Assembly (NCBI GenBank): GCA_028870355.1
Contig: JAGWPU010000121.1
Location: 1-49,878, forward strand
Origin: Gammaproteobacteria bacterium
Lineage (GTDB): Bacteria; Pseudomonadota; Gammaproteobacteria; Steroidobacterales; Steroidobacteraceae
Length of the DNA: 49,878 nucleotides
Reading direction: 5' to 3'
The notes beneath the pieces were generated by a model that had not been told where the DNA came from, made no database searches, and was given only the letters and a program-made list of their open reading frames with translations. Shown here piece after piece: positions 1-49,878 of the stretch (position 1 is its first letter; each line of letters starts with the position of its first letter). The position numbers and the translations under genes were made by a program.

Positions 1-1114
<1,114 letters not shown>

Positions 1115-1175
1115 CGGCAACCTCGCGAACGCACCATGTTCGCACATTGGCCGGAGGCTGAGGGACTCGCGCGGC

Positions 1176-2432
1176 TCAGCGTCGCTCGGCGTCGATTCGC
1201 CGGCTCTCGTCCGGCACGGTGCCCGCCCGACCGGCGCCGTCGGCCACCAGCGTCTTGTGTGCCCGCGCCGCGACCCACTGCGCGATCCGCGTGCCCGGCG
1301 GCGGGTTCGCGTAGAAGTAGCGTCGCACGCCCGCGAGGATCGCGCGCGCGATCTTCATCTGCTTCGCCGGGGTGCGCAGCCGCAGCTCCTCGCGCGGGTT
1401 GGAGATGTAGTCGGTCTCGACCAGCATCGACGGGATGTCGGGCGATTTCAGCACGACGAAGCGCGCCTGCTGCACGCGGTCGTAATGCACCTGCTCGGTG
1501 TGCTCGAGCGAATGCAGCACGTCCTGAGCCGCCTGTTCGCTCTCGGTCATCGACGCCGACTGGGACAGATCGAGCAGCACCGACGCGAGGACCGGACTCT
1601 TGTTCTCGAGCGAGACGCCGCCGATCAGGTCGGACGCGTTTTCACGTTCCGCGAGCCAGCGCGCCGCCTCATCGGTTGCCCCTCGCTGCGACAGGATGTA
1701 CACCGAAGCGCCGGCGACCGCGTGGTCGCGGTCCGAATCGGCATGGATCGACACGAACAGGTCCGCGTTGTGCGCGCGCGCCTTGCGCATCCGGTCGCGC
1801 AACGGCACGAAATAGTCCCCGTCCCGCGTCAGGTACGCGCGCATCCCGGGCTGCGCGTCGATGTCGGCCGCGAGGTCGCGGCCGATCGCGAGCACCACGT
1901 CCTTCTCGTGCGTGCCGTACAGCCCGGTCGCACCGGGATCGACGCCGCCATGGCCCGGATCCACCGCGATCACGACGTCGCGGCCCCGGGGCGGCGCATG
2001 GATCACGGTCGCCGGGATCGCACGCGCGGACCGGTCCGCAAGGTCCACGACGAGACGATAGCCGTCGCGAGCGTTCCGAGGATCCGGGAAACTCTTCGCG
2101 GTCGCACCCGATCGCAAGTCGAGCACGACTCTCAGGATCCCGCCGGACCGCTCCGCGGTGCGAACGTCACGGACGAGTCCCGCACCGGCCGGGACCACCT
2201 GCGCACCGGGGCCCATCCGGGTCTGCGGAAAGTCCATGACCACGCGATCGGGATCGCGCAGCAAGAAGAGGTCGTGGGCCGCGCGCCCGGACAGGTCCAG
2301 CACGACCCGGGTCCCGCCCGGACTTGGCCACAGGCGAATCCGGCGCAGCGCGACTGCGTGAGCGGGTACGGCCGCGGCCGCGGCGATCCACGCGCACAGG
2401 AGCCAAGGCCATCGGGATGCGGTCCGCCTCAT
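1176..2432 (-). CDS. amiB: N-acetylmuramoyl-L-alanine amidase (AMIN + Amidase_3)
   Basis: A periplasmic zinc amidase that cleaves the bond between N-acetylmuramic acid and L-alanine to split septal peptidoglycan during daughter-cell separation. The 418-residue protein starts with a Sec-type signal (MRRTASRWPWLL, cleavage probably after AHA near residue 26), then an AMIN domain to about residue 130, then Amidase_3 from about residue 155. Zinc ligands are recognisable: His in DPGHGG, Glu in GTHEKD, His in SIHAD, and the late catalytic Glu in VETDYISNP. There is no C-terminal LysM repeat, so its architecture is like E. coli AmiC, while its position between tsaE and mutL is that of amiB genes. 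The symbol follows position. EnvC/NlpD-type activation is expected from the family, not visible here. Confidence 0.93.
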   Translation of the reverse strand: MRRTASRWPWLLCAWIAAAAAVPAHAVALRRIRLWPSPGGTRVVLDLSGRAAHDLFLLRDPDRVVMDFPQTRMGPGAQVVPAGAGLVRDVRTAERSGGILRVVLDLRSGATAKSFPDPRNARDGYRLVVDLADRSARAIPATVIHAPPRGRDVVIAVDPGHGGVDPGATGLYGTHEKDVVLAIGRDLAADIDAQPGMRAYLTRDGDYFVPLRDRMRKARAHNADLFVSIHADSDRDHAVAGASVYILSQRGATDEAARWLAERENASDLIGGVSLENKSPVLASVLLDLSQSASMTESEQAAQDVLHSLEHTEQVHYDRVQQARFVVLKSPDIPSMLVETDYISNPREELRLRTPAKQMKIARAILAGVRRYFYANPPPGTRIAQWVAARAHKTLVADGAGRAGTVPDESRRIDAERR

Positions 2433-2466
2433 GAGACATTACGTTAACGCCGGTGCATATCATTTT

Positions 2467-2976
2467 TCAAGTTAAATTAGAAAGATAGGAGATAGTTCTA
2501 TCATCCGACGCTAAATATCGAAGCCAAGTGGCGCCGACGTCCGTGCCGCTCTCGATCGATGCGCGACGGCCGTCGCCGTGGTCGACCAGGCGGATCTGCA
2601 GATCCGGCGTGGGCAGGGTCGCCGCGCCGCGCTCGGGCCACTCGATCAGCAGCACCCGACCGGGCGCGAGACACTCGCGCAGGCCGAGCCCCTCGGTCTC
2701 GGTGCGGTCGCGCAGGCGGTACAGATCGACGTGCACGAAGGTCGTCGCGCCGGCCGGATGGGTCTCCACGAGGGTGTAGGTCGGACTGCGGATCGCGCCG
2801 CGCACGCCGCAGGCGCGCAGGAACGCGCGAACCAGCGAGGACTTGCCGGCGCCGATCTCGCCCTGCAGGTGAACCACCCGGCAGGCGTCGTCCGCGCCGG
2901 GAAAGCTGCGGGCGAGCGCTCGGCCGAGCTCGTCGGTCGCCGCGGGATCCGGCAGATCGAAGGTCAGGCGGGTCAT
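2467..2976 (-). CDS. tsaE: tRNA t6A37 biosynthesis ATPase TsaE
   Basis: TsaE is the ATPase partner of TsaB-TsaD in making N6-threonylcarbamoyladenosine at position 37 of ANN-decoding tRNAs. Visible motifs are a P-loop (GEIGAGKSS), a family motif SPTYTLVE about 30 residues later, the VDLYRL segment and LIEWPE. I chose the ATG at 2976, giving MTRLTFDLPD; an upstream in-frame ATG at 3006 would add ten residues that look unlike the family and crowd queG. The last 15 or so residues are encoded by conspicuously AT-rich DNA that also appears to hold the amiB promoter. It is divergent from queG with a 39-bp gap and 34 bp upstream of amiB. Confidence 0.95.
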   Translation of the reverse strand: MTRLTFDLPDPAATDELGRALARSFPGADDACRVVHLQGEIGAGKSSLVRAFLRACGVRGAIRSPTYTLVETHPAGATTFVHVDLYRLRDRTETEGLGLRECLAPGRVLLIEWPERGAATLPTPDLQIRLVDHGDGRRASIESGTDVGATWLRYLASDDRTISYLSNLT

Positions 2977-3015
2977 CGTGCATCCAGGCCGGTCATCGTG
3001 CGGCATTATACGAAC

Positions 3016-4110
3016 GTGAAATCACCGACCACCGCCGACCGCACCGAACTCGTCGCCGCGATCAAGCGCTGGAGCGCGGAGCTCGGCTTCGCCGCGACCG
3101 GGATCGCCTCGATCGACCTCGGCGCCGAGGAGTCGCGCTTTCACGACTGGCTCGCGGCCGGGTTCGCCGGTCGGATGGCCTATCTGGAACGCCACGGGAC
3201 CAAGCGAACCCGGCCGGCCGAGCTCGTCCCGGGCACGGTGAGCTGCATCAGCGCGCGCATCGATTACTGGCCGCACGCGGCCGACGCGGCCGACGCCGCG
3301 ACGGTGCTCGCCGAACCGGATCGCGGCTACGTGTCCCGTTACGCGCTCGGCCGCGACTACCACAAGCTCGTGCGCCAGCGCCTGCAGCGGCTCTGCGAAC
3401 GGATCGCCGCCGCGATCGGGCCGTTCGGCCATCGGGTGTTCGCCGACAGCGCGCCGGTGCTCGAGAAGGCGCTCGCACGCAACGCCGGACTCGGCTGGAT
3501 CGGCAAGCACACGAATCTGATCAGTCGCGACGCCGGCTCGTATTTCTTCCTCGGCGAGATCTACTGCGATCTCGACCTCCCGGCGGATGCCCCGGCGAGC
3601 GCCCACTGCGGCTCCTGCGAGGCCTGCCGACCCGCGTGCCCGACCGGCGCGATCGTCGCACCCTACCGCCTCGACGCGCGCCGCTGCATCTCGTACCTGA
3701 CGATCGAATTGCACGAGGCGATTCCGGTGGAATTGCGCCGCGCGATCGGCAACCGGATCTACGGCTGCGACGACTGTCAGCTCGTGTGCCCGTGGAACAA
3801 GTTCGCGCGACCGACCCGCGAGGCCGGCTTCGCTCCGCGCGAGGGGCTCGACCGACCGGACCTGGTCGCGCTCATCGGCTGGAGCGAGCCGGAATTCCTC
3901 GCGAGGACCGCCGGCAGCCCGATCCGCCGCATCGGCCACGAGCGCTGGCTGCGCAACGTCGCGGTCGCGCTCGGCAACGCCCCGCGCAGCGAGGCCGCCG
4001 TGCGCGCGCTCGCCGCGCGCAGCGACCACCCGTCCGCGCTCGTGCGCGAGCACGTGCGCTGGGCGCTCGCCGAGCAGGAATCAAGACCGCTCGCTCAACC
4101 GAACCCGTAG
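3016..4110 (+). CDS. queG: Epoxyqueuosine reductase QueG
   Basis: Catalyses the last step of queuosine synthesis, reducing epoxyqueuosine to queuosine in the wobble position of GUN tRNAs, using a cobalamin and two [4Fe-4S] clusters. The 364-residue cytosolic protein shows both cluster motifs: CGSCEACRPACPTGA near residue 197 and CDDCQLVCPWN near residue 251. The YALGRDYHKLVRQ and GLGWIGKHTNLIS segments are also family hallmarks. The C-terminal third (WLRNVAVALGNAP, then HEAT-like helices) matches the tRNA-binding region. The start is GTG at 3016; no convincing Shine-Dalgarno precedes it, and AT-rich CATTATAC lies directly upstream. Its 3' end overlaps the opposing panC-like gene by 30 bp. Confidence 0.96.
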   Translation: MKSPTTADRTELVAAIKRWSAELGFAATGIASIDLGAEESRFHDWLAAGFAGRMAYLERHGTKRTRPAELVPGTVSCISARIDYWPHAADAADAATVLAEPDRGYVSRYALGRDYHKLVRQRLQRLCERIAAAIGPFGHRVFADSAPVLEKALARNAGLGWIGKHTNLISRDAGSYFFLGEIYCDLDLPADAPASAHCGSCEACRPACPTGAIVAPYRLDARRCISYLTIELHEAIPVELRRAIGNRIYGCDDCQLVCPWNKFARPTREAGFAPREGLDRPDLVALIGWSEPEFLARTAGSPIRRIGHERWLRNVAVALGNAPRSEAAVRALAARSDHPSALVREHVRWALAEQESRPLAQPNP

Positions 4111-4923
4111 ATTGTCGACGAGGCGGCACGCACCGATCGTCGCCGCGGCGAGCACGATCAGCTCGCGACTGTCGGCGCGCGCCGGCGCGAGATCGCTCGC
4201 CTGCCGGATCCCGAGGTACTCCGGCTCCAGACCGGCCGCCGCGAGGGCTTCGAAGCCCTGTTGCACGAGCGCGTTGTAGTCACGTTCGCCGGCGTCCATG
4301 CGCTTCGCGACGCTGCGCAGCGTCGCGTGCAGGCGCAGCGCCGTCGTGCGCTGCGCGAGCGACAGCTGTCGATTCGTCGACGCGAACACGAGGCCGTCGT
4401 AGTCGCGCGCGATCGGGCACGCGACGAGCTCCAGCGGCAGGAACAGATCGTCGATCAGCTGTCGCACCATCACCAGCCACTGGTAGTCCCGTTCGCCGAT
4501 CACGACGAGGTCGGGTCGCACGATGTTCGCGAGCTTTGCGAACACCGTCGTCCGGCCGACGAAGTGGCCCGGGCGCCGCGCGCCCTCCAGCACGTTCGCG
4601 AGGTGCGGGACATCGACGACCGGTCCGTTCTCGGGGCCGTAGGGGAAGATCTCGTGGATCGGTGGCACGAACATGAGGTCCGCGCCGGCCTTCTGCAGGA
4701 ACTCCCGGTCCGCGGCCTGCGTGAGACTCTCGCGACCCGCGGCGTGCGCGAACGTGCTCACGATCACCCGCACCGAATTCGCACGGGCCGTGGCGATCAA
4801 GCGCTCGTGGCCCTTGTGCAGGGTGCCCGCGGTCGGGATCAGCGCGATCTTCTGGCCGAGGTGGCGCCAGTGGCGGACCCGGTCCCGGATCGAGGCGCTG
4901 CGCGTGAGCATTTCCATCGCCAT
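4081..4923 (-). CDS. panC: PanC-like pantoate-beta-alanine ligase with degenerate active site
   Basis: Overall the protein aligns with pantothenate synthetase (pantoate + beta-alanine + ATP to pantothenate): LIPTAGTLHKGHERLI at the HIGH-type site, EGARRPGHFVG, the GERDYQ loop, DGLVFASTN, and a C-terminal RLVDN. Several positions strongly conserved in PanC differ, however. PTMG reads PTAG, the NPxQF pantoate-binding motif is replaced by AHAAG, the RYPR segment is absent, the GEKD lysine is arginine, and the SSRN arginine is threonine. The two histidines of HxGH remain. Start choice is uncertain: ATG at 4923 is used here; a TTG at 4938 would overlap the kinase stop, and ATGs lie at 4917 and 4911. 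No panB is next to it. It may be a drifted PanC, an altered-specificity ligase, or inactive. Confidence 0.82.
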   Translation of the reverse strand: MAMEMLTRSASIRDRVRHWRHLGQKIALIPTAGTLHKGHERLIATARANSVRVIVSTFAHAAGRESLTQAADREFLQKAGADLMFVPPIHEIFPYGPENGPVVDVPHLANVLEGARRPGHFVGRTTVFAKLANIVRPDLVVIGERDYQWLVMVRQLIDDLFLPLELVACPIARDYDGLVFASTNRQLSLAQRTTALRLHATLRSVAKRMDAGERDYNALVQQGFEALAAAGLEPEYLGIRQASDLAPARADSRELIVLAAATIGACRLVDNLRVRLSERS

Positions 4924-4934
4924 GGCGCGGCTCG

Positions 4935-5606
4935 TCAAACCCCGGGCAACAGCCCGCCGCCGGCCGGATTGAAGAAGTGGCGTCCGCGCCGGATCTTCGC
5001 AAGATGGCCGAACAGCTGCCGATAGTCCGCGTCGCTGCCGATCGGATCGATGGACGCCACGTTCACGATCAGCAGCGGCGAGGCGTCGTAGTCGTGGAAG
5101 AAGCGCGCGTACGACTCGGACAGGCGCTCGAGATACTCTCGCTCGATGAACTGCTCGTAGCGGATCCCGCGCTTCGCGATCCGGTCGAACAGCGCGTCGA
5201 CCGGCGCCTGCAGGTACACGACCAGATCGGGCTTCGGCGCATCGACGACGACGCGCGAGTAGACCTGCTCGTAGAGTGCGTATTCGGCGTCGTCCAGGGT
5301 CACGCGTGCGAACAAGCGATCCTTCTCGAGAAGGTAATCGGAGACCCGCACCGCGTCGAACAGGTCGGCTTGTCGCAGCTCCTCGATCTGGCGTGCCCGC
5401 TGGAACAGGAACGACAGCTGCGCCTGGAACGCCGCGGCCCGCGGATTGCGATAGAAGCGCTCGAGGAACGGGTTCTGGTCGGCCTGCTCGAGGATCAACT
5501 TGCCGTTCATCGACTGCGCCAAGCGGCGCGCGAGACTCGTCTTGCCGACGCCGATCGGCCCCTCGATCGCGATGAACCGGTGCGGATTCGCGCTCACCTC
5601 AGTCAT
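4935..5606 (-). CDS. Deoxynucleoside kinase family protein
   Basis: A P-loop kinase of the deoxynucleoside kinase (dGK/dAK/TK2-like) family, which phosphorylates deoxynucleosides for nucleotide salvage in the cytosol. The P-loop is EGPIGVGKTS near residues 14-23. A substrate-site segment NPFLERFY follows, then SDYLLEKDRLFA, which corresponds to the family's base-binding/DRS region. The late arginine-rich part IAKRGIRYEQFIEREYLERLSESY resembles the LID. Start: the ATG at 5606 has GGATGA about eight bases upstream; an ATG at 5618 is an alternative. Both overlap the folK stop, suggesting translational coupling in the pcnB-folK-kinase-panC series. The natural substrate cannot be told from sequence. 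Confidence 0.88.
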   Translation of the reverse strand: MTEVSANPHRFIAIEGPIGVGKTSLARRLAQSMNGKLILEQADQNPFLERFYRNPRAAAFQAQLSFLFQRARQIEELRQADLFDAVRVSDYLLEKDRLFARVTLDDAEYALYEQVYSRVVVDAPKPDLVVYLQAPVDALFDRIAKRGIRYEQFIEREYLERLSESYARFFHDYDASPLLIVNVASIDPIGSDADYRQLFGHLAKIRRGRHFFNPAGGGLLPGV

Positions 5607-6129
5607 TCGATTCGTCATCCAGGACGCCGATCCCCTCGCCCCCGACCCGTTCCCTCAATTCGCGAACTCGACCGCAACCCGGGATCACCAGCGTCGGCGC
5701 GACATCCGCGAGAGGATACAACACGAAATTGCGCTCGCGAACGCCCGGATGCGGAACCTCCAGGCCGGGCTCGGCGACGGGCGCGCCCGCGATCCAGATC
5801 AGGTCGAGGTCGATCACGCGCGGACCCCAGCGTTCGGTCCGGCGCCGGCCCATCGCCCGCTCGATCGCGAGCAGGTCGTCGAGCAGTTCGCGCGCACCGC
5901 AGGTCGTCAGCACGCCCGCGACGGCGTTCAGGAACTCGGGCTGGTCCTGCGGGCCCATCGGTCGCGACCGGTAGATCCTCGAGCGCGCGACGAGGCGCGT
6001 GCGATCGAGGGTCGCGAGCCGCTCGAACGCCTCCTCGATCCGCGCCCGAGGGTCGCCGAGATTGCTGCCGATCGCGACGTAGGCCGGCCGCCAGAGCGCG
6101 TCCGTGCTCGCGGCCTCGCGACCCCTCAA
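5599..6129 (-). CDS. folK: 2-amino-4-hydroxy-6-hydroxymethyldihydropteridine diphosphokinase
   Basis: FolK transfers pyrophosphate from ATP to 6-hydroxymethyl-7,8-dihydropterin in folate synthesis. The sequence runs AYVAIGSNLGDPRARIEEAF at the N-terminus, then SRIYRSRPMGPQDQPEFLNAVA, ERAMGRRR and the HPPK signature RWGPRVIDLDLIW, ending with EVPHPGVRERNFVLYPLADVAP. All expected substrate-binding segments are present. The likely start is TTG at 6129, which overlaps the pcnB stop as TTGA; no better in-frame start lies before the conserved region. That gives 176 residues, slightly longer than usual. It is coupled to pcnB upstream and to the kinase downstream. Confidence 0.93.
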   Translation of the reverse strand: MRGREAASTDALWRPAYVAIGSNLGDPRARIEEAFERLATLDRTRLVARSRIYRSRPMGPQDQPEFLNAVAGVLTTCGARELLDDLLAIERAMGRRRTERWGPRVIDLDLIWIAGAPVAEPGLEVPHPGVRERNFVLYPLADVAPTLVIPGCGRVRELRERVGGEGIGVLDDESND

Positions 6130-7526
6130 GGAGCCGCCGGCGGCGTCCCGCTGCGCCGCCCCCGGCGTCGCCGGCGACGGCGCGACGACGACGCACCGCC
6201 ATCGGCAGCCGGCGCTTGCCCGGGGCGCGCCTGCACTCGCTGCAGACGCTCCTCCTGGGGCAGCGTCTGGATCTCGGTCCACCAGGCCGCGACGTCCGGG
6301 TCGGCGGCGCCGACCTGCACCCGCAGCATCAGGAAATCGTAGGCCGCGCGAAACCGCGGATGGTGCAGCAGGCCGAGGCTCTTCACGCCGCTGCGTCGGT
6401 TGAAGCGGGGTTGCAGCATCAGCAGCTCCCGCATCGGCACCGAGAAGCGCCGGGGGATCGCGACCCGGGACTGCTGCTTCTTCAGCACGACGTCGCAGGC
6501 GTCGAGCAACTGTGCGACGTCGGGCGCTGGCCCGGCATTGCGCTCGTTCATCTCCCGCAGCACCGCGCCCCACAGGAGCAGTGCGAACAGGAACGTCGGC
6601 GTGACCGCCTTGTCGGCGCCGATCCGCTCGTCGGTGCTCTGCAGGCCGATCTCGAGCATCTGCTCCGAATAGGCGTACGGCGGCTGCACGAACGCCGCCG
6701 CCGCGAGCGGAAACAGGTGTTCGAACAGCCCGTAGCGGCGCAGCAGCGCGTAGGACTTCGCGCCGTAGCCGGACAGGAACAGCTTCAGCGTCTCGTCGAA
6801 GAGCCGCGCCGGCGGCACGCCGTCGAGGAGCGACGCGAGCCGGGCGACCGGCGCTTCGGTCGGTGGATCGAAGGTGAAATCGAGCTTCGCCGCGAACCGC
6901 ATCGCCCGCAGCATCCGCACCGGATCCTCCCGATAGCGGGCATCGGGGTCGCCGATCAGGCGCAGGCGGCGCGCCGCGACGTCCGCGAAGCCGCCGGCAA
7001 AGTCCCAGACCGAGAAGTCCTCGATGTTGTAGTACAGCGCGTTCGCGGCGAAATCGCGCCGCCAGACGTCCTCCTCGATCGTCCCGTAGACGTTGTCCCG
7101 CAGGATCCGGCCACGCGGATCGATCGCCCGGTCCTCCGGCTCTTCCGCGGCCGTCGCCGGCGCGTCCGCGTCGGGATCCTCCGCGTCCTCCCGCTCTGGT
7201 GCGGCCGCGGCACGAAACGTCGCGACCTCGATGATCTCGCTACCGAAGTGGACGTGCGCGAGGCGGAAGCGACGGCCGATCAGCCGGCAGTTGCGGAACA
7301 GGCGCCGGACCTCCTCGGGCAGCGCATTCGTCGCGACGTCGAAGTCCTTCGGGCGCACGCCGAGCAGCAGATCGCGCACGGCGCCGCCGACGAGGAAGGC
7401 CTGATAGCCCGCCTCCTTGAGGCGATACAGCACCTTCAGGGCGTTCGCAGAGATCGCGGCGCGCGAGATCGGATGCTCGGACCGCGGGATGATGGTCGGG
7501 ATGTGGGGGGTCGAGGATTCGTTCAA
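6126..7526 (-). CDS. pcnB: Poly(A) polymerase I
   Basis: PcnB adds 3' poly(A) tails to RNAs and thereby speeds their decay. The nucleotidyltransferase core is clear: FLVGGAVRDLLLGVRPKDFDVATNA near residues 43-67 with the metal-binding Asp pair in DFD, then RLIGRRFRLAHVHF. RDFAANALYYNIED and GDPDARYREDPVRMLRAMRFAAKLDF mark the class II poly(A)/CCA polymerase body. The tail is strongly basic ([13 protein letters not shown]), as is common for PcnB and likely RNA-binding. The first usable start is TTG at 7526. A poly(A) polymerase is favoured over a CCA-adding enzyme by length and the basic C-terminus. It is divergent from the tRNA-Glu transcript and heads the folK operon. Confidence 0.95.
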   Translation of the reverse strand: MNESSTPHIPTIIPRSEHPISRAAISANALKVLYRLKEAGYQAFLVGGAVRDLLLGVRPKDFDVATNALPEEVRRLFRNCRLIGRRFRLAHVHFGSEIIEVATFRAAAAPEREDAEDPDADAPATAAEEPEDRAIDPRGRILRDNVYGTIEEDVWRRDFAANALYYNIEDFSVWDFAGGFADVAARRLRLIGDPDARYREDPVRMLRAMRFAAKLDFTFDPPTEAPVARLASLLDGVPPARLFDETLKLFLSGYGAKSYALLRRYGLFEHLFPLAAAAFVQPPYAYSEQMLEIGLQSTDERIGADKAVTPTFLFALLLWGAVLREMNERNAGPAPDVAQLLDACDVVLKKQQSRVAIPRRFSVPMRELLMLQPRFNRRSGVKSLGLLHHPRFRAAYDFLMLRVQVGAADPDVAAWWTEIQTLPQEERLQRVQARPGQAPAADGGASSSRRRRRRRGRRSGTPPAAP

Positions 7527-7542
7527 AAACGTCAGGTTCCGC

Positions 7543-7570
7543 TTGAGTCAAAAAAATTGGGCCGTATACT
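7543..7570 (+). promoter_or_regulatory. Sigma-70 promoter for tRNA-Glu
   Basis: TTGAGT (7543-7548) and TATACT (7565-7570) are separated by 16 bases and face the tRNA, whose 5' end is 55 bp downstream. The spacer contains an A-tract. The same short segment lies upstream of pcnB on the other strand, so the two promoters are probably back to back. Confidence 0.72.
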
Positions 7571-7624
7571 ACCAGCCCTTCCGACAAAGCGCCGGCCGCG
7601 GGTCGTCGCTCAGGTCCCCAATAG

Positions 7625-7700
7625 GCTCCCTTCGTCTAGAGGCCTAGGACACGGCCCTCTCAAGGCTGTAACACGGGTTCGAATCCCGTAGGGAGCGCCA
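7625..7700 (+). tRNA. tRNA-Glu (anticodon CTC)
   Basis: The 76-nt sequence folds as a standard cloverleaf. The acceptor arm GCTCCCT (7625-7631) pairs with AGGGAGC (7690-7696), followed by discriminator G and an encoded CCA (7698-7700). The anticodon arm CGGCC/GGCTG encloses loop CTCTCAA, whose middle three bases CTC are the anticodon, reading GAG. The T-loop GTTCGAATC is canonical. The D-arm TCGTCTAGAGGCCTAGGA matches the bacterial tRNA-Glu pattern closely. It is a single gene with no neighbouring tRNA in the window. Confidence 0.97.
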
Positions 7701-7742
7701 ATGATATCATTGGGTTGGGCGCAGCACCTTGCGTCGCCCTCC

Positions 7743-8636
7743 TCACCCCGCGTCCCCCTCGCGGATCAGATGCGCGATCAGCGCCTGCTGCGCGATCGTG
7801 ACGTGATGGTCGCGGTGTCTCACCAACGCGTATTCCCGCTGTGGCAGCTCGATCGGAAGCTCCGCGAGCGTGCCCGCCGCGATCGCCGAGGCGACCACGT
7901 GCCGCGAGATGATCGTCGCGCCCGCCCCGGCCTCGACCGCCTCGCGCACGGCCTCGTTGCCCGGTAGCACGAGGAACACGTTGAGATCCTCGAGCGCGAG
8001 GCCTTCGCGCGCGAGCAGATCCTCGAAGATCTGCCGCGTACCCGAACCCGGCTCGCGAATCACCCAGCGCAACCGCGCGATGTCGAGCTTGCCCGATCGT
8101 CGGACCGGCCGCTCGCGTCGATCCGCGGCGACGACGAGCACCATCTGATCGTGCCCGAGAGGCGTGCGGATCAGCGTCGGGTGCTTCGTCGGACCCTCGA
8201 CCAGGCCGATGCTCACTTCACTCGCGGCGACCGCGGCCTCGACCTCGTGGGTATTGCGAATGACGACGTCGAGGCGCACCCGGGGGTTGATCGCATGGAA
8301 CGACGCGAGCCGCCGTGGCAGCCAGTACGTCGCAATGGTCTGGCTCGCCGCGAGCGCGATCGGTCCCGCAGGACTGCCCGCGAGGTCCTGCAGCACCGCC
8401 CGCGCCGTGGCGGCGCGGTCGAGCACCGCGCGCGCCTCGCGCAGGAAGATCCGTCCCGCCTCGGTCAACTGGATCCCGCGCCCGACGCGGTTGAACAGCG
8501 GGACCTGATACAGCGCCTCGAGCGCGCCGATCGCGACCGACGCAGCCGACTGGCTCATCCGCAGCGCCTCGGCGGCGCGCGTGACGTGCCCGCGTTCGGC
8601 CACTTCGACGAAGATGCGCAACTGGTCGAGCGTCAT
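7743..8636 (-). CDS. LysR-family transcriptional regulator, divergent from aprM
   Basis: A 297-residue LysR-type regulator. The N-terminal winged HTH is MTLDQLRIFVEVAERGHVTRAAEALRMSQ onward, with recognition helix around SQSAASVAIGALE, followed by the linker helix and a periplasmic-binding-protein-like effector domain (PIALAASQTIATYWLPRRL and later VIREPGSGTRQIFED). I chose the ATG at 8636 because it begins the conserved HTH; an upstream in-frame start at 8690 would run through the palindrome. It is divergent from aprMBA-sat across 134 bp. LysR regulators commonly control the divergent operon, so control of the apr-sat genes by a sulfur-linked effector is inferred. The effector domain resembles the CysL/CbbR-like type, but I cannot place it further. 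Confidence 0.92.
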   Translation of the reverse strand: MTLDQLRIFVEVAERGHVTRAAEALRMSQSAASVAIGALEALYQVPLFNRVGRGIQLTEAGRIFLREARAVLDRAATARAVLQDLAGSPAGPIALAASQTIATYWLPRRLASFHAINPRVRLDVVIRNTHEVEAAVAASEVSIGLVEGPTKHPTLIRTPLGHDQMVLVVAADRRERPVRRSGKLDIARLRWVIREPGSGTRQIFEDLLAREGLALEDLNVFLVLPGNEAVREAVEAGAGATIISRHVVASAIAAGTLAELPIELPQREYALVRHRDHHVTIAQQALIAHLIREGDAG

Positions 8637-8679
8637 GATCGAGGGTCCGGCATCGCAATTGATCTCATTCGCGCATGAT

Positions 8680-8711
8680 AATAATCGCATTTATCGATTG
8701 AATCGATTATT
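8680..8711. promoter_or_regulatory. Inverted repeat in the lysR-aprM intergenic region (probable LysR operator)
   Basis: AATAATCG (8680-8687) and CGATTATT (8704-8711) are a perfect 8-bp inverted repeat with a 16-base spacer. Within it is an ATCGATTGAATCGAT direct repeat. The region is AT-rich against a GC-rich background and lies about 45 bp upstream of the regulator start and 60 bp upstream of aprM. This is the usual place for a LysR recognition site. A weak promoter for aprM may follow (TTGCGG at 8710, ATAGAG at 8732). Confidence 0.62.
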
Positions 8712-8770
8712 GCGGAGCCTCGTCCCCGGGGATAGAGTGGCGCGAAAACAGAAGCCTCGGGGGACCGCCA

Positions 8771-9559
8771 GTGTTCACGTTCAATCCGTTCGCCGCGCTG
8801 CCCGCCTGGATCACGCCCGCCGCCATGCAGGTCTACGTCGTCGTGATGTTCCTCGCGGTCGTCGTCGGCACGGTCGCCGACATGCTGCACAAGAAGAGCG
8901 CCACCTACTTCTTCAAGCACCGCGAAACCGTCGCCCGGCGCGCGACGCGCGAGGTGACCGGCGGGGAGAAGATCGCGTTCGCGATCCACACCGTCGTCGT
9001 CACCGGCCTCGCGGCCGGCGAGTTCCACACCTCGGCGCGCCGGATCAGCCACCTGCTGACGATGTACGGATTCATCTTCTATGTCGTCACGACCGCGCTG
9101 CTCGTATTAGCGTATCCGACCACGAGCACGGCGGCGCCGGCGATCGTGACCGGACTGTGGTATCTCGGCGCCGCGCTGATCTGCGTCGGTGGCTACTGGT
9201 TCTGGTTCACGATGCGCGTCGACGTCGCCGCGGAGGGTCACTCGCCGTTCCGCCTGGTCCGCGCGGACCTCTTCATCGTGTCGCTGCTCGCGAGCGCGAC
9301 CTTCGCGCTCGTCTGGGCGCGCCTCGAGGCACTGGACGTCGCGGTCTGGGGCCACGTGTGCTTCGCGCTGTACCTGCTCGCGACGACGGTGCTGTTCGGC
9401 TCCGTGCCGTGGTCGAAGTTCGCGCACATGTTCTACAAGCCGGCCGCGGCGTTCCAGAAGCGCATCGAGCAGGCGAACGGCTACCGGCGGAACCTCCCCG
9501 CACCCGCCGACCGTCCCGCGACGCTCGGCACCGCCCGTCGTCCGCCGCGCCATTATTGA
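8771..9559 (+). CDS. aprM: AprM, membrane anchor of APS reductase
   Basis: AprM is the membrane subunit that in many sulfur oxidisers is encoded with aprBA and is thought to pass electrons from APS reductase to the quinone pool. The 262-residue protein has five or six predicted membrane helices, at about residues 17-37, 70-90, 95-116, 120-146, 163-185 and 190-213. The first helices are followed by a basic cytoplasmic loop (KHRETVARRATREV), and HTSARRISHLLTMYGF precedes the third. Start is GTG at 8771, with a GGGGGA ribosome site six bases upstream. The gene is 19 bp ahead of aprB, so it is the first gene of the operon. Identity rests on topology and position next to aprBA. Confidence 0.87.
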   Translation: MFTFNPFAALPAWITPAAMQVYVVVMFLAVVVGTVADMLHKKSATYFFKHRETVARRATREVTGGEKIAFAIHTVVVTGLAAGEFHTSARRISHLLTMYGFIFYVVTTALLVLAYPTTSTAAPAIVTGLWYLGAALICVGGYWFWFTMRVDVAAEGHSPFRLVRADLFIVSLLASATFALVWARLEALDVAVWGHVCFALYLLATTVLFGSVPWSKFAHMFYKPAAAFQKRIEQANGYRRNLPAPADRPATLGTARRPPRHY

Positions 9560-9578
9560 ACCCTGAGGAGCATCGTCC

Positions 9579-10043
9579 ATGCCCACGTTTGTCTACATGA
9601 CGAACTGCGACGGCTGCGGATACTGCGTCGATATCTGCCCGTCCGACATCATGCACATCGACCCGACGTACCGGCGTGCGTACAACATCGAGCCCAACAT
9701 GTGCTGGGAGTGCTACTCCTGCGTGAAGGCCTGCCCGCAGAACGCGATCGACGCGCGCGGCTACGCGGACTTCGCGCCGCTCGGCCACAGCGTCCGGGCG
9801 CTGCGCGAGGAGGAAAAGGGCACGATCGCCTGGCGGATCCGTTTCCGCGACGGACGCGAGAAGCACTTCCTGTCGCCGATCCGGACCACGCCCTGGGGAT
9901 CGATCAAGGGCCCGGCCGAATACGCGCCCCCGAGCGCGGATGCGATGAAATCGCAGGAGCTCGCGCACGAACCCGACGCGCTGAAGATCGCCGCGCTGCC
10001 GACGCTCGACCGCAATCGCCTCAAGAAGGGAGTCGTCGCATGA
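9579..10043 (+). CDS. aprB: Adenylylsulfate reductase beta subunit AprB
   Basis: AprB is the electron-transfer subunit of dissimilatory APS reductase, which interconverts APS with sulfite and AMP. It carries two [4Fe-4S] clusters: Cys10, 13, 16 and 20 in CDGCGYCVDIC, and Cys42, 45, 48 and 52 in CWECYSCVKAC. The remainder, with ALREEEKGTIAWRIRFRDG and a tail reaching over AprA, matches the family in length (154 residues). A GAGGAG ribosome site precedes the ATG. The stop overlaps the aprA start by four bases (ATGA), indicating tight translational coupling for equimolar subunits. Confidence 0.97.
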   Translation: MPTFVYMTNCDGCGYCVDICPSDIMHIDPTYRRAYNIEPNMCWECYSCVKACPQNAIDARGYADFAPLGHSVRALREEEKGTIAWRIRFRDGREKHFLSPIRTTPWGSIKGPAEYAPPSADAMKSQELAHEPDALKIAALPTLDRNRLKKGVVA

Positions 10044-11872
10044 GCCGCAAGACCGTATTCGTCGATTCGGACATCCTCGTCGTCGGCGGCGGGATGGCCG
10101 GTTGCGGAGCCACGTACGAATCCCGCTACTGGGGACGGGATCTGAAGATCGTCTGCGTCGAAAAGGCGAACATCGAGCGCAGCGGCGCGGTCGCCCAGGG
10201 GCTGTACGCGATCAACTGCTACATGGGCATGCAGTGGGGCGAGAACCAGCCCGAGGATCACGTGCGCTACGCGCGCAACGATCTCATGGGCCTGGTCCGG
10301 GAAGATCTCGGCTACGACATCGCCCGCCACGTCGACGCGACCGTGCACAAGTTCGAGGAGTGGGGCCTGCCGATGATGCGCGACCCCGAGACCGGGCGTT
10401 ACCAGCGCGAAGGCAAGTGGCAGATCATGATCCACGGCGAGAGCTACAAGCCGATCGTCGCGGAGGCCGCGCGCAAGGCCGCAAGCGAAGTCCACAACCG
10501 GATCATGGTCACCCACCTGCTGATGGACTCGAAGCGCCCGAACCGGGTCGCGGGCGCCGTCGGCTTCAATGTCCGCACCGGGGATTTCTACGTGTTCCGC
10601 GCGAAGGCGGTGATCGTCGCCGCCGGCGGCGCATCGCACATCTTCAAGCCCCGCGCGGTCGGCGAAGGCATGGGTCGGACCTGGTATGCGCCCTGGAGCA
10701 GCGCGTCGGCCTATGCGCTGCCGATCCTCGCGGGCGCGAAGATGACGCAGATGGAGAACCGGATCGTGCTGACCCGGTTCAAGGACGGCTACGGCCCGGT
10801 CGGCGCGTACTTCCTGCATTTGAAGACCTACACCCAGAACGCGTATGGCCAGGACTACGAGGCGTTCTGGCGCGATTCGATCGAGAAGATGGTCGGCGAC
10901 TACGTGAATCACCATCCGGTGCCGACCTGCCTGCGCAACCACGCACTGCTCGAGGAGCTCAAGGCCGGCCGCGGCCCGATCCGCATGGTCACGAAGGAAG
11001 CGTTCAAGGACCCGCACAAGGAGACCGTCGGCTGGGAGAACTTCCTCGGCATGACGATCGGCCAGGCGATCGTGTGGGCATCGCAGAACATCGACCCGAA
11101 GGAAATCAATCCGGAGCTCACCACCTCGGAGCCGTACGTGATGGGCTCGCACGCGACCTGTTCGGGCGCGTGGGCGAGCGGACCGGAAGACTACGCGCCG
11201 TCCGAGTATCAGTGGGGCTACAACCGGATGATGACCGTGGAGGGCCTGTTCGGCGCCGGCGACACCATCGGCGGCACCGCCCACAAGTTCTCCTCCGGCT
11301 CCTTCACCGAGGGCCGGATCGCTGCGAAGGCCGCGGTCAAGTACGTGAACGAGATGGGTCAGGACCGGCCCGCGGTCAGCGAGTCCGAGTACGAGGCGCT
11401 GCGCAAGCTCGTCTACCAGCCGCTCGAGACCTACCGCGTCGGCCGCAACGAGATCGTCGCGGGCACCGTCTCGCCGAGCTTCATCCTGCCGCTGCATGGC
11501 CTGCAGCGCCTCGAGAAGATCATGGACGAGTACGTCGGGGGCATCAGCGCCCACTACACGACCAACGAGCCGATGCTGACCCGCGGCCTCGAGCTCCTCC
11601 AGATGCTGAAGGAGGACATGGCCTGCATCGGGGCCCCCGACCTTCACCAGCTGCAGCGAGCGTGGGAACTGCACCATCGGGTGCTCGCGTCCGAGTGCGT
11701 GACGCACCACACCCTGTTCCGCCAGGAGACGCGCTGGCCCGGCTATTACTACCGGGGCGACTTCCCGAAGCTCGACGACAACGACTGGCACTGCTTCACC
11801 CTGTCCCAGTACGACCGCGACAGCGGCCGCTGGCAGATGGAGAAAGCGCCGGTCTACCACATCATCGACTGA
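10040..11872 (+). CDS. aprA: Adenylylsulfate reductase alpha subunit AprA
   Basis: AprA is the FAD-containing catalytic subunit of APS reductase. In sulfur oxidisers it runs in reverse, joining sulfite and AMP to form APS. The FAD-binding motif DILVVGGGMAGCGATYES sits near the N-terminus. GAVAQGLYAINCYMG, the RDLMG-type NDLMGLVREDL and DTIGGTAHKFSSGSFTEGRIAAK are typical AprA segments of the fumarate reductase superfamily. Length is 610 residues, as expected. Its start is embedded in the aprB stop. The next gene is sat, after 27 bp. No qmo or dsr genes are in the window, so the electron partner here is presumably AprM. Confidence 0.98.
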   Translation: MSRKTVFVDSDILVVGGGMAGCGATYESRYWGRDLKIVCVEKANIERSGAVAQGLYAINCYMGMQWGENQPEDHVRYARNDLMGLVREDLGYDIARHVDATVHKFEEWGLPMMRDPETGRYQREGKWQIMIHGESYKPIVAEAARKAASEVHNRIMVTHLLMDSKRPNRVAGAVGFNVRTGDFYVFRAKAVIVAAGGASHIFKPRAVGEGMGRTWYAPWSSASAYALPILAGAKMTQMENRIVLTRFKDGYGPVGAYFLHLKTYTQNAYGQDYEAFWRDSIEKMVGDYVNHHPVPTCLRNHALLEELKAGRGPIRMVTKEAFKDPHKETVGWENFLGMTIGQAIVWASQNIDPKEINPELTTSEPYVMGSHATCSGAWASGPEDYAPSEYQWGYNRMMTVEGLFGAGDTIGGTAHKFSSGSFTEGRIAAKAAVKYVNEMGQDRPAVSESEYEALRKLVYQPLETYRVGRNEIVAGTVSPSFILPLHGLQRLEKIMDEYVGGISAHYTTNEPMLTRGLELLQMLKEDMACIGAPDLHQLQRAWELHHRVLASECVTHHTLFRQETRWPGYYYRGDFPKLDDNDWHCFTLSQYDRDSGRWQMEKAPVYHIID

Positions 11873-11899
11873 TCGCGCGGCGTCGCGCCGGGACCTTCG

Positions 11900-13078
11900 A
11901 TGTCACGACTCGTACCGCCGCACGGCTCGACCTCGGTCAGACCGCTGCTGCTGCCGGAGACCGAGCGAAGCGAGGAGCTCGAGCGGGCGGCGCGCCTGCG
12001 AGCGGTGCCGCTCGACTCGCGCGCGGTGTCGGACGTGCTGATGTTCGCGATGGGCGCGTACACGCCCCTCGACGGCTTCATGGGGCACGACGACTGGCGG
12101 GGCGCCTGCGTCGAGATGCGCCTGGCCGACGGCCTGTTCTGGCCGATCCCGATCACCTTGCCGGTGAGCGAAGCGCTCGCGGGCGCGGTCCACGTCGGCG
12201 AGGAAGTCGCGCTCACCGAAGCGGACGGCGGCCGGATCCTCGCGATCCTCGACGTGCGCGAGAAATACCGGATCGACCGGACGATCGAGGCCGAGCACGT
12301 CTATCGGACCACGGACCCGAAACACCCCGGCGTCGCGAAGGTCCTGAATCAGGGCGCGGTGAACCTCGCGGGTCGCGTGATGGTGCTGAGCGAAGGCGAC
12401 TACCCGTCGCGCTATCCCGACCTGTACCTCCGGCCGGCCGAATCGCGGGCGCTGTTCCTCGAGAAGGGCTGGTCGCGGGTCGCAGCGTTCCAGACGCGCA
12501 ATCCGATGCATCGCAGTCACGAGTACCTCGTGAAGATCGCGCTGGAAGTGCTGGACGGCGTGTTCATCCACCAGGTGCTCGGCAAGCTCAAGCCCGGCGA
12601 CATACCGGCCGAGGTCCGCACCCGCGCGGTCCAGGCGATGGTCGATCATTACTTCCGCCCGGGCACGGTGATCCAGGCGGGCTATCCGATCGAGATGCGC
12701 TACGCGGGGCCACGCGAGGCCCTGCTGCACGCGTTGATCCGCCAGAACTTCGGGTGCTCGCACCTGATCGTGGGCCGCGATCACGCCGGCGTCGGCGACT
12801 ACTACGGTCCGTTCGACGCCCACCGGATCTTCGACCAGCTCTGGGACGGCGCGCTCGAGACCCAGGCGCTGAAGATCGACGTCACGTTCTACTGCCGCCG
12901 CTGCGCCGGCATGGCGACCGCGCGGACCTGCCCGCACGACGCGCGCGAGCACGTCGCGATCTCCGGCACGAAGCAGCGCGAGATGCTGTCCACCGGCGCC
13001 GAGATCCCCCCGGAGTTCAGCCGACCCGAGGTCGTCGCGATCCTGAGGGAGTATTACCGCAGCCTGCAGGGCGCGTAG
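11900..13078 (+). CDS. sat: Sulfate adenylyltransferase (dissimilatory ATP sulfurylase)
   Basis: Sat releases sulfate from APS with pyrophosphate, generating ATP by substrate-level phosphorylation, the final step of reverse-direction sulfite oxidation. The 392-residue homo-oligomeric form has the active-site motifs QTRNPMHRSHE near residue 197 and GRDHAGVG near residue 292. There is a C-terminal CRRCAGMATARTCPH segment, whose cysteines resemble the zinc site of prokaryotic Sat. There is no APS kinase domain. The start codon is ATG at 11900 with only weak ribosome-site similarity. Its place directly behind aprMBA argues for an energy-generating rather than an assimilatory role. Confidence 0.97.
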   Translation: MSRLVPPHGSTSVRPLLLPETERSEELERAARLRAVPLDSRAVSDVLMFAMGAYTPLDGFMGHDDWRGACVEMRLADGLFWPIPITLPVSEALAGAVHVGEEVALTEADGGRILAILDVREKYRIDRTIEAEHVYRTTDPKHPGVAKVLNQGAVNLAGRVMVLSEGDYPSRYPDLYLRPAESRALFLEKGWSRVAAFQTRNPMHRSHEYLVKIALEVLDGVFIHQVLGKLKPGDIPAEVRTRAVQAMVDHYFRPGTVIQAGYPIEMRYAGPREALLHALIRQNFGCSHLIVGRDHAGVGDYYGPFDAHRIFDQLWDGALETQALKIDVTFYCRRCAGMATARTCPHDAREHVAISGTKQREMLSTGAEIPPEFSRPEVVAILREYYRSLQGA

Positions 13079-13093
13079 CGCGGTCCGCGCTCG

Positions 13094-13951
13094 ATGATCG
13101 TCGCGCAGATCACCGACACCCATATCGTCCACGGCGTTCCCGACGCCGGCCGGCGCATCGCGGATCTCGCACGCACGATCGCGGACATCAATGCGCTCGA
13201 TCCGCTGCCCGACGCGATCATCCACACCGGCGACATCGCGCACGGTGGCCGCCCCGAGGACTACGCGCTCGTCGCCTCGCTGTTCGCGACCGCCCGCGTC
13301 CCGGTGTACGTCGCACCGGGCAACCGCGATCACCGCGAGCACCTGCGCGACGCGTTCGCGGGCGGGCCCTGTCGGGCGGCGGAGCCGCGGTTCCTCGACT
13401 ACTCGGTCGAGGAGTTCCCGGTGCGCCTGCTCGCGCTCGACACGGTGACCCCCGCGAGCAACAAGGGCGAGTTCTGCGTGGAGCGGGTGCAGCGCCTGAT
13501 CGAGCGGATCGACGCGGACCCCGCGAAGCCGATCGCCGCATTCATGCACCACCCGCCGTTCGTGGTCACGGTCGGTCCCGATCCGCTGAACTTCACGAGC
13601 CCCGAGGCGCTGCACCGGCTCCAGCACGCGTTGCAGCACTCGGGACGCGTGATCGCGGTGTTCTGCGGCCACGTGCACCGCTCGACCGGCGGCTGGATCG
13701 GCGCGATCCGGGCGATGGTCGCAACCAGCACCGCGACGACGTTGCGCAAGGGGGAATTTCCGGCGCACCTTCGGGACCGGCCGATCTATCACCTGCACCG
13801 CTACGACGCCGCGTTCGGGTTCAGCACCGAGGCACGGATCGTCGCGGAGGCCGACGACGACGGTGCCGTGAGCGCCGTGGGCTCAGGTGCGCGCGGGGCG
13901 GCCGGGCGCGATCGGCGCGGGGATCCGGCCGAGCACGGGCTCGAGCGCTAG
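13094..13951 (+). CDS. CpdA-like metallophosphoesterase
   Basis: A class III cyclic-nucleotide phosphodiesterase-type calcineurin-fold enzyme. The metal-binding motifs appear in order: ITDTHI near residue 7, HTGDIAHGG near residue 44, APGNRDHRE near residue 76 (His of the usual GNHD is Arg), FMHHPPF near residue 150, and CGHVHRS near residue 192. This layout fits cAMP phosphodiesterases such as CpdA, but other phosphodiester substrates are possible. It begins 15 bp after sat and may be transcribed with the apr-sat operon. The last 30 or so residues are low-complexity and encoded by DNA that also encodes the opposing fusion protein's C-terminus (69-bp overlap). Confidence 0.86.
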   Translation: MIVAQITDTHIVHGVPDAGRRIADLARTIADINALDPLPDAIIHTGDIAHGGRPEDYALVASLFATARVPVYVAPGNRDHREHLRDAFAGGPCRAAEPRFLDYSVEEFPVRLLALDTVTPASNKGEFCVERVQRLIERIDADPAKPIAAFMHHPPFVVTVGPDPLNFTSPEALHRLQHALQHSGRVIAVFCGHVHRSTGGWIGAIRAMVATSTATTLRKGEFPAHLRDRPIYHLHRYDAAFGFSTEARIVAEADDDGAVSAVGSGARGAAGRDRRGDPAEHGLER

Positions 13952-16690
13952 ACCGAGCGCGAGCAGCGCCCGATCGGCGCCGGCCGGCGCGTCGAACTCC
14001 AGCGCGATCGGCAACCCGCCACGCGACAGCCCGATCGGCATCACGAGCCCGGGGACGCCGGCGGTGCTGCCGGGCGCGATGTTGCGGGCGATCGCATTCG
14101 CGAAGGGCACCGATCGCCCCGCGATCTCGACCGTGACGTCCTCGCCAATCCGCGTCGCCGGCACCCGCGTCGCCGGGAACACGATCGCCGCGACCCCGGT
14201 GCGCTCGAAGTAGTCGCGGACCGCGGTGCGCAGCTGCGGCAGGTAGCGATCGCGCGCCTCGGTGTACACGGCCTCCGTGACGAAATGCGGCGAACCCGGC
14301 AGGACCTCGTCCTCGAACACCGCGCGAATGTCGGGGCTCGCCTCGCGAACGAGCTGGTCGAAACTGACCGCCGGATCGTAGCGGTGCAGGTACTTCGCGA
14401 GCGAGAGGCGCACGTCGTGATCCTGCACCGGGATCGTCGTGTGCGCGATCAGGGAGGCAAGACCCGGCAGTTGCGTCTCGACGATCTGCACGCCCGCGCC
14501 GCGCAGTCGCGCGAGCGCCTCCTCGGTCAGCCGCTCGACGTCCGGGTCGAGGCCCGTGAACCAGTAGTCGCGCACGACACCGAGCCGCACGCGCCGCAGG
14601 TCGACCCGCGGCAGCGGGCGCCGATCGCCCGAGATCACCGCGTCGAACAGTGCCAGATCCGCGACGCGACGCGCATGCGGACCGAGTTGATCGAACAGCG
14701 GCGTGATCGGAATGCAGCCCTGCGTCGAGTAGCGCCCCGTGGTCGGGCGCAAGCCCACGATCCCGCACAGCGCGGCCGGCACGCGGATCGACCCCTCCGT
14801 GTCCTCGGCGACGCCGAGCGGCGCGATCCGCGCGGCGATCGCCGCCGCCGTCCCGCCGCTGCTGCCGCCCGGGATCCGATTCGTGTCGTAGGGGTTGTGC
14901 ACGGCCCCGAACGCGAGGTTGTCGCTGGTCCAGCCATAGGACAGCTCGTGCAGGTTCGTCTTGCCGAGCACGATCGCCCCCGCGGCCCGCAGCGCGGCGA
15001 CCAGCGGCGCATCCTCGCGCGGATGGAAGTGCCGCAGCGCCGGCGTACCGCCGGTGGTCCGGTACTCGGCGGTGTTCACGCTGTCCTTCACCGGAATGGG
15101 CAGCCCGAACAGCGGGCCGGGTACGACGCCCGCCCGTCGTTCGCGATCGCGCGCGCGCGCGTCCGCGAGCACGCGATCCGGCTCGAGCGTGATGAACGCG
15201 TTCAGATCGCGCCACGTCTCGCACCGCTCGAGCACCGCCTGCGCGTAGCGCTCGACCGTGAGATCCCCGTTGCGCAAGGCCGCGACGACCTCGACCGCAC
15301 TCCACTCGTGCATCGGAACCCGTCCTCCTCGTGCGATCCCGTGCCGGCGCGCCGTCGCGACCGTGGTCGCCGCCGCGGCGCCGACGAGAAACTCGCGACG
15401 GCCGATCGTCCCACCCGTCGTCGTCGCCGCCGCTCGACCGAAGCGTGCGGGAGCATACGGTTCGGGGTCGAGGCCGGGCGGCGTGCCCGACATCAGGTCC
15501 GCGAGCAGTTGCCCCGATCCGGCCGCCAGCGTCCAGCCGAGCGCACCGTGACCGGTGTTCAGCCAAAGATTCCCGATGCCCGTGGCGCCGATGATCGGGA
15601 CGCCGTCGGGCGTCATCGGACGCAGGCCGCACCAGGGCCGGCCCTCGCCCGGATCGAGCGCCGACCGCGGCAGCACCTGCGAGACCAGCCCCGCGAGGTT
15701 GCGCACCCGAACCGCCGGCAGACCGAGGTCGTAACCCGCGAACTCGGCGGTGCCCGCGACTCGCAGGACGTTCTGCAGCGGAACGACGACCGCGTGCAGG
15801 TCGTCGTCCGAGATCGGGATCCGCAGCGGCGGATCGCGCGGAGGCCGCTCGAACGTGAGCGAGTAACCCTTGACCGGCTGCACCGGCAATCGCACGCCGA
15901 CCGACCGCAGCAGCATCGGCGTATAGCTCCCGGCGGCGACGACCCCGTGGTCGGCGCTGAGCGACCTGCCATCGCCGAGGACCACGCTCACGCGCGCGCC
16001 GCTCGCGTGGATCTCGCGCACCTCGGCACCGAAGTGGAACTCGACGCCGAGTTCGCGCGCCACCGCGGCGAGCGCGACGCAGTACGCGTGCGCGTTGCCG
16101 ACGCTGTCGAGCGGATAGTGAATGCCGCCGACGAGCTGCGCGCCGATCGGCGCGAGTGCGGGCTCGAGCGCGACCGTGTCCTGCGGATTCAAGGGCCGGA
16201 ACTCGAGCCCGTCGGCGCGCAACCGCTCCGCCCACGCAAGCGCGGCCTCGAGCGCCGCGGCGTCACGGAACACCCGCAAGGTCCCGGTCGCGGCCGCGCC
16301 ATACTCGATCCGCGTCTGCGAACGCAGCGCCTCGAGCGTCGCGCGCGAATGCAGCGCAAGGCGCAGGTTCCTGCGGGTGTTCGCCTCGTAGCGCGCGGGG
16401 TGCGAGTGCCGCAGGAAATCGATGCCCCAGCGAGCGAGGCGTGGCATCGCCTTCAGCCGCAGCTGCAGCGCCGCGTCGCGCCGGCCGAGCGAGCGCACGA
16501 GCTCCCGGGTGCAGCCTGGTGCGTTCCACGGCTCGGGCATGCTCGGGCTGAGCAGCGCGCCATTCGCGTAGCTCGTCTCGAGTCCCGGCGCGTGGCGCCG
16601 CTCGACGACTGCGACCCGCCAGCCGCACCGTCCGAGGAAATACGCGGTGCTGATCCCGAGCAGACCGCCGCCGATCACCAGCGCCTTCAC
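13883..16690 (-). CDS. Fusion: DadA-like D-amino-acid dehydrogenase + amidase-signature hydrolase, internal Tat-like motif
   Basis: One uninterrupted 935-residue frame holds two enzymes. Residues 1 to about 415 form an FAD-dependent D-amino-acid dehydrogenase-like oxidase: dinucleotide motif VIGGGLLGISTAYFL, ETSYANGALLSPS, PVQPVKGYSLTF, and the late RPMTPDGVPIIG and LNTGHGALGWTLAAGSG. Residues from about 460 form an amidase-signature hydrolase. Its triad is Lys535 (PVKDS), Ser610 (GGSSGG) and Ser634 (EDTEGSIR), with the same spacing of 75 and 24 as in fatty-acid amide hydrolase. Between them, residues 429-450 read GRREFLVGAAAATTVATA, a twin-arginine-type signal that makes no sense at this internal place. 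It starts with GTG overlapping the alkB stop. It may be a natural fusion of two former genes or the result of a lost stop/start. Confidence 0.88.
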   Translation of the reverse strand: MKALVIGGGLLGISTAYFLGRCGWRVAVVERRHAPGLETSYANGALLSPSMPEPWNAPGCTRELVRSLGRRDAALQLRLKAMPRLARWGIDFLRHSHPARYEANTRRNLRLALHSRATLEALRSQTRIEYGAAATGTLRVFRDAAALEAALAWAERLRADGLEFRPLNPQDTVALEPALAPIGAQLVGGIHYPLDSVGNAHAYCVALAAVARELGVEFHFGAEVREIHASGARVSVVLGDGRSLSADHGVVAAGSYTPMLLRSVGVRLPVQPVKGYSLTFERPPRDPPLRIPISDDDLHAVVVPLQNVLRVAGTAEFAGYDLGLPAVRVRNLAGLVSQVLPRSALDPGEGRPWCGLRPMTPDGVPIIGATGIGNLWLNTGHGALGWTLAAGSGQLLADLMSGTPPGLDPEPYAPARFGRAAATTTGGTIGRREFLVGAAAATTVATARRHGIARGGRVPMHEWSAVEVVAALRNGDLTVERYAQAVLERCETWRDLNAFITLEPDRVLADARARDRERRAGVVPGPLFGLPIPVKDSVNTAEYRTTGGTPALRHFHPREDAPLVAALRAAGAIVLGKTNLHELSYGWTSDNLAFGAVHNPYDTNRIPGGSSGGTAAAIAARIAPLGVAEDTEGSIRVPAALCGIVGLRPTTGRYSTQGCIPITPLFDQLGPHARRVADLALFDAVISGDRRPLPRVDLRRVRLGVVRDYWFTGLDPDVERLTEEALARLRGAGVQIVETQLPGLASLIAHTTIPVQDHDVRLSLAKYLHRYDPAVSFDQLVREASPDIRAVFEDEVLPGSPHFVTEAVYTEARDRYLPQLRTAVRDYFERTGVAAIVFPATRVPATRIGEDVTVEIAGRSVPFANAIARNIAPGSTAGVPGLVMPIGLSRGGLPIALEFDAPAGADRALLALGLALEPVLGRIPAPIAPGRPART

Positions 16691-17310
16691 GCGTCGTGCT
16701 CTGCCGGTGGCGCCGTCCCGAGGATCCGCCGGAACGTGAGATTGACGCGCGGCCCGCAGGGGCGCGCCTGCTTCGGCAGCCCATGGCGCCAGTACCGCTG
16801 TGTCTCCCCGCTCATCACGAGGAGACTACCCGACCCGAGACGCAGCCGCCACGAGCACGTCCGCGGGTCGGTCCGCGACCGGAAGACGAACGTGCGGGGT
16901 TCACCGACGCTCACCGAGGCGATCACCGGCCGCTCGCCGAGCTCGGGCTCGTCGTCGCTGTGAAAGCCCATCCCGTCGCGGTGGTCCCGATAGTAGTTGG
17001 CGAGCACGCCGTTGAAGCGCAGGCCGAGCCGTCGCTCGACGCGCTCGCGAATCGCCCGCAGCGTCGCCGTCCACGGCAGCGGCTCGTGGCGGACCCGCGA
17101 GTACCGGTACGCGGCCCCCGGATCCCCGTACCAGGCGAGCAGCCGCGGTTGCTCGTACCGGCGTCCCCACAGGACGATCGACTCCCGCCGCCAGTCGAGT
17201 TCGGCGACGAGACGGCCGAGCAGCCGGTCGGGCGTCGCGCCGAGGTCGAAGCACGGCTCGTAGTCGATCTGCGCGTTCGCGAGCGGCAAGCGTTGCATCG
17301 TCCCACTCAT
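16687..17310 (-). CDS. alkB: AlkB-family 2-oxoglutarate/Fe(II) dioxygenase
   Basis: An AlkB/ALKBH2-type oxygenase that repairs alkylated bases by oxidative demethylation. The double-stranded beta-helix iron ligands are His and Asp in GFHSDDE near residue 117 and His in YWRHGLPK near residue 174. The 2-oxoglutarate-binding arginines lie in PRVNLTFRRI near residue 190. FNGVLANYYRDHRDGMGFHSD is the hallmark segment. Two nearby ATGs (17310 and 17298) are possible starts. Its stop overlaps the GTG of the downstream fusion gene by four bases, so the two are translated together, although a functional link between DNA repair and D-amino-acid/amide metabolism is not obvious. Confidence 0.93.
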   Translation of the reverse strand: MSGTMQRLPLANAQIDYEPCFDLGATPDRLLGRLVAELDWRRESIVLWGRRYEQPRLLAWYGDPGAAYRYSRVRHEPLPWTATLRAIRERVERRLGLRFNGVLANYYRDHRDGMGFHSDDEPELGERPVIASVSVGEPRTFVFRSRTDPRTCSWRLRLGSGSLLVMSGETQRYWRHGLPKQARPCGPRVNLTFRRILGTAPPAEHDA

Positions 17311-17404
17311 CGCTTAAGGGGAATTCCGGAGTGCCGGCCCGGCGCCGTAGACTAGACTCGAGCCGTTCGGGAATGTACGCCCATCCAACACGGAGAGCCC
17401 AACG

Positions 17405-17728
17405 ATGAGATCCACCCTGTCGCGCCGCGAGGCGCTCAAGCATATCGCGATCGCCGCGGGCGCGCTCGCGGTGGCCCGCACCACGACCGCCGCGCCATCC
17501 CTGCCGCACGTGAATCCGAAGGATCCGATGGCGGTCGGCGTCTCGTATCACGAGAACGTCGCGACGCTCAAGGCGTCCGAGTTCCCGCAGTACAAGCCGG
17601 GCGACAAGTGCGCGAACTGCGCTCAGATCGGCGGCACCGCCGGACAGGCCTGGCGGCCGTGCAACATCTTCGCCGGACAACTGGTGAGCGCGAACGGCTG
17701 GTGCTCGGCGTACTCGCGTAAGACCTGA
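17405..17728 (+). CDS. High-potential iron-sulfur protein (HiPIP)
   Basis: HiPIPs are small periplasmic [4Fe-4S] electron carriers, typical of purple sulfur bacteria and some sulfur and iron oxidisers. The precursor is 107 residues with a twin-arginine signal (SRREALKHIAIAAGALAVA, cleavage near residue 30). The mature part has the four cluster cysteines Cys69, Cys72, Cys86 and Cys100 in the pattern C-x2-C-x13-C-x13-C, with the usual GGWC-like end reading NGWCSAY. A GGAGAG ribosome site precedes the ATG by seven bases. Tat export fits a protein folded with its cluster in the cytoplasm. The nearby apr-sat operon suggests it serves lithotrophic electron flow. Confidence 0.95.
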   Translation: MRSTLSRREALKHIAIAAGALAVARTTTAAPSLPHVNPKDPMAVGVSYHENVATLKASEFPQYKPGDKCANCAQIGGTAGQAWRPCNIFAGQLVSANGWCSAYSRKT

Positions 17729-17733
17729 CGCTC

Positions 17734-17750
17734 GGCGCGTCGTGCGCGCC
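17734..17750. terminator. GC hairpin downstream of HiPIP gene
   Basis: GGCGCG (17734-17739) pairs with CGCGCC (17745-17750) around a five-base loop, starting six bases after the HiPIP stop codon. It lacks a T-run, so it may protect a 3' end or attenuate rather than terminate by itself. Confidence 0.4.
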
Positions 17751-17788
17751 CCGGGCCCGCCGGATCGGTTAGACTCCGCCGGGCCCGG
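17751..17788 (+). promoter_or_regulatory. Stem-loop abutting the start of the TPR/O-GlcNAc-transferase gene
   Basis: CCGGGCCCG (17751-17759) and CGGGCCCGG (17780-17788) are perfect 9-bp inverted repeats, separated by 20 bases containing TTAGACT. The right arm ends one base before the ATG at 17790. If the RNA folds this way the ribosome landing site would be masked. Confidence 0.45.
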
Positions 17789-17789
17789 C

Positions 17790-19955
17790 ATGACGACCGA
17801 ACCCATTCTCGACCAAGCGACCGCGCAGCATCGCGCGGGCGACCTCGTGCAGGCGCGCCGGCTCTACGAGTGCGCGCTGGCGACGACCCCGGACGATCCG
17901 CGGGCGCTGTTCGGACTCGGCCTGCTCGATCTACAGCAGGGGCGGTTCGACGCCGCCCGCGGGCGGATCGAGCGCGCGATCGCGGCGGCTCCCGCGGAAC
18001 CGCGCTACCGGATCGGGCTCGGCCGCACGCTCGCAGCCGCCGGCGAGCACCGCGCCGCCGCGCAATCCTACGAATCGGCACTCGCACGCAGTCCGCTCGA
18101 TCCGGACGCCCGTTTCGGGCGTGCGGCCGCGCTGCAAGCGGACGGCGCCGCGCTCGCGGCGATCGAGGCGTACCGCGCCGTGCTCGAGGTCGCGCCGACC
18201 CATGCCGACGCGCTGAACAATCTCGGCGTGCTGCTGTGCGACCGCCGCGAGTTCCGCGAGGCCGAACACGTCCTGCGGCGCGCGCTCGCCGCCGCGCCGA
18301 CCCACGCGGCCGCGGCGTTCAACCTCGCCCGGGCGCTGCAGGGTCAGTCGCGCCGCGACGAGGCGATCGCCCAATACCGGCAGACGCTCGCGCTGCGGCC
18401 CGACCACGTCGAGGCGCTGTGCAACCTCGGCAACCTGTACCGCGATGCGGGCGCGACCGATGCCGCGTACGCCGCGTACACCGAGGCGCTGCGCGCCCGG
18501 CCGGAGTCGGTGATCGCCTGGAACAACCTCGGCTGCCTGCTGCGCTCGGCCGGGCGCCTGCAGCACGCGGAGCACTGCCTGCGACGTGCGATCGAGCTCG
18601 CACCGGCGAACGCGGCCGCGCACGACAACCTCGGCAGCGTGCTGAAGGACGCGGGGGCGATCGACGAGGCGATCACGGCGTTTCGCCGCGCGGTGGAACT
18701 CGATCCCGGCTCCCCCGCAATCCATGGGAACCTCCTCTACGCGCTGTCGTTCGTGGCAACGCGTCCCGAGCCGATCCTCGAGGAAGCGCGCCGCTGGGGT
18801 CGCAAGTTCGCTCCCGCATCGCCGCCCCGCGAACCGCCCGCGGCGACGGCGCACCGGGACGGTCGGCCGTTGCGGGTCGGCTATGTGTCGCCGGACTTCC
18901 GCGAACACTGTCAGTCGCTGTTCACGCTGCCGCTGTTCGCAAACCACGATCGCGGCGCCGTCCGGGTGTACGGCTACAGCGACGTGGTCCGGCCGGACGA
19001 GATCACGCGACGCATCGCCGCGCACACCGATGAGTGGCGCGACGTGCGCGGACTCGACGACGACGCCCTCGCCTCGCAGATCGAAGCGGACGCGATCGAC
19101 GTGCTCGTGGACCTGACGATGCACATGGCGGGCGGCCGGCCCGGACTGTTCGTCCGCCGACCCGCGCCGGTCCAGCTGTGCTGGCTCGCGTATCCCGGCA
19201 CGACCGGCAACGGCGCGATCGACTATCGCGTGTCGGATCCGTGGCTCGATCCCCCCGGAGCCGAGCGACAGTACGTGGAGCGCACGGTCCGGCTGCCCGA
19301 TGCATTCTGGTGCTACGACCCGCTCGCGACCGAGCCCGACGTCGCTCCGCTGCCGGCGCTCCGCAACGGCTTCGTGACGTTCGGCTGCCTGAACAATCCG
19401 TGCAAGCTCACCGACGCGACGCTCGAGACCTGGGTTCCGGTGCTGCGGGCGCTGCCGGCGTCGCGCCTCGTGCTGTTGTTGCCGGACGGGCCGCGCCGCG
19501 CGCAACGCGCGGCGTTCCTCGCCGCACGCGGCGTCGACCCGCAGCGCATCGACTTCGTCGACTATCGACCTCGGGGCGAGTACCTGCGCAGCTACCGCAG
19601 GATCGACATCGGCCTCGACACCTTCCCGTACAACGGGCACACGACGACGCTCGACGCGTTGTGGATGGGGGTTCCGGTGGTCACGCGGATCGGCGAGACC
19701 AGCGTCGGCCGCGGTGGCTGGAGCCAGCTCGCGCAGCTCGGGCTGTCCCGGCTCGCGGCCGACGGCGACGCCGCGTTCGTCGCGACGGCCGTCGCGCTCG
19801 CCGCAGACTGGCCGGCACTCGCCGCACTTCGCGCCGAACTGCGCGAGCGCCTCGCCCGATCGCCGCTGCAGGATGCGCGCCGGTTCGCGCGCAACCTCGA
19901 GCGCGTCTACCGCGACGTCTGGACGGAACGCGCGACCGCGACGCCGTACCGGTAG
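17790..19955 (+). CDS. TPR protein with O-GlcNAc-transferase-type (SPINDLY-like) domain
   Basis: The N-terminal half (residues 5 to about 330) is a run of roughly nine tetratricopeptide repeats, visible as recurring A-x2-LG/NLG and AxxxYxxAL/AEHxLRRAL patterns. The C-terminal half is the GT41 O-linked GlcNAc transferase fold: LRVGYVSPDFREHCQS, VDLTMHMAGGRPGLF, RPAPVQLCWLAYPGTTG, DYRVSDPWLDPPG, FGCLNNPCKLT, DIGLDTFPYNGHTTT and LWMGVPVVT. GT41 enzymes transfer GlcNAc or other sugars to Ser/Thr of proteins; bacterial targets are mostly unknown. I chose the ATG at 17790 since the earlier GTG at 17742 adds an unrelated proline-rich leader. No ribosome site is evident. Its end overlaps the opposing DUF2231 gene by 49 bp. 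Confidence 0.92.
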   Translation: MTTEPILDQATAQHRAGDLVQARRLYECALATTPDDPRALFGLGLLDLQQGRFDAARGRIERAIAAAPAEPRYRIGLGRTLAAAGEHRAAAQSYESALARSPLDPDARFGRAAALQADGAALAAIEAYRAVLEVAPTHADALNNLGVLLCDRREFREAEHVLRRALAAAPTHAAAAFNLARALQGQSRRDEAIAQYRQTLALRPDHVEALCNLGNLYRDAGATDAAYAAYTEALRARPESVIAWNNLGCLLRSAGRLQHAEHCLRRAIELAPANAAAHDNLGSVLKDAGAIDEAITAFRRAVELDPGSPAIHGNLLYALSFVATRPEPILEEARRWGRKFAPASPPREPPAATAHRDGRPLRVGYVSPDFREHCQSLFTLPLFANHDRGAVRVYGYSDVVRPDEITRRIAAHTDEWRDVRGLDDDALASQIEADAIDVLVDLTMHMAGGRPGLFVRRPAPVQLCWLAYPGTTGNGAIDYRVSDPWLDPPGAERQYVERTVRLPDAFWCYDPLATEPDVAPLPALRNGFVTFGCLNNPCKLTDATLETWVPVLRALPASRLVLLLPDGPRRAQRAAFLAARGVDPQRIDFVDYRPRGEYLRSYRRIDIGLDTFPYNGHTTTLDALWMGVPVVTRIGETSVGRGGWSQLAQLGLSRLAADGDAAFVATAVALAADWPALAALRAELRERLARSPLQDARRFARNLERVYRDVWTERATATPYR

Positions 19956-20359
19956 ACGTTCAGGTCACCGCGATACGCCGTGATCGCCATCGCGACGCTG
20001 GCGAGCACGACGGCGATCACGAGTCCGCGGCTCGGGCGCGCGTCGTGGGCCTGCCCTGCGGCGCGCCACACCGCGAGCAGCATCGTCACCGTCGAGGTCA
20101 GCATCGCCCATTTCACGTGGACGAAGATCGCGGCGTGCGCGGCCGCACCGACCTGGAGATCGGCGAGCGCGGCGATACCGGTGCCGATCGCGAACAAGGC
20201 CGCGACCGCGGCAGCGATCAGATTCCAGGTTCCGGTGATCGCGAGCGATCGCGCGAGATCGTCGTCGCGCACCGCGCGCGCGGCGACGAGCGCGAGCGCC
20301 GCGCTGATCGTCAGCGCGACCGGGAAATGCACGAGCAACGGGTGCCAGCCGGGAATCAC
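19907..20359 (-). CDS. DUF2231-type membrane protein
   Basis: A 150-residue predicted inner-membrane protein of unknown function. It opens with PGWHPLLVHFPVALTISAALAL, the conserved start of the DUF2231 family, where His-Pro and HFP motifs have been proposed to bind a ligand or heme. Four membrane helices are apparent, at about residues 9-28, 40-63, 77-97 and 109-128, and AIFVHVKWAMLTS precedes the third. The start is GTG at 20359, overlapping the stop of the upstream epimerase gene by four bases (GTGA). It is therefore the last gene of the glycan cluster transcript, although a role in glycan synthesis is not implied by the family. Confidence 0.8.
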   Translation of the reverse strand: MIPGWHPLLVHFPVALTISAALALVAARAVRDDDLARSLAITGTWNLIAAAVAALFAIGTGIAALADLQVGAAAHAAIFVHVKWAMLTSTVTMLLAVWRAAGQAHDARPSRGLVIAVVLASVAMAITAYRGDLNVYRYGVAVARSVQTSR

Positions 20360-21300
20360 CGCCGCCGCTCCGCGCGCCACCAGTCGATCGTGTCCTCGAG
20401 TGCCGCGTCGAGATCGAACGACGGCGTCCAGCCGACCTCGCGGCGCAGCCGCGTCGCATCCGCGACCAGCACCGCCGGTTCGTTCGCGGGCGCGGGTCTC
20501 GCGTCGCGCAGCACCCGCCCAGGCCCGCCGATGCGCGCCGCGATCGCCTCGACGAGTCCGCCGATCGTGAGGCTGCGGTCCGAACCGATGTTCACCGTCC
20601 CCTCGACCGGACTCGCGAGCAGCGCCGCGAACGCATCGCCGACGTCCGCGACGTGCAGGAACCCCCGCACCTGCCGGCCGTGGCTGCAGGGCGCGTCCTC
20701 GCCGCGAAGCAACCGCCGGATCACCGACGGCACCAGCCGCTCCGGCGGCTCGTGCGGGCCGAACTGCAGGAACACGCGGCCCCACGCGCTCGAGGCGCCC
20801 GCGACCCGCGCGGCACGGCCGAGTTCACCCCCGAGCGCGAGCTTGCAGCGCGCATACGGGCTCACGCCGCCCGCCGCCGCGTCGGCGAGCGGCGTGAGCC
20901 CCTCGATGCACGGTCCGCGGCCCGACGGCGCGTACTCCGCACAGGTTCCCGCACCGACCACGCGCGAACCGCCGCACGCGAGGAATTCGTGCAGCAGCGC
21001 GCGGCTCGCGTCGAGCCAGCGGTCGTTCAGGGGACTGTCCGCATACACCCCGGGCGTCGCGATCCACGCCAGATGCAGCAGATGGCTTGGTCGCAGCGCG
21101 CGAATCAACCCGGTGGCGGCGTGCATCGAGAGCAGATCCGCCTCGTGCACGGTGACCTCGCGGAACTCCGGCATGCCGGCGAGCGCTCGAGCGCGCGACG
21201 AGACCGCGTGCACCTCGAAGCCGCTCGCGCGCAGCCGCGGCAGGCTCCAGCGGCCGATGAAGCCGCCCGCTCCGGTGACCAGCACGCGCGCGCCGGACAT
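20356..21300 (-). CDS. NAD-dependent epimerase/dehydratase (nucleotide-sugar reductase type)
   Basis: An extended short-chain dehydrogenase of the nucleotide-sugar group. The Rossmann motif is VTGAGGFIGRW at residues 8-18, the catalytic Tyr-x3-Lys is in SPYARCKLALGGE, and RGFLHVADVGDAFAALLAS and VNIGSDRSLTIGGLVEAI are typical of the family. With rfbF, rfbG and an RmlC-like epimerase directly upstream, it probably performs the final 4-keto reduction giving a CDP-6-deoxyhexose. That role is inferred from context. The gene starts at ATG 21300, three bases after the epimerase stop. Its own stop overlaps the DUF2231 start. Confidence 0.88.
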   Translation of the reverse strand: MSGARVLVTGAGGFIGRWSLPRLRASGFEVHAVSSRARALAGMPEFREVTVHEADLLSMHAATGLIRALRPSHLLHLAWIATPGVYADSPLNDRWLDASRALLHEFLACGGSRVVGAGTCAEYAPSGRGPCIEGLTPLADAAAGGVSPYARCKLALGGELGRAARVAGASSAWGRVFLQFGPHEPPERLVPSVIRRLLRGEDAPCSHGRQVRGFLHVADVGDAFAALLASPVEGTVNIGSDRSLTIGGLVEAIAARIGGPGRVLRDARPAPANEPAVLVADATRLRREVGWTPSFDLDAALEDTIDWWRAERRR

Positions 21301-21303
21301 CGC

Positions 21304-21837
21304 TCACCCGTCCGCGAGCAGCGGCAGCGCGGCATCGCGCGCGGATACGACCGTCGGTGCGAACGGCCAGTCGATGCCGATCGCGGGATCGTCCCAGCGG
21401 AAGCCGCGGGCGGCCTCGGCCGCATACGGCGTCGAGATCATGTAGAACACCTCGGCGGCGTCGGTGAGCGTGAGGAACCCGTGCGCGCAGCCGCGCGGGA
21501 CCAGCAACGCCCGACGATCGGCGGCGCCGAGTTCGACGCCGAACCAGCGCCGCCGGGTCGCCGAGCCCGGACGCAGATCGACGATCACGTCGAAGACCGC
21601 GCCGGCGGTGCATCGCACCAGCTTGTCCTCGGCGTGCGGCTCGGCCTGGAAGTGCATTCCGCGCAAGGTCCCGCGCCGCGCGTTGTAGGAGACGCTGCAC
21701 TGGCGGAAGCGCGCGGCGACGCCGTGCGCGGCGAACTCCACCTCGCAGTACGTGCGCGCGAACAGACCGCGTTCGTCGCGGTGGGCGTCGACGTCGACCA
21801 GGAACGCGCCGGCGAGATCGAGGGGCGTGAAGATCAC
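21304..21837 (-). CDS. RmlC/RfbC-family 4-keto-sugar 3,5- or 5-epimerase
   Basis: A cupin-fold epimerase resembling dTDP-4-dehydrorhamnose 3,5-epimerase. It has ERGLFARTYCEVEFA, the catalytic His in GTLRGMHFQ, a substrate-binding Lys in EDKLVRC, Asp in FDVIVDLRPGS, and a late aromatic in VFYMISTPY. RmlC normally follows RmlA and RmlB on dTDP sugars, but this gene sits with CDP-glucose genes, so the likely substrate is CDP-4-keto-6-deoxyglucose. Length is 177 residues, typical for the family. Whether it epimerises C3, C5 or both cannot be read from sequence. It is 25 bp downstream of rfbF. Confidence 0.9.
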   Translation of the reverse strand: MIFTPLDLAGAFLVDVDAHRDERGLFARTYCEVEFAAHGVAARFRQCSVSYNARRGTLRGMHFQAEPHAEDKLVRCTAGAVFDVIVDLRPGSATRRRWFGVELGAADRRALLVPRGCAHGFLTLTDAAEVFYMISTPYAAEAARGFRWDDPAIGIDWPFAPTVVSARDAALPLLADG

Positions 21838-21862
21838 CGGCGTCCGTGCTCCGTGACGCGCG

Positions 21863-22639
21863 TCACCCGTCCCAGCGCTTCCACGGCGCCTCTCCCTGTT
21901 CCCACAGCGCGTTCAGCGTGAGCTTGTCGCGCAGCGTATCCATCGGCTGCCAGAAGCCCGGGTGTACCCAGGAGCCGAGCTCGCCGGTCGCTGCGAGCCG
22001 CTCCATCGGCTCCCGCTCCCAGACCGTCTCGTCGCCCGCGATCAGATCGAGGACCCGCGGCTCGAGCACGAAGAAGCCCCCGTTGATCAATCCGCCCTCC
22101 GAGACCGGCTTCTCCTCGAACGACACCACTCTCTCGCCGCGCGACACGATGCGGCCGAAGCGCGCCGGCGGCCGCACGCAGGCGACGGTCGCCGCGAGCC
22201 CTGCGCGCGCGTGAAACGCGATCTCGGCGCCGATGTCGATGTCCGCGAGCCCATCGCCGTAGGTCATGCAGAACGTCGCGCCGGGATCCAGATACGAGCG
22301 CACCCGCTTCAGCCGGCCCCCGGTCATCGTGTCCTCGCCGGTGTCGACCAGCGTGACCTTCCAGGGCTCGCTGCGACAATCGTGATACTCGACGCGGTTC
22401 GCGGCCATGTCGAAGGTGACGTCCGCCTGGTGCAGGAAGTAATTCGCGAAGTACTCCTTCACGACGTAGCCCTTGTAGCCGAGGCACACGATGAAGTCCT
22501 GCACGCCATGGGCCGCGTACGATTTCATGATGTGCCAGAGGATCGGACGGCCGCCGATCTCGACCATCGGCTTCGGCCGCACGCTCGACTCCTCGGCGAT
22601 CCTCGAGCCCTTGCCGCCGGCCAGAATCACGCACTTCAT
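21863..22639 (-). CDS. rfbF: Glucose-1-phosphate cytidylyltransferase
   Basis: RfbF joins CTP and glucose-1-phosphate to give CDP-glucose, entering the pathway to CDP-linked 6-deoxy and 3,6-dideoxy sugars. The nucleotidyltransferase signature is MKCVILAGGKGSRI with RPKPMVEIGGRPILWHIMKSYA. YGDGLADIDI carries the metal-binding Asp. The FIVCLGYKGYVVKEYF stretch and ending GFWQPMDTLRDK are characteristic of the cytidylyl form rather than RmlA. The ATG at 22639 overlaps the rfbG stop (ATGA). The length of 258 residues is normal. Confidence 0.95.
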   Translation of the reverse strand: MKCVILAGGKGSRIAEESSVRPKPMVEIGGRPILWHIMKSYAAHGVQDFIVCLGYKGYVVKEYFANYFLHQADVTFDMAANRVEYHDCRSEPWKVTLVDTGEDTMTGGRLKRVRSYLDPGATFCMTYGDGLADIDIGAEIAFHARAGLAATVACVRPPARFGRIVSRGERVVSFEEKPVSEGGLINGGFFVLEPRVLDLIAGDETVWEREPMERLAATGELGSWVHPGFWQPMDTLRDKLTLNALWEQGEAPWKRWDG

Positions 22640-23703
22640 CGGATGCCTCCGTCGATTGCGATCGAGCGCGCGTAGCGGTCGATCTGAGCACGGGTCACCG
22701 CGTCCGCATCCTCGCCGGCTTCGACCGCGCGGTGCCACTCGGCGGTCCATGCGATCGCGGCGTCGAAGTCGAGTCGCGGCCGCCACCCGAGCTCGGCGCG
22801 CGCGAGCGCCGAGGACAGGCACAGGGTCGCGGCCTCGGCCGGTTGCGGCGTCCCCTCGGGTCGCCAGCCGGGCCGGCCGGCGAAATGCGTACCGAACGCG
22901 TCGACGACCTCGGCGGCGGAACGGAACGACCCGGGATCCGGACCGAAGTTCACGCGGCGCGGCGCGCGCGCCGGATCGCCGGCGAGCGCCCGCGCGAGCT
23001 GCAGGTAACCGGCGAGGGGGTCGAGCACGTGCTGCCACGGCCGCACCGCACCCGGATAGCGCAGCCGCACCGGCTCACCCGCCTCGAGCGCGCGAACGCA
23101 GTCAGGAATCAGCCGATCCGGCGATCGGTCGCCGCCGCCGATCACGTTGCCGGCCCGCGCGGTCGCGATCGGCGGTCCGCCGGCGAAGAAGCTGTCACGG
23201 TAGCTCGCGGTCACGAGTTCCGCGCAGGCCTTGCTCGCGCTGTACGGATCGTGGCCACCGAGGCGATCGCGTTCCTCGAAGGCCCGACCGGCACCGTCGT
23301 TCTCGTAGACCTTGTCGCTGGTGACCACGACCACCGCGCCGAGGTCCTCGATTCCGCGGCAGGCCTCGAGCAGGTGCGCGGTGCCGAGCACGTTGGTCGC
23401 GAAGGTCGCGATCGGCTCCCGATAGGACTCGCGCACCAGCGCCTGCGCGGCGAGATGGAACACGACCTGCGGGCGCGCGGCCCGCACCGCATCGCGCACC
23501 GCGCCGGGATCGCGCAGGTCCGCGACGCTCGAGTGCGTGCGCAAGCTCAGCTGCGCCCACAGGCTCCGCGGCCCGGTCGGCGGCAGCGCGAATGCCGCGA
23601 CCTCGGCGCCGAGGCGCTCGAGCCACAGGCACAGCCACGCCCCCTTGAACCCGGTATGGCCCGTGACCAGGACGCGGCGGCCCGGCCAGAACGCCCCGGT
23701 CAT
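22636..23703 (-). CDS. rfbG: CDP-glucose 4,6-dehydratase
   Basis: RfbG dehydrates CDP-glucose to CDP-4-keto-6-deoxyglucose with bound NAD. It has a Rossmann motif VTGHTGFKGAWL at residues 12-23, typical of the CDP-specific enzyme. VFHLAAQALVRESYREP, VVTSDKVYEND and catalytic DPYSASKACAEL follow. The C-terminal RPWQHVLDPLAGYLQLA is also a family segment. Length is 355 residues. The ATG at 23703 overlaps the stop of the upstream unknown gene, and the stop overlaps rfbF, so the three are translationally coupled. Confidence 0.95.
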   Translation of the reverse strand: MTGAFWPGRRVLVTGHTGFKGAWLCLWLERLGAEVAAFALPPTGPRSLWAQLSLRTHSSVADLRDPGAVRDAVRAARPQVVFHLAAQALVRESYREPIATFATNVLGTAHLLEACRGIEDLGAVVVVTSDKVYENDGAGRAFEERDRLGGHDPYSASKACAELVTASYRDSFFAGGPPIATARAGNVIGGGDRSPDRLIPDCVRALEAGEPVRLRYPGAVRPWQHVLDPLAGYLQLARALAGDPARAPRRVNFGPDPGSFRSAAEVVDAFGTHFAGRPGWRPEGTPQPAEAATLCLSSALARAELGWRPRLDFDAAIAWTAEWHRAVEAGEDADAVTRAQIDRYARSIAIDGGIR

Positions 23704-24590
23704 TCGCCCCCCGACCAGTACGCGGCGAGCGAACGCAGGAACGGCCGCACGCGCCTCGATCCGAGCGCGTCGCCGACGCGGATCTGCAGGTTCGCGAGCC
23801 TGCGCAGGCCGCGCAGCATCTCGAACACGGTGCGGTACTGGCCGCGTCGCTCCTGCGTATAGGCGATCTTCAGCGCATCGCAGAGCACTGCGACCGGCAG
23901 CTTGTAGAAGCGCGCGCCGGCGGCGAACGGATCGCGCGCCCAGGCGACGAAGCCGCCGCGGGCCAGGAGCCAGGTGGCGATCCGCTCCATCACGAAGATC
24001 TTCATCTGCACGTCGCGACGGCCGCGATACGGCACCGGCGTGCGCAACTGCTCGCCGAGCGGGTCGGCCGGATCCTCCGCGATCGCGTAGAGCCGCTCGT
24101 TCACCTCGAGCCAGGCGCGCCAGAAGCGCGGCTTCGCGAGGAAGAAGTTCGAGTTCACGGTATTGCGCGAATCCGTGACCAGCGCATCGAGATCGGTCGG
24201 CTGCCCGATCCGCTCGAACAGCGCGTTCGCGACCGCCTTGAGCCCCGGGTGCTCCGCGTCGCCGTGGTCGAACACGTTCCAGTGATGCGCGGTGTTGTGG
24301 ATGCTCGGACTCAGCAGGATCACGTCGACCTCGGCGCCGGCGTCCTCGACGAACCGGCGCACCGCGGCCGAGTCGAGGTTCGTCTTCAGCTCGAATTTCG
24401 GCGACAGGAACCCGTAGAACGCCGACTCCTCGAGCCGCTCCCCGCGCAGGAAGCGGCGGATCGGCCAGTACTCGTACCAGTCCGGACGCTCGTTCGAGCG
24501 GTTGTCGAGCACGAGGAAGCCGGGATCGAGCGCCTGCGGCGACGTGTAGTAATTGAGGATCTGATGAACGTATGCCGACGGCATCCGCAC
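23700..24590 (-). CDS. Unrecognised protein of the glycan cluster (possible glycosyltransferase)
   Basis: I do not recognise this 296-residue protein. It is soluble-looking with no signal or membrane helix, and rich in aromatic residues. Noticeable segments are LNYYTSPQALDPGF near the start, ESAFYGFLSPKFELKT near residue 57, SPSIHNTAHHWNVFDHGD near residue 95 and NTVNSNFFLAKPRFWRAWLE near residue 145. The NSNFFLAKPRFW part recalls substrate-site segments of some small-fold glycosyltransferases, and the position between two glycosyltransferases and rfbG supports a sugar-transfer role. No DxD motif is obvious. The start may be the GTG at 24590 or the ATG at 24584. Its stop overlaps rfbG. Confidence 0.75.
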   Translation of the reverse strand: MRMPSAYVHQILNYYTSPQALDPGFLVLDNRSNERPDWYEYWPIRRFLRGERLEESAFYGFLSPKFELKTNLDSAAVRRFVEDAGAEVDVILLSPSIHNTAHHWNVFDHGDAEHPGLKAVANALFERIGQPTDLDALVTDSRNTVNSNFFLAKPRFWRAWLEVNERLYAIAEDPADPLGEQLRTPVPYRGRRDVQMKIFVMERIATWLLARGGFVAWARDPFAAGARFYKLPVAVLCDALKIAYTQERRGQYRTVFEMLRGLRRLANLQIRVGDALGSRRVRPFLRSLAAYWSGGE

Positions 24591-24606
24591 AGCATACCAA
24601 ATCGAC

Positions 24607-25647
24607 CTAGGCGGACCTTCCCGGCGCCGCGGCCCGACGGCTCGCGAGATCCTCGAGCAGCGCCAGATACCGGCGCCGATAGACGTTCATCGCGTAGTGA
24701 CGCTCGACGTGCGCGCGCCCGGCGGCACCGAACCGCGCCCGCAGGTCGCGCGAGTCGATCAAGGCCTGCAGGCACCGCTCCCACGCCGCCTCGTCCGTCG
24801 CGTGGTAGCCGGTCACCCCGTCGAGAACCGCCTCGCGGTTCGCGCCGACCGGGGACGCGACGCACGGCAATCCCGCGGCCATGTACTGCAACAGCTTGAA
24901 CGCGCACTTCCCCCGCGCCCATTCGTCCGCGGTGAGCGGCATGATCCCGACCTGGGCGCTCGCGAGACTCGCCGCCTCCCCGGCCGCCGACCACGCGACC
25001 CGCTCGATCGGCACCTCGGGCCAGTCGGGGAACGACGAGCAGATCACGCGCAGCCGAAAGCCCGGGTTGCGCGCCGCGAGCCGCGCGAGCGCCGGCCGGA
25101 TCATCTCGAGGTACACCAGGTTCTCGGGACTGCCGATCCACGCGACGATCACGCGATCGCCGGCGTCGCCGTCGGCGGATGCGCGCGGATACTGCGCGAC
25201 GTCGATCGACGTCGGCAGGATCTCGACCCGGCGCGCGACCGGACGCGCGGCCGATGCGAGCATCGCGTTGCCGGCGGCGACCGCATCGGCGAGGCGGCAG
25301 GTCGCGACGAACTTCGCACGCCGCCAGCGCGAATCGTCGGCCGGTGCGCCGAGCGTGCGCGGCTTGCGCACGTAGATCGCGTCGTCGAAGTCGAACACGC
25401 GGCGTCGGCTGTACGCGGCGAACACGCGCGCCTCGATCGCGCTCAGCTTGATCTGGTGCAGCACGGTGACGTCGGCCCAGCGCAGCCACTCGCGGCGCTC
25501 CCAGGTACGAATGCCGTAGCGACCGCTCGGAAACCGCTCGACGCGCGCGTCCCATCCGCGGTCTGCGAGCGCCGGCAGGAGACTCGCGATCCGGTGACGG
25601 AACGAGGGTTGATTCGGATCGTATCCCAGCAGCAGCACGCGCGGCAT
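24607..25647 (-). CDS. Glycosyltransferase, GT4-like (GT-B fold)
   Basis: A 346-residue GT-B glycosyltransferase. The N-terminal domain begins PRVLLLGYDPNQPSFRHRIASLLPAL, and a FDFDDAIYVRKP segment is typical of a subset of group 1 transferases. The C-terminal donor domain has VIVAWIGSPENLVYLE near residue 175, VGIMPLTADEWARGKCAFKLLQYMAAGLPCVASPVGANREAV (the EX7E-like region) and a final RHYAMNVYRRRYLALLEDL helix. Donor and acceptor sugars are unknown. It lies six bases downstream of another glycosyltransferase in the asnB-led cluster. Confidence 0.88.
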   Translation of the reverse strand: MPRVLLLGYDPNQPSFRHRIASLLPALADRGWDARVERFPSGRYGIRTWERREWLRWADVTVLHQIKLSAIEARVFAAYSRRRVFDFDDAIYVRKPRTLGAPADDSRWRRAKFVATCRLADAVAAGNAMLASAARPVARRVEILPTSIDVAQYPRASADGDAGDRVIVAWIGSPENLVYLEMIRPALARLAARNPGFRLRVICSSFPDWPEVPIERVAWSAAGEAASLASAQVGIMPLTADEWARGKCAFKLLQYMAAGLPCVASPVGANREAVLDGVTGYHATDEAAWERCLQALIDSRDLRARFGAAGRAHVERHYAMNVYRRRYLALLEDLASRRAAAPGRSA

Positions 25648-25653
25648 CGCGGG

Positions 25654-26739
25654 TCAGCTCCGTCCCCCGGCGTCGGGCCGGCGGGCGAGTAGCCTCTCGA
25701 GCGCCGCGAGCGCGATCGAGCGCCCGTCCGCGAACCCCGCCGCCGTCGCGCGCTGCGCGAGTGCGGCCCGCGCCGGCTCGTCCGCGAGCAACTGCCGAGC
25801 GGTTTGCGCGATCGCCTCCTGATCGAGCGCTGCGCGCCGCGCGAGACCCGCGGCCACCGCGCGGCGGATCCTCGCATCCTGGTCGCGGGCGATCGGCACC
25901 GCGATGCACGGCGCCGCGCAAGCGATCGCCTGGACCATCGTCGAGCCACCGTTCGCGACGACCAGTCGCGCACCGCGCATCAGTTCGACGAGATCCGCCT
26001 GCGGCAAGGACCGGCGCCGGCGCAATGCCGGCGGGTCGGCGCCGCCCGACGGCCCGGACGGCCCGACGAACACGGTCGCCGTGCCACCGGTCGCGAGCGC
26101 AACCGCCGCCTCGGCGAAGCACCGGGCCGCATCCTCGGTGCCCGGATGCCCGGTCCCGCCGCCCGGAACGACCAGCACCGGCGCCGTCTCGAGCGCAAGG
26201 TCCGCGAAACCGCGCGCGCGGCGCGCCGGATCCGCGGGCGGCAGGATCACGTCGAGATGGCGCGGCGGTGGCCGGCGCAGGCAGCGCCGCTTCAGGGTCT
26301 CGATCCATCCGGGCGGCGCGTCGAGCGCCTGCGGGTACGCGATCCAGTGCTCGTCGATCAGACGCAGCCAGCGCAGCCGCCCGGCGCGCCACCGCTGGCG
26401 CCGCCGCGCGCTCACGAACACGACGGCGGCACCGGCCGCGCGCGCCGCCCGCAGCTGCGCGGTGCGCCCGGCGTTGTCGAAGATCACGACGTCGGGTGCG
26501 AACGCCGCGATCGCGGTCGTCACCTGCTCCGTGCAGCGCGTCGGCGACGCCGGCAGCAGCGTCGTCTCGAACGGCGGATCCGCGGCGTAGGGGGCCTCGC
26601 GGCTCAGCAGGAAGCGAATCGCCGCCTGCGGCCAGCGCTCGCGCGCCGCGTGCGCGATCGCGGCCGAGCGCGCGTACTCGCCCATCCCGTACGGCCCCGA
26701 CACGGGTACGAACAGCAGCCGCGGCGAATCGCTCGGCAT
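25654..26739 (-). CDS. Glycosyltransferase, MurG/GT28-like
   Basis: A 361-residue GT-B transferase. The glycine-rich N-terminal loop is LLFVPVSGPYGMGEYARS, matching the MurG-type start. The donor domain shows VLVVPGGGTGHPGTEDAARCFAEAA near residue 190 and QADLVELMRGARLVVANGGSTMVQAIACAAPCIAVPIARDQDARI, the characteristic nucleotide-sugar binding motif of GT1/GT28 enzymes. It probably transfers a sugar from a UDP (or CDP) donor to a lipid or glycan acceptor in the polymer built by this cluster. It follows asnB with a four-base gap. Confidence 0.85.
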   Translation of the reverse strand: MPSDSPRLLFVPVSGPYGMGEYARSAAIAHAARERWPQAAIRFLLSREAPYAADPPFETTLLPASPTRCTEQVTTAIAAFAPDVVIFDNAGRTAQLRAARAAGAAVVFVSARRRQRWRAGRLRWLRLIDEHWIAYPQALDAPPGWIETLKRRCLRRPPPRHLDVILPPADPARRARGFADLALETAPVLVVPGGGTGHPGTEDAARCFAEAAVALATGGTATVFVGPSGPSGGADPPALRRRRSLPQADLVELMRGARLVVANGGSTMVQAIACAAPCIAVPIARDQDARIRRAVAAGLARRAALDQEAIAQTARQLLADEPARAALAQRATAAGFADGRSIALAALERLLARRPDAGGRS

Positions 26740-26743
26740 CCGA

Positions 26744-28480
26744 TCACGCGAACGCGCTGAACCAGCGGTCGAGCACCAGCAGGTACCAGGCGCGCCGGAA
26801 CTCCGCGGTGACGGGCCGGCGCAGCACGCCCCGTTCGATCAGGCGGTCGACCGCCTGCCGCAGGAGCTCGCGGTGCGCGCGGATCCAGCCGCGCACCGGC
26901 AACCCGAACCCCGACTTCGGCCGGTCGAGATGACCCGGCGGCAGCCGCGGCTCCATCAACGCGCGCACCAGGCGCTTGCCGCGCCGGTGCCGGACGTCGA
27001 CCAGCAGGGACGGATCGACGCCGAGCATGAACTCGACGAGGCGATGATCGAGCAGTGGCGGACGGACCTCGAGCGAGTGCGCCATGCTGGTCCGGTCGAC
27101 CTTGGTCAGCAGCCCCTCGGCGAGGTCGGTGTGCAGGTCGAGCCAGCGCAATCGCGCGAGCGGCTCGAGATCCGGTCTCCAGAACCGTCGATAGAACCAG
27201 AGGTAATCGTAATCCGGCTCGCGCCATTCCGGCGCGAGCAGGGCCTCGATCTGCGCCGGCGTCGCGCCGCCGAGCGCGACCGCGAACGCCGGCAGACCGG
27301 TGCTCGCACGCCGCTGCATCGACTGGCCCCAGCGCGACAGCGGCGGCAGCCCGTGCGCGAGCAGGCGGTTCAGGACGTTCGAGCGCTCGCCGACGTGCGA
27401 CCAGTAGCGCGGATAGCCGCAGAAGATCTCGTCGCCGCCCTCGCCGCTCAGTGCGACCGTGACCTGCCGGCGCGCGAATTGCGCGACGAGATAGTTCGAC
27501 CACGCGGCGCTGTCGCCGAAGGGCTCGTCGAAGATCGCCGGGATCGCGTCCAGCGCGGTCGCGAAGTCCGCCGAGCGTGCGGTCGTCTCCGTGTGCTCGG
27601 TGCCGAGGTGGGCCGCGACGCGGCGCGCATCGTCGGCCTCGGAGCGCCCGCGGCGCTCGAACCCGAGCGTGAACGTGTGCGGATGATCGAGGTAATACGC
27701 GGTCAGCGCCGAATCGATGCCGCCGCTCAGGAAGACGCCGACCGGGACGTCGGACACGGTGTGCGCCGGGACGACCTCACGCAGCAGCGCGTCGAGCGAC
27801 TCGGTCGCCTCGCGCTCCTCGTGCGGACGCGGTTCCGCGCGCGGCGACCACCAGCGCTCGATCCGGACCCGTCCGTCCTCCCAGTCGAGCCAATGGCCCG
27901 CCGGCAGTTTCGCGATTCCCTGGAAGATCGTCTTCGGCGCGGGCACGTAGCCGTGCAGCAGGAAGTCGCGCACCGCGCTGCGATCGATCGGCGGCGATCC
28001 GAGCACGAGCAGCGCCTTCAGCTCCGAGGCGAATGCGATACCGTCCGGCAACAAACGGTAGTACAGCGGCTTGATCCCGAGCCGATCCCGCGCGAGCAGC
28101 AGCCGCCGCCGGCGCCGATCCCAGAGGCCGAAGGCGAACATGCCGACGAGCCGCTCGAGCGCCGCCTCGCGATCGCGCGCCAGCAAGCGCAGCAGCACCT
28201 CGGTGTCGCCCGTGGAACGCCACGGTCCGGGCAGCGTCGCGCGCAATGCCGAGTGGTTGTACAGCTCACCGTTGTAGGTGATCACGTGCTCGGCGTCGAT
28301 CATCGGCTGCCGGCCGCTGTCGGACAGGTCGAGGATCGCGAGCCGGCGGTGCGCGAGCGCGATCCCGGGCTCGACGAACAAGCCGTCGCCGTCGGGACCG
28401 CGGTGGCGCAGACGTCGCGCCATCTCGACCGCCGTCTCCGGGGTCGCGGCCGAGCCGAGGATTCCGACGATTCCGCACAT
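26744..28480 (-). CDS. asnB: Glutamine-hydrolysing asparagine synthase-like amidotransferase
   Basis: A two-domain class II amidotransferase. The N-terminal Cys2 nucleophile opens MCGIVGILG, with the glutaminase motifs RRLRHRGPDGDG, AHRRLAILDLS and ITYNGELYNH. The synthetase domain has the ATP loop VGVFLSGGIDSALTA near residue 255, GGDEIFCGYPRYW and LTKVDRTSMAHSLEVRPPLLDHRLVEF. Residue choice for the acceptor cannot be judged. AsnB homologues leading glycan clusters often amidate sugar acids or peptides rather than making free asparagine, so that is a reasonable inference here. The ATG at 28480 is forced by the need for Cys2. It heads the cluster and is divergent from the repeat-containing gene. 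Confidence 0.92.
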   Translation of the reverse strand: MCGIVGILGSAATPETAVEMARRLRHRGPDGDGLFVEPGIALAHRRLAILDLSDSGRQPMIDAEHVITYNGELYNHSALRATLPGPWRSTGDTEVLLRLLARDREAALERLVGMFAFGLWDRRRRRLLLARDRLGIKPLYYRLLPDGIAFASELKALLVLGSPPIDRSAVRDFLLHGYVPAPKTIFQGIAKLPAGHWLDWEDGRVRIERWWSPRAEPRPHEEREATESLDALLREVVPAHTVSDVPVGVFLSGGIDSALTAYYLDHPHTFTLGFERRGRSEADDARRVAAHLGTEHTETTARSADFATALDAIPAIFDEPFGDSAAWSNYLVAQFARRQVTVALSGEGGDEIFCGYPRYWSHVGERSNVLNRLLAHGLPPLSRWGQSMQRRASTGLPAFAVALGGATPAQIEALLAPEWREPDYDYLWFYRRFWRPDLEPLARLRWLDLHTDLAEGLLTKVDRTSMAHSLEVRPPLLDHRLVEFMLGVDPSLLVDVRHRRGKRLVRALMEPRLPPGHLDRPKSGFGLPVRGWIRAHRELLRQAVDRLIERGVLRRPVTAEFRRAWYLLVLDRWFSAFA

Positions 28481-28590
28481 GGCGCGCAGTCTAACGCGCC
28501 GGCCCGGCGGGCTGTCGCTCTTTGGCGAATCCGCCGCCCCTGGCGCCCCGACGGCGGTTCGTTTAGGGTGCGCACAGGAGCCTCGACACC

Positions 28591-29370
28591 ATGGCCACAC
28601 CCGCGGACCAACGCCTGCTCGAGCTGCTGGACAAATGGCTCGGCAGCCTCGACCGACACATCGAATACGCCTCGCTCGACGACGACGCCTACTGGAAGGT
28701 CCAGGACTGGGTCGACCATCAGCGACCGACGCGCTGGATCATCGATCTCGCGAAACAACGCACGCTCGCGCTGAAGGCGGCGATCGAGCAGCGCATCGCG
28801 GCCGGCGACGCGAGCTTCGGCGATGCGCTCGAACTGTCGATCTTCCTCGCGAATCTGATCGGCTCGCAGCACATCGAGCGCTTCATCCCGCTCGCCGAGG
28901 CCGAGCCGACGCCCGCGGCCGCGACGACGCCGCCCGCGGAACCTCGGCCCCGGGCCGAGGAGTCGACCGAGATCTCGACGACCGCGACGCGCGAGATGCC
29001 GAAATACCTCGTGACGCGGCCACGCAACGATCTGCGCGCGGGAGCGAAGCCGACGATGCCGTCGAAGGCCGCGGCGACCAAACCTGCCGCGTCGAAGCCG
29101 CCCGCGCCGAGACCCGCCGTATCGAAACCGGCCGGGTCGAAGCCGGCCGGCTCGAAGCCCGCGGTGCCCGCGGCCGCGCCGACCCCGGCGCCCCGCACGC
29201 CGGAGGCTCAGGTGCTGGCCGACGCGGCGCGACTGATCCAGTGGGGCCGCAAGTGGTACGAATTGCCCGAACTCATCGCCCGGATGGCCGACCGTCCACC
29301 GCTCGTCGAGGTTCGTCGAATCCTGACCGACCACAAGGCGCAGCTCGAGCGCCAGACCCGCTCCTCATGA
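28591..29370 (+). CDS. Hypothetical protein with proline/alanine/lysine pentapeptide repeats
   Basis: I do not recognise this 259-residue protein. Residues 1-110 are predicted helical and charged (LLELLDKWLGSLDRHIEYASLDDDAYWK, then IDLAKQRTLALKAAIEQRI). A low-complexity linker with PxAAATTPPAEPRPRAEE follows. Seven imperfect five-residue units of the type SKPAx occupy residues 158-192. A short C-terminal globular part follows (DAARLIQWGRKWYELPELIARMADRP). No signal peptide is evident. An AGGAG ribosome site lies ten bases before the ATG. Its stop overlaps the RDD gene start (ATGA), so the two proteins are made together. Confidence 0.8.
   Translation: MATPADQRLLELLDKWLGSLDRHIEYASLDDDAYWKVQDWVDHQRPTRWIIDLAKQRTLALKAAIEQRIAAGDASFGDALELSIFLANLIGSQHIERFIPLAEAEPTPAAATTPPAEPRPRAEESTEISTTATREMPKYLVTRPRNDLRAGAKPTMPSKAAATKPAASKPPAPRPAVSKPAGSKPAGSKPAVPAAAPTPAPRTPEAQVLADAARLIQWGRKWYELPELIARMADRPPLVEVRRILTDHKAQLERQTRSS
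29062..29166 (+). repeat. Seven imperfect 15-bp tandem repeats inside a coding region
   Basis: Consecutive 15-base units beginning 29062, 29077, 29092, 29107, 29122, 29137 and 29152 follow a TCGAAGCCGGCCGGC-like consensus. The units at 29122 and 29137 differ at only two positions. Each encodes one S-K/R-P-A-x pentapeptide. Confidence 0.8.
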
Positions 29371-29837
29371 ACGGCCCGGCAGCGCCCGACGGCTGCCGGC
29401 GCAGCGGCACGAGCGCGCGCTTCGGACGCCGTTTCGCGGCGCTCCTGTACGACGGCATCGTGATCCTCGCGCCCCTGATCTTCTTCACCTGGGCGGCGGT
29501 ATGGGTCGCGGGCGGTCGCGCGATGCTGCGCGATTCGGTCGGCGGCGTCTGGGCCGACCTGTATCACGCCGGACTGTTCGCGATCGTCGCGGGCTACTTC
29601 GTGCTGAACTGGCTGCACAGCGGCCAGACGGTCGGCATGCGCGCGTGGCGGCTGCACGCGGTGGACCTGCGAGGGCGACGCCTGACCTGGCGGGCGGCGA
29701 CTTCGCGGTTCTTCTGGTCGATCGTCGCGTGGGCGCCGATCGGCCTCGGCGTCCTGTGGCTCTACGCCGATCCCGAAGGGCTCGCGCTCCAGGATCGGCT
29801 GTCGGACACCCGTGTCGTGCACCTAACGGGTTCTTGA
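29367..29837 (+). CDS. RDD family membrane protein
   Basis: A 156-residue inner-membrane protein of the RDD family (named for conserved Arg-Asp-Asp). The first helix is preceded by FGRRFAALLYDGIVILAPLIFF, matching the conserved Arg and Asp. Helices follow at about residues 26-48, 62-82 and 112-132, and WLHSGQTVGMRAWRLHAVDLRG is the classic RDD loop. The protein ends with LALQDRLSDTRVV. Some RDD proteins are proposed ion transporters; the role here is unknown. It is coupled to the preceding repeat-containing gene by ATGA. Its 3' end overlaps lptG by 15 bp. Confidence 0.9.
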   Translation: MNGPAAPDGCRRSGTSARFGRRFAALLYDGIVILAPLIFFTWAAVWVAGGRAMLRDSVGGVWADLYHAGLFAIVAGYFVLNWLHSGQTVGMRAWRLHAVDLRGRRLTWRAATSRFFWSIVAWAPIGLGVLWLYADPEGLALQDRLSDTRVVHLTGS

Positions 29838-30890
29838 GATCGCGATCAGCGTTGCGACCGCGATCACCGCGGTCGGCAACCAGCCGATCAGGATCGGATT
29901 CAAGCCGAACAGCTGCCCCCCCTTCTCCCCGATCCCGTTGATCACGAAGAACACGAGTCCGAGCAGCACGCCGACGACCGTGCGGGTGCCCGCGCCGGTG
30001 GTGCGCAGCGGTCCGAACACGAACGGCAGCGCGAGCAGCGTGACCACGACGACCGCGAAGATCCGCGCGATCCGCGACCAGAATCCGATCTCGTACGCCA
30101 CCGCCTGCAGATGATTGTGCCGCAGGTGCGCGATGTAGGCGGCGAGCGAGCGCAGCGTGAGCAGATCCGGATCGGCGGCGGCGAGCCGCAGGAAATCCGG
30201 ATTGATCGTCGAGCGGATCGTGACCTCGGGCGCGTGCGTCGCGACGGTGCGGTCCTGCTGGAACGTCGTCGTGCGCACGTTCTCGAGCATCCAGCGTCCA
30301 GGCTCGGCGACCGAGATCGAATCGGCCGTCTGGATCGACTTCAGCCGGTCGGGCCCGTCCAGCTCGAACAGCGCCGCGCCGCCGAACACCTGCCCGACCT
30401 CCGCCGTGCGCAGCCGCAGGATCAGGTTCCCTTCCTTGATCCATGCGCTCGCCCGACCCGCGAAGCTCACGCCGGCGAGCCGGCTGGTCGTCTTCTCGGT
30501 GTGCGCGAACTGCGCGAGCGGCGGCGCGACGTACTCGCCGATTCCATACATCGCGAGTGCGAGCGTCGCGCCGGCGAGGGCGACCGGACGGGCAACGCGC
30601 CAGATCGACACGCCCGACGCTCGCGTGACCACGAGCTCGCTGCCGGCCGCGAGATTGCCGAGCCCCATCAGCGCGCCGATCATCGCGCCGATCGGCAGCA
30701 GCTCGAACAGTTGCTGCGGGAGGTTCAGGAGCGTGTACAGCACGGCGTCGGCGGCGGTGTAATTGCCGACGCCGATGTCGCCTTGCTCGCTGATGAACAG
30801 GAACAGCCCGCCGAGCGTGAGCAGCACGCTCGTCGCCATCGCCGTGTACCAGAGGATCGTCTTGTAGAGATACCGATCGAGAATGTTCAT
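29823..30890 (-). CDS. lptG: LPS export ABC transporter permease LptG
   Basis: LptG pairs with LptF in the inner-membrane LptB2FG transporter that drives lipopolysaccharide to the outer membrane. The 355-residue protein has an N-terminal helix group (ILDRYLYKTILWYTAMATSVLLTLGGLFLF), a coupling-helix region around LLPIGAMIGALMGLGNLAAGSELVVTRASGVS, a periplasmic beta-jellyroll in the middle, and three C-terminal helices ending NPILIGWLPTAVIAVATLIA. The ATG at 30890 overlaps the lptF stop. The gene order lptF-lptG, with pepA divergent, is standard for gammaproteobacteria. Confidence 0.95.
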   Translation of the reverse strand: MNILDRYLYKTILWYTAMATSVLLTLGGLFLFISEQGDIGVGNYTAADAVLYTLLNLPQQLFELLPIGAMIGALMGLGNLAAGSELVVTRASGVSIWRVARPVALAGATLALAMYGIGEYVAPPLAQFAHTEKTTSRLAGVSFAGRASAWIKEGNLILRLRTAEVGQVFGGAALFELDGPDRLKSIQTADSISVAEPGRWMLENVRTTTFQQDRTVATHAPEVTIRSTINPDFLRLAAADPDLLTLRSLAAYIAHLRHNHLQAVAYEIGFWSRIARIFAVVVVTLLALPFVFGPLRTTGAGTRTVVGVLLGLVFFVINGIGEKGGQLFGLNPILIGWLPTAVIAVATLIAISRTR

Positions 30891-31984
30891 CGAGACTCCG
30901 CGGCGGCGCGGCGCGGCACGCCGATCAATCCCTGCTGCCACAGCAGGCGCAGGCCGAGCGCGAGCGCGAGTCCGTGGATCCACCAGACCCCGATCCACGG
31001 TGACAGCTGGCCCTTCTCGAGCCAGACCTTCGCGAAGGACAGCAGGTTCGAATACACGAAGAAGACGACGATCGCGATGCCGACCCGCATGTAGCGGCCC
31101 TGGCGCGGGCGCAGCCGGGACAGCGGCAGCGCGATCAGCGTGAGCATCAGCACCATGATCGGCGAGGAGCTGCGGAACTCGAGCTGCGCGATGCTGACCG
31201 GATCGAGCGTCTCGAGGAGCTCGAGCGTCGGACGGGTGTCCGGATCGTTCGTCCCCTGGATTCCCGGGGGCACCTCGACCGGTATGCCGTGCTCGCCGAA
31301 CTTGATGACCCGGAAATCGGCATGCCCCGGAACGCCCTCGTAGCGATGGCCGTCGTAGAGCGTCACCAGGCGCTGGCCGTCGACGCCGGTACGGGTGTAG
31401 GTCGCGGTCGCGGCGACCGCGACCTCGACCCGGCCCGAGGCTCGCTCACGCTGCAGGAACACGTCGTGCAGCACGCCGCTCGCGTCGACGCGCTCGGCAT
31501 AGAACACCGCGCCGCCGTTCGCGAAGGTGCGGAAGCGCCCCGCATCGAGCTCGCCGAACTCCGCCTCCTTCAGGGCCGCCTGGCGCAGCAGCTGCGACCG
31601 GTGATCGGCGCGCGGGACCTGCACGAACGTGAGCCAGCCGAGCCCGATCGCGATCACCGCGGCGAATGCGGACAGTGGTCCGAGGAGCCGTGCCGGGCTG
31701 AAGCCGCAGGCCTGCAACGCCGCCATCTCCCCGTCGTGGTAGAGCCTGCCGAGCGCGAGCACGATCGACAGCAGCAGTCCGACCGGGACGACGACCGACA
31801 GGTTCATGATCGCGCCGAGCGCGATCAGGTCGAGCACCACGTGGCGCCCGAAGTGATGGTCGGCCGCCTCGCCGAGCACCCGCGAGAGCTGATTCGCGAA
31901 CAGGATCGCGACCAGCACGCCGGTCACCGCGAGCCACGTCTGCACGACCTCGCGAAGCACGTAGCGCTGGACGGTCCACTTCAT
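30887..31984 (-). CDS. lptF: LPS export ABC transporter permease LptF
   Basis: The second permease of the LptB2FG complex. It has an N-terminal RYVLREVVQTWLAVTGVLVAILFANQLSRVLGEAA, then VPVGLLLSIVLALGRLYHDGEMAALQACGFSP, which is the coupling-helix segment contacting LptB. The periplasmic domain runs from about residue 120 to 260, and C-terminal helices follow (SSSPIMVLMLTLIALPLSRLRPRQGRY). Length 365 residues is normal. It is divergent from pepA across a 222-bp gap that probably holds both promoters. Its stop overlaps the lptG start by four bases. Confidence 0.95.
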   Translation of the reverse strand: MKWTVQRYVLREVVQTWLAVTGVLVAILFANQLSRVLGEAADHHFGRHVVLDLIALGAIMNLSVVVPVGLLLSIVLALGRLYHDGEMAALQACGFSPARLLGPLSAFAAVIAIGLGWLTFVQVPRADHRSQLLRQAALKEAEFGELDAGRFRTFANGGAVFYAERVDASGVLHDVFLQRERASGRVEVAVAATATYTRTGVDGQRLVTLYDGHRYEGVPGHADFRVIKFGEHGIPVEVPPGIQGTNDPDTRPTLELLETLDPVSIAQLEFRSSSPIMVLMLTLIALPLSRLRPRQGRYMRVGIAIVVFFVYSNLLSFAKVWLEKGQLSPWIGVWWIHGLALALGLRLLWQQGLIGVPRRAAAESR

Positions 31985-32095
31985 CGCCGAGAGCTTAGCA
32001 AATCGCGATCACCCGGGTTCCCGCGCGGGCCCGCCCGCGGCGGCGCACGCCGAACGGCCCGCGGCTCGCGCCGGCCGGCCGGCCGGCTGCGGATG

Positions 32096-32119
32096 ATTTG
32101 ACTACGAATTATTTGACTA
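32096..32119. promoter_or_regulatory. AT-rich direct repeat in the lptF-pepA divergent gap
   Basis: The 222-bp gap 31985-32206 holds no gene. A self-complementary CCGG tetramer run lies at 32071-32086. Immediately after it, ATTTGACTA occurs at 32096-32104 and again at 32111-32119, a 15-base period. Each copy contains the promoter-like TTGACT, and TAAAAT lies at 32118-32123. This AT-rich island is the likely promoter and operator region; which hexamers are used is unclear. Confidence 0.5.
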
Positions 32120-32206
32120 AAATTCGCCAAAAAGCGATCTTTGCGGAAAAATCCAACCGTCTTCGTCGCGAGACCGCGGCGGCACGGCACCCAACAAGGA
32201 GCGAGC

Positions 32207-33706
32207 ATGGAATTCAAAGCGATCACTGATCCCCGGGCGCGTGCCGCGACCGCCTGCGCGGTCATCGGCATGCACGATGACGGCGCGCTCGGCCCCGCGG
32301 CACAGCTCGTCGATCAGCGGATCGGTGGCGCCGCCGCACGCTTGTTCGCGTCGAAGGATTTCGCGGCGAAACTCGGCGACACGATGCTGATCACGCGGAC
32401 CGGCCGCGAGGGCCCCCCGCGCGTGCTGCTCGTCGGACTCGGCGCCCAGAAGAAATTCGAGCGCAAGCAGTACCGCAGGGCGGCGCAGGCCGCCGCGCAG
32501 GCACTGCTGAAGACCGGCGCGACGGACGCGAACGTGTATCTCGCGGTCGACGCGGGCACGGATCTCGGACTCGACGAGTACCGCCGAGCGCGGGCGATCG
32601 CGGAAGCGTTCCGCGGCCAAAGCTACCGGATCCCGGATCTCAAGACGGGGCCGAAGCCGAAGCCGCCGCGCCTGCGCGAAGTGCGGGTCGCGACCGGCAG
32701 CGCGGGCGATGCCCGTCATGCCCAGCGCGGTCTCGACGACGGCGTCGCGGTCGCCGAGGGCGTCGCGTTCGCGCGCGATCTGGCGAACCTGCCGCCGAAC
32801 GTATGCACGCCGAGCCACATCGGGCTGCGCGCGCAATCGATGCGCGAGATGCGCGGGGTCAAGGTCACGGTGCTCGGTGAACGGCAGATCAAGGCGCTCA
32901 AGATGGGCGCGTTCCTTGCGGTCGCCCAGGGCTCGACCGAGCCGCCGCGGCTGGTCGTGTGCGAATACCGGGGCGCGCCGCGCGCGCAGGCGCCGATCTG
33001 CCTGGTCGGCAAGGGCATCACGTTCGATTCCGGCGGCATCTCGCTGAAGGACCCGCCGGCGATGGACGAGATGAAGTTCGACATGTGCGGCGCGGCGACC
33101 GTGCTCGGCGCGTTCCGCACCGCGGCACGCCTGCGGCTGCCGATCAACCTCGTCGCGATCGTTCCGACCTGCGAGAACATGCCGGCGGGCAACGCGGTGA
33201 AGCCGGCGGACATCGTGACGACGATGTCGGGCCAGACGGTCGAGGTCCTGAACACCGACGCCGAGGGCCGGCTGATCCTGTGCGACGCGCTCACCTACAG
33301 CCGCCGCTTCAAGCCCGCCGCGGTGATCGACGTCGCGACCCTGACGGGCGCCTGCGTGATCGCGCTCGGCAACCACTTCAGCGGTCTGATGAGCAACGAC
33401 GACGCGCTCGCCGCGGAGGTCGCCGCCGCGGGACGGCGCGCCGACGACCGCGCGTGGCACCTGCCGATCGGCGAGGAGTACGTCGAGCAGCTCAAGAGCA
33501 ATTTCGCCGACGTCGCGAACGTCGGCGGGCGCGAAGGCGGTGCGTGCACCGCGGCCGCGTTCCTCTCGAAGTTCACCGCGGACCTGAAGTGGGCCCACCT
33601 CGATATCGCGGGCACCGCGTGGCTCGGTGGCGCCCAGAAGGGGAGCACCGGCCGACCGGTGCCCCTGCTGGTCGACTTCCTGCTCGAGCGCGCCCGCGCG
33701 AAATGA
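32207..33706 (+). CDS. pepA: Leucyl aminopeptidase PepA
   Basis: A cytosolic M17 dizinc aminopeptidase that releases N-terminal residues and, in E. coli, also binds DNA at carAB and in Xer recombination. The catalytic domain shows GKGITFDSGGISLKD (metal-binding Lys and Asp) near residue 270 and the signature NTDAEGRLILCDAL near residue 349, which holds a catalytic Arg. VGGREGGACTAAAFL and HLDIAGTAW complete the site. The N-terminal 170 residues are the less conserved domain. AAGGA lies six bases before the ATG. The stop overlaps holC by four bases. Confidence 0.96.
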   Translation: MEFKAITDPRARAATACAVIGMHDDGALGPAAQLVDQRIGGAAARLFASKDFAAKLGDTMLITRTGREGPPRVLLVGLGAQKKFERKQYRRAAQAAAQALLKTGATDANVYLAVDAGTDLGLDEYRRARAIAEAFRGQSYRIPDLKTGPKPKPPRLREVRVATGSAGDARHAQRGLDDGVAVAEGVAFARDLANLPPNVCTPSHIGLRAQSMREMRGVKVTVLGERQIKALKMGAFLAVAQGSTEPPRLVVCEYRGAPRAQAPICLVGKGITFDSGGISLKDPPAMDEMKFDMCGAATVLGAFRTAARLRLPINLVAIVPTCENMPAGNAVKPADIVTTMSGQTVEVLNTDAEGRLILCDALTYSRRFKPAAVIDVATLTGACVIALGNHFSGLMSNDDALAAEVAAAGRRADDRAWHLPIGEEYVEQLKSNFADVANVGGREGGACTAAAFLSKFTADLKWAHLDIAGTAWLGGAQKGSTGRPVPLLVDFLLERARAK

Positions 33707-34155
33707 CCGGACGGGTCGATTTCTACGTGCTCGACCGGGAGGACTCGCGACAACGGATGGTCGTCGGGTGCCGGCTCGCGGAGAAGGCGTACCTGCGCGA
33801 TCTGCGCGCGGTGCTGCTCGCGGACACCACCGGCGACGCCGAAGCGCTCGACGCGCTGCTGTGGACGTTCGCCGATCCCTCGTTCGTCCCGCACGGCCTC
33901 ATCGTGAACGGCGCCGCCGCCGATCCGTCCGCACCGGTGCAATTGACTGCGGATGCGGCTCGGGCACCCGCGGCGGACGTGCTCGTGAACCTGAGCGCCC
34001 GGATGCCCGAAGGCTTCGAGCGCTACCCGCGGATCGCCGAGATCGTCGACGCCGAGCCGGGTCGCCGCGAGCGGGCACGCGAGCGATTCAAGACGTACCG
34101 CGACCACGCACTGGTGGTCGAGACCCACCGCCTGCACGACGGCGACGAGCCTTGA
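33703..34155 (+). CDS. holC: DNA polymerase III chi subunit
   Basis: HolC links the clamp loader, through psi, to single-stranded-DNA-binding protein on the lagging strand. The 150-residue protein begins VDFYVLDREDSRQRMVVGCRLAEKAYLRDLRAVLLAD. Then come DALLWTFADPSFVPHGL and the typical VLVNLSARMPEGFERYPRIAEIVDAEPGRRERARERFKTYRDH end, which fits the family closely. It is coupled to pepA by ATGA and followed by a small gene and valS, the usual pepA-holC-valS order. Confidence 0.95.
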   Translation: MTGRVDFYVLDREDSRQRMVVGCRLAEKAYLRDLRAVLLADTTGDAEALDALLWTFADPSFVPHGLIVNGAAADPSAPVQLTADAARAPAADVLVNLSARMPEGFERYPRIAEIVDAEPGRRERARERFKTYRDHALVVETHRLHDGDEP

Positions 34156-34171
34156 CGGGAGCGCCGCGACG

Positions 34172-34450
34172 ATGAGCGACGACCTCGAGGACACCGGGGA
34201 GATCCCGATCCTGACCGATGCGGTTCTCGGCGCGACGCCGCCGGCGCCGTCGCGGGCCGCGGCGACCGCGATCCTCGCTGAGGTGCTGAACCTCGCCGAT
34301 TCGCTGCTCCACCAGGCCGCGAAGGACATCGAGGCGACGTTGTTCGAGAACGTCTACGACCGCCTGCGGTCGCAGCTGCCGGAGATCGTGGATCGCGTGC
34401 TCCGGGCGCACGGCGCAAGCGACGACGAGGCGTCCGACCACGCCGATTGA
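34172..34450 (+). CDS. Small acidic hypothetical protein between holC and valS
   Basis: A 92-residue acidic protein. The N-terminus [19 protein letters not shown] resembles short proteins commonly found beside holC or valS in beta- and gammaproteobacteria. After a flexible stretch, residues 30-78 look like an amphipathic helix pair ([44 protein letters not shown]). No catalytic motif is visible and its function is unknown. It begins 17 bp after holC and ends 24 bp before valS. Confidence 0.72.
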
Positions 34451-34473
34451 GCGCTGCCGGCTATAATCGGCGG

Positions 34474-37239
34474 ATGGACAAAGCGTACTCACCCGCCGCG
34501 ATCGAATCGCGGATCTACGCCCGATGGGAATCGCTCGAGGCCTTCAAGCCGAGCGGGGTCGGGCCTGCGTATTCGATCGTGATCCCGCCGCCGAACGTCA
34601 CCGGCACGCTGCACATGGGTCACGCATTCCAGGACACGGTGATGGACGCGCTGATCCGCCATCGGCGGATGGAAGGGTTCGACACGCTGTGGCAGCCCGG
34701 CACGGATCACGCCGGGATCGCGACGCAGATGGTCGTCGAGCGCCAGCTGAACGCCCAGGGCACCGGTCGCGTCGAACTCGGCCGCGAGACGTTCGTCGAG
34801 CGCGTGTGGGACTGGAAGCGCCATTCCGGAGACACGATCTCGCGGCAGATGCGGCGGCTCGGCGCGTCGGTCGACTGGAGCCGGGATCGCTTCACGATGG
34901 ATCCGGCGCTGTCGCACGCGGTCACCGAGGTGTTCGTTCGGCTCTACCGCGAGGGCCTGATCTACCGCGGCAAGCGGCTCGTGAACTGGGACCCGGTGCT
35001 GAAGACCGCGCTCTCGGACCTCGAGGTCGTCGCGGAGCCCGAACAAGGCCACTTGTGGCATCTGCGCTATCCGCTCGCCGACGGATCCGGCCACCTGGTG
35101 GTCGCGACCACGCGCCCCGAGACGATGCTCGGCGACGTCGCGGTCGCGGTGCATCCGGACGACGAACGATACCGCGCGCTGGTCGGCCGGCGCGTACGGC
35201 TCCCCCTCGCCGACCGGGAGATCCCGGTGATCGCCGACGCCTACGTCGACCCCGCGTTCGGCAGCGGCTGCGTGAAGATCACGCCCGCGCACGACTTCAA
35301 CGACTACGAGGTCGGCGAGCGTCACGGACTGCCACGGATCAACGTGCTGACCCCGGAGGCGAAGCTCACCGACGAGGCGCCCGCGCGCTACCGCGGGCTC
35401 GACCGATTCGAGGCCCGCGCCCGGATCGTGGCCGACCTCGAGGCCGAGGGGCTCCTCGAGCGGGTCGAGGCGCACCAGTCGATGGTCCCCCGCGGCGACC
35501 GTAGTCACACGATCCTCGAACCGCTCCTCACCGACCAGTGGTTCGTGCGGATTGCGCCGCTCGCCGACCCGGCGATCCGCGCGGTCGAGGATGGCCGGAT
35601 CCGCTTCGTTCCCGAGGGCTGGGCCGGCGTGTATTTCGACTGGATGCGCAACATCAAGGACTGGTGCATCAGCCGGCAGCTGTGGTGGGGCCACCGGATC
35701 CCGGCGTGGTACGACGAGACCGGCCGCGTCTACGTCGGCCGCGACGAGCGCGACGCACGCTCGGCCGGTGGGCTCGGGTCCGAGGTGCGCCTGCGGCAGG
35801 ACGAGGACGTGCTCGACACCTGGTTCTCCTCGGCGCTTTGGCCGTTCTCGACGCAAGGCTGGCCGGATGCGACCCGCGAGATGTCGGTGTACTACCCGAC
35901 GAACGTGCTGGTCACCGGATTCGACATCATCTTCTTCTGGGTCGCACGAATGATCATGATGGGCCTGAAGTTCACCGGCGAGGTGCCCTTCCGCGAAGTC
36001 TACGTGCACGGCCTGATCCGCGACCACGACGGCCAGAAGATGTCGAAATCGAAGGGCAACGTGATCGACCCGCTCGACATCGTCGACGGCGTGGATCTCG
36101 ACGCCCTGATCGCCAAGCGCACCGCGGGACTGATGCAGCCGCAGATGAAGCCGGCGATCGAGCGCGCGACCCGCAAGCAGTTCCCGCAGGGCATCCCGGC
36201 GTTCGGCACCGACGCGCTGCGCCTCAGCTTCGCCTCGCTCGCGACGCAGAGCCGTGACCTGCGCTTCGACATGGCGCGCGTGGAAGGGTATCGCAACTTC
36301 TGCAACAAGCTGTGGAACGCCGCGCGCTACGTCCTCGCGAACGAGGAGAGCGCCGCGGACGGCGGCGAGATCGAACTCGGGATCGCCGACCGCTGGATCC
36401 GCTCCCGGCTCGCCGCGACGCTCGCGAGAGTCGAGGCGGGCTTCGACGGCTACCGGCTCGACGCCGTCGCGAGTGCGCTCTACGAATTCACCTGGCACGA
36501 GTACTGCGACTGGTACGTCGAATCGACGAAGACGGTGCTGCAGGCACCGGACGCGAGCGCGGCGCAGAAGCGCGGCGCGCGGCGCACGCTGGTCGACACG
36601 CTGGAGACGCTGCTGCGCGCATTGCATCCGCTCGCGCCGTTCATCACGGAGGAGATCTGGCAGCGCGTCCGCGGTGAACCCGCTGGGAGCTCGGCGACGA
36701 TCATGCGAGCCCCCTACCCCCGCGCCGCCGAGATCGCCGCCGATCCGGAGGCGGAGCGCGAGATGCACTGGGTGATGCAGTTCGTGCTCGGCGTGCGGCA
36801 GATCCGCGGCGAGATGGACATCGCACCGAGCCGCCGGCTCCCGGTGGTGCTGCAGAACGCCGGCCCCGGCGACGTCGCCTACCTCGACCGGAACGCCAAG
36901 ACCCTGCAACGCCTGGCCGGCATCGACGCGCCGCGCGTGCTCGCCGCCGGGGAGGCGGCGCCGGTCGCCGCGGTCGCGCTGCTCGGCAGCCTCGAGATCC
37001 TGGTGCCGATGGCGGGCCTGATCGATCCGGCCGCCGAACGGGAACGGCTTGAGAAGCGCCGGCGCAGGGCCGAGGCGGACCTGCAGAAGCTGCGCGCGAA
37101 AGCCGCGAACGTCGAATTCGCGCGCAACGCGCCGCCCGAGATCGTCGCCAAGGACGCGGCACGCATCGTCGAGCTGGAGACGGAGATCGGACAGCTCGAG
37201 CGCCAGGCGGCGCGCGTACGGGCGCTGCTCGCCGGTTGA
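34474..37239 (+). CDS. valS: Valyl-tRNA synthetase
   Basis: Class Ia synthetase charging tRNA-Val. The HIGH motif reads [14 protein letters not shown] near residue 40. The editing domain (CP1) holds [17 protein letters not shown] and [18 protein letters not shown]-type tryptophan-rich [16 protein letters not shown] follows, and [12 protein letters not shown] lies near residue 525. A C-terminal coiled coil ([22 protein letters not shown]) is typical of ValS. I chose the ATG at 34474 ([11 protein letters not shown]). A TATAAT lies at 34462-34467, only six bases upstream, and there is no spaced ribosome site. It ends 15 bp from prfC on the opposite strand. Confidence 0.97.
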
Positions 37240-37254
37240 CCGCAGGATCGCGGC

Positions 37255-38844
<1,590 letters not shown>

Positions 38845-38852
38845 CGGGTGGT

Positions 38853-39341
38853 TCAACGAAGGTTCGAATCCAGGTTCAGCCGCAACACGGCCGCGTCCTC
38901 GCGGCCCCCGACGGCTTGGTAGTATCCGCGACGCGTGCCGACCTTCTCGAAGCCGAGCGTCTCGTACAGATGCGCCGCGATCGTGTTCGAGGGCCGCACC
39001 TCGAGGAACGCCTCGCGCATCCCGGCGGCGCGGGCTCGCGAGAGCAGGTGCGTCATCAGGCCGCGCGCGATCCCCAGCTGCCGAAATTCGCCGCGAATGC
39101 AGATGTTCAGGATGTGCGCCTCGCCGGCCCCGAGCGACATGATGCCATAGCCCGCCATCCTCGATCCGACGTCGACGACGCGGCACACGTATCCGACACG
39201 CAGACAGTCGCGGAAGATCCCCTCGCTCCAGGGGAACTGATAGCCTTCGCGCTCGATCGTGATCACGACCGGCACGTCGAACTCGTGCATCGGCCGGATC
39301 TGCACCGCCCCCGGCTGCTCCTCCGGCCTCACGCTAGCCAC
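38853..39341 (-). CDS. rimI: RimI-type N-alpha-acetyltransferase
   Basis: A GNAT-fold acetyltransferase like RimI, which acetylates the N-terminus of ribosomal protein S18. The sequence has [33 protein letters not shown], then [26 protein letters not shown], where QLGIAR is the acetyl-CoA pyrophosphate loop. [30 protein letters not shown] is the RimI hallmark. The start is uncertain: GTG at 39341 overlaps the stop of the uracil-DNA glycosylase gene, and a later GTG or ATG could trim up to 17 residues. Confidence 0.9.
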
Positions 39342-39981
39342 GCGCAGCGACCTCGCGCGCGAACTTCAGGTCTTCCCAGGCCTTGCGCTTGTCCGAGGGC
39401 GTGCGCAACAGGTACGCCGGATGGTAGGTCACGACGATGGGCGGTCCGGCATCGCCCCGGCGATGCACCCGCCCACGCAGCCGTGCGAGCGGCTCGTCCG
39501 TCGCGAGCAGATTCTGTGCGGCGATCCGCCCGACGACGAGCAGCAGCCGAGGCGCGACCAGCGCGATCTGTCGTTCGAGGTACGGCAGGCAGGCCGCCGC
39601 CTCGTGCGCCAGCGGATCGCGGTTGTTCGGCGGCCGGCACTTCAGCACGTTCGCGATGAAGACCTCCTCCCGCGAGAGCCCGATCGCGCGCAGCATCGCG
39701 TTCAGGAGCTGGCCGGCCCGGCCGACGAACGGCTCGCCCTGGCGGTCCTCCTCGGCCCCCGGCGCCTCGCCCACGACGAACCAGCGCGCCCGGCGGTCAC
39801 CGACGCCGAACACGGTTTGCCGGCGGGTCTCGCACAGCGCGCACCGGCGGCAGCCGGCGACGAGGCGCTCGAGCTCGTCCCACTCGCTCGTCTGCGCCAG
39901 CGGGGACGGCGACGACACGCGCCGGTCCCAGGTGTCGATCTGCATGGCCTCGAGATAGGCCTTGCGCCGGGCGGGATTCAT
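39334..39981 (-). CDS. Family 4 uracil-DNA glycosylase (iron-sulfur)
   Basis: Removes uracil from DNA to start base-excision repair. The family-4 features are the cysteines of [10 protein letters not shown] near residue 44 and CRPPNNRDP plus [10 protein letters not shown], which ligate a [4Fe-4S] cluster. Active-site motif [24 protein letters not shown] lies near residue 70, and a late TYHPAYLLR motif carries the catalytic-loop His. Length is 215 residues. It is next to rimI, a frequent pairing in which the glycosylase is sometimes annotated as a DNA polymerase domain homologue. The stop overlaps the rimI GTG. Confidence 0.93.
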
Positions 39982-39985
39982 TCCG

Positions 39986-40792
39986 TCAGGTCGCCGCCCC
40001 GCGCGATCGGCGGCGGCGCAGCTTGCGCACCAGCCAGACCGTCGGCGCCGACAGCGCGTATCCGCCGAACGCGAGCAGCAGCGTGACCGGCGGCCAGACC
40101 GCGAGCAGCACGAAGAACAGGGGCACGAACAGGATGTGCGTGAAGCGCACCCGCCCGCCGAGATCGATGTTCTTGAAGCTGTGGAACGAGAAGCGGCTGA
40201 TCATCAGCGCGCCCGCGCACGCGGTGACGATGAACGCGAGCAGCAGCCCCGGCAGGCCCATGCGGGTCTGGTCGCTCGCGAGCCAGACCAGCGCCGCGAC
40301 GATCGCGGCCGCGGACGGGCTCGGCAGTCCCTCGAAATAGCGCTTGTCCTGTACCGCGATCCGCGAATTGAAACGCGCGAGGCGCAGCGCCGCGGACGCC
40401 GCGTAGAAGAAGCAGACCAGCCAGCCGACGTGCCGCCACAGCGGTCCGTACTCCGCGATGCGTGCAACGCCCCACTGATAGGTCACGATCGCCGGTGCGA
40501 GCCCGAACGACACCATGTCGGAGAGGCTGTCGTACTCCTTGCCGAACGCGCTCTCGGTGTGCGTCCAGCGCGCGATCCGCCCGTCCATCCCGTCGAAGAT
40601 CATCGCGACGAACACCGCGATCCCGGCGTTCTCGAAATGCAGGTCGATCGCGGCCACGATCGCGTAGAAGCCGGCGAACAGTGCGCCGGTCGTCATCAGG
40701 TTCGGAAGCCAATAGACCCCGCGCGGGCGTTGCCGCGGGTCCTCGCCGTCGGCGTCCTCGGCGTCGTCCGGGTGGATCGGTTCCTCGTCCAT
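39986..40792 (-). CDS. pssA: CDP-diacylglycerol-serine O-phosphatidyltransferase (type II Pss)
   Basis: Makes phosphatidylserine from CDP-diacylglycerol and serine, on the way to phosphatidylethanolamine. The CDP-alcohol phosphatidyltransferase signature [26 protein letters not shown] is complete. About eight membrane helices follow from [19 protein letters not shown] to the basic C-terminus. The N-terminal stretch [19 protein letters not shown] is very acidic. I chose the ATG at 40792; ATGs at 40801 and 40819 are alternatives. The gene is divergent from proS. Confidence 0.92.
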
Positions 40793-40834
40793 CGGACCCA
40801 TGATACCAGGGGGCCTCATGTAAGATACGCGGCC

Positions 40835-42544
40835 ATGCGCCTATCCCAATATCCGATATCCACCCTGAAGGAAGTCCCCGCCGAGGCGGAGGTCGTCAGC
40901 CACCGCTTGATGCTGCGTGCCGGCATGATCCGCCGCCTGGCCGCCGGCCTGTACACCTGGATGCCGATCGGACTGCGCACCCTGCGCAAGGTCGAACGGA
41001 TCATCCGCGAGGAGATGGACCGCGCCGGCGCGCTCGAACTGTCGATGCCGACGGTGCAACCGGCCGAGCTCTGGCAGGAATCGGGGCGCTGGAACGCGTT
41101 CGGCCCCGAACTGCTGCGGTTCAAGGACCGGCACGATCGGGAATTCGCGTACGGGCCGACCCACGAGGAAGTGATCACCGACATCGCACGGCGGGAGTTG
41201 CGCAGCTACCGGCAACTGCCGGTGAATTTCTACCAGATCCAGAGCAAGTTCCGCGACGAGATCCGACCGCGCTTCGGGGTGATGCGCGCGCGGGAATTCC
41301 TGATGAAGGACGCGTACTCGTTCCATGCGGACGAAGCGAGCCTCGCCGAGGGCTACCGCGCGATGTACGAGGCGTACAGCCGGATCTTCACCCGTCTCGG
41401 GCTCGAGTTCCGCGCGGTCCAGGCGGACAGCGGCAGCATCGGCGGCAGCGCGTCGCAGGAATTCCACGTGCTCGCCGACTCGGGCGAGGACGCGATCGCG
41501 TTCTCGGATGATGACGACTACGCGGCGAACCTCGAGCTCGCCGCGGCGCTCGCGCCGTCGACGCCCCGCGGTCCTGCGGCGCAAGCGCTCGCGAAGGTGC
41601 CGACGCCGGGCGCCCGGACGATCGCGGATCTCGCCCGCAGCCTCGGCGTCGCTGCCGAGCAGTGCGTGAAGACCCTGATCGTCGACGGCGCCGACGGCGA
41701 CGTGGTCGCATTGCTCGTCCGCGGCGATCACGAGCTGAATGCGCTGAAGGCGCAGAAGCTCCCCGGCGTCGCGAGTCCGCTGCGGATGGCGAGCGCCGAG
41801 CGCGTGCGCGCGACGACCGGCGCCGAGCCCGGCTCGCTCGGGCCGATCGGGTTCCGGGGCCGGATCTACGTGGATCATACGGCCGCGAACGTCGCGGACT
41901 TCGTCTGCGGCGCCAACGAGAAGGACCAGCATTACACCGGCGTCAACTGGGGCCGGGACCTCCCGGAGCCGCAGACGGTCGACATCCGCAACGCAGTCGC
42001 CGGGGATCGGAGTCCGAGTGGACGCGGCCGGTTGCGGATCGCCCGCGGCATCGAGGTCGGGCACATCTTCCAGCTCGGTCGAAAATACAGCGATGCGATG
42101 AACGCGACCGTGCTCGACGAGCAAGGGCGCAGCGTGACGATGTTCATGGGTTGCTACGGGATCGGGGTCACGCGGGTCGTCGCCGCGGCGATCGAGCAGA
42201 ATCACGATGCGAACGGGATCATCTGGCCCGAGTCGATCGCCCCGTTCCGGGTCGCGCTGGTGCCGCTCACGTATCAGAAATCCGAGCTCGTCCGCAACGC
42301 CGCGGATGCGCTGTACCGCGAGTTCGGCGACGCCGGCATCGACGTGCTGATCGACGACCGCGATGCCCGCCCCGGCGTGAAATTCGCCGATTCGGAACTC
42401 CTCGGAATCCCTCACCGCATCGTGATCGGCGATCGTGGTCTCGCGAACGGCACCGTCGAATACCGCCATCGGCGCGACACCACGTCCTCGGACGTCGCGC
42501 TCGCCGACGTGGTCGGCCACGTGCGTGCGAGGTCCGCGGGGTAG
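40835..42544 (+). CDS. proS: Prolyl-tRNA synthetase (bacterial type)
   Basis: Class IIa synthetase charging tRNA-Pro, with a bacterial insertion editing domain between motifs 2 and 3. Motif 1 is near [16 protein letters not shown], and [23 protein letters not shown] with [26 protein letters not shown] is motif 2. The insertion domain spans about residues 225-400 ([21 protein letters not shown]). [18 protein letters not shown] is motif 3, followed by the anticodon domain. Length 569 residues is typical. ATG at 40835 has a TAAGAT eight bases upstream rather than a clear ribosome site. The next gene starts six bases after the stop. Confidence 0.97.
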
Positions 42545-42549
42545 CCGGG

Positions 42550-43143
42550 ATGCCGGAGCGCCGCGGCCGGAGGAGCGCGTTCGCGGCCCGGACCGTGGCC
42601 TGCGCCGCGTTGCTCGCGGCTGTCGCCGCGCGCGCGCAATCCCCCCCGACTGCGTCGCTCGTGAGCCTGCTGCACCGGATCGCGAGGGCCCGGGAATGCT
42701 ACACGGATGCGTTCTCCGCCGAGGTCTGGCACCAGAGCATGGAACCTCGCTTGCGGCCGTACGTGCACTCCTACGCGCAGCGGATCAAGATCCTCGACGA
42801 CGTCTATTGCGAAGCGAGGCGCGATCCACGCCTGCCGCTGCCACCGGGACTCGTGCTCGCGCTGATCGCGGTCGAGAGCCACTTCCACCAGTATGCGGTC
42901 TCGAAGGTCGGGGCGGTCGGGATGATGCAGGTGATGCCATTCTGGCCCCGCCGGCTCGGGGTTCCGAACCGCCTCGTGCGCGTCGGTGCGAACATCCGGA
43001 TCGGCTGCCGGATCCTGCGCCACTACCTGCGCGAGGAGCATCACGACTGGATCCGGGCGCTGGAACGCTACAACGGCAGCGACGGACACATCGGGTATCC
43101 GGCGCTCGTGCTGTCGAATTGGCAGCGCGGGTGGCGCTTTTGA
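42550..43143 (+). CDS. Lytic transglycosylase (SLT domain)
   Basis: A 197-residue exported enzyme that cleaves peptidoglycan glycan strands to anhydromuramic ends. After a basic signal (MPERRGRRSAFAARTVACAALLAAVAARA, cleavage near residue 30), the SLT fold shows the catalytic Glu in LALIAVESHFHQYAVSKVGAVGMMQVMPFW. NIRIGCRILRHYL and ALERYNGSDG follow in the usual order. A single SLT domain with no LysM repeat is seen. It lies directly behind proS, a pairing common in gammaproteobacteria. Confidence 0.93.
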   Translation: MPERRGRRSAFAARTVACAALLAAVAARAQSPPTASLVSLLHRIARARECYTDAFSAEVWHQSMEPRLRPYVHSYAQRIKILDDVYCEARRDPRLPLPPGLVLALIAVESHFHQYAVSKVGAVGMMQVMPFWPRRLGVPNRLVRVGANIRIGCRILRHYLREEHHDWIRALERYNGSDGHIGYPALVLSNWQRGWRF

Positions 43144-43146
43144 ACC

Positions 43147-43163
43147 GGCGGCACGGCGCCGCC
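43147..43163. terminator. GC hairpin between convergent slt and lipoprotein genes
   Basis: GGCGGC (43147-43152) and GCCGCC (43158-43163) form a perfect 6-bp stem with a five-base loop in the 26-bp gap between two converging genes. There is no T-tract on either strand, so termination strength is uncertain; the position suits a bidirectional 3' end. Confidence 0.45.
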
Positions 43164-43169
43164 CGGCAC

Positions 43170-43457
43170 TCAACGCGGCGGCGCGGACCCGCTCGACACC
43201 GCCAGCGCGATCGCCGCACGGCGCTTGGCCGCGAGCGCCGCATAGCGCGCGCGGGCATACTCCTGGGCCTCGAGGTGACGCTCGGCATTCGCGATGTCCG
43301 CCTGCGCCGCCTCCAGATCGGCCGGCGCACGTTGCTCGGCACCGGCGATCCGCGCGGCCTCGATGGCCTGCCGTGCGTCGCTCATTTCCTGCACCGGCGC
43401 GCTCTGGCAACCCGCGAGCCCGGCGATGATCAGAAGCGCTGCGAGATGCCTCCGCAT
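43170..43457 (-). CDS. Small DUF4398-type lipoprotein
   Basis: A 95-residue precursor with a lipoprotein signal, MRRHLAALLIIAGLAGC, where LAGC is the lipobox and Cys17 would be lipidated. The mature part is alanine-rich and helical (MSDARQAIEAARIAGAEQRAPADLEAAQADIANAERHLEAQEYARARYAA), the pattern of DUF4398 proteins, likely a coiled coil in the envelope. Function is unknown. The residue after Cys is Gln, so outer-membrane sorting is expected. It faces slt tail to tail and is divergent from wrbA. Confidence 0.85.
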   Translation of the reverse strand: MRRHLAALLIIAGLAGCQSAPVQEMSDARQAIEAARIAGAEQRAPADLEAAQADIANAERHLEAQEYARARYAALAAKRRAAIALAVSSGSAPPR

Positions 43458-43538
43458 AAGATGGCGACGACACTAGCAACAGCGGCGAAACGCGTCAAAC
43501 CGATCGCCGGCGCGCCCCGCGCGACGGTCGATCGCGTT

Positions 43539-43561
43539 CCGTTGCGCGGACGCCGCAACGG
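43539..43561. promoter_or_regulatory. Perfect 8-bp inverted repeat upstream of wrbA
   Basis: CCGTTGCG (43539-43546) and CGCAACGG (43554-43561) are exact inverted repeats with a seven-base spacer, 38 bp before the wrbA start and 82 bp from the divergent lipoprotein start. It could be an operator for a dimeric regulator or an RNA hairpin. Confidence 0.5.
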
Positions 43562-43568
43562 CGGCTGA

Positions 43569-44538
<970 letters not shown>

Positions 44539-45177
44539 ACGGCACCGTCAGCCGGCGCTGCGCGGCGAGCGAGGCCTGATCCAGCACGTCGAGCAGCGCG
44601 AGGAGCGACCGCAGATCGCGCGCCCGCCGGCGCATCAGGTAATCGACGGTCTCCTCGGGCAGTTCGATCCCGCGTCGCCCGGCCCGTCGCCGCAGCGCCT
44701 CGATCCGTCCCGCCTCGTCGAGCTCGCGGAGCTGGTAGACGACGCTCGCCGCCGCGCGCGAGCGCCAGTCCTCGATCGCCCACGCCGCCGAACGCGGCGC
44801 CGCGCGGGCGGCGAAGATCATCCGGGTCCCGAGGTCGACGCACGCGTTGAACAGCGCGAACAGTGCACGCTCCCATCGGGTGTCGCCCGCGATCGCGTCC
44901 ACTTCGTCGATGCACACGAGCCCTGCGCGCTCGAAGCCCGCGAGGGCCTCCGGCGGCAACGCCTCGTCGGGGCCGAGCGAGAGATACGCCGCCGGGGCGT
45001 CCAACGCCGCGCACGCGGCCTGCAACAGATGGGTCTTCCCCGAACCCGGGGGGCCCCAGATCCAGACCGACGGCGCGGCACCGGTCCGGACCGCCGCGAC
45101 CGGCTCGGCGTTCGCGCCGATCACGAAGTTCTCGAACGTCGCCTCGTCGCGTAACCGGATCCCGAGGGCGAGTTGTC

Positions 45178-45768
45178 TCATCCGACGGCCTCGGCGCGAA
45201 CGGCCTCGCGCGCCGCCCGTCCGGTCGTGAGCACGTAGTCGATGCCGCTCACCGTCGTCGTGACCAGGGTCGCCGCGCCGAGCGCGGTCCCGGTCCACGC
45301 GGGCGGCCACCCGAACTCGCGCCGCACGACGACCGAGAGCACGAAGCTGAGCTGGCACAGGGTGTTCAGCTTGCTGGCCACGCTCGGACGCACGTGCAGT
45401 GGGCCGAATCGCCATCGGTAGGCAAGCGCGCCCGCGACGATCACCAGGTCCCGCCCGACCGCGACCGCCATCAACCACAGGGGCACGCCGCCTTGCAGCG
45501 CGAGCATCACGAACACCGTCGCGACCAGGAGCTTGTCGGCGGCCGGGTCGAGCAGCGCACCGAGCGTGGTCTGCCAGCCGAAGCGCTTCGCGAGGAAGCC
45601 GTCCACACCGTCCGATGCGGTCGCGATCAGGATCAAGGCGATCGCGGTCGGCCAGTCCCGGTGCGCGAGCGCGATCCCGATCGGCGGGACCAGCGCGATG
45701 CGGAACGCGCTGATCGAGTTCGGCAATTGGCGAAGCCACGCGCTCATGCGAGCCGCAGCGCCGGTCAC
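45178..45768 (-). CDS. CDP-alcohol phosphatidyltransferase family protein (PgsA-like)
   Basis: A membrane enzyme transferring a phosphatidyl group from CDP-diacylglycerol to an alcohol. The signature SDGVDGFLAKRFGWQTTLGALLDPAADK has all the conserved Asp and Gly residues. PNSISAFRIALVPPIGIALA resembles PgsA N-termini, and about five helices follow. The family member next to hda and DUF2066 is conserved, but its substrate is not established; glycerol-3-phosphate is possible. The start is GTG at 45768, overlapping the upstream stop, or ATG at 45747. Confidence 0.87.
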   Translation of the reverse strand: MTGAAARMSAWLRQLPNSISAFRIALVPPIGIALAHRDWPTAIALILIATASDGVDGFLAKRFGWQTTLGALLDPAADKLLVATVFVMLALQGGVPLWLMAVAVGRDLVIVAGALAYRWRFGPLHVRPSVASKLNTLCQLSFVLSVVVRREFGWPPAWTGTALGAATLVTTTVSGIDYVLTTGRAAREAVRAEAVG

Positions 45769-46841
45769 TGACGCAGGCGGTAGCGCAACTCGCCGCCGAC
45801 GCCCGGCGCCGCAGCCGTCTGCAACGACCCGTCCAGCGCGAGCATCCGCACCAGCGGACCGGCGCCGCCGCGCGCGAGCAGGCGCCAGTGCACCGTATCG
45901 CCGTGAACCGCGAGCACCGAGGCCCGCGACACCGACGTCATCGACGCGAACAGGCGCTGCACGCGGGCGTAGTCAGCGAGGGTTTGCACGCCGTCGACCG
46001 CGATCTCGACCGGCAGGTACGCACCGTCGACCGCGTAGATCGACGCGTACGCGTCGGCCGCGCGGTCCACGCCGGCGGCCACGCCGGTGACCGGCGTGGT
46101 CTCGGTCTGGTACTGGAACAACCATTGCACCGACGCATTCGCACTGCTGTCGCTCGCATGCCCGATCAGCAACGCGTCGGCGCCGGCGCGGATCGCGTCG
46201 GCGAGGAGTGAGCGCGGATCCGCCTGCCGCACGGTCGCATCGGTGAGACCCTCGGTTTGCAGCTGCTGCGCGGTCGGCCAGCGCAGCTCGATCCCACGCA
46301 ACGCCGCCTGGGCATCGATCGCATTCTTGAGGTCCGACGTCGCATCGCTCGTGACGATCGATCCGGCGCCCGTGCCGGCACCCGCGCCCATGCCGGCAGC
46401 CGCGCCCGTACCAGCACCCGCGCCCGGCACGGTCAACAGCACGTACGTGACCGGTCGGGTCCGTCCCCAGATCGGCGCGCCGGTGCCGGTCAGCCAACGT
46501 TCGATCGCGCCGCCGTCGAAGCCGACGACGAGCCGGCCGTCGATCGCGTAGCGGTACTGCTGGACGTACCGGTCCGCCGACCCGACGAGCGGCGCGTACG
46601 CCGGGTCGTTCGCGGCACCGAGTCGTCCGGTCACGCGCACGAGCACGACGCGCATCGCGTCCCGAAACCCCGCATCGCGGCTCGCGTCCGAGCGATCCGG
46701 TACCGGGACCGCGACCTGGTAGAGATCGATGCGTTGATCCGCGCGCGCCGGCGGTGCCTGCACCACGACGGCGACGACGCCGAGGATCGCGAGGAGCGCT
46801 CGCCAGCCGAACGAGGATGCTGGATGTCGAATTTTCGTCAT
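45765..46841 (-). CDS. DUF2066 exported protein
   Basis: A 358-residue protein with a signal-like N-terminus (MTKIRHPASSFGWRALLAILGVVAVVVQAPPARA, cleavage near residue 34), then DLYQVAVPVPDRSDASRDAGFRDAMRVVLVRVTG, the conserved opening of DUF2066. A glycine/alanine-rich tract GAGAGTGAAAGMGAGAG sits near residue 145, encoded by imperfect GC repeats. The function is unknown; the family lies beside purMN and hda in many gammaproteobacteria. ATG at 46841 is used; upstream in-frame codons run through the purM promoter region. Confidence 0.87.
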   Translation of the reverse strand: MTKIRHPASSFGWRALLAILGVVAVVVQAPPARADQRIDLYQVAVPVPDRSDASRDAGFRDAMRVVLVRVTGRLGAANDPAYAPLVGSADRYVQQYRYAIDGRLVVGFDGGAIERWLTGTGAPIWGRTRPVTYVLLTVPGAGAGTGAAAGMGAGAGTGAGSIVTSDATSDLKNAIDAQAALRGIELRWPTAQQLQTEGLTDATVRQADPRSLLADAIRAGADALLIGHASDSSANASVQWLFQYQTETTPVTGVAAGVDRAADAYASIYAVDGAYLPVEIAVDGVQTLADYARVQRLFASMTSVSRASVLAVHGDTVHWRLLARGGAGPLVRMLALDGSLQTAAAPGVGGELRYRLRQ

Positions 46842-46869
46842 TTGCCGATCGCCGAGCACGGGTCTGACC

Positions 46870-46886
46870 GTGGTGTAAAATACCAC
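46870..46886. promoter_or_regulatory. Inverted repeat with TAAAAT in the DUF2066-purM gap
   Basis: GTGGT (46870-46874) and ACCAC (46882-46886) flank GTAAAAT, whose TAAAAT (46876-46881) could be a -10 element for purM, with a leader of about 50 bases. The 98-bp divergent gap 46842-46939 holds no gene. Confidence 0.42.
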
Positions 46887-46939
46887 AGCCCACCGGCTCC
46901 GCCGCCTCGGCGGGTCCCCGAAACGCGCCAGGAATGCTG

Positions 46940-47971
46940 ATGACCGATCCAACGCCACTGACCTACCGTGCCGCCGGCGTCGACATCGACGCGGGCGACG
47001 AGCTCGTCGAACGCATCAAACCGCACGTGCGCCGGACGATGCGCCGCGAGGTGCTCGGCGGCATCGGCGGCTTCGGCGCGCTGGTCGAGGTGCCGACCGA
47101 CCGCTACCGCCGTCCGGTGCTGGTATCCGGCACGGACGGGGTCGGCACGAAGTTGCGGCTCGCGATCGACTTCGCGCGGCCGGACACGGTCGGGATCGAC
47201 CTGGTCGCGATGTGCGCGAACGACGTCGTCGTCCAGGGCGCGGAGCCGCTGTTCTTCCTCGACTACTACGCGACCGGGAAACTCGACGTCGCCACCGGCG
47301 AGCGCCTGATCGCCGGGATCGCGGAGGGCTGCGTCCAGGCCGGCTGTGCGCTGGTCGGCGGCGAGACCGCGGAGATGCCCGGGATGTACCACGGCGCCGA
47401 CTACGACCTGGCGGGATTCTGCGTCGGGGTCGCGGAGAAGGAGGCACTGATCGACGGGTCGGCGACCCGCGCCGGCGACCTCGTGATCGGGCTCGCCTCC
47501 TCCGGCGCCCACTCGAACGGATACTCGTTGATCCGGCGGATCCTCGAGAGGAGCGGCGCCGACCCGCGGACGACCGTCGGCGGCGCGGCGTTGATCGATC
47601 GACTGATGGCGCCGACCCGGATCTACGTGAAGGCCGTGCTCGAGCTGCTGCGGCAGGTCCCGGTGCACGGCATCGCGCACGTGACCGGGGGCGGCCTCGT
47701 CGAGAACCTGCCGCGCGTGATCCCGGGGGGGCTCGAGGTGCACCTGCGGCGCGCGGCGTGGCCGCGGGATGCGCTGTTCGACTGGCTGCAGGCGCACGGC
47801 GGCGTCGCGGACGCCGAGATGCTGCGGGTGTTCAACTGCGGGATCGGGATGACCGTGCAGGTGGCGCCGGGCGACGTCGACCGGGCGCTTGCGACGCTGC
47901 GCGCCGCCGGCGAGACCGCGTTCGTGATCGGCGACGTGCGCGCCGGCGACCGCGGCGTGCTCGTGGAATGA
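46940..47971 (+). CDS. purM: Phosphoribosylformylglycinamidine cyclo-ligase
   Basis: PurM closes the imidazole ring to AIR in purine synthesis using ATP. The family motifs are present: [30 protein letters not shown], the ATP/substrate loop [14 protein letters not shown], and [34 protein letters not shown] and [16 protein letters not shown] follow. AGGA lies six bases before the ATG at 46940; an ATG at 46934 is too close. The stop overlaps the purN start. Confidence 0.97.
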
Positions 47972-48627
47972 GCGATCCCTGCTCGGTGCTGGTCCTGATC
48001 TCGGGACGTGGCTCGAACCTGCGCTCGCTGATCGACCGGAGCCGCGACCCCGGATCGGCCTATCGCGTCGCCGCGGTCCTGTCGGATCGGGCCGATGCGG
48101 GCGGCCTCGCGATCGCGGCCCAGGCCGGGATCGAGACCGAGGTGCTCGAATCGCGTCCGGGCACGGACCGGGACGCCTACGGCCGCGCGCTCGCGGCCAC
48201 GATCACACGGCGCGCGCCGGACCTGATCGCGCTCGCCGGGTTCATGCGGATCCTCTCCGCGGGATTCGTCGCCGCCCACGCCGGCCGGATCCTCAACATC
48301 CATCCGTCGCTCCTGCCGAAATATCCCGGCTTGCACACGCATCGCCGCGCGCTCGCCGCCGGCGATGCCGAGCACGGCGCGACCGTGCACTTCGTGACCG
48401 CCGCGCTGGACGCCGGCCCGGCGGTGATCCAGGCGCGGCTCGCGGTCTTGGCCGGAGAGGCCGAGGAGCGCCTCGCCGCGCGCGTGCTCGCGCTCGAACA
48501 CCGGATCTATCCACTCGCGGTCCGCTGGTACGGCGAAGGACGGCTCGCGTGCCGCGACGGCCGCGCGTGGCTCGATGACCAGCCACTCGCCGAGCCGCTG
48601 CGACTGGAATGCCTGGAGGCCGCATGA
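47968..48627 (+). CDS. purN: Phosphoribosylglycinamide formyltransferase
   Basis: PurN transfers a formyl group from 10-formyltetrahydrofolate to GAR. The phosphate-binding loop is [14 protein letters not shown] at residues 8-21. The catalytic region is [39 protein letters not shown] near residues 88-127, with the Asn and His of NIHP, and the Asp lies in [11 protein letters not shown]. Length 219 residues is normal. It is coupled to purM by ATGA and to DUF3108 in the same way. Confidence 0.97.
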
Positions 48628-49430
48628 CCCGACCCGCGAACGAACCCCGTGCCCGCCTCGCCCACCGCCGCCTCGCCCACCGCCGCCTCGCCCACGCACT
48701 CGCCGGCGCCGTGCTTGCCGCAGTGCTCGCACAGCCGTCGACGGCGCAGCCCGCCTCGGCGCCCCCGACGCCGCCTCCGGCCAGTGGCACGGACACCGGA
48801 CTGCAGCCGTTCACGGCGCACTACGTCGCCCAGTGGAAGAGCATCGACGTCGGATCGAGCGACCTCGACCTGGTGCGAGGCGCGGAGCCGCAACGCTACG
48901 TCTACACCTGGCGGATCCGTGCCGGCGGGATCTTCCGGCTGATCTATCGGCACGACGTCGTCCAGAAGAGCTGGCTGCAGGTCGACGGCTCGCAGGTGCG
49001 CCCCTTGGCCTACGAAGCCCAGGACGGCGACTCGCGGATTCACCTGGACTTCGACTGGAGCACGTATCGTGCGAGCGGCACCGTGACCGGCAAGCCGGTC
49101 GATCTCGCGCTGAAGGACGGCACCCAGGACCTGATGTCGATCCAGATCCAGGTGATGCAGGACCTGCGCGCGGGGCGGCTGCCGTCGACGTTCTGGATCA
49201 TCGACAAGGACCAGATCAAGGACTTCGACTACCGACGCACCGGCACAGAGCGGATCGCGACCGCGCTCGGCGAACTCGATACGGTCGTCGTCACCAGCCG
49301 CCGGCCCGACGGAGATCGCGTGCTGACGATGTGGTTCGCGCCGTCGCTCGGCTACGTGCCCGTCCGCGCGATGCGCACCCGCGGGGGCAAGCTGGAATTC
49401 GAGATGCGGATCGAGCGCTTCTCGCGCTGA
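48624..49430 (+). CDS. DUF3108 exported protein
   Basis: A 268-residue protein of a family commonly following purN in gammaproteobacteria. The N-terminus holds a triplicated LAHRR motif, then a hydrophobic signal (LAGAVLAAVLAQPSTAQ, cleavage near residue 40) and a proline-rich spacer. The body begins FTAHYVAQWKSIDVGSSDLDLVR and contains KSWLQVDGSQVRPLAYEAQDG and ALKDGTQDLMSIQIQVMQDL, typical of DUF3108 and probably beta-rich and periplasmic. The function is unknown. The ATG overlaps the purN stop. Confidence 0.88.
   Translation: MTRPANEPRARLAHRRLAHRRLAHALAGAVLAAVLAQPSTAQPASAPPTPPPASGTDTGLQPFTAHYVAQWKSIDVGSSDLDLVRGAEPQRYVYTWRIRAGGIFRLIYRHDVVQKSWLQVDGSQVRPLAYEAQDGDSRIHLDFDWSTYRASGTVTGKPVDLALKDGTQDLMSIQIQVMQDLRAGRLPSTFWIIDKDQIKDFDYRRTGTERIATALGELDTVVVTSRRPDGDRVLTMWFAPSLGYVPVRAMRTRGGKLEFEMRIERFSR
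48654..48698 (+). repeat. Three 15-bp tandem repeats in the DUF3108 signal region
   Basis: CGCCTCGCCCACCGC is present at 48654-48668 and exactly again at 48669-48683; a third unit at 48684-48698 diverges after 12 bases. Each encodes R-L-A-H-R/A, lengthening the basic n-region of the signal peptide. Confidence 0.85.
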
Positions 49431-49443
49431 ACGCGCGATCCGG

Positions 49444-49878
49444 TCAGGTCTTCGGCAGCGTGACTCCGCGCTGTCCCTGATACTTGCCGCCGCGGTCGCG
49501 ATACGAGGTCTCGCAGACCTCGTCCGACTCGAAGAACAGCATCTGCGCGACGCCTTCGTTCGCGTAGATCTTCGCCGGCAGCGGCGTCGTGTTCGAGAAC
49601 TCGAGCGTCACGTGTCCTTCCCACTCGGGCTCGAGCGGCGTCACGTTCACGATGATCCCGCAGCGCGCGTACGTGGACTTGCCGAGGCAGACCGTGAGCA
49701 CGCTGCGCGGGATCCGGAAGTACTCGACCGTGCTCGCGAGCGCGAACGAGTTCGGCGGGATGATGCAGACCGGACCCCGGAAATCGACGAACGACTTCTC
49801 GTCGAAGCCCTTCGGATCGACGATCGTCGAATTGATGTTCGTGAAGATCTTGAACTCGTCCGCGCAGCGCACGTCGTA
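49444..49878 (-). CDS. dcd: dCTP deaminase (5' end beyond window)
   Basis: Dcd converts dCTP to dUTP, the main source of dUMP for thymidylate in many gammaproteobacteria. The 144 residues seen are the C-terminal three quarters: [90 protein letters not shown] (the active-site region with the catalytic Glu in GHVTLEF) and [18 protein letters not shown]. About 45 N-terminal residues lie past the window edge. It faces DUF3108 tail to tail with a 13-bp gap. Confidence 0.96.

Follow-up and report, generated by a model that had tools for sequence, protein, structure and literature searches.

The fused gene lies on the minus strand of the window, the whole 49,878-nt stretch of contig JAGWPU010000121.1 (a member of the Steroidobacteraceae) that was analyzed. 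It joins a DadA-like domain to an amidase-signature domain through two short linkers and a Tat-signal-like segment. The features, all in window coordinates, are:

13883..16690, minus strand: whole fused gene, 935 codons, GTG start, TGA stop
16687..16690, minus strand: GTGA, overlap in sequence of the upstream-gene stop with the fused-gene GTG start
15440..16690, minus strand: DadA-like D-amino acid dehydrogenase domain, codons 1–417 (NF001933, ends of standalone relatives, AlphaFold)
15404..15439, minus strand: linker, codons 418–429, freely drifting (dN/dS 0.87 for 417–429, four species)
15353..15403, minus strand: Tat-signal-like segment, codons 430–446, GRREFLVGAAAATTVAT, under purifying selection (dN/dS 0.205)
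15314..15352, minus strand: basic linker, codons 447–459, contains the Shine-Dalgarno site; its protein sequence drifts freely (dN/dS 0.96)
15324..15329, minus strand: AGGAGG, Shine-Dalgarno-like, 10 nt before codon 460 (anti-SD pairing −11.8 kcal/mol)
15311..15313, minus strand: ATG codon 460, proposed internal start of a free amidase (ATG in all four fused species)
13886..15313, minus strand: amidase-signature domain, codons 460–935, 476 aa (PF01425; 4wj3_A alignment)
15086..15088, minus strand: Lys535, triad (2df4_A alignment; invariant in the four fused species)
14861..14863, minus strand: Ser610, triad cis-Ser (2df4_A alignment; invariant in the four fused species)
14789..14791, minus strand: Ser634, triad nucleophile (2df4_A alignment; invariant in the four fused species)

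The frame read from 16690 to 13883 on the minus strand contains no internal stop. The same 935-codon frame is present in three other species of the genus, at 85–87% identity and without indels, and its carriers are 4 of the 23 genus genomes (G000, G006, G016 and G022). Because three other species share the frame, the fused feature is more than chance. The first-pass annotation described a single frame with two complete enzymes and suggested a look in related genomes; the profile matches and the shared frame bear this out. Over the four fused species, both halves are under purifying selection, with dN/dS of 0.233 and 0.166. The fused rows form a single group in both trees, with support of 100/99 in the amidase tree (the careful version) and 100 in the DadA tree (a quick version). 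At the level of sequence, the fusion clearly arose once and was kept in four species of one genus. In an order-level search of 396 genomes, full-length matches occur solely in the same four, among the best matches listed. In a class-level search of 369 genomes, the only full-length match is the window's own, and of 506 matching plasmid records none covers more than 80% of the query. A peptide scan of the relatives' contigs, with two DadA peptides as sole queries, gives three full-length copies among the best 80 of 283 relatives. Judged by titles and the openings of abstracts, none of the papers found concerns a DadA–amidase fusion of such kind. The upstream gene (16687–17310) encodes an AlkB-like 2OG-Fe(II) oxygenase (PF13532 match). 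The GTG start of the full-length frame has a weak Shine-Dalgarno in the window (anti-SD pairing −2.8), and the fused gene is probably translationally coupled to the AlkB-like gene.

Residues 3–399 of the DadA half match PF01266 (DAO) with 234.5 bits. The NCBIfam D-amino acid dehydrogenase model NF001933 (PRK00711) matches residues 1–420, the whole DadA length, with a score of 402.1 against a curated cut-off of 383. Of the earlier name "DadA-like FAD oxidase", the DadA part stands, and passing this cut-off makes "dehydrogenase" a better name than "oxidase". In the FAD-binding GxGxxG motif at residues 7–12, G7, G9 and G12 are invariant in 18 aligned sequences. The 15 standalone DadA relatives examined end 0–13 residues past codon 417, after ..ARF, whereas the fused protein runs on into the linker and the amidase. 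The AlphaFold model is confident for DadA (residues 1–418) and its confidence drops at residue 419. Its mean pLDDT is 56.7, and it is uninformative for the amidase part because just 4 of 18 aligned rows span the amidase. The DadA half is predicted to oxidize D-amino acids as a dehydrogenase and to pass the electrons to quinone.

In the amidase half, PF01425 covers residues 484–910 with 311.6 bits (gathering score 27), and the first residue of the domain aligns with residue 2 of the GatA chain 4wj3_A. In a gap-free alignment with the S. aureus GatA chain 2df4_A, Lys535, Ser610 and Ser634 fall on residues 79, 154 and 178, which we take to be the GatA catalytic triad, in agreement with the triad and usual spacing first assigned. 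The domain is not filed as IaaH: it scores 520, below the cut-off of 532 of the IaaH equivalog (NF005688), and two standalone amidases also fall below it (529.3 and 506.9). By identity, triad and signal, the closest kin are standalone Tat-exported, indoleacetamide-hydrolase-like amidases of the same bacterial family. These are 57–78% identical to the fused amidase and share the triad. An N-terminal twin-arginine signal, counted by eye, is present in 28 of 32 standalone orthologs, a set that leaves out the low-identity rows L002, L031, L033, L036 and L180. In the standalone amidases the signal opens the protein, whereas in the fused gene it is internal and a new Met with a Shine-Dalgarno site stands at the domain start. 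Since the DadA relatives stop at the start of the linker and 28 of 32 amidases carry a Tat signal, the comparison of sequences shows that a gene fusion captured an exported amidase, one of the two origins first proposed.

The sequence RREFL at residues 431–435 fits R-R-x-phi-phi, given as the minimal Tat motif in PMC10924467, and the Tat-like motif first noted at the junction is thus confirmed. RR-x-F-L is exact in all four fused species, and RREFL followed by VGAAAATTVA is found in all four if one A-to-V change is allowed. The hydrophobic stretch after RREFL has a mean hydropathy of 1.65–2.03. The net charge of the linker 447–459 is +4 to +7 in the four species; by the same charge count, the net charge is −3 to +3 in 23 standalone-signal rows, a set that leaves out L020, L024, L136, L141, L143 and L150. 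PF10518 (cut-off 22.7) scores 15.0 bits in the window and 19.6, none and 13.4 in the other three fused species, and 15.1 and 10.3 bits on two standalone signals. TIGR01409 has no match in the window and is above its cut-off only in G006 among the fused species. The segment is not at a free N-terminus, with 430 residues ahead of it, and TatC is encoded in all four fused genomes. Internal Tat signals are described in PMC5449189 and PMC13186574 for actinobacterial Rieske proteins and Sec-Tat dual-targeted membrane proteins. These share with the fused protein an in-chain twin-arginine, modest hydrophobicity and a positive cluster behind it. There, however, an even number of transmembrane helices precedes the Tat segment, while here a soluble FAD enzyme does.

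Over the four fused species, dN/dS is 0.205 in the Tat-like segment and 0.869 and 0.963 in its flanks. Only 3 of 17 columns vary in the segment, while 17 of 26 flanking columns do (Fisher p 0.004). The contrast is weaker with the limits 430–450 first drawn, where 6 of 21 versus 14 of 22 columns vary (p 0.03). In five standalone congeners dN/dS is 0.138 for the N-terminal Tat signal, 0.565 for the spacer and 0.109 for the domain. The Tat-like segment thus appears to be still selected, as are the true N-terminal Tat signals of the congeners. The earlier description of a "trapped" signal holds in that the segment is internal, but it is not merely a relic, since it remains under selection. The dS around the segment is somewhat low (0.24 vs 0.35), and part of the constraint could be at the nucleic-acid level; the flank 417–429 has a dS equal to that of the segment and a dN four times as high.

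As the first-pass annotation stated, no start codon lies directly before the signal: codons 401–430 of the window contain no in-frame ATG, GTG or TTG, and going upstream the first ATG is codon 400, which all four species have. This ATG is not favored as a start because its pairing is weak (−3.2, 0.4, −3.2 and −3.2) and because L157, a DadA that is not fused, also has Met in this column. G006 alone has a GTG at codon 424, and that codon was rejected. The downstream ATG at codon 460, with its strong ribosome-binding site, was overlooked in the earlier annotation. Internal initiation had been offered there as one reading; a candidate SD-ATG start is indeed found, but downstream of the signal and not before it.

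The other three fused species have GGAGG 9 nt before codon 460, with an anti-SD pairing of −11.0 each, and site and ATG are conserved in all four species at a spacing of 9–10 nt. The next best pairing among 40 four-way conserved internal Met is −7.3. The pairing at codon 460 beats about 97% of 73 called gene starts (calls from a simple in-house caller). Synonymous recoding with amino acids and codon usage fixed reaches the observed pairing with P of 0.008, 0.0006, 0.003 and 0.002, values that are not independent. In three species the site is built with AGG, which makes up 0.4–2% of Arg codons. The window species instead uses GGA twice (9% of its Gly codons), with the register one base off, so that the site has outlasted a change of the encoded residues. 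The three species inherit the site by descent, and the four sequences amount to about two independent observations. None of the 32 standalone orthologs has Met at this column (Leu in 31), and none of 19 ATGs near the column has a comparable Shine-Dalgarno. Bacterial N-terminal proteoforms arise from internal starts, according to PMC11005335, and there, as proposed here, one gene gives a long and a short in-frame product. Set against those proteoforms, the proposed short form differs in that it would be a complete enzyme out of a fusion of two and would have no export signal, while the long form keeps one internally.

The reading we favor, with somewhat better than even confidence, is that the one gene yields both a DadA–(Tat-like)–amidase fusion and, from codon 460, an amidase that lacks the signal. 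Translation from the GTG, probably coupled to that of the AlkB-like gene, would give the 935-residue fusion, in which the Tat-like segment would still be used for targeting or for membrane attachment between the two enzymes. Ribosomes starting at codon 460 behind AGGAGG would make a signal-less cytoplasmic amidase of 476 residues. With less confidence, the amidase may cleave an amide and so free an amino acid, which the dehydrogenase half may oxidize. DadA enzymes pass electrons to the respiratory chain, and the electrons from this amino acid would take the same route.

It is possible, but rather unlikely, that the full-length bifunctional enzyme is the sole product. The Shine-Dalgarno-like site would then slow the ribosome for folding, or be there by chance, and the Tat-like segment would be a structural helix or linker. 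The site sits at the domain border, and internal sites of this type are not rare, since 3% of 9041 codon positions reach −8. Residues 419–457 have no confident AlphaFold structure, which suits a flexible linker and not a structural helix. However, the site comes with an ATG at 9–10 nt that is new in the fused clade, and −11 is reached by only 0.4% of the codon positions and by 4 of 424 internal in-frame ATGs in called genes, all four being codon 460. The exact RR-x-F-L in all four species also speaks against this reading. Quite improbable is a pair of separate enzymes, in which dadA lost its stop codon by neutral change and the amidase comes mainly from codon 460 in place of its old start. The strong internal site and the freely drifting linker flanks agree with it, and a signal-less amidase seems viable, as 4 of 32 standalone orthologs have no signal; the start of L028, which is among these four, shows a pairing of −8.2. 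Yet a neutral linker should not hold RREFLVGAxAATTVA under selection (dN/dS 0.205), nor remain free of stop codons and indels in all four species. That a stop was lost, or the frame shifted, through faulty assembly or sequencing has a negligible probability and is rejected for practical purposes: although all four assemblies are draft and three are metagenome bins, four separately assembled species share the frame at 13–15% protein divergence with both halves under purifying selection, so that the frameshift or stop at the junction that the first pass had considered is not borne out and resequencing is not needed to exclude it.

Within the two-product reading, the fusion itself might span the membrane, with DadA on the cytoplasmic face, the internal Tat segment carrying the amidase to the periplasm, and the codon-460 amidase staying in the cytoplasm. 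We consider this arrangement unlikely. If true, one gene would supply amidase to cytoplasm and periplasm alike, the outer copy would be tethered to the dehydrogenase that consumes its product, and a Tat signal would work downstream of a large, folded, soluble domain in the absence of any earlier transmembrane helix. Functional coupling of the amidase and the dehydrogenase finds modest support in gene neighborhoods, where two counts came from different search methods. None of 97 non-fused DadA loci has an amidase relative nearby, within as much as 8 kb of flank (less where the contig was short), which speaks against a widespread DadA–amidase partnership. Near the standalone amidases, 4 of 23 loci have a DAO-family gene where about 1.2 genes are expected, in one case immediately after the stop codon of the amidase. 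Given how dense DAO genes are, this corresponds to P of about 0.03, uncorrected for the several neighbor families tried.

The finding links little-known exported amidases with DAO-family amino-acid dehydrogenases. It appears to capture a gene fusion at a stage that seems to retain both of the older ways of expression: the export signal remains under selection within the chain, and a newly arisen internal ribosome-binding site would restore the separate enzyme. The case may serve to test whether a Tat signal can function at an internal position, preceded by a folded soluble domain, and how a fused gene keeps supplying one of its parts alone.

The fused gene joins a DadA-like D-amino acid dehydrogenase to an amidase in a single frame:

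16690-13883, minus strand: fused DadA-amidase frame, 935 codons, GTG start, TGA stop

The GTG overlaps the stop codon of an AlkB-like 2OG-Fe(II) oxygenase gene (GTGA). Residues 1-420 score 402.1 bits with the model for D-amino acid dehydrogenase, above its cut-off of 383. Residues 460-926 score 520 bits with the indoleacetamide hydrolase model and miss its cut-off of 532, so the fused amidase is not filed under that name. Alignment places the amidase triad as the first-pass annotation had it. At the 3′ end a phosphodiesterase-like frame (13094-13951, plus strand) lies tail-to-tail with the fused gene and overlaps it by 69 bases (window 13883-13951); in the other three fused species the homologue likewise extends into the fused gene. 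The genes in window 9579-13078 presumably encode proteins resembling adenylylsulfate reductase and sulfate adenylyltransferase. The product of window 17405-17728, judged by its sequence, resembles a small, iron-oxidase-type high-potential iron-sulfur protein, with an Iro model score of 27.5 bits, below the cut-off of 100.

The window comes from a draft assembly of 2.93 Mb split over 162 contigs. At E ≤ 1e-60 the whole fusion is found in 4 of 23 genomes of the genus (G000, G006, G016 and G022), while 12 carry a standalone amidase and 7 have neither half over threshold. The four fused proteins are each 935 residues long and align without gaps, the other three being 85-87% identical to that of the window, so the proposed gene fusion does recur in related genomes and the frame is real. 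A scan of genome contigs (best 80 of 283 relatives) returns the same three relatives, bins DBS1-1.bin95, ZJ5.bin5 and BP8.bin24. The fused rows form one group in both the tree of 44 amidases and that of 70 DadA proteins. The fused amidase branches with standalone amidases from the genus and the family, and the fused DadA clusters with five standalone DadA proteins (L154-L158), all from one other genus of the family. These comparisons indicate a real fusion of one origin. At four of these five standalone DadA loci (L154, L155, L156 and L158) the next gene belongs to one family, cluster c17; its member in L155 is an S9 prolyl-oligopeptidase-type peptidase, another hydrolase paired with DadA.

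The ends of fifteen standalone DadA proteins lie 0-13 residues beyond the position at which the linker begins, and by visual count a twin-arginine signal is present in 28 of 32 standalone amidases. It follows that the fusion retained the entire DadA and the entire amidase precursor, which supports the earlier suggestion that a formerly exported amidase was captured. The signal is absent from four orthologues of the genus (L018, L023, L024 and L028, in G003, G020, G004 and G012), and export therefore seems to have been lost more than once. A DDAH-like gene lies immediately upstream of the amidase at 8 of 12 standalone congeneric loci, and gamma-glutamyltranspeptidase genes are nearby at 5. Three of the four fused genomes retain the DDAH-like gene at 77% identity (G000, G016 and G022, at loci L200, L201 and L202; the match in G006 is only 28%), with no amidase relative within the 10-16 kb examined around it. 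The amidase has therefore moved from its former locus to a position behind dadA. In L200 the DDAH-like gene is flanked by M20 peptidase and TPR-sulfotransferase genes; the latter is also behind it in L202 and was not found in L201.

Across the four fused species, dN/dS is 0.233 in DadA and 0.166 in the amidase; the Tat-like segment (430-446) has 0.205, and its two flanks have 0.869 (codons 417-429) and 0.963 (codons 447-459). The corresponding dS values run from about 0.24 to 0.38. Variable columns number 3 of 17 in the segment versus 17 of 26 in its flanks (Fisher p 0.004); with the limits first proposed, 430-450, they number 6 of 21 versus 14 of 22 (p 0.03). Five standalone congeners, taken as a control, show the same pattern (N-terminal signal 0.138, spacer 0.565, domain 0.109). 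The substitution pattern indicates that the Tat-like segment is still selected in the fused clade. Tat profile scores are about as weak for the segment as for two standalone signals tried. In the four linkers, the net charge over the 13 residues that follow the hydrophobic stretch is +4, +4, +7 and +5, and 23 correctly read standalone signals range from -3 to +3; the GGAGG site, translated as Gly-Arg-Arg or Gly-Gly-Arg, itself accounts for part of the linker charge. A passage in PMC5449189 describes internal Tat-dependent segments of membrane proteins as marked by low hydrophobicity and C-terminal positive charges, and the likeness of the linker segment to that description is suggestive.

Codon 460, the proposed start of a free 476-residue amidase, is ATG in all four fused species. 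The cytoplasmic relative GatA starts exactly at this point, the first residue being aligned to residue 2 of 4wj3_A. Anti-Shine-Dalgarno pairing of the 20 bases upstream is -11.8, -11.0, -11.0 and -11.0 kcal/mol. The called genes of the four species contain 424 internal in-frame ATGs, and only the four at codon 460 reach -11; among the 40 Met codons that every one of these species shares, the second-best value is -7.3, and 2.7% of 73 called gene starts reach -11. Random recoding of eight codons with each species' own codon usage gives the observed pairing at P 0.0078, 0.0006, 0.003 and 0.0018. The Shine-Dalgarno sequence is AGGAGG in the window species and GGGGAGG in the other three, offset by one base and encoding different residues. 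By ungapped extrapolation, the codon-460 column in the 32 standalone orthologues holds no Met, 31 Leu and 1 Pro, and none of their 19 ATGs lying up to 25 codons upstream or 7 codons downstream of it has a -11 site; thus the ATG and its Shine-Dalgarno site are derived in the fused clade. The best of the 19, at -8.2, belongs to the signal-less L028 and is probably the true start of its amidase.

On a functional coupling of the two enzymes, the gene neighbourhoods point both ways. Against coupling, of 101 DadA loci looked at, 100 gave a DadA match, and an amidase relative is present in the flanks of only the three fused ones. In its favour, a DAO-family gene is near 4 of 23 standalone amidase loci (L048, L049, L163 and L171; five genes). 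DAO genes are frequent in these genomes (385 in the 93.3 Mb that 23 of them make up), so about 1.2 genes are expected near these loci; four loci correspond to P ~0.03, uncorrected. In L048 (5836-9903) the stop codon of a Tat-type amidase is followed without a gap by a DAO + GCV_T gene of the sarcosine/dimethylglycine dehydrogenase type. The L171 amidase, which is closest in the tree to the fused amidases, directly follows two amino-acid-type ABC-transporter genes, and a DAO gene lies ~2 kb downstream.

At the level of sequence, we regard as established the fusion and its age, the selection acting on the two enzymes and the Tat-like segment, and the conserved Shine-Dalgarno-ATG pair. Our search of the open-access literature found no report of this combination of fusion, internal start and internal Tat segment; each of the three has precedent. 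One gene would give two products, a long form using the Tat-like segment and a short cytoplasmic amidase. More speculatively, the amidase may lie outside and DadA inside, linked through the membrane, and an amide-derived amino acid might be handed from one enzyme to the other.
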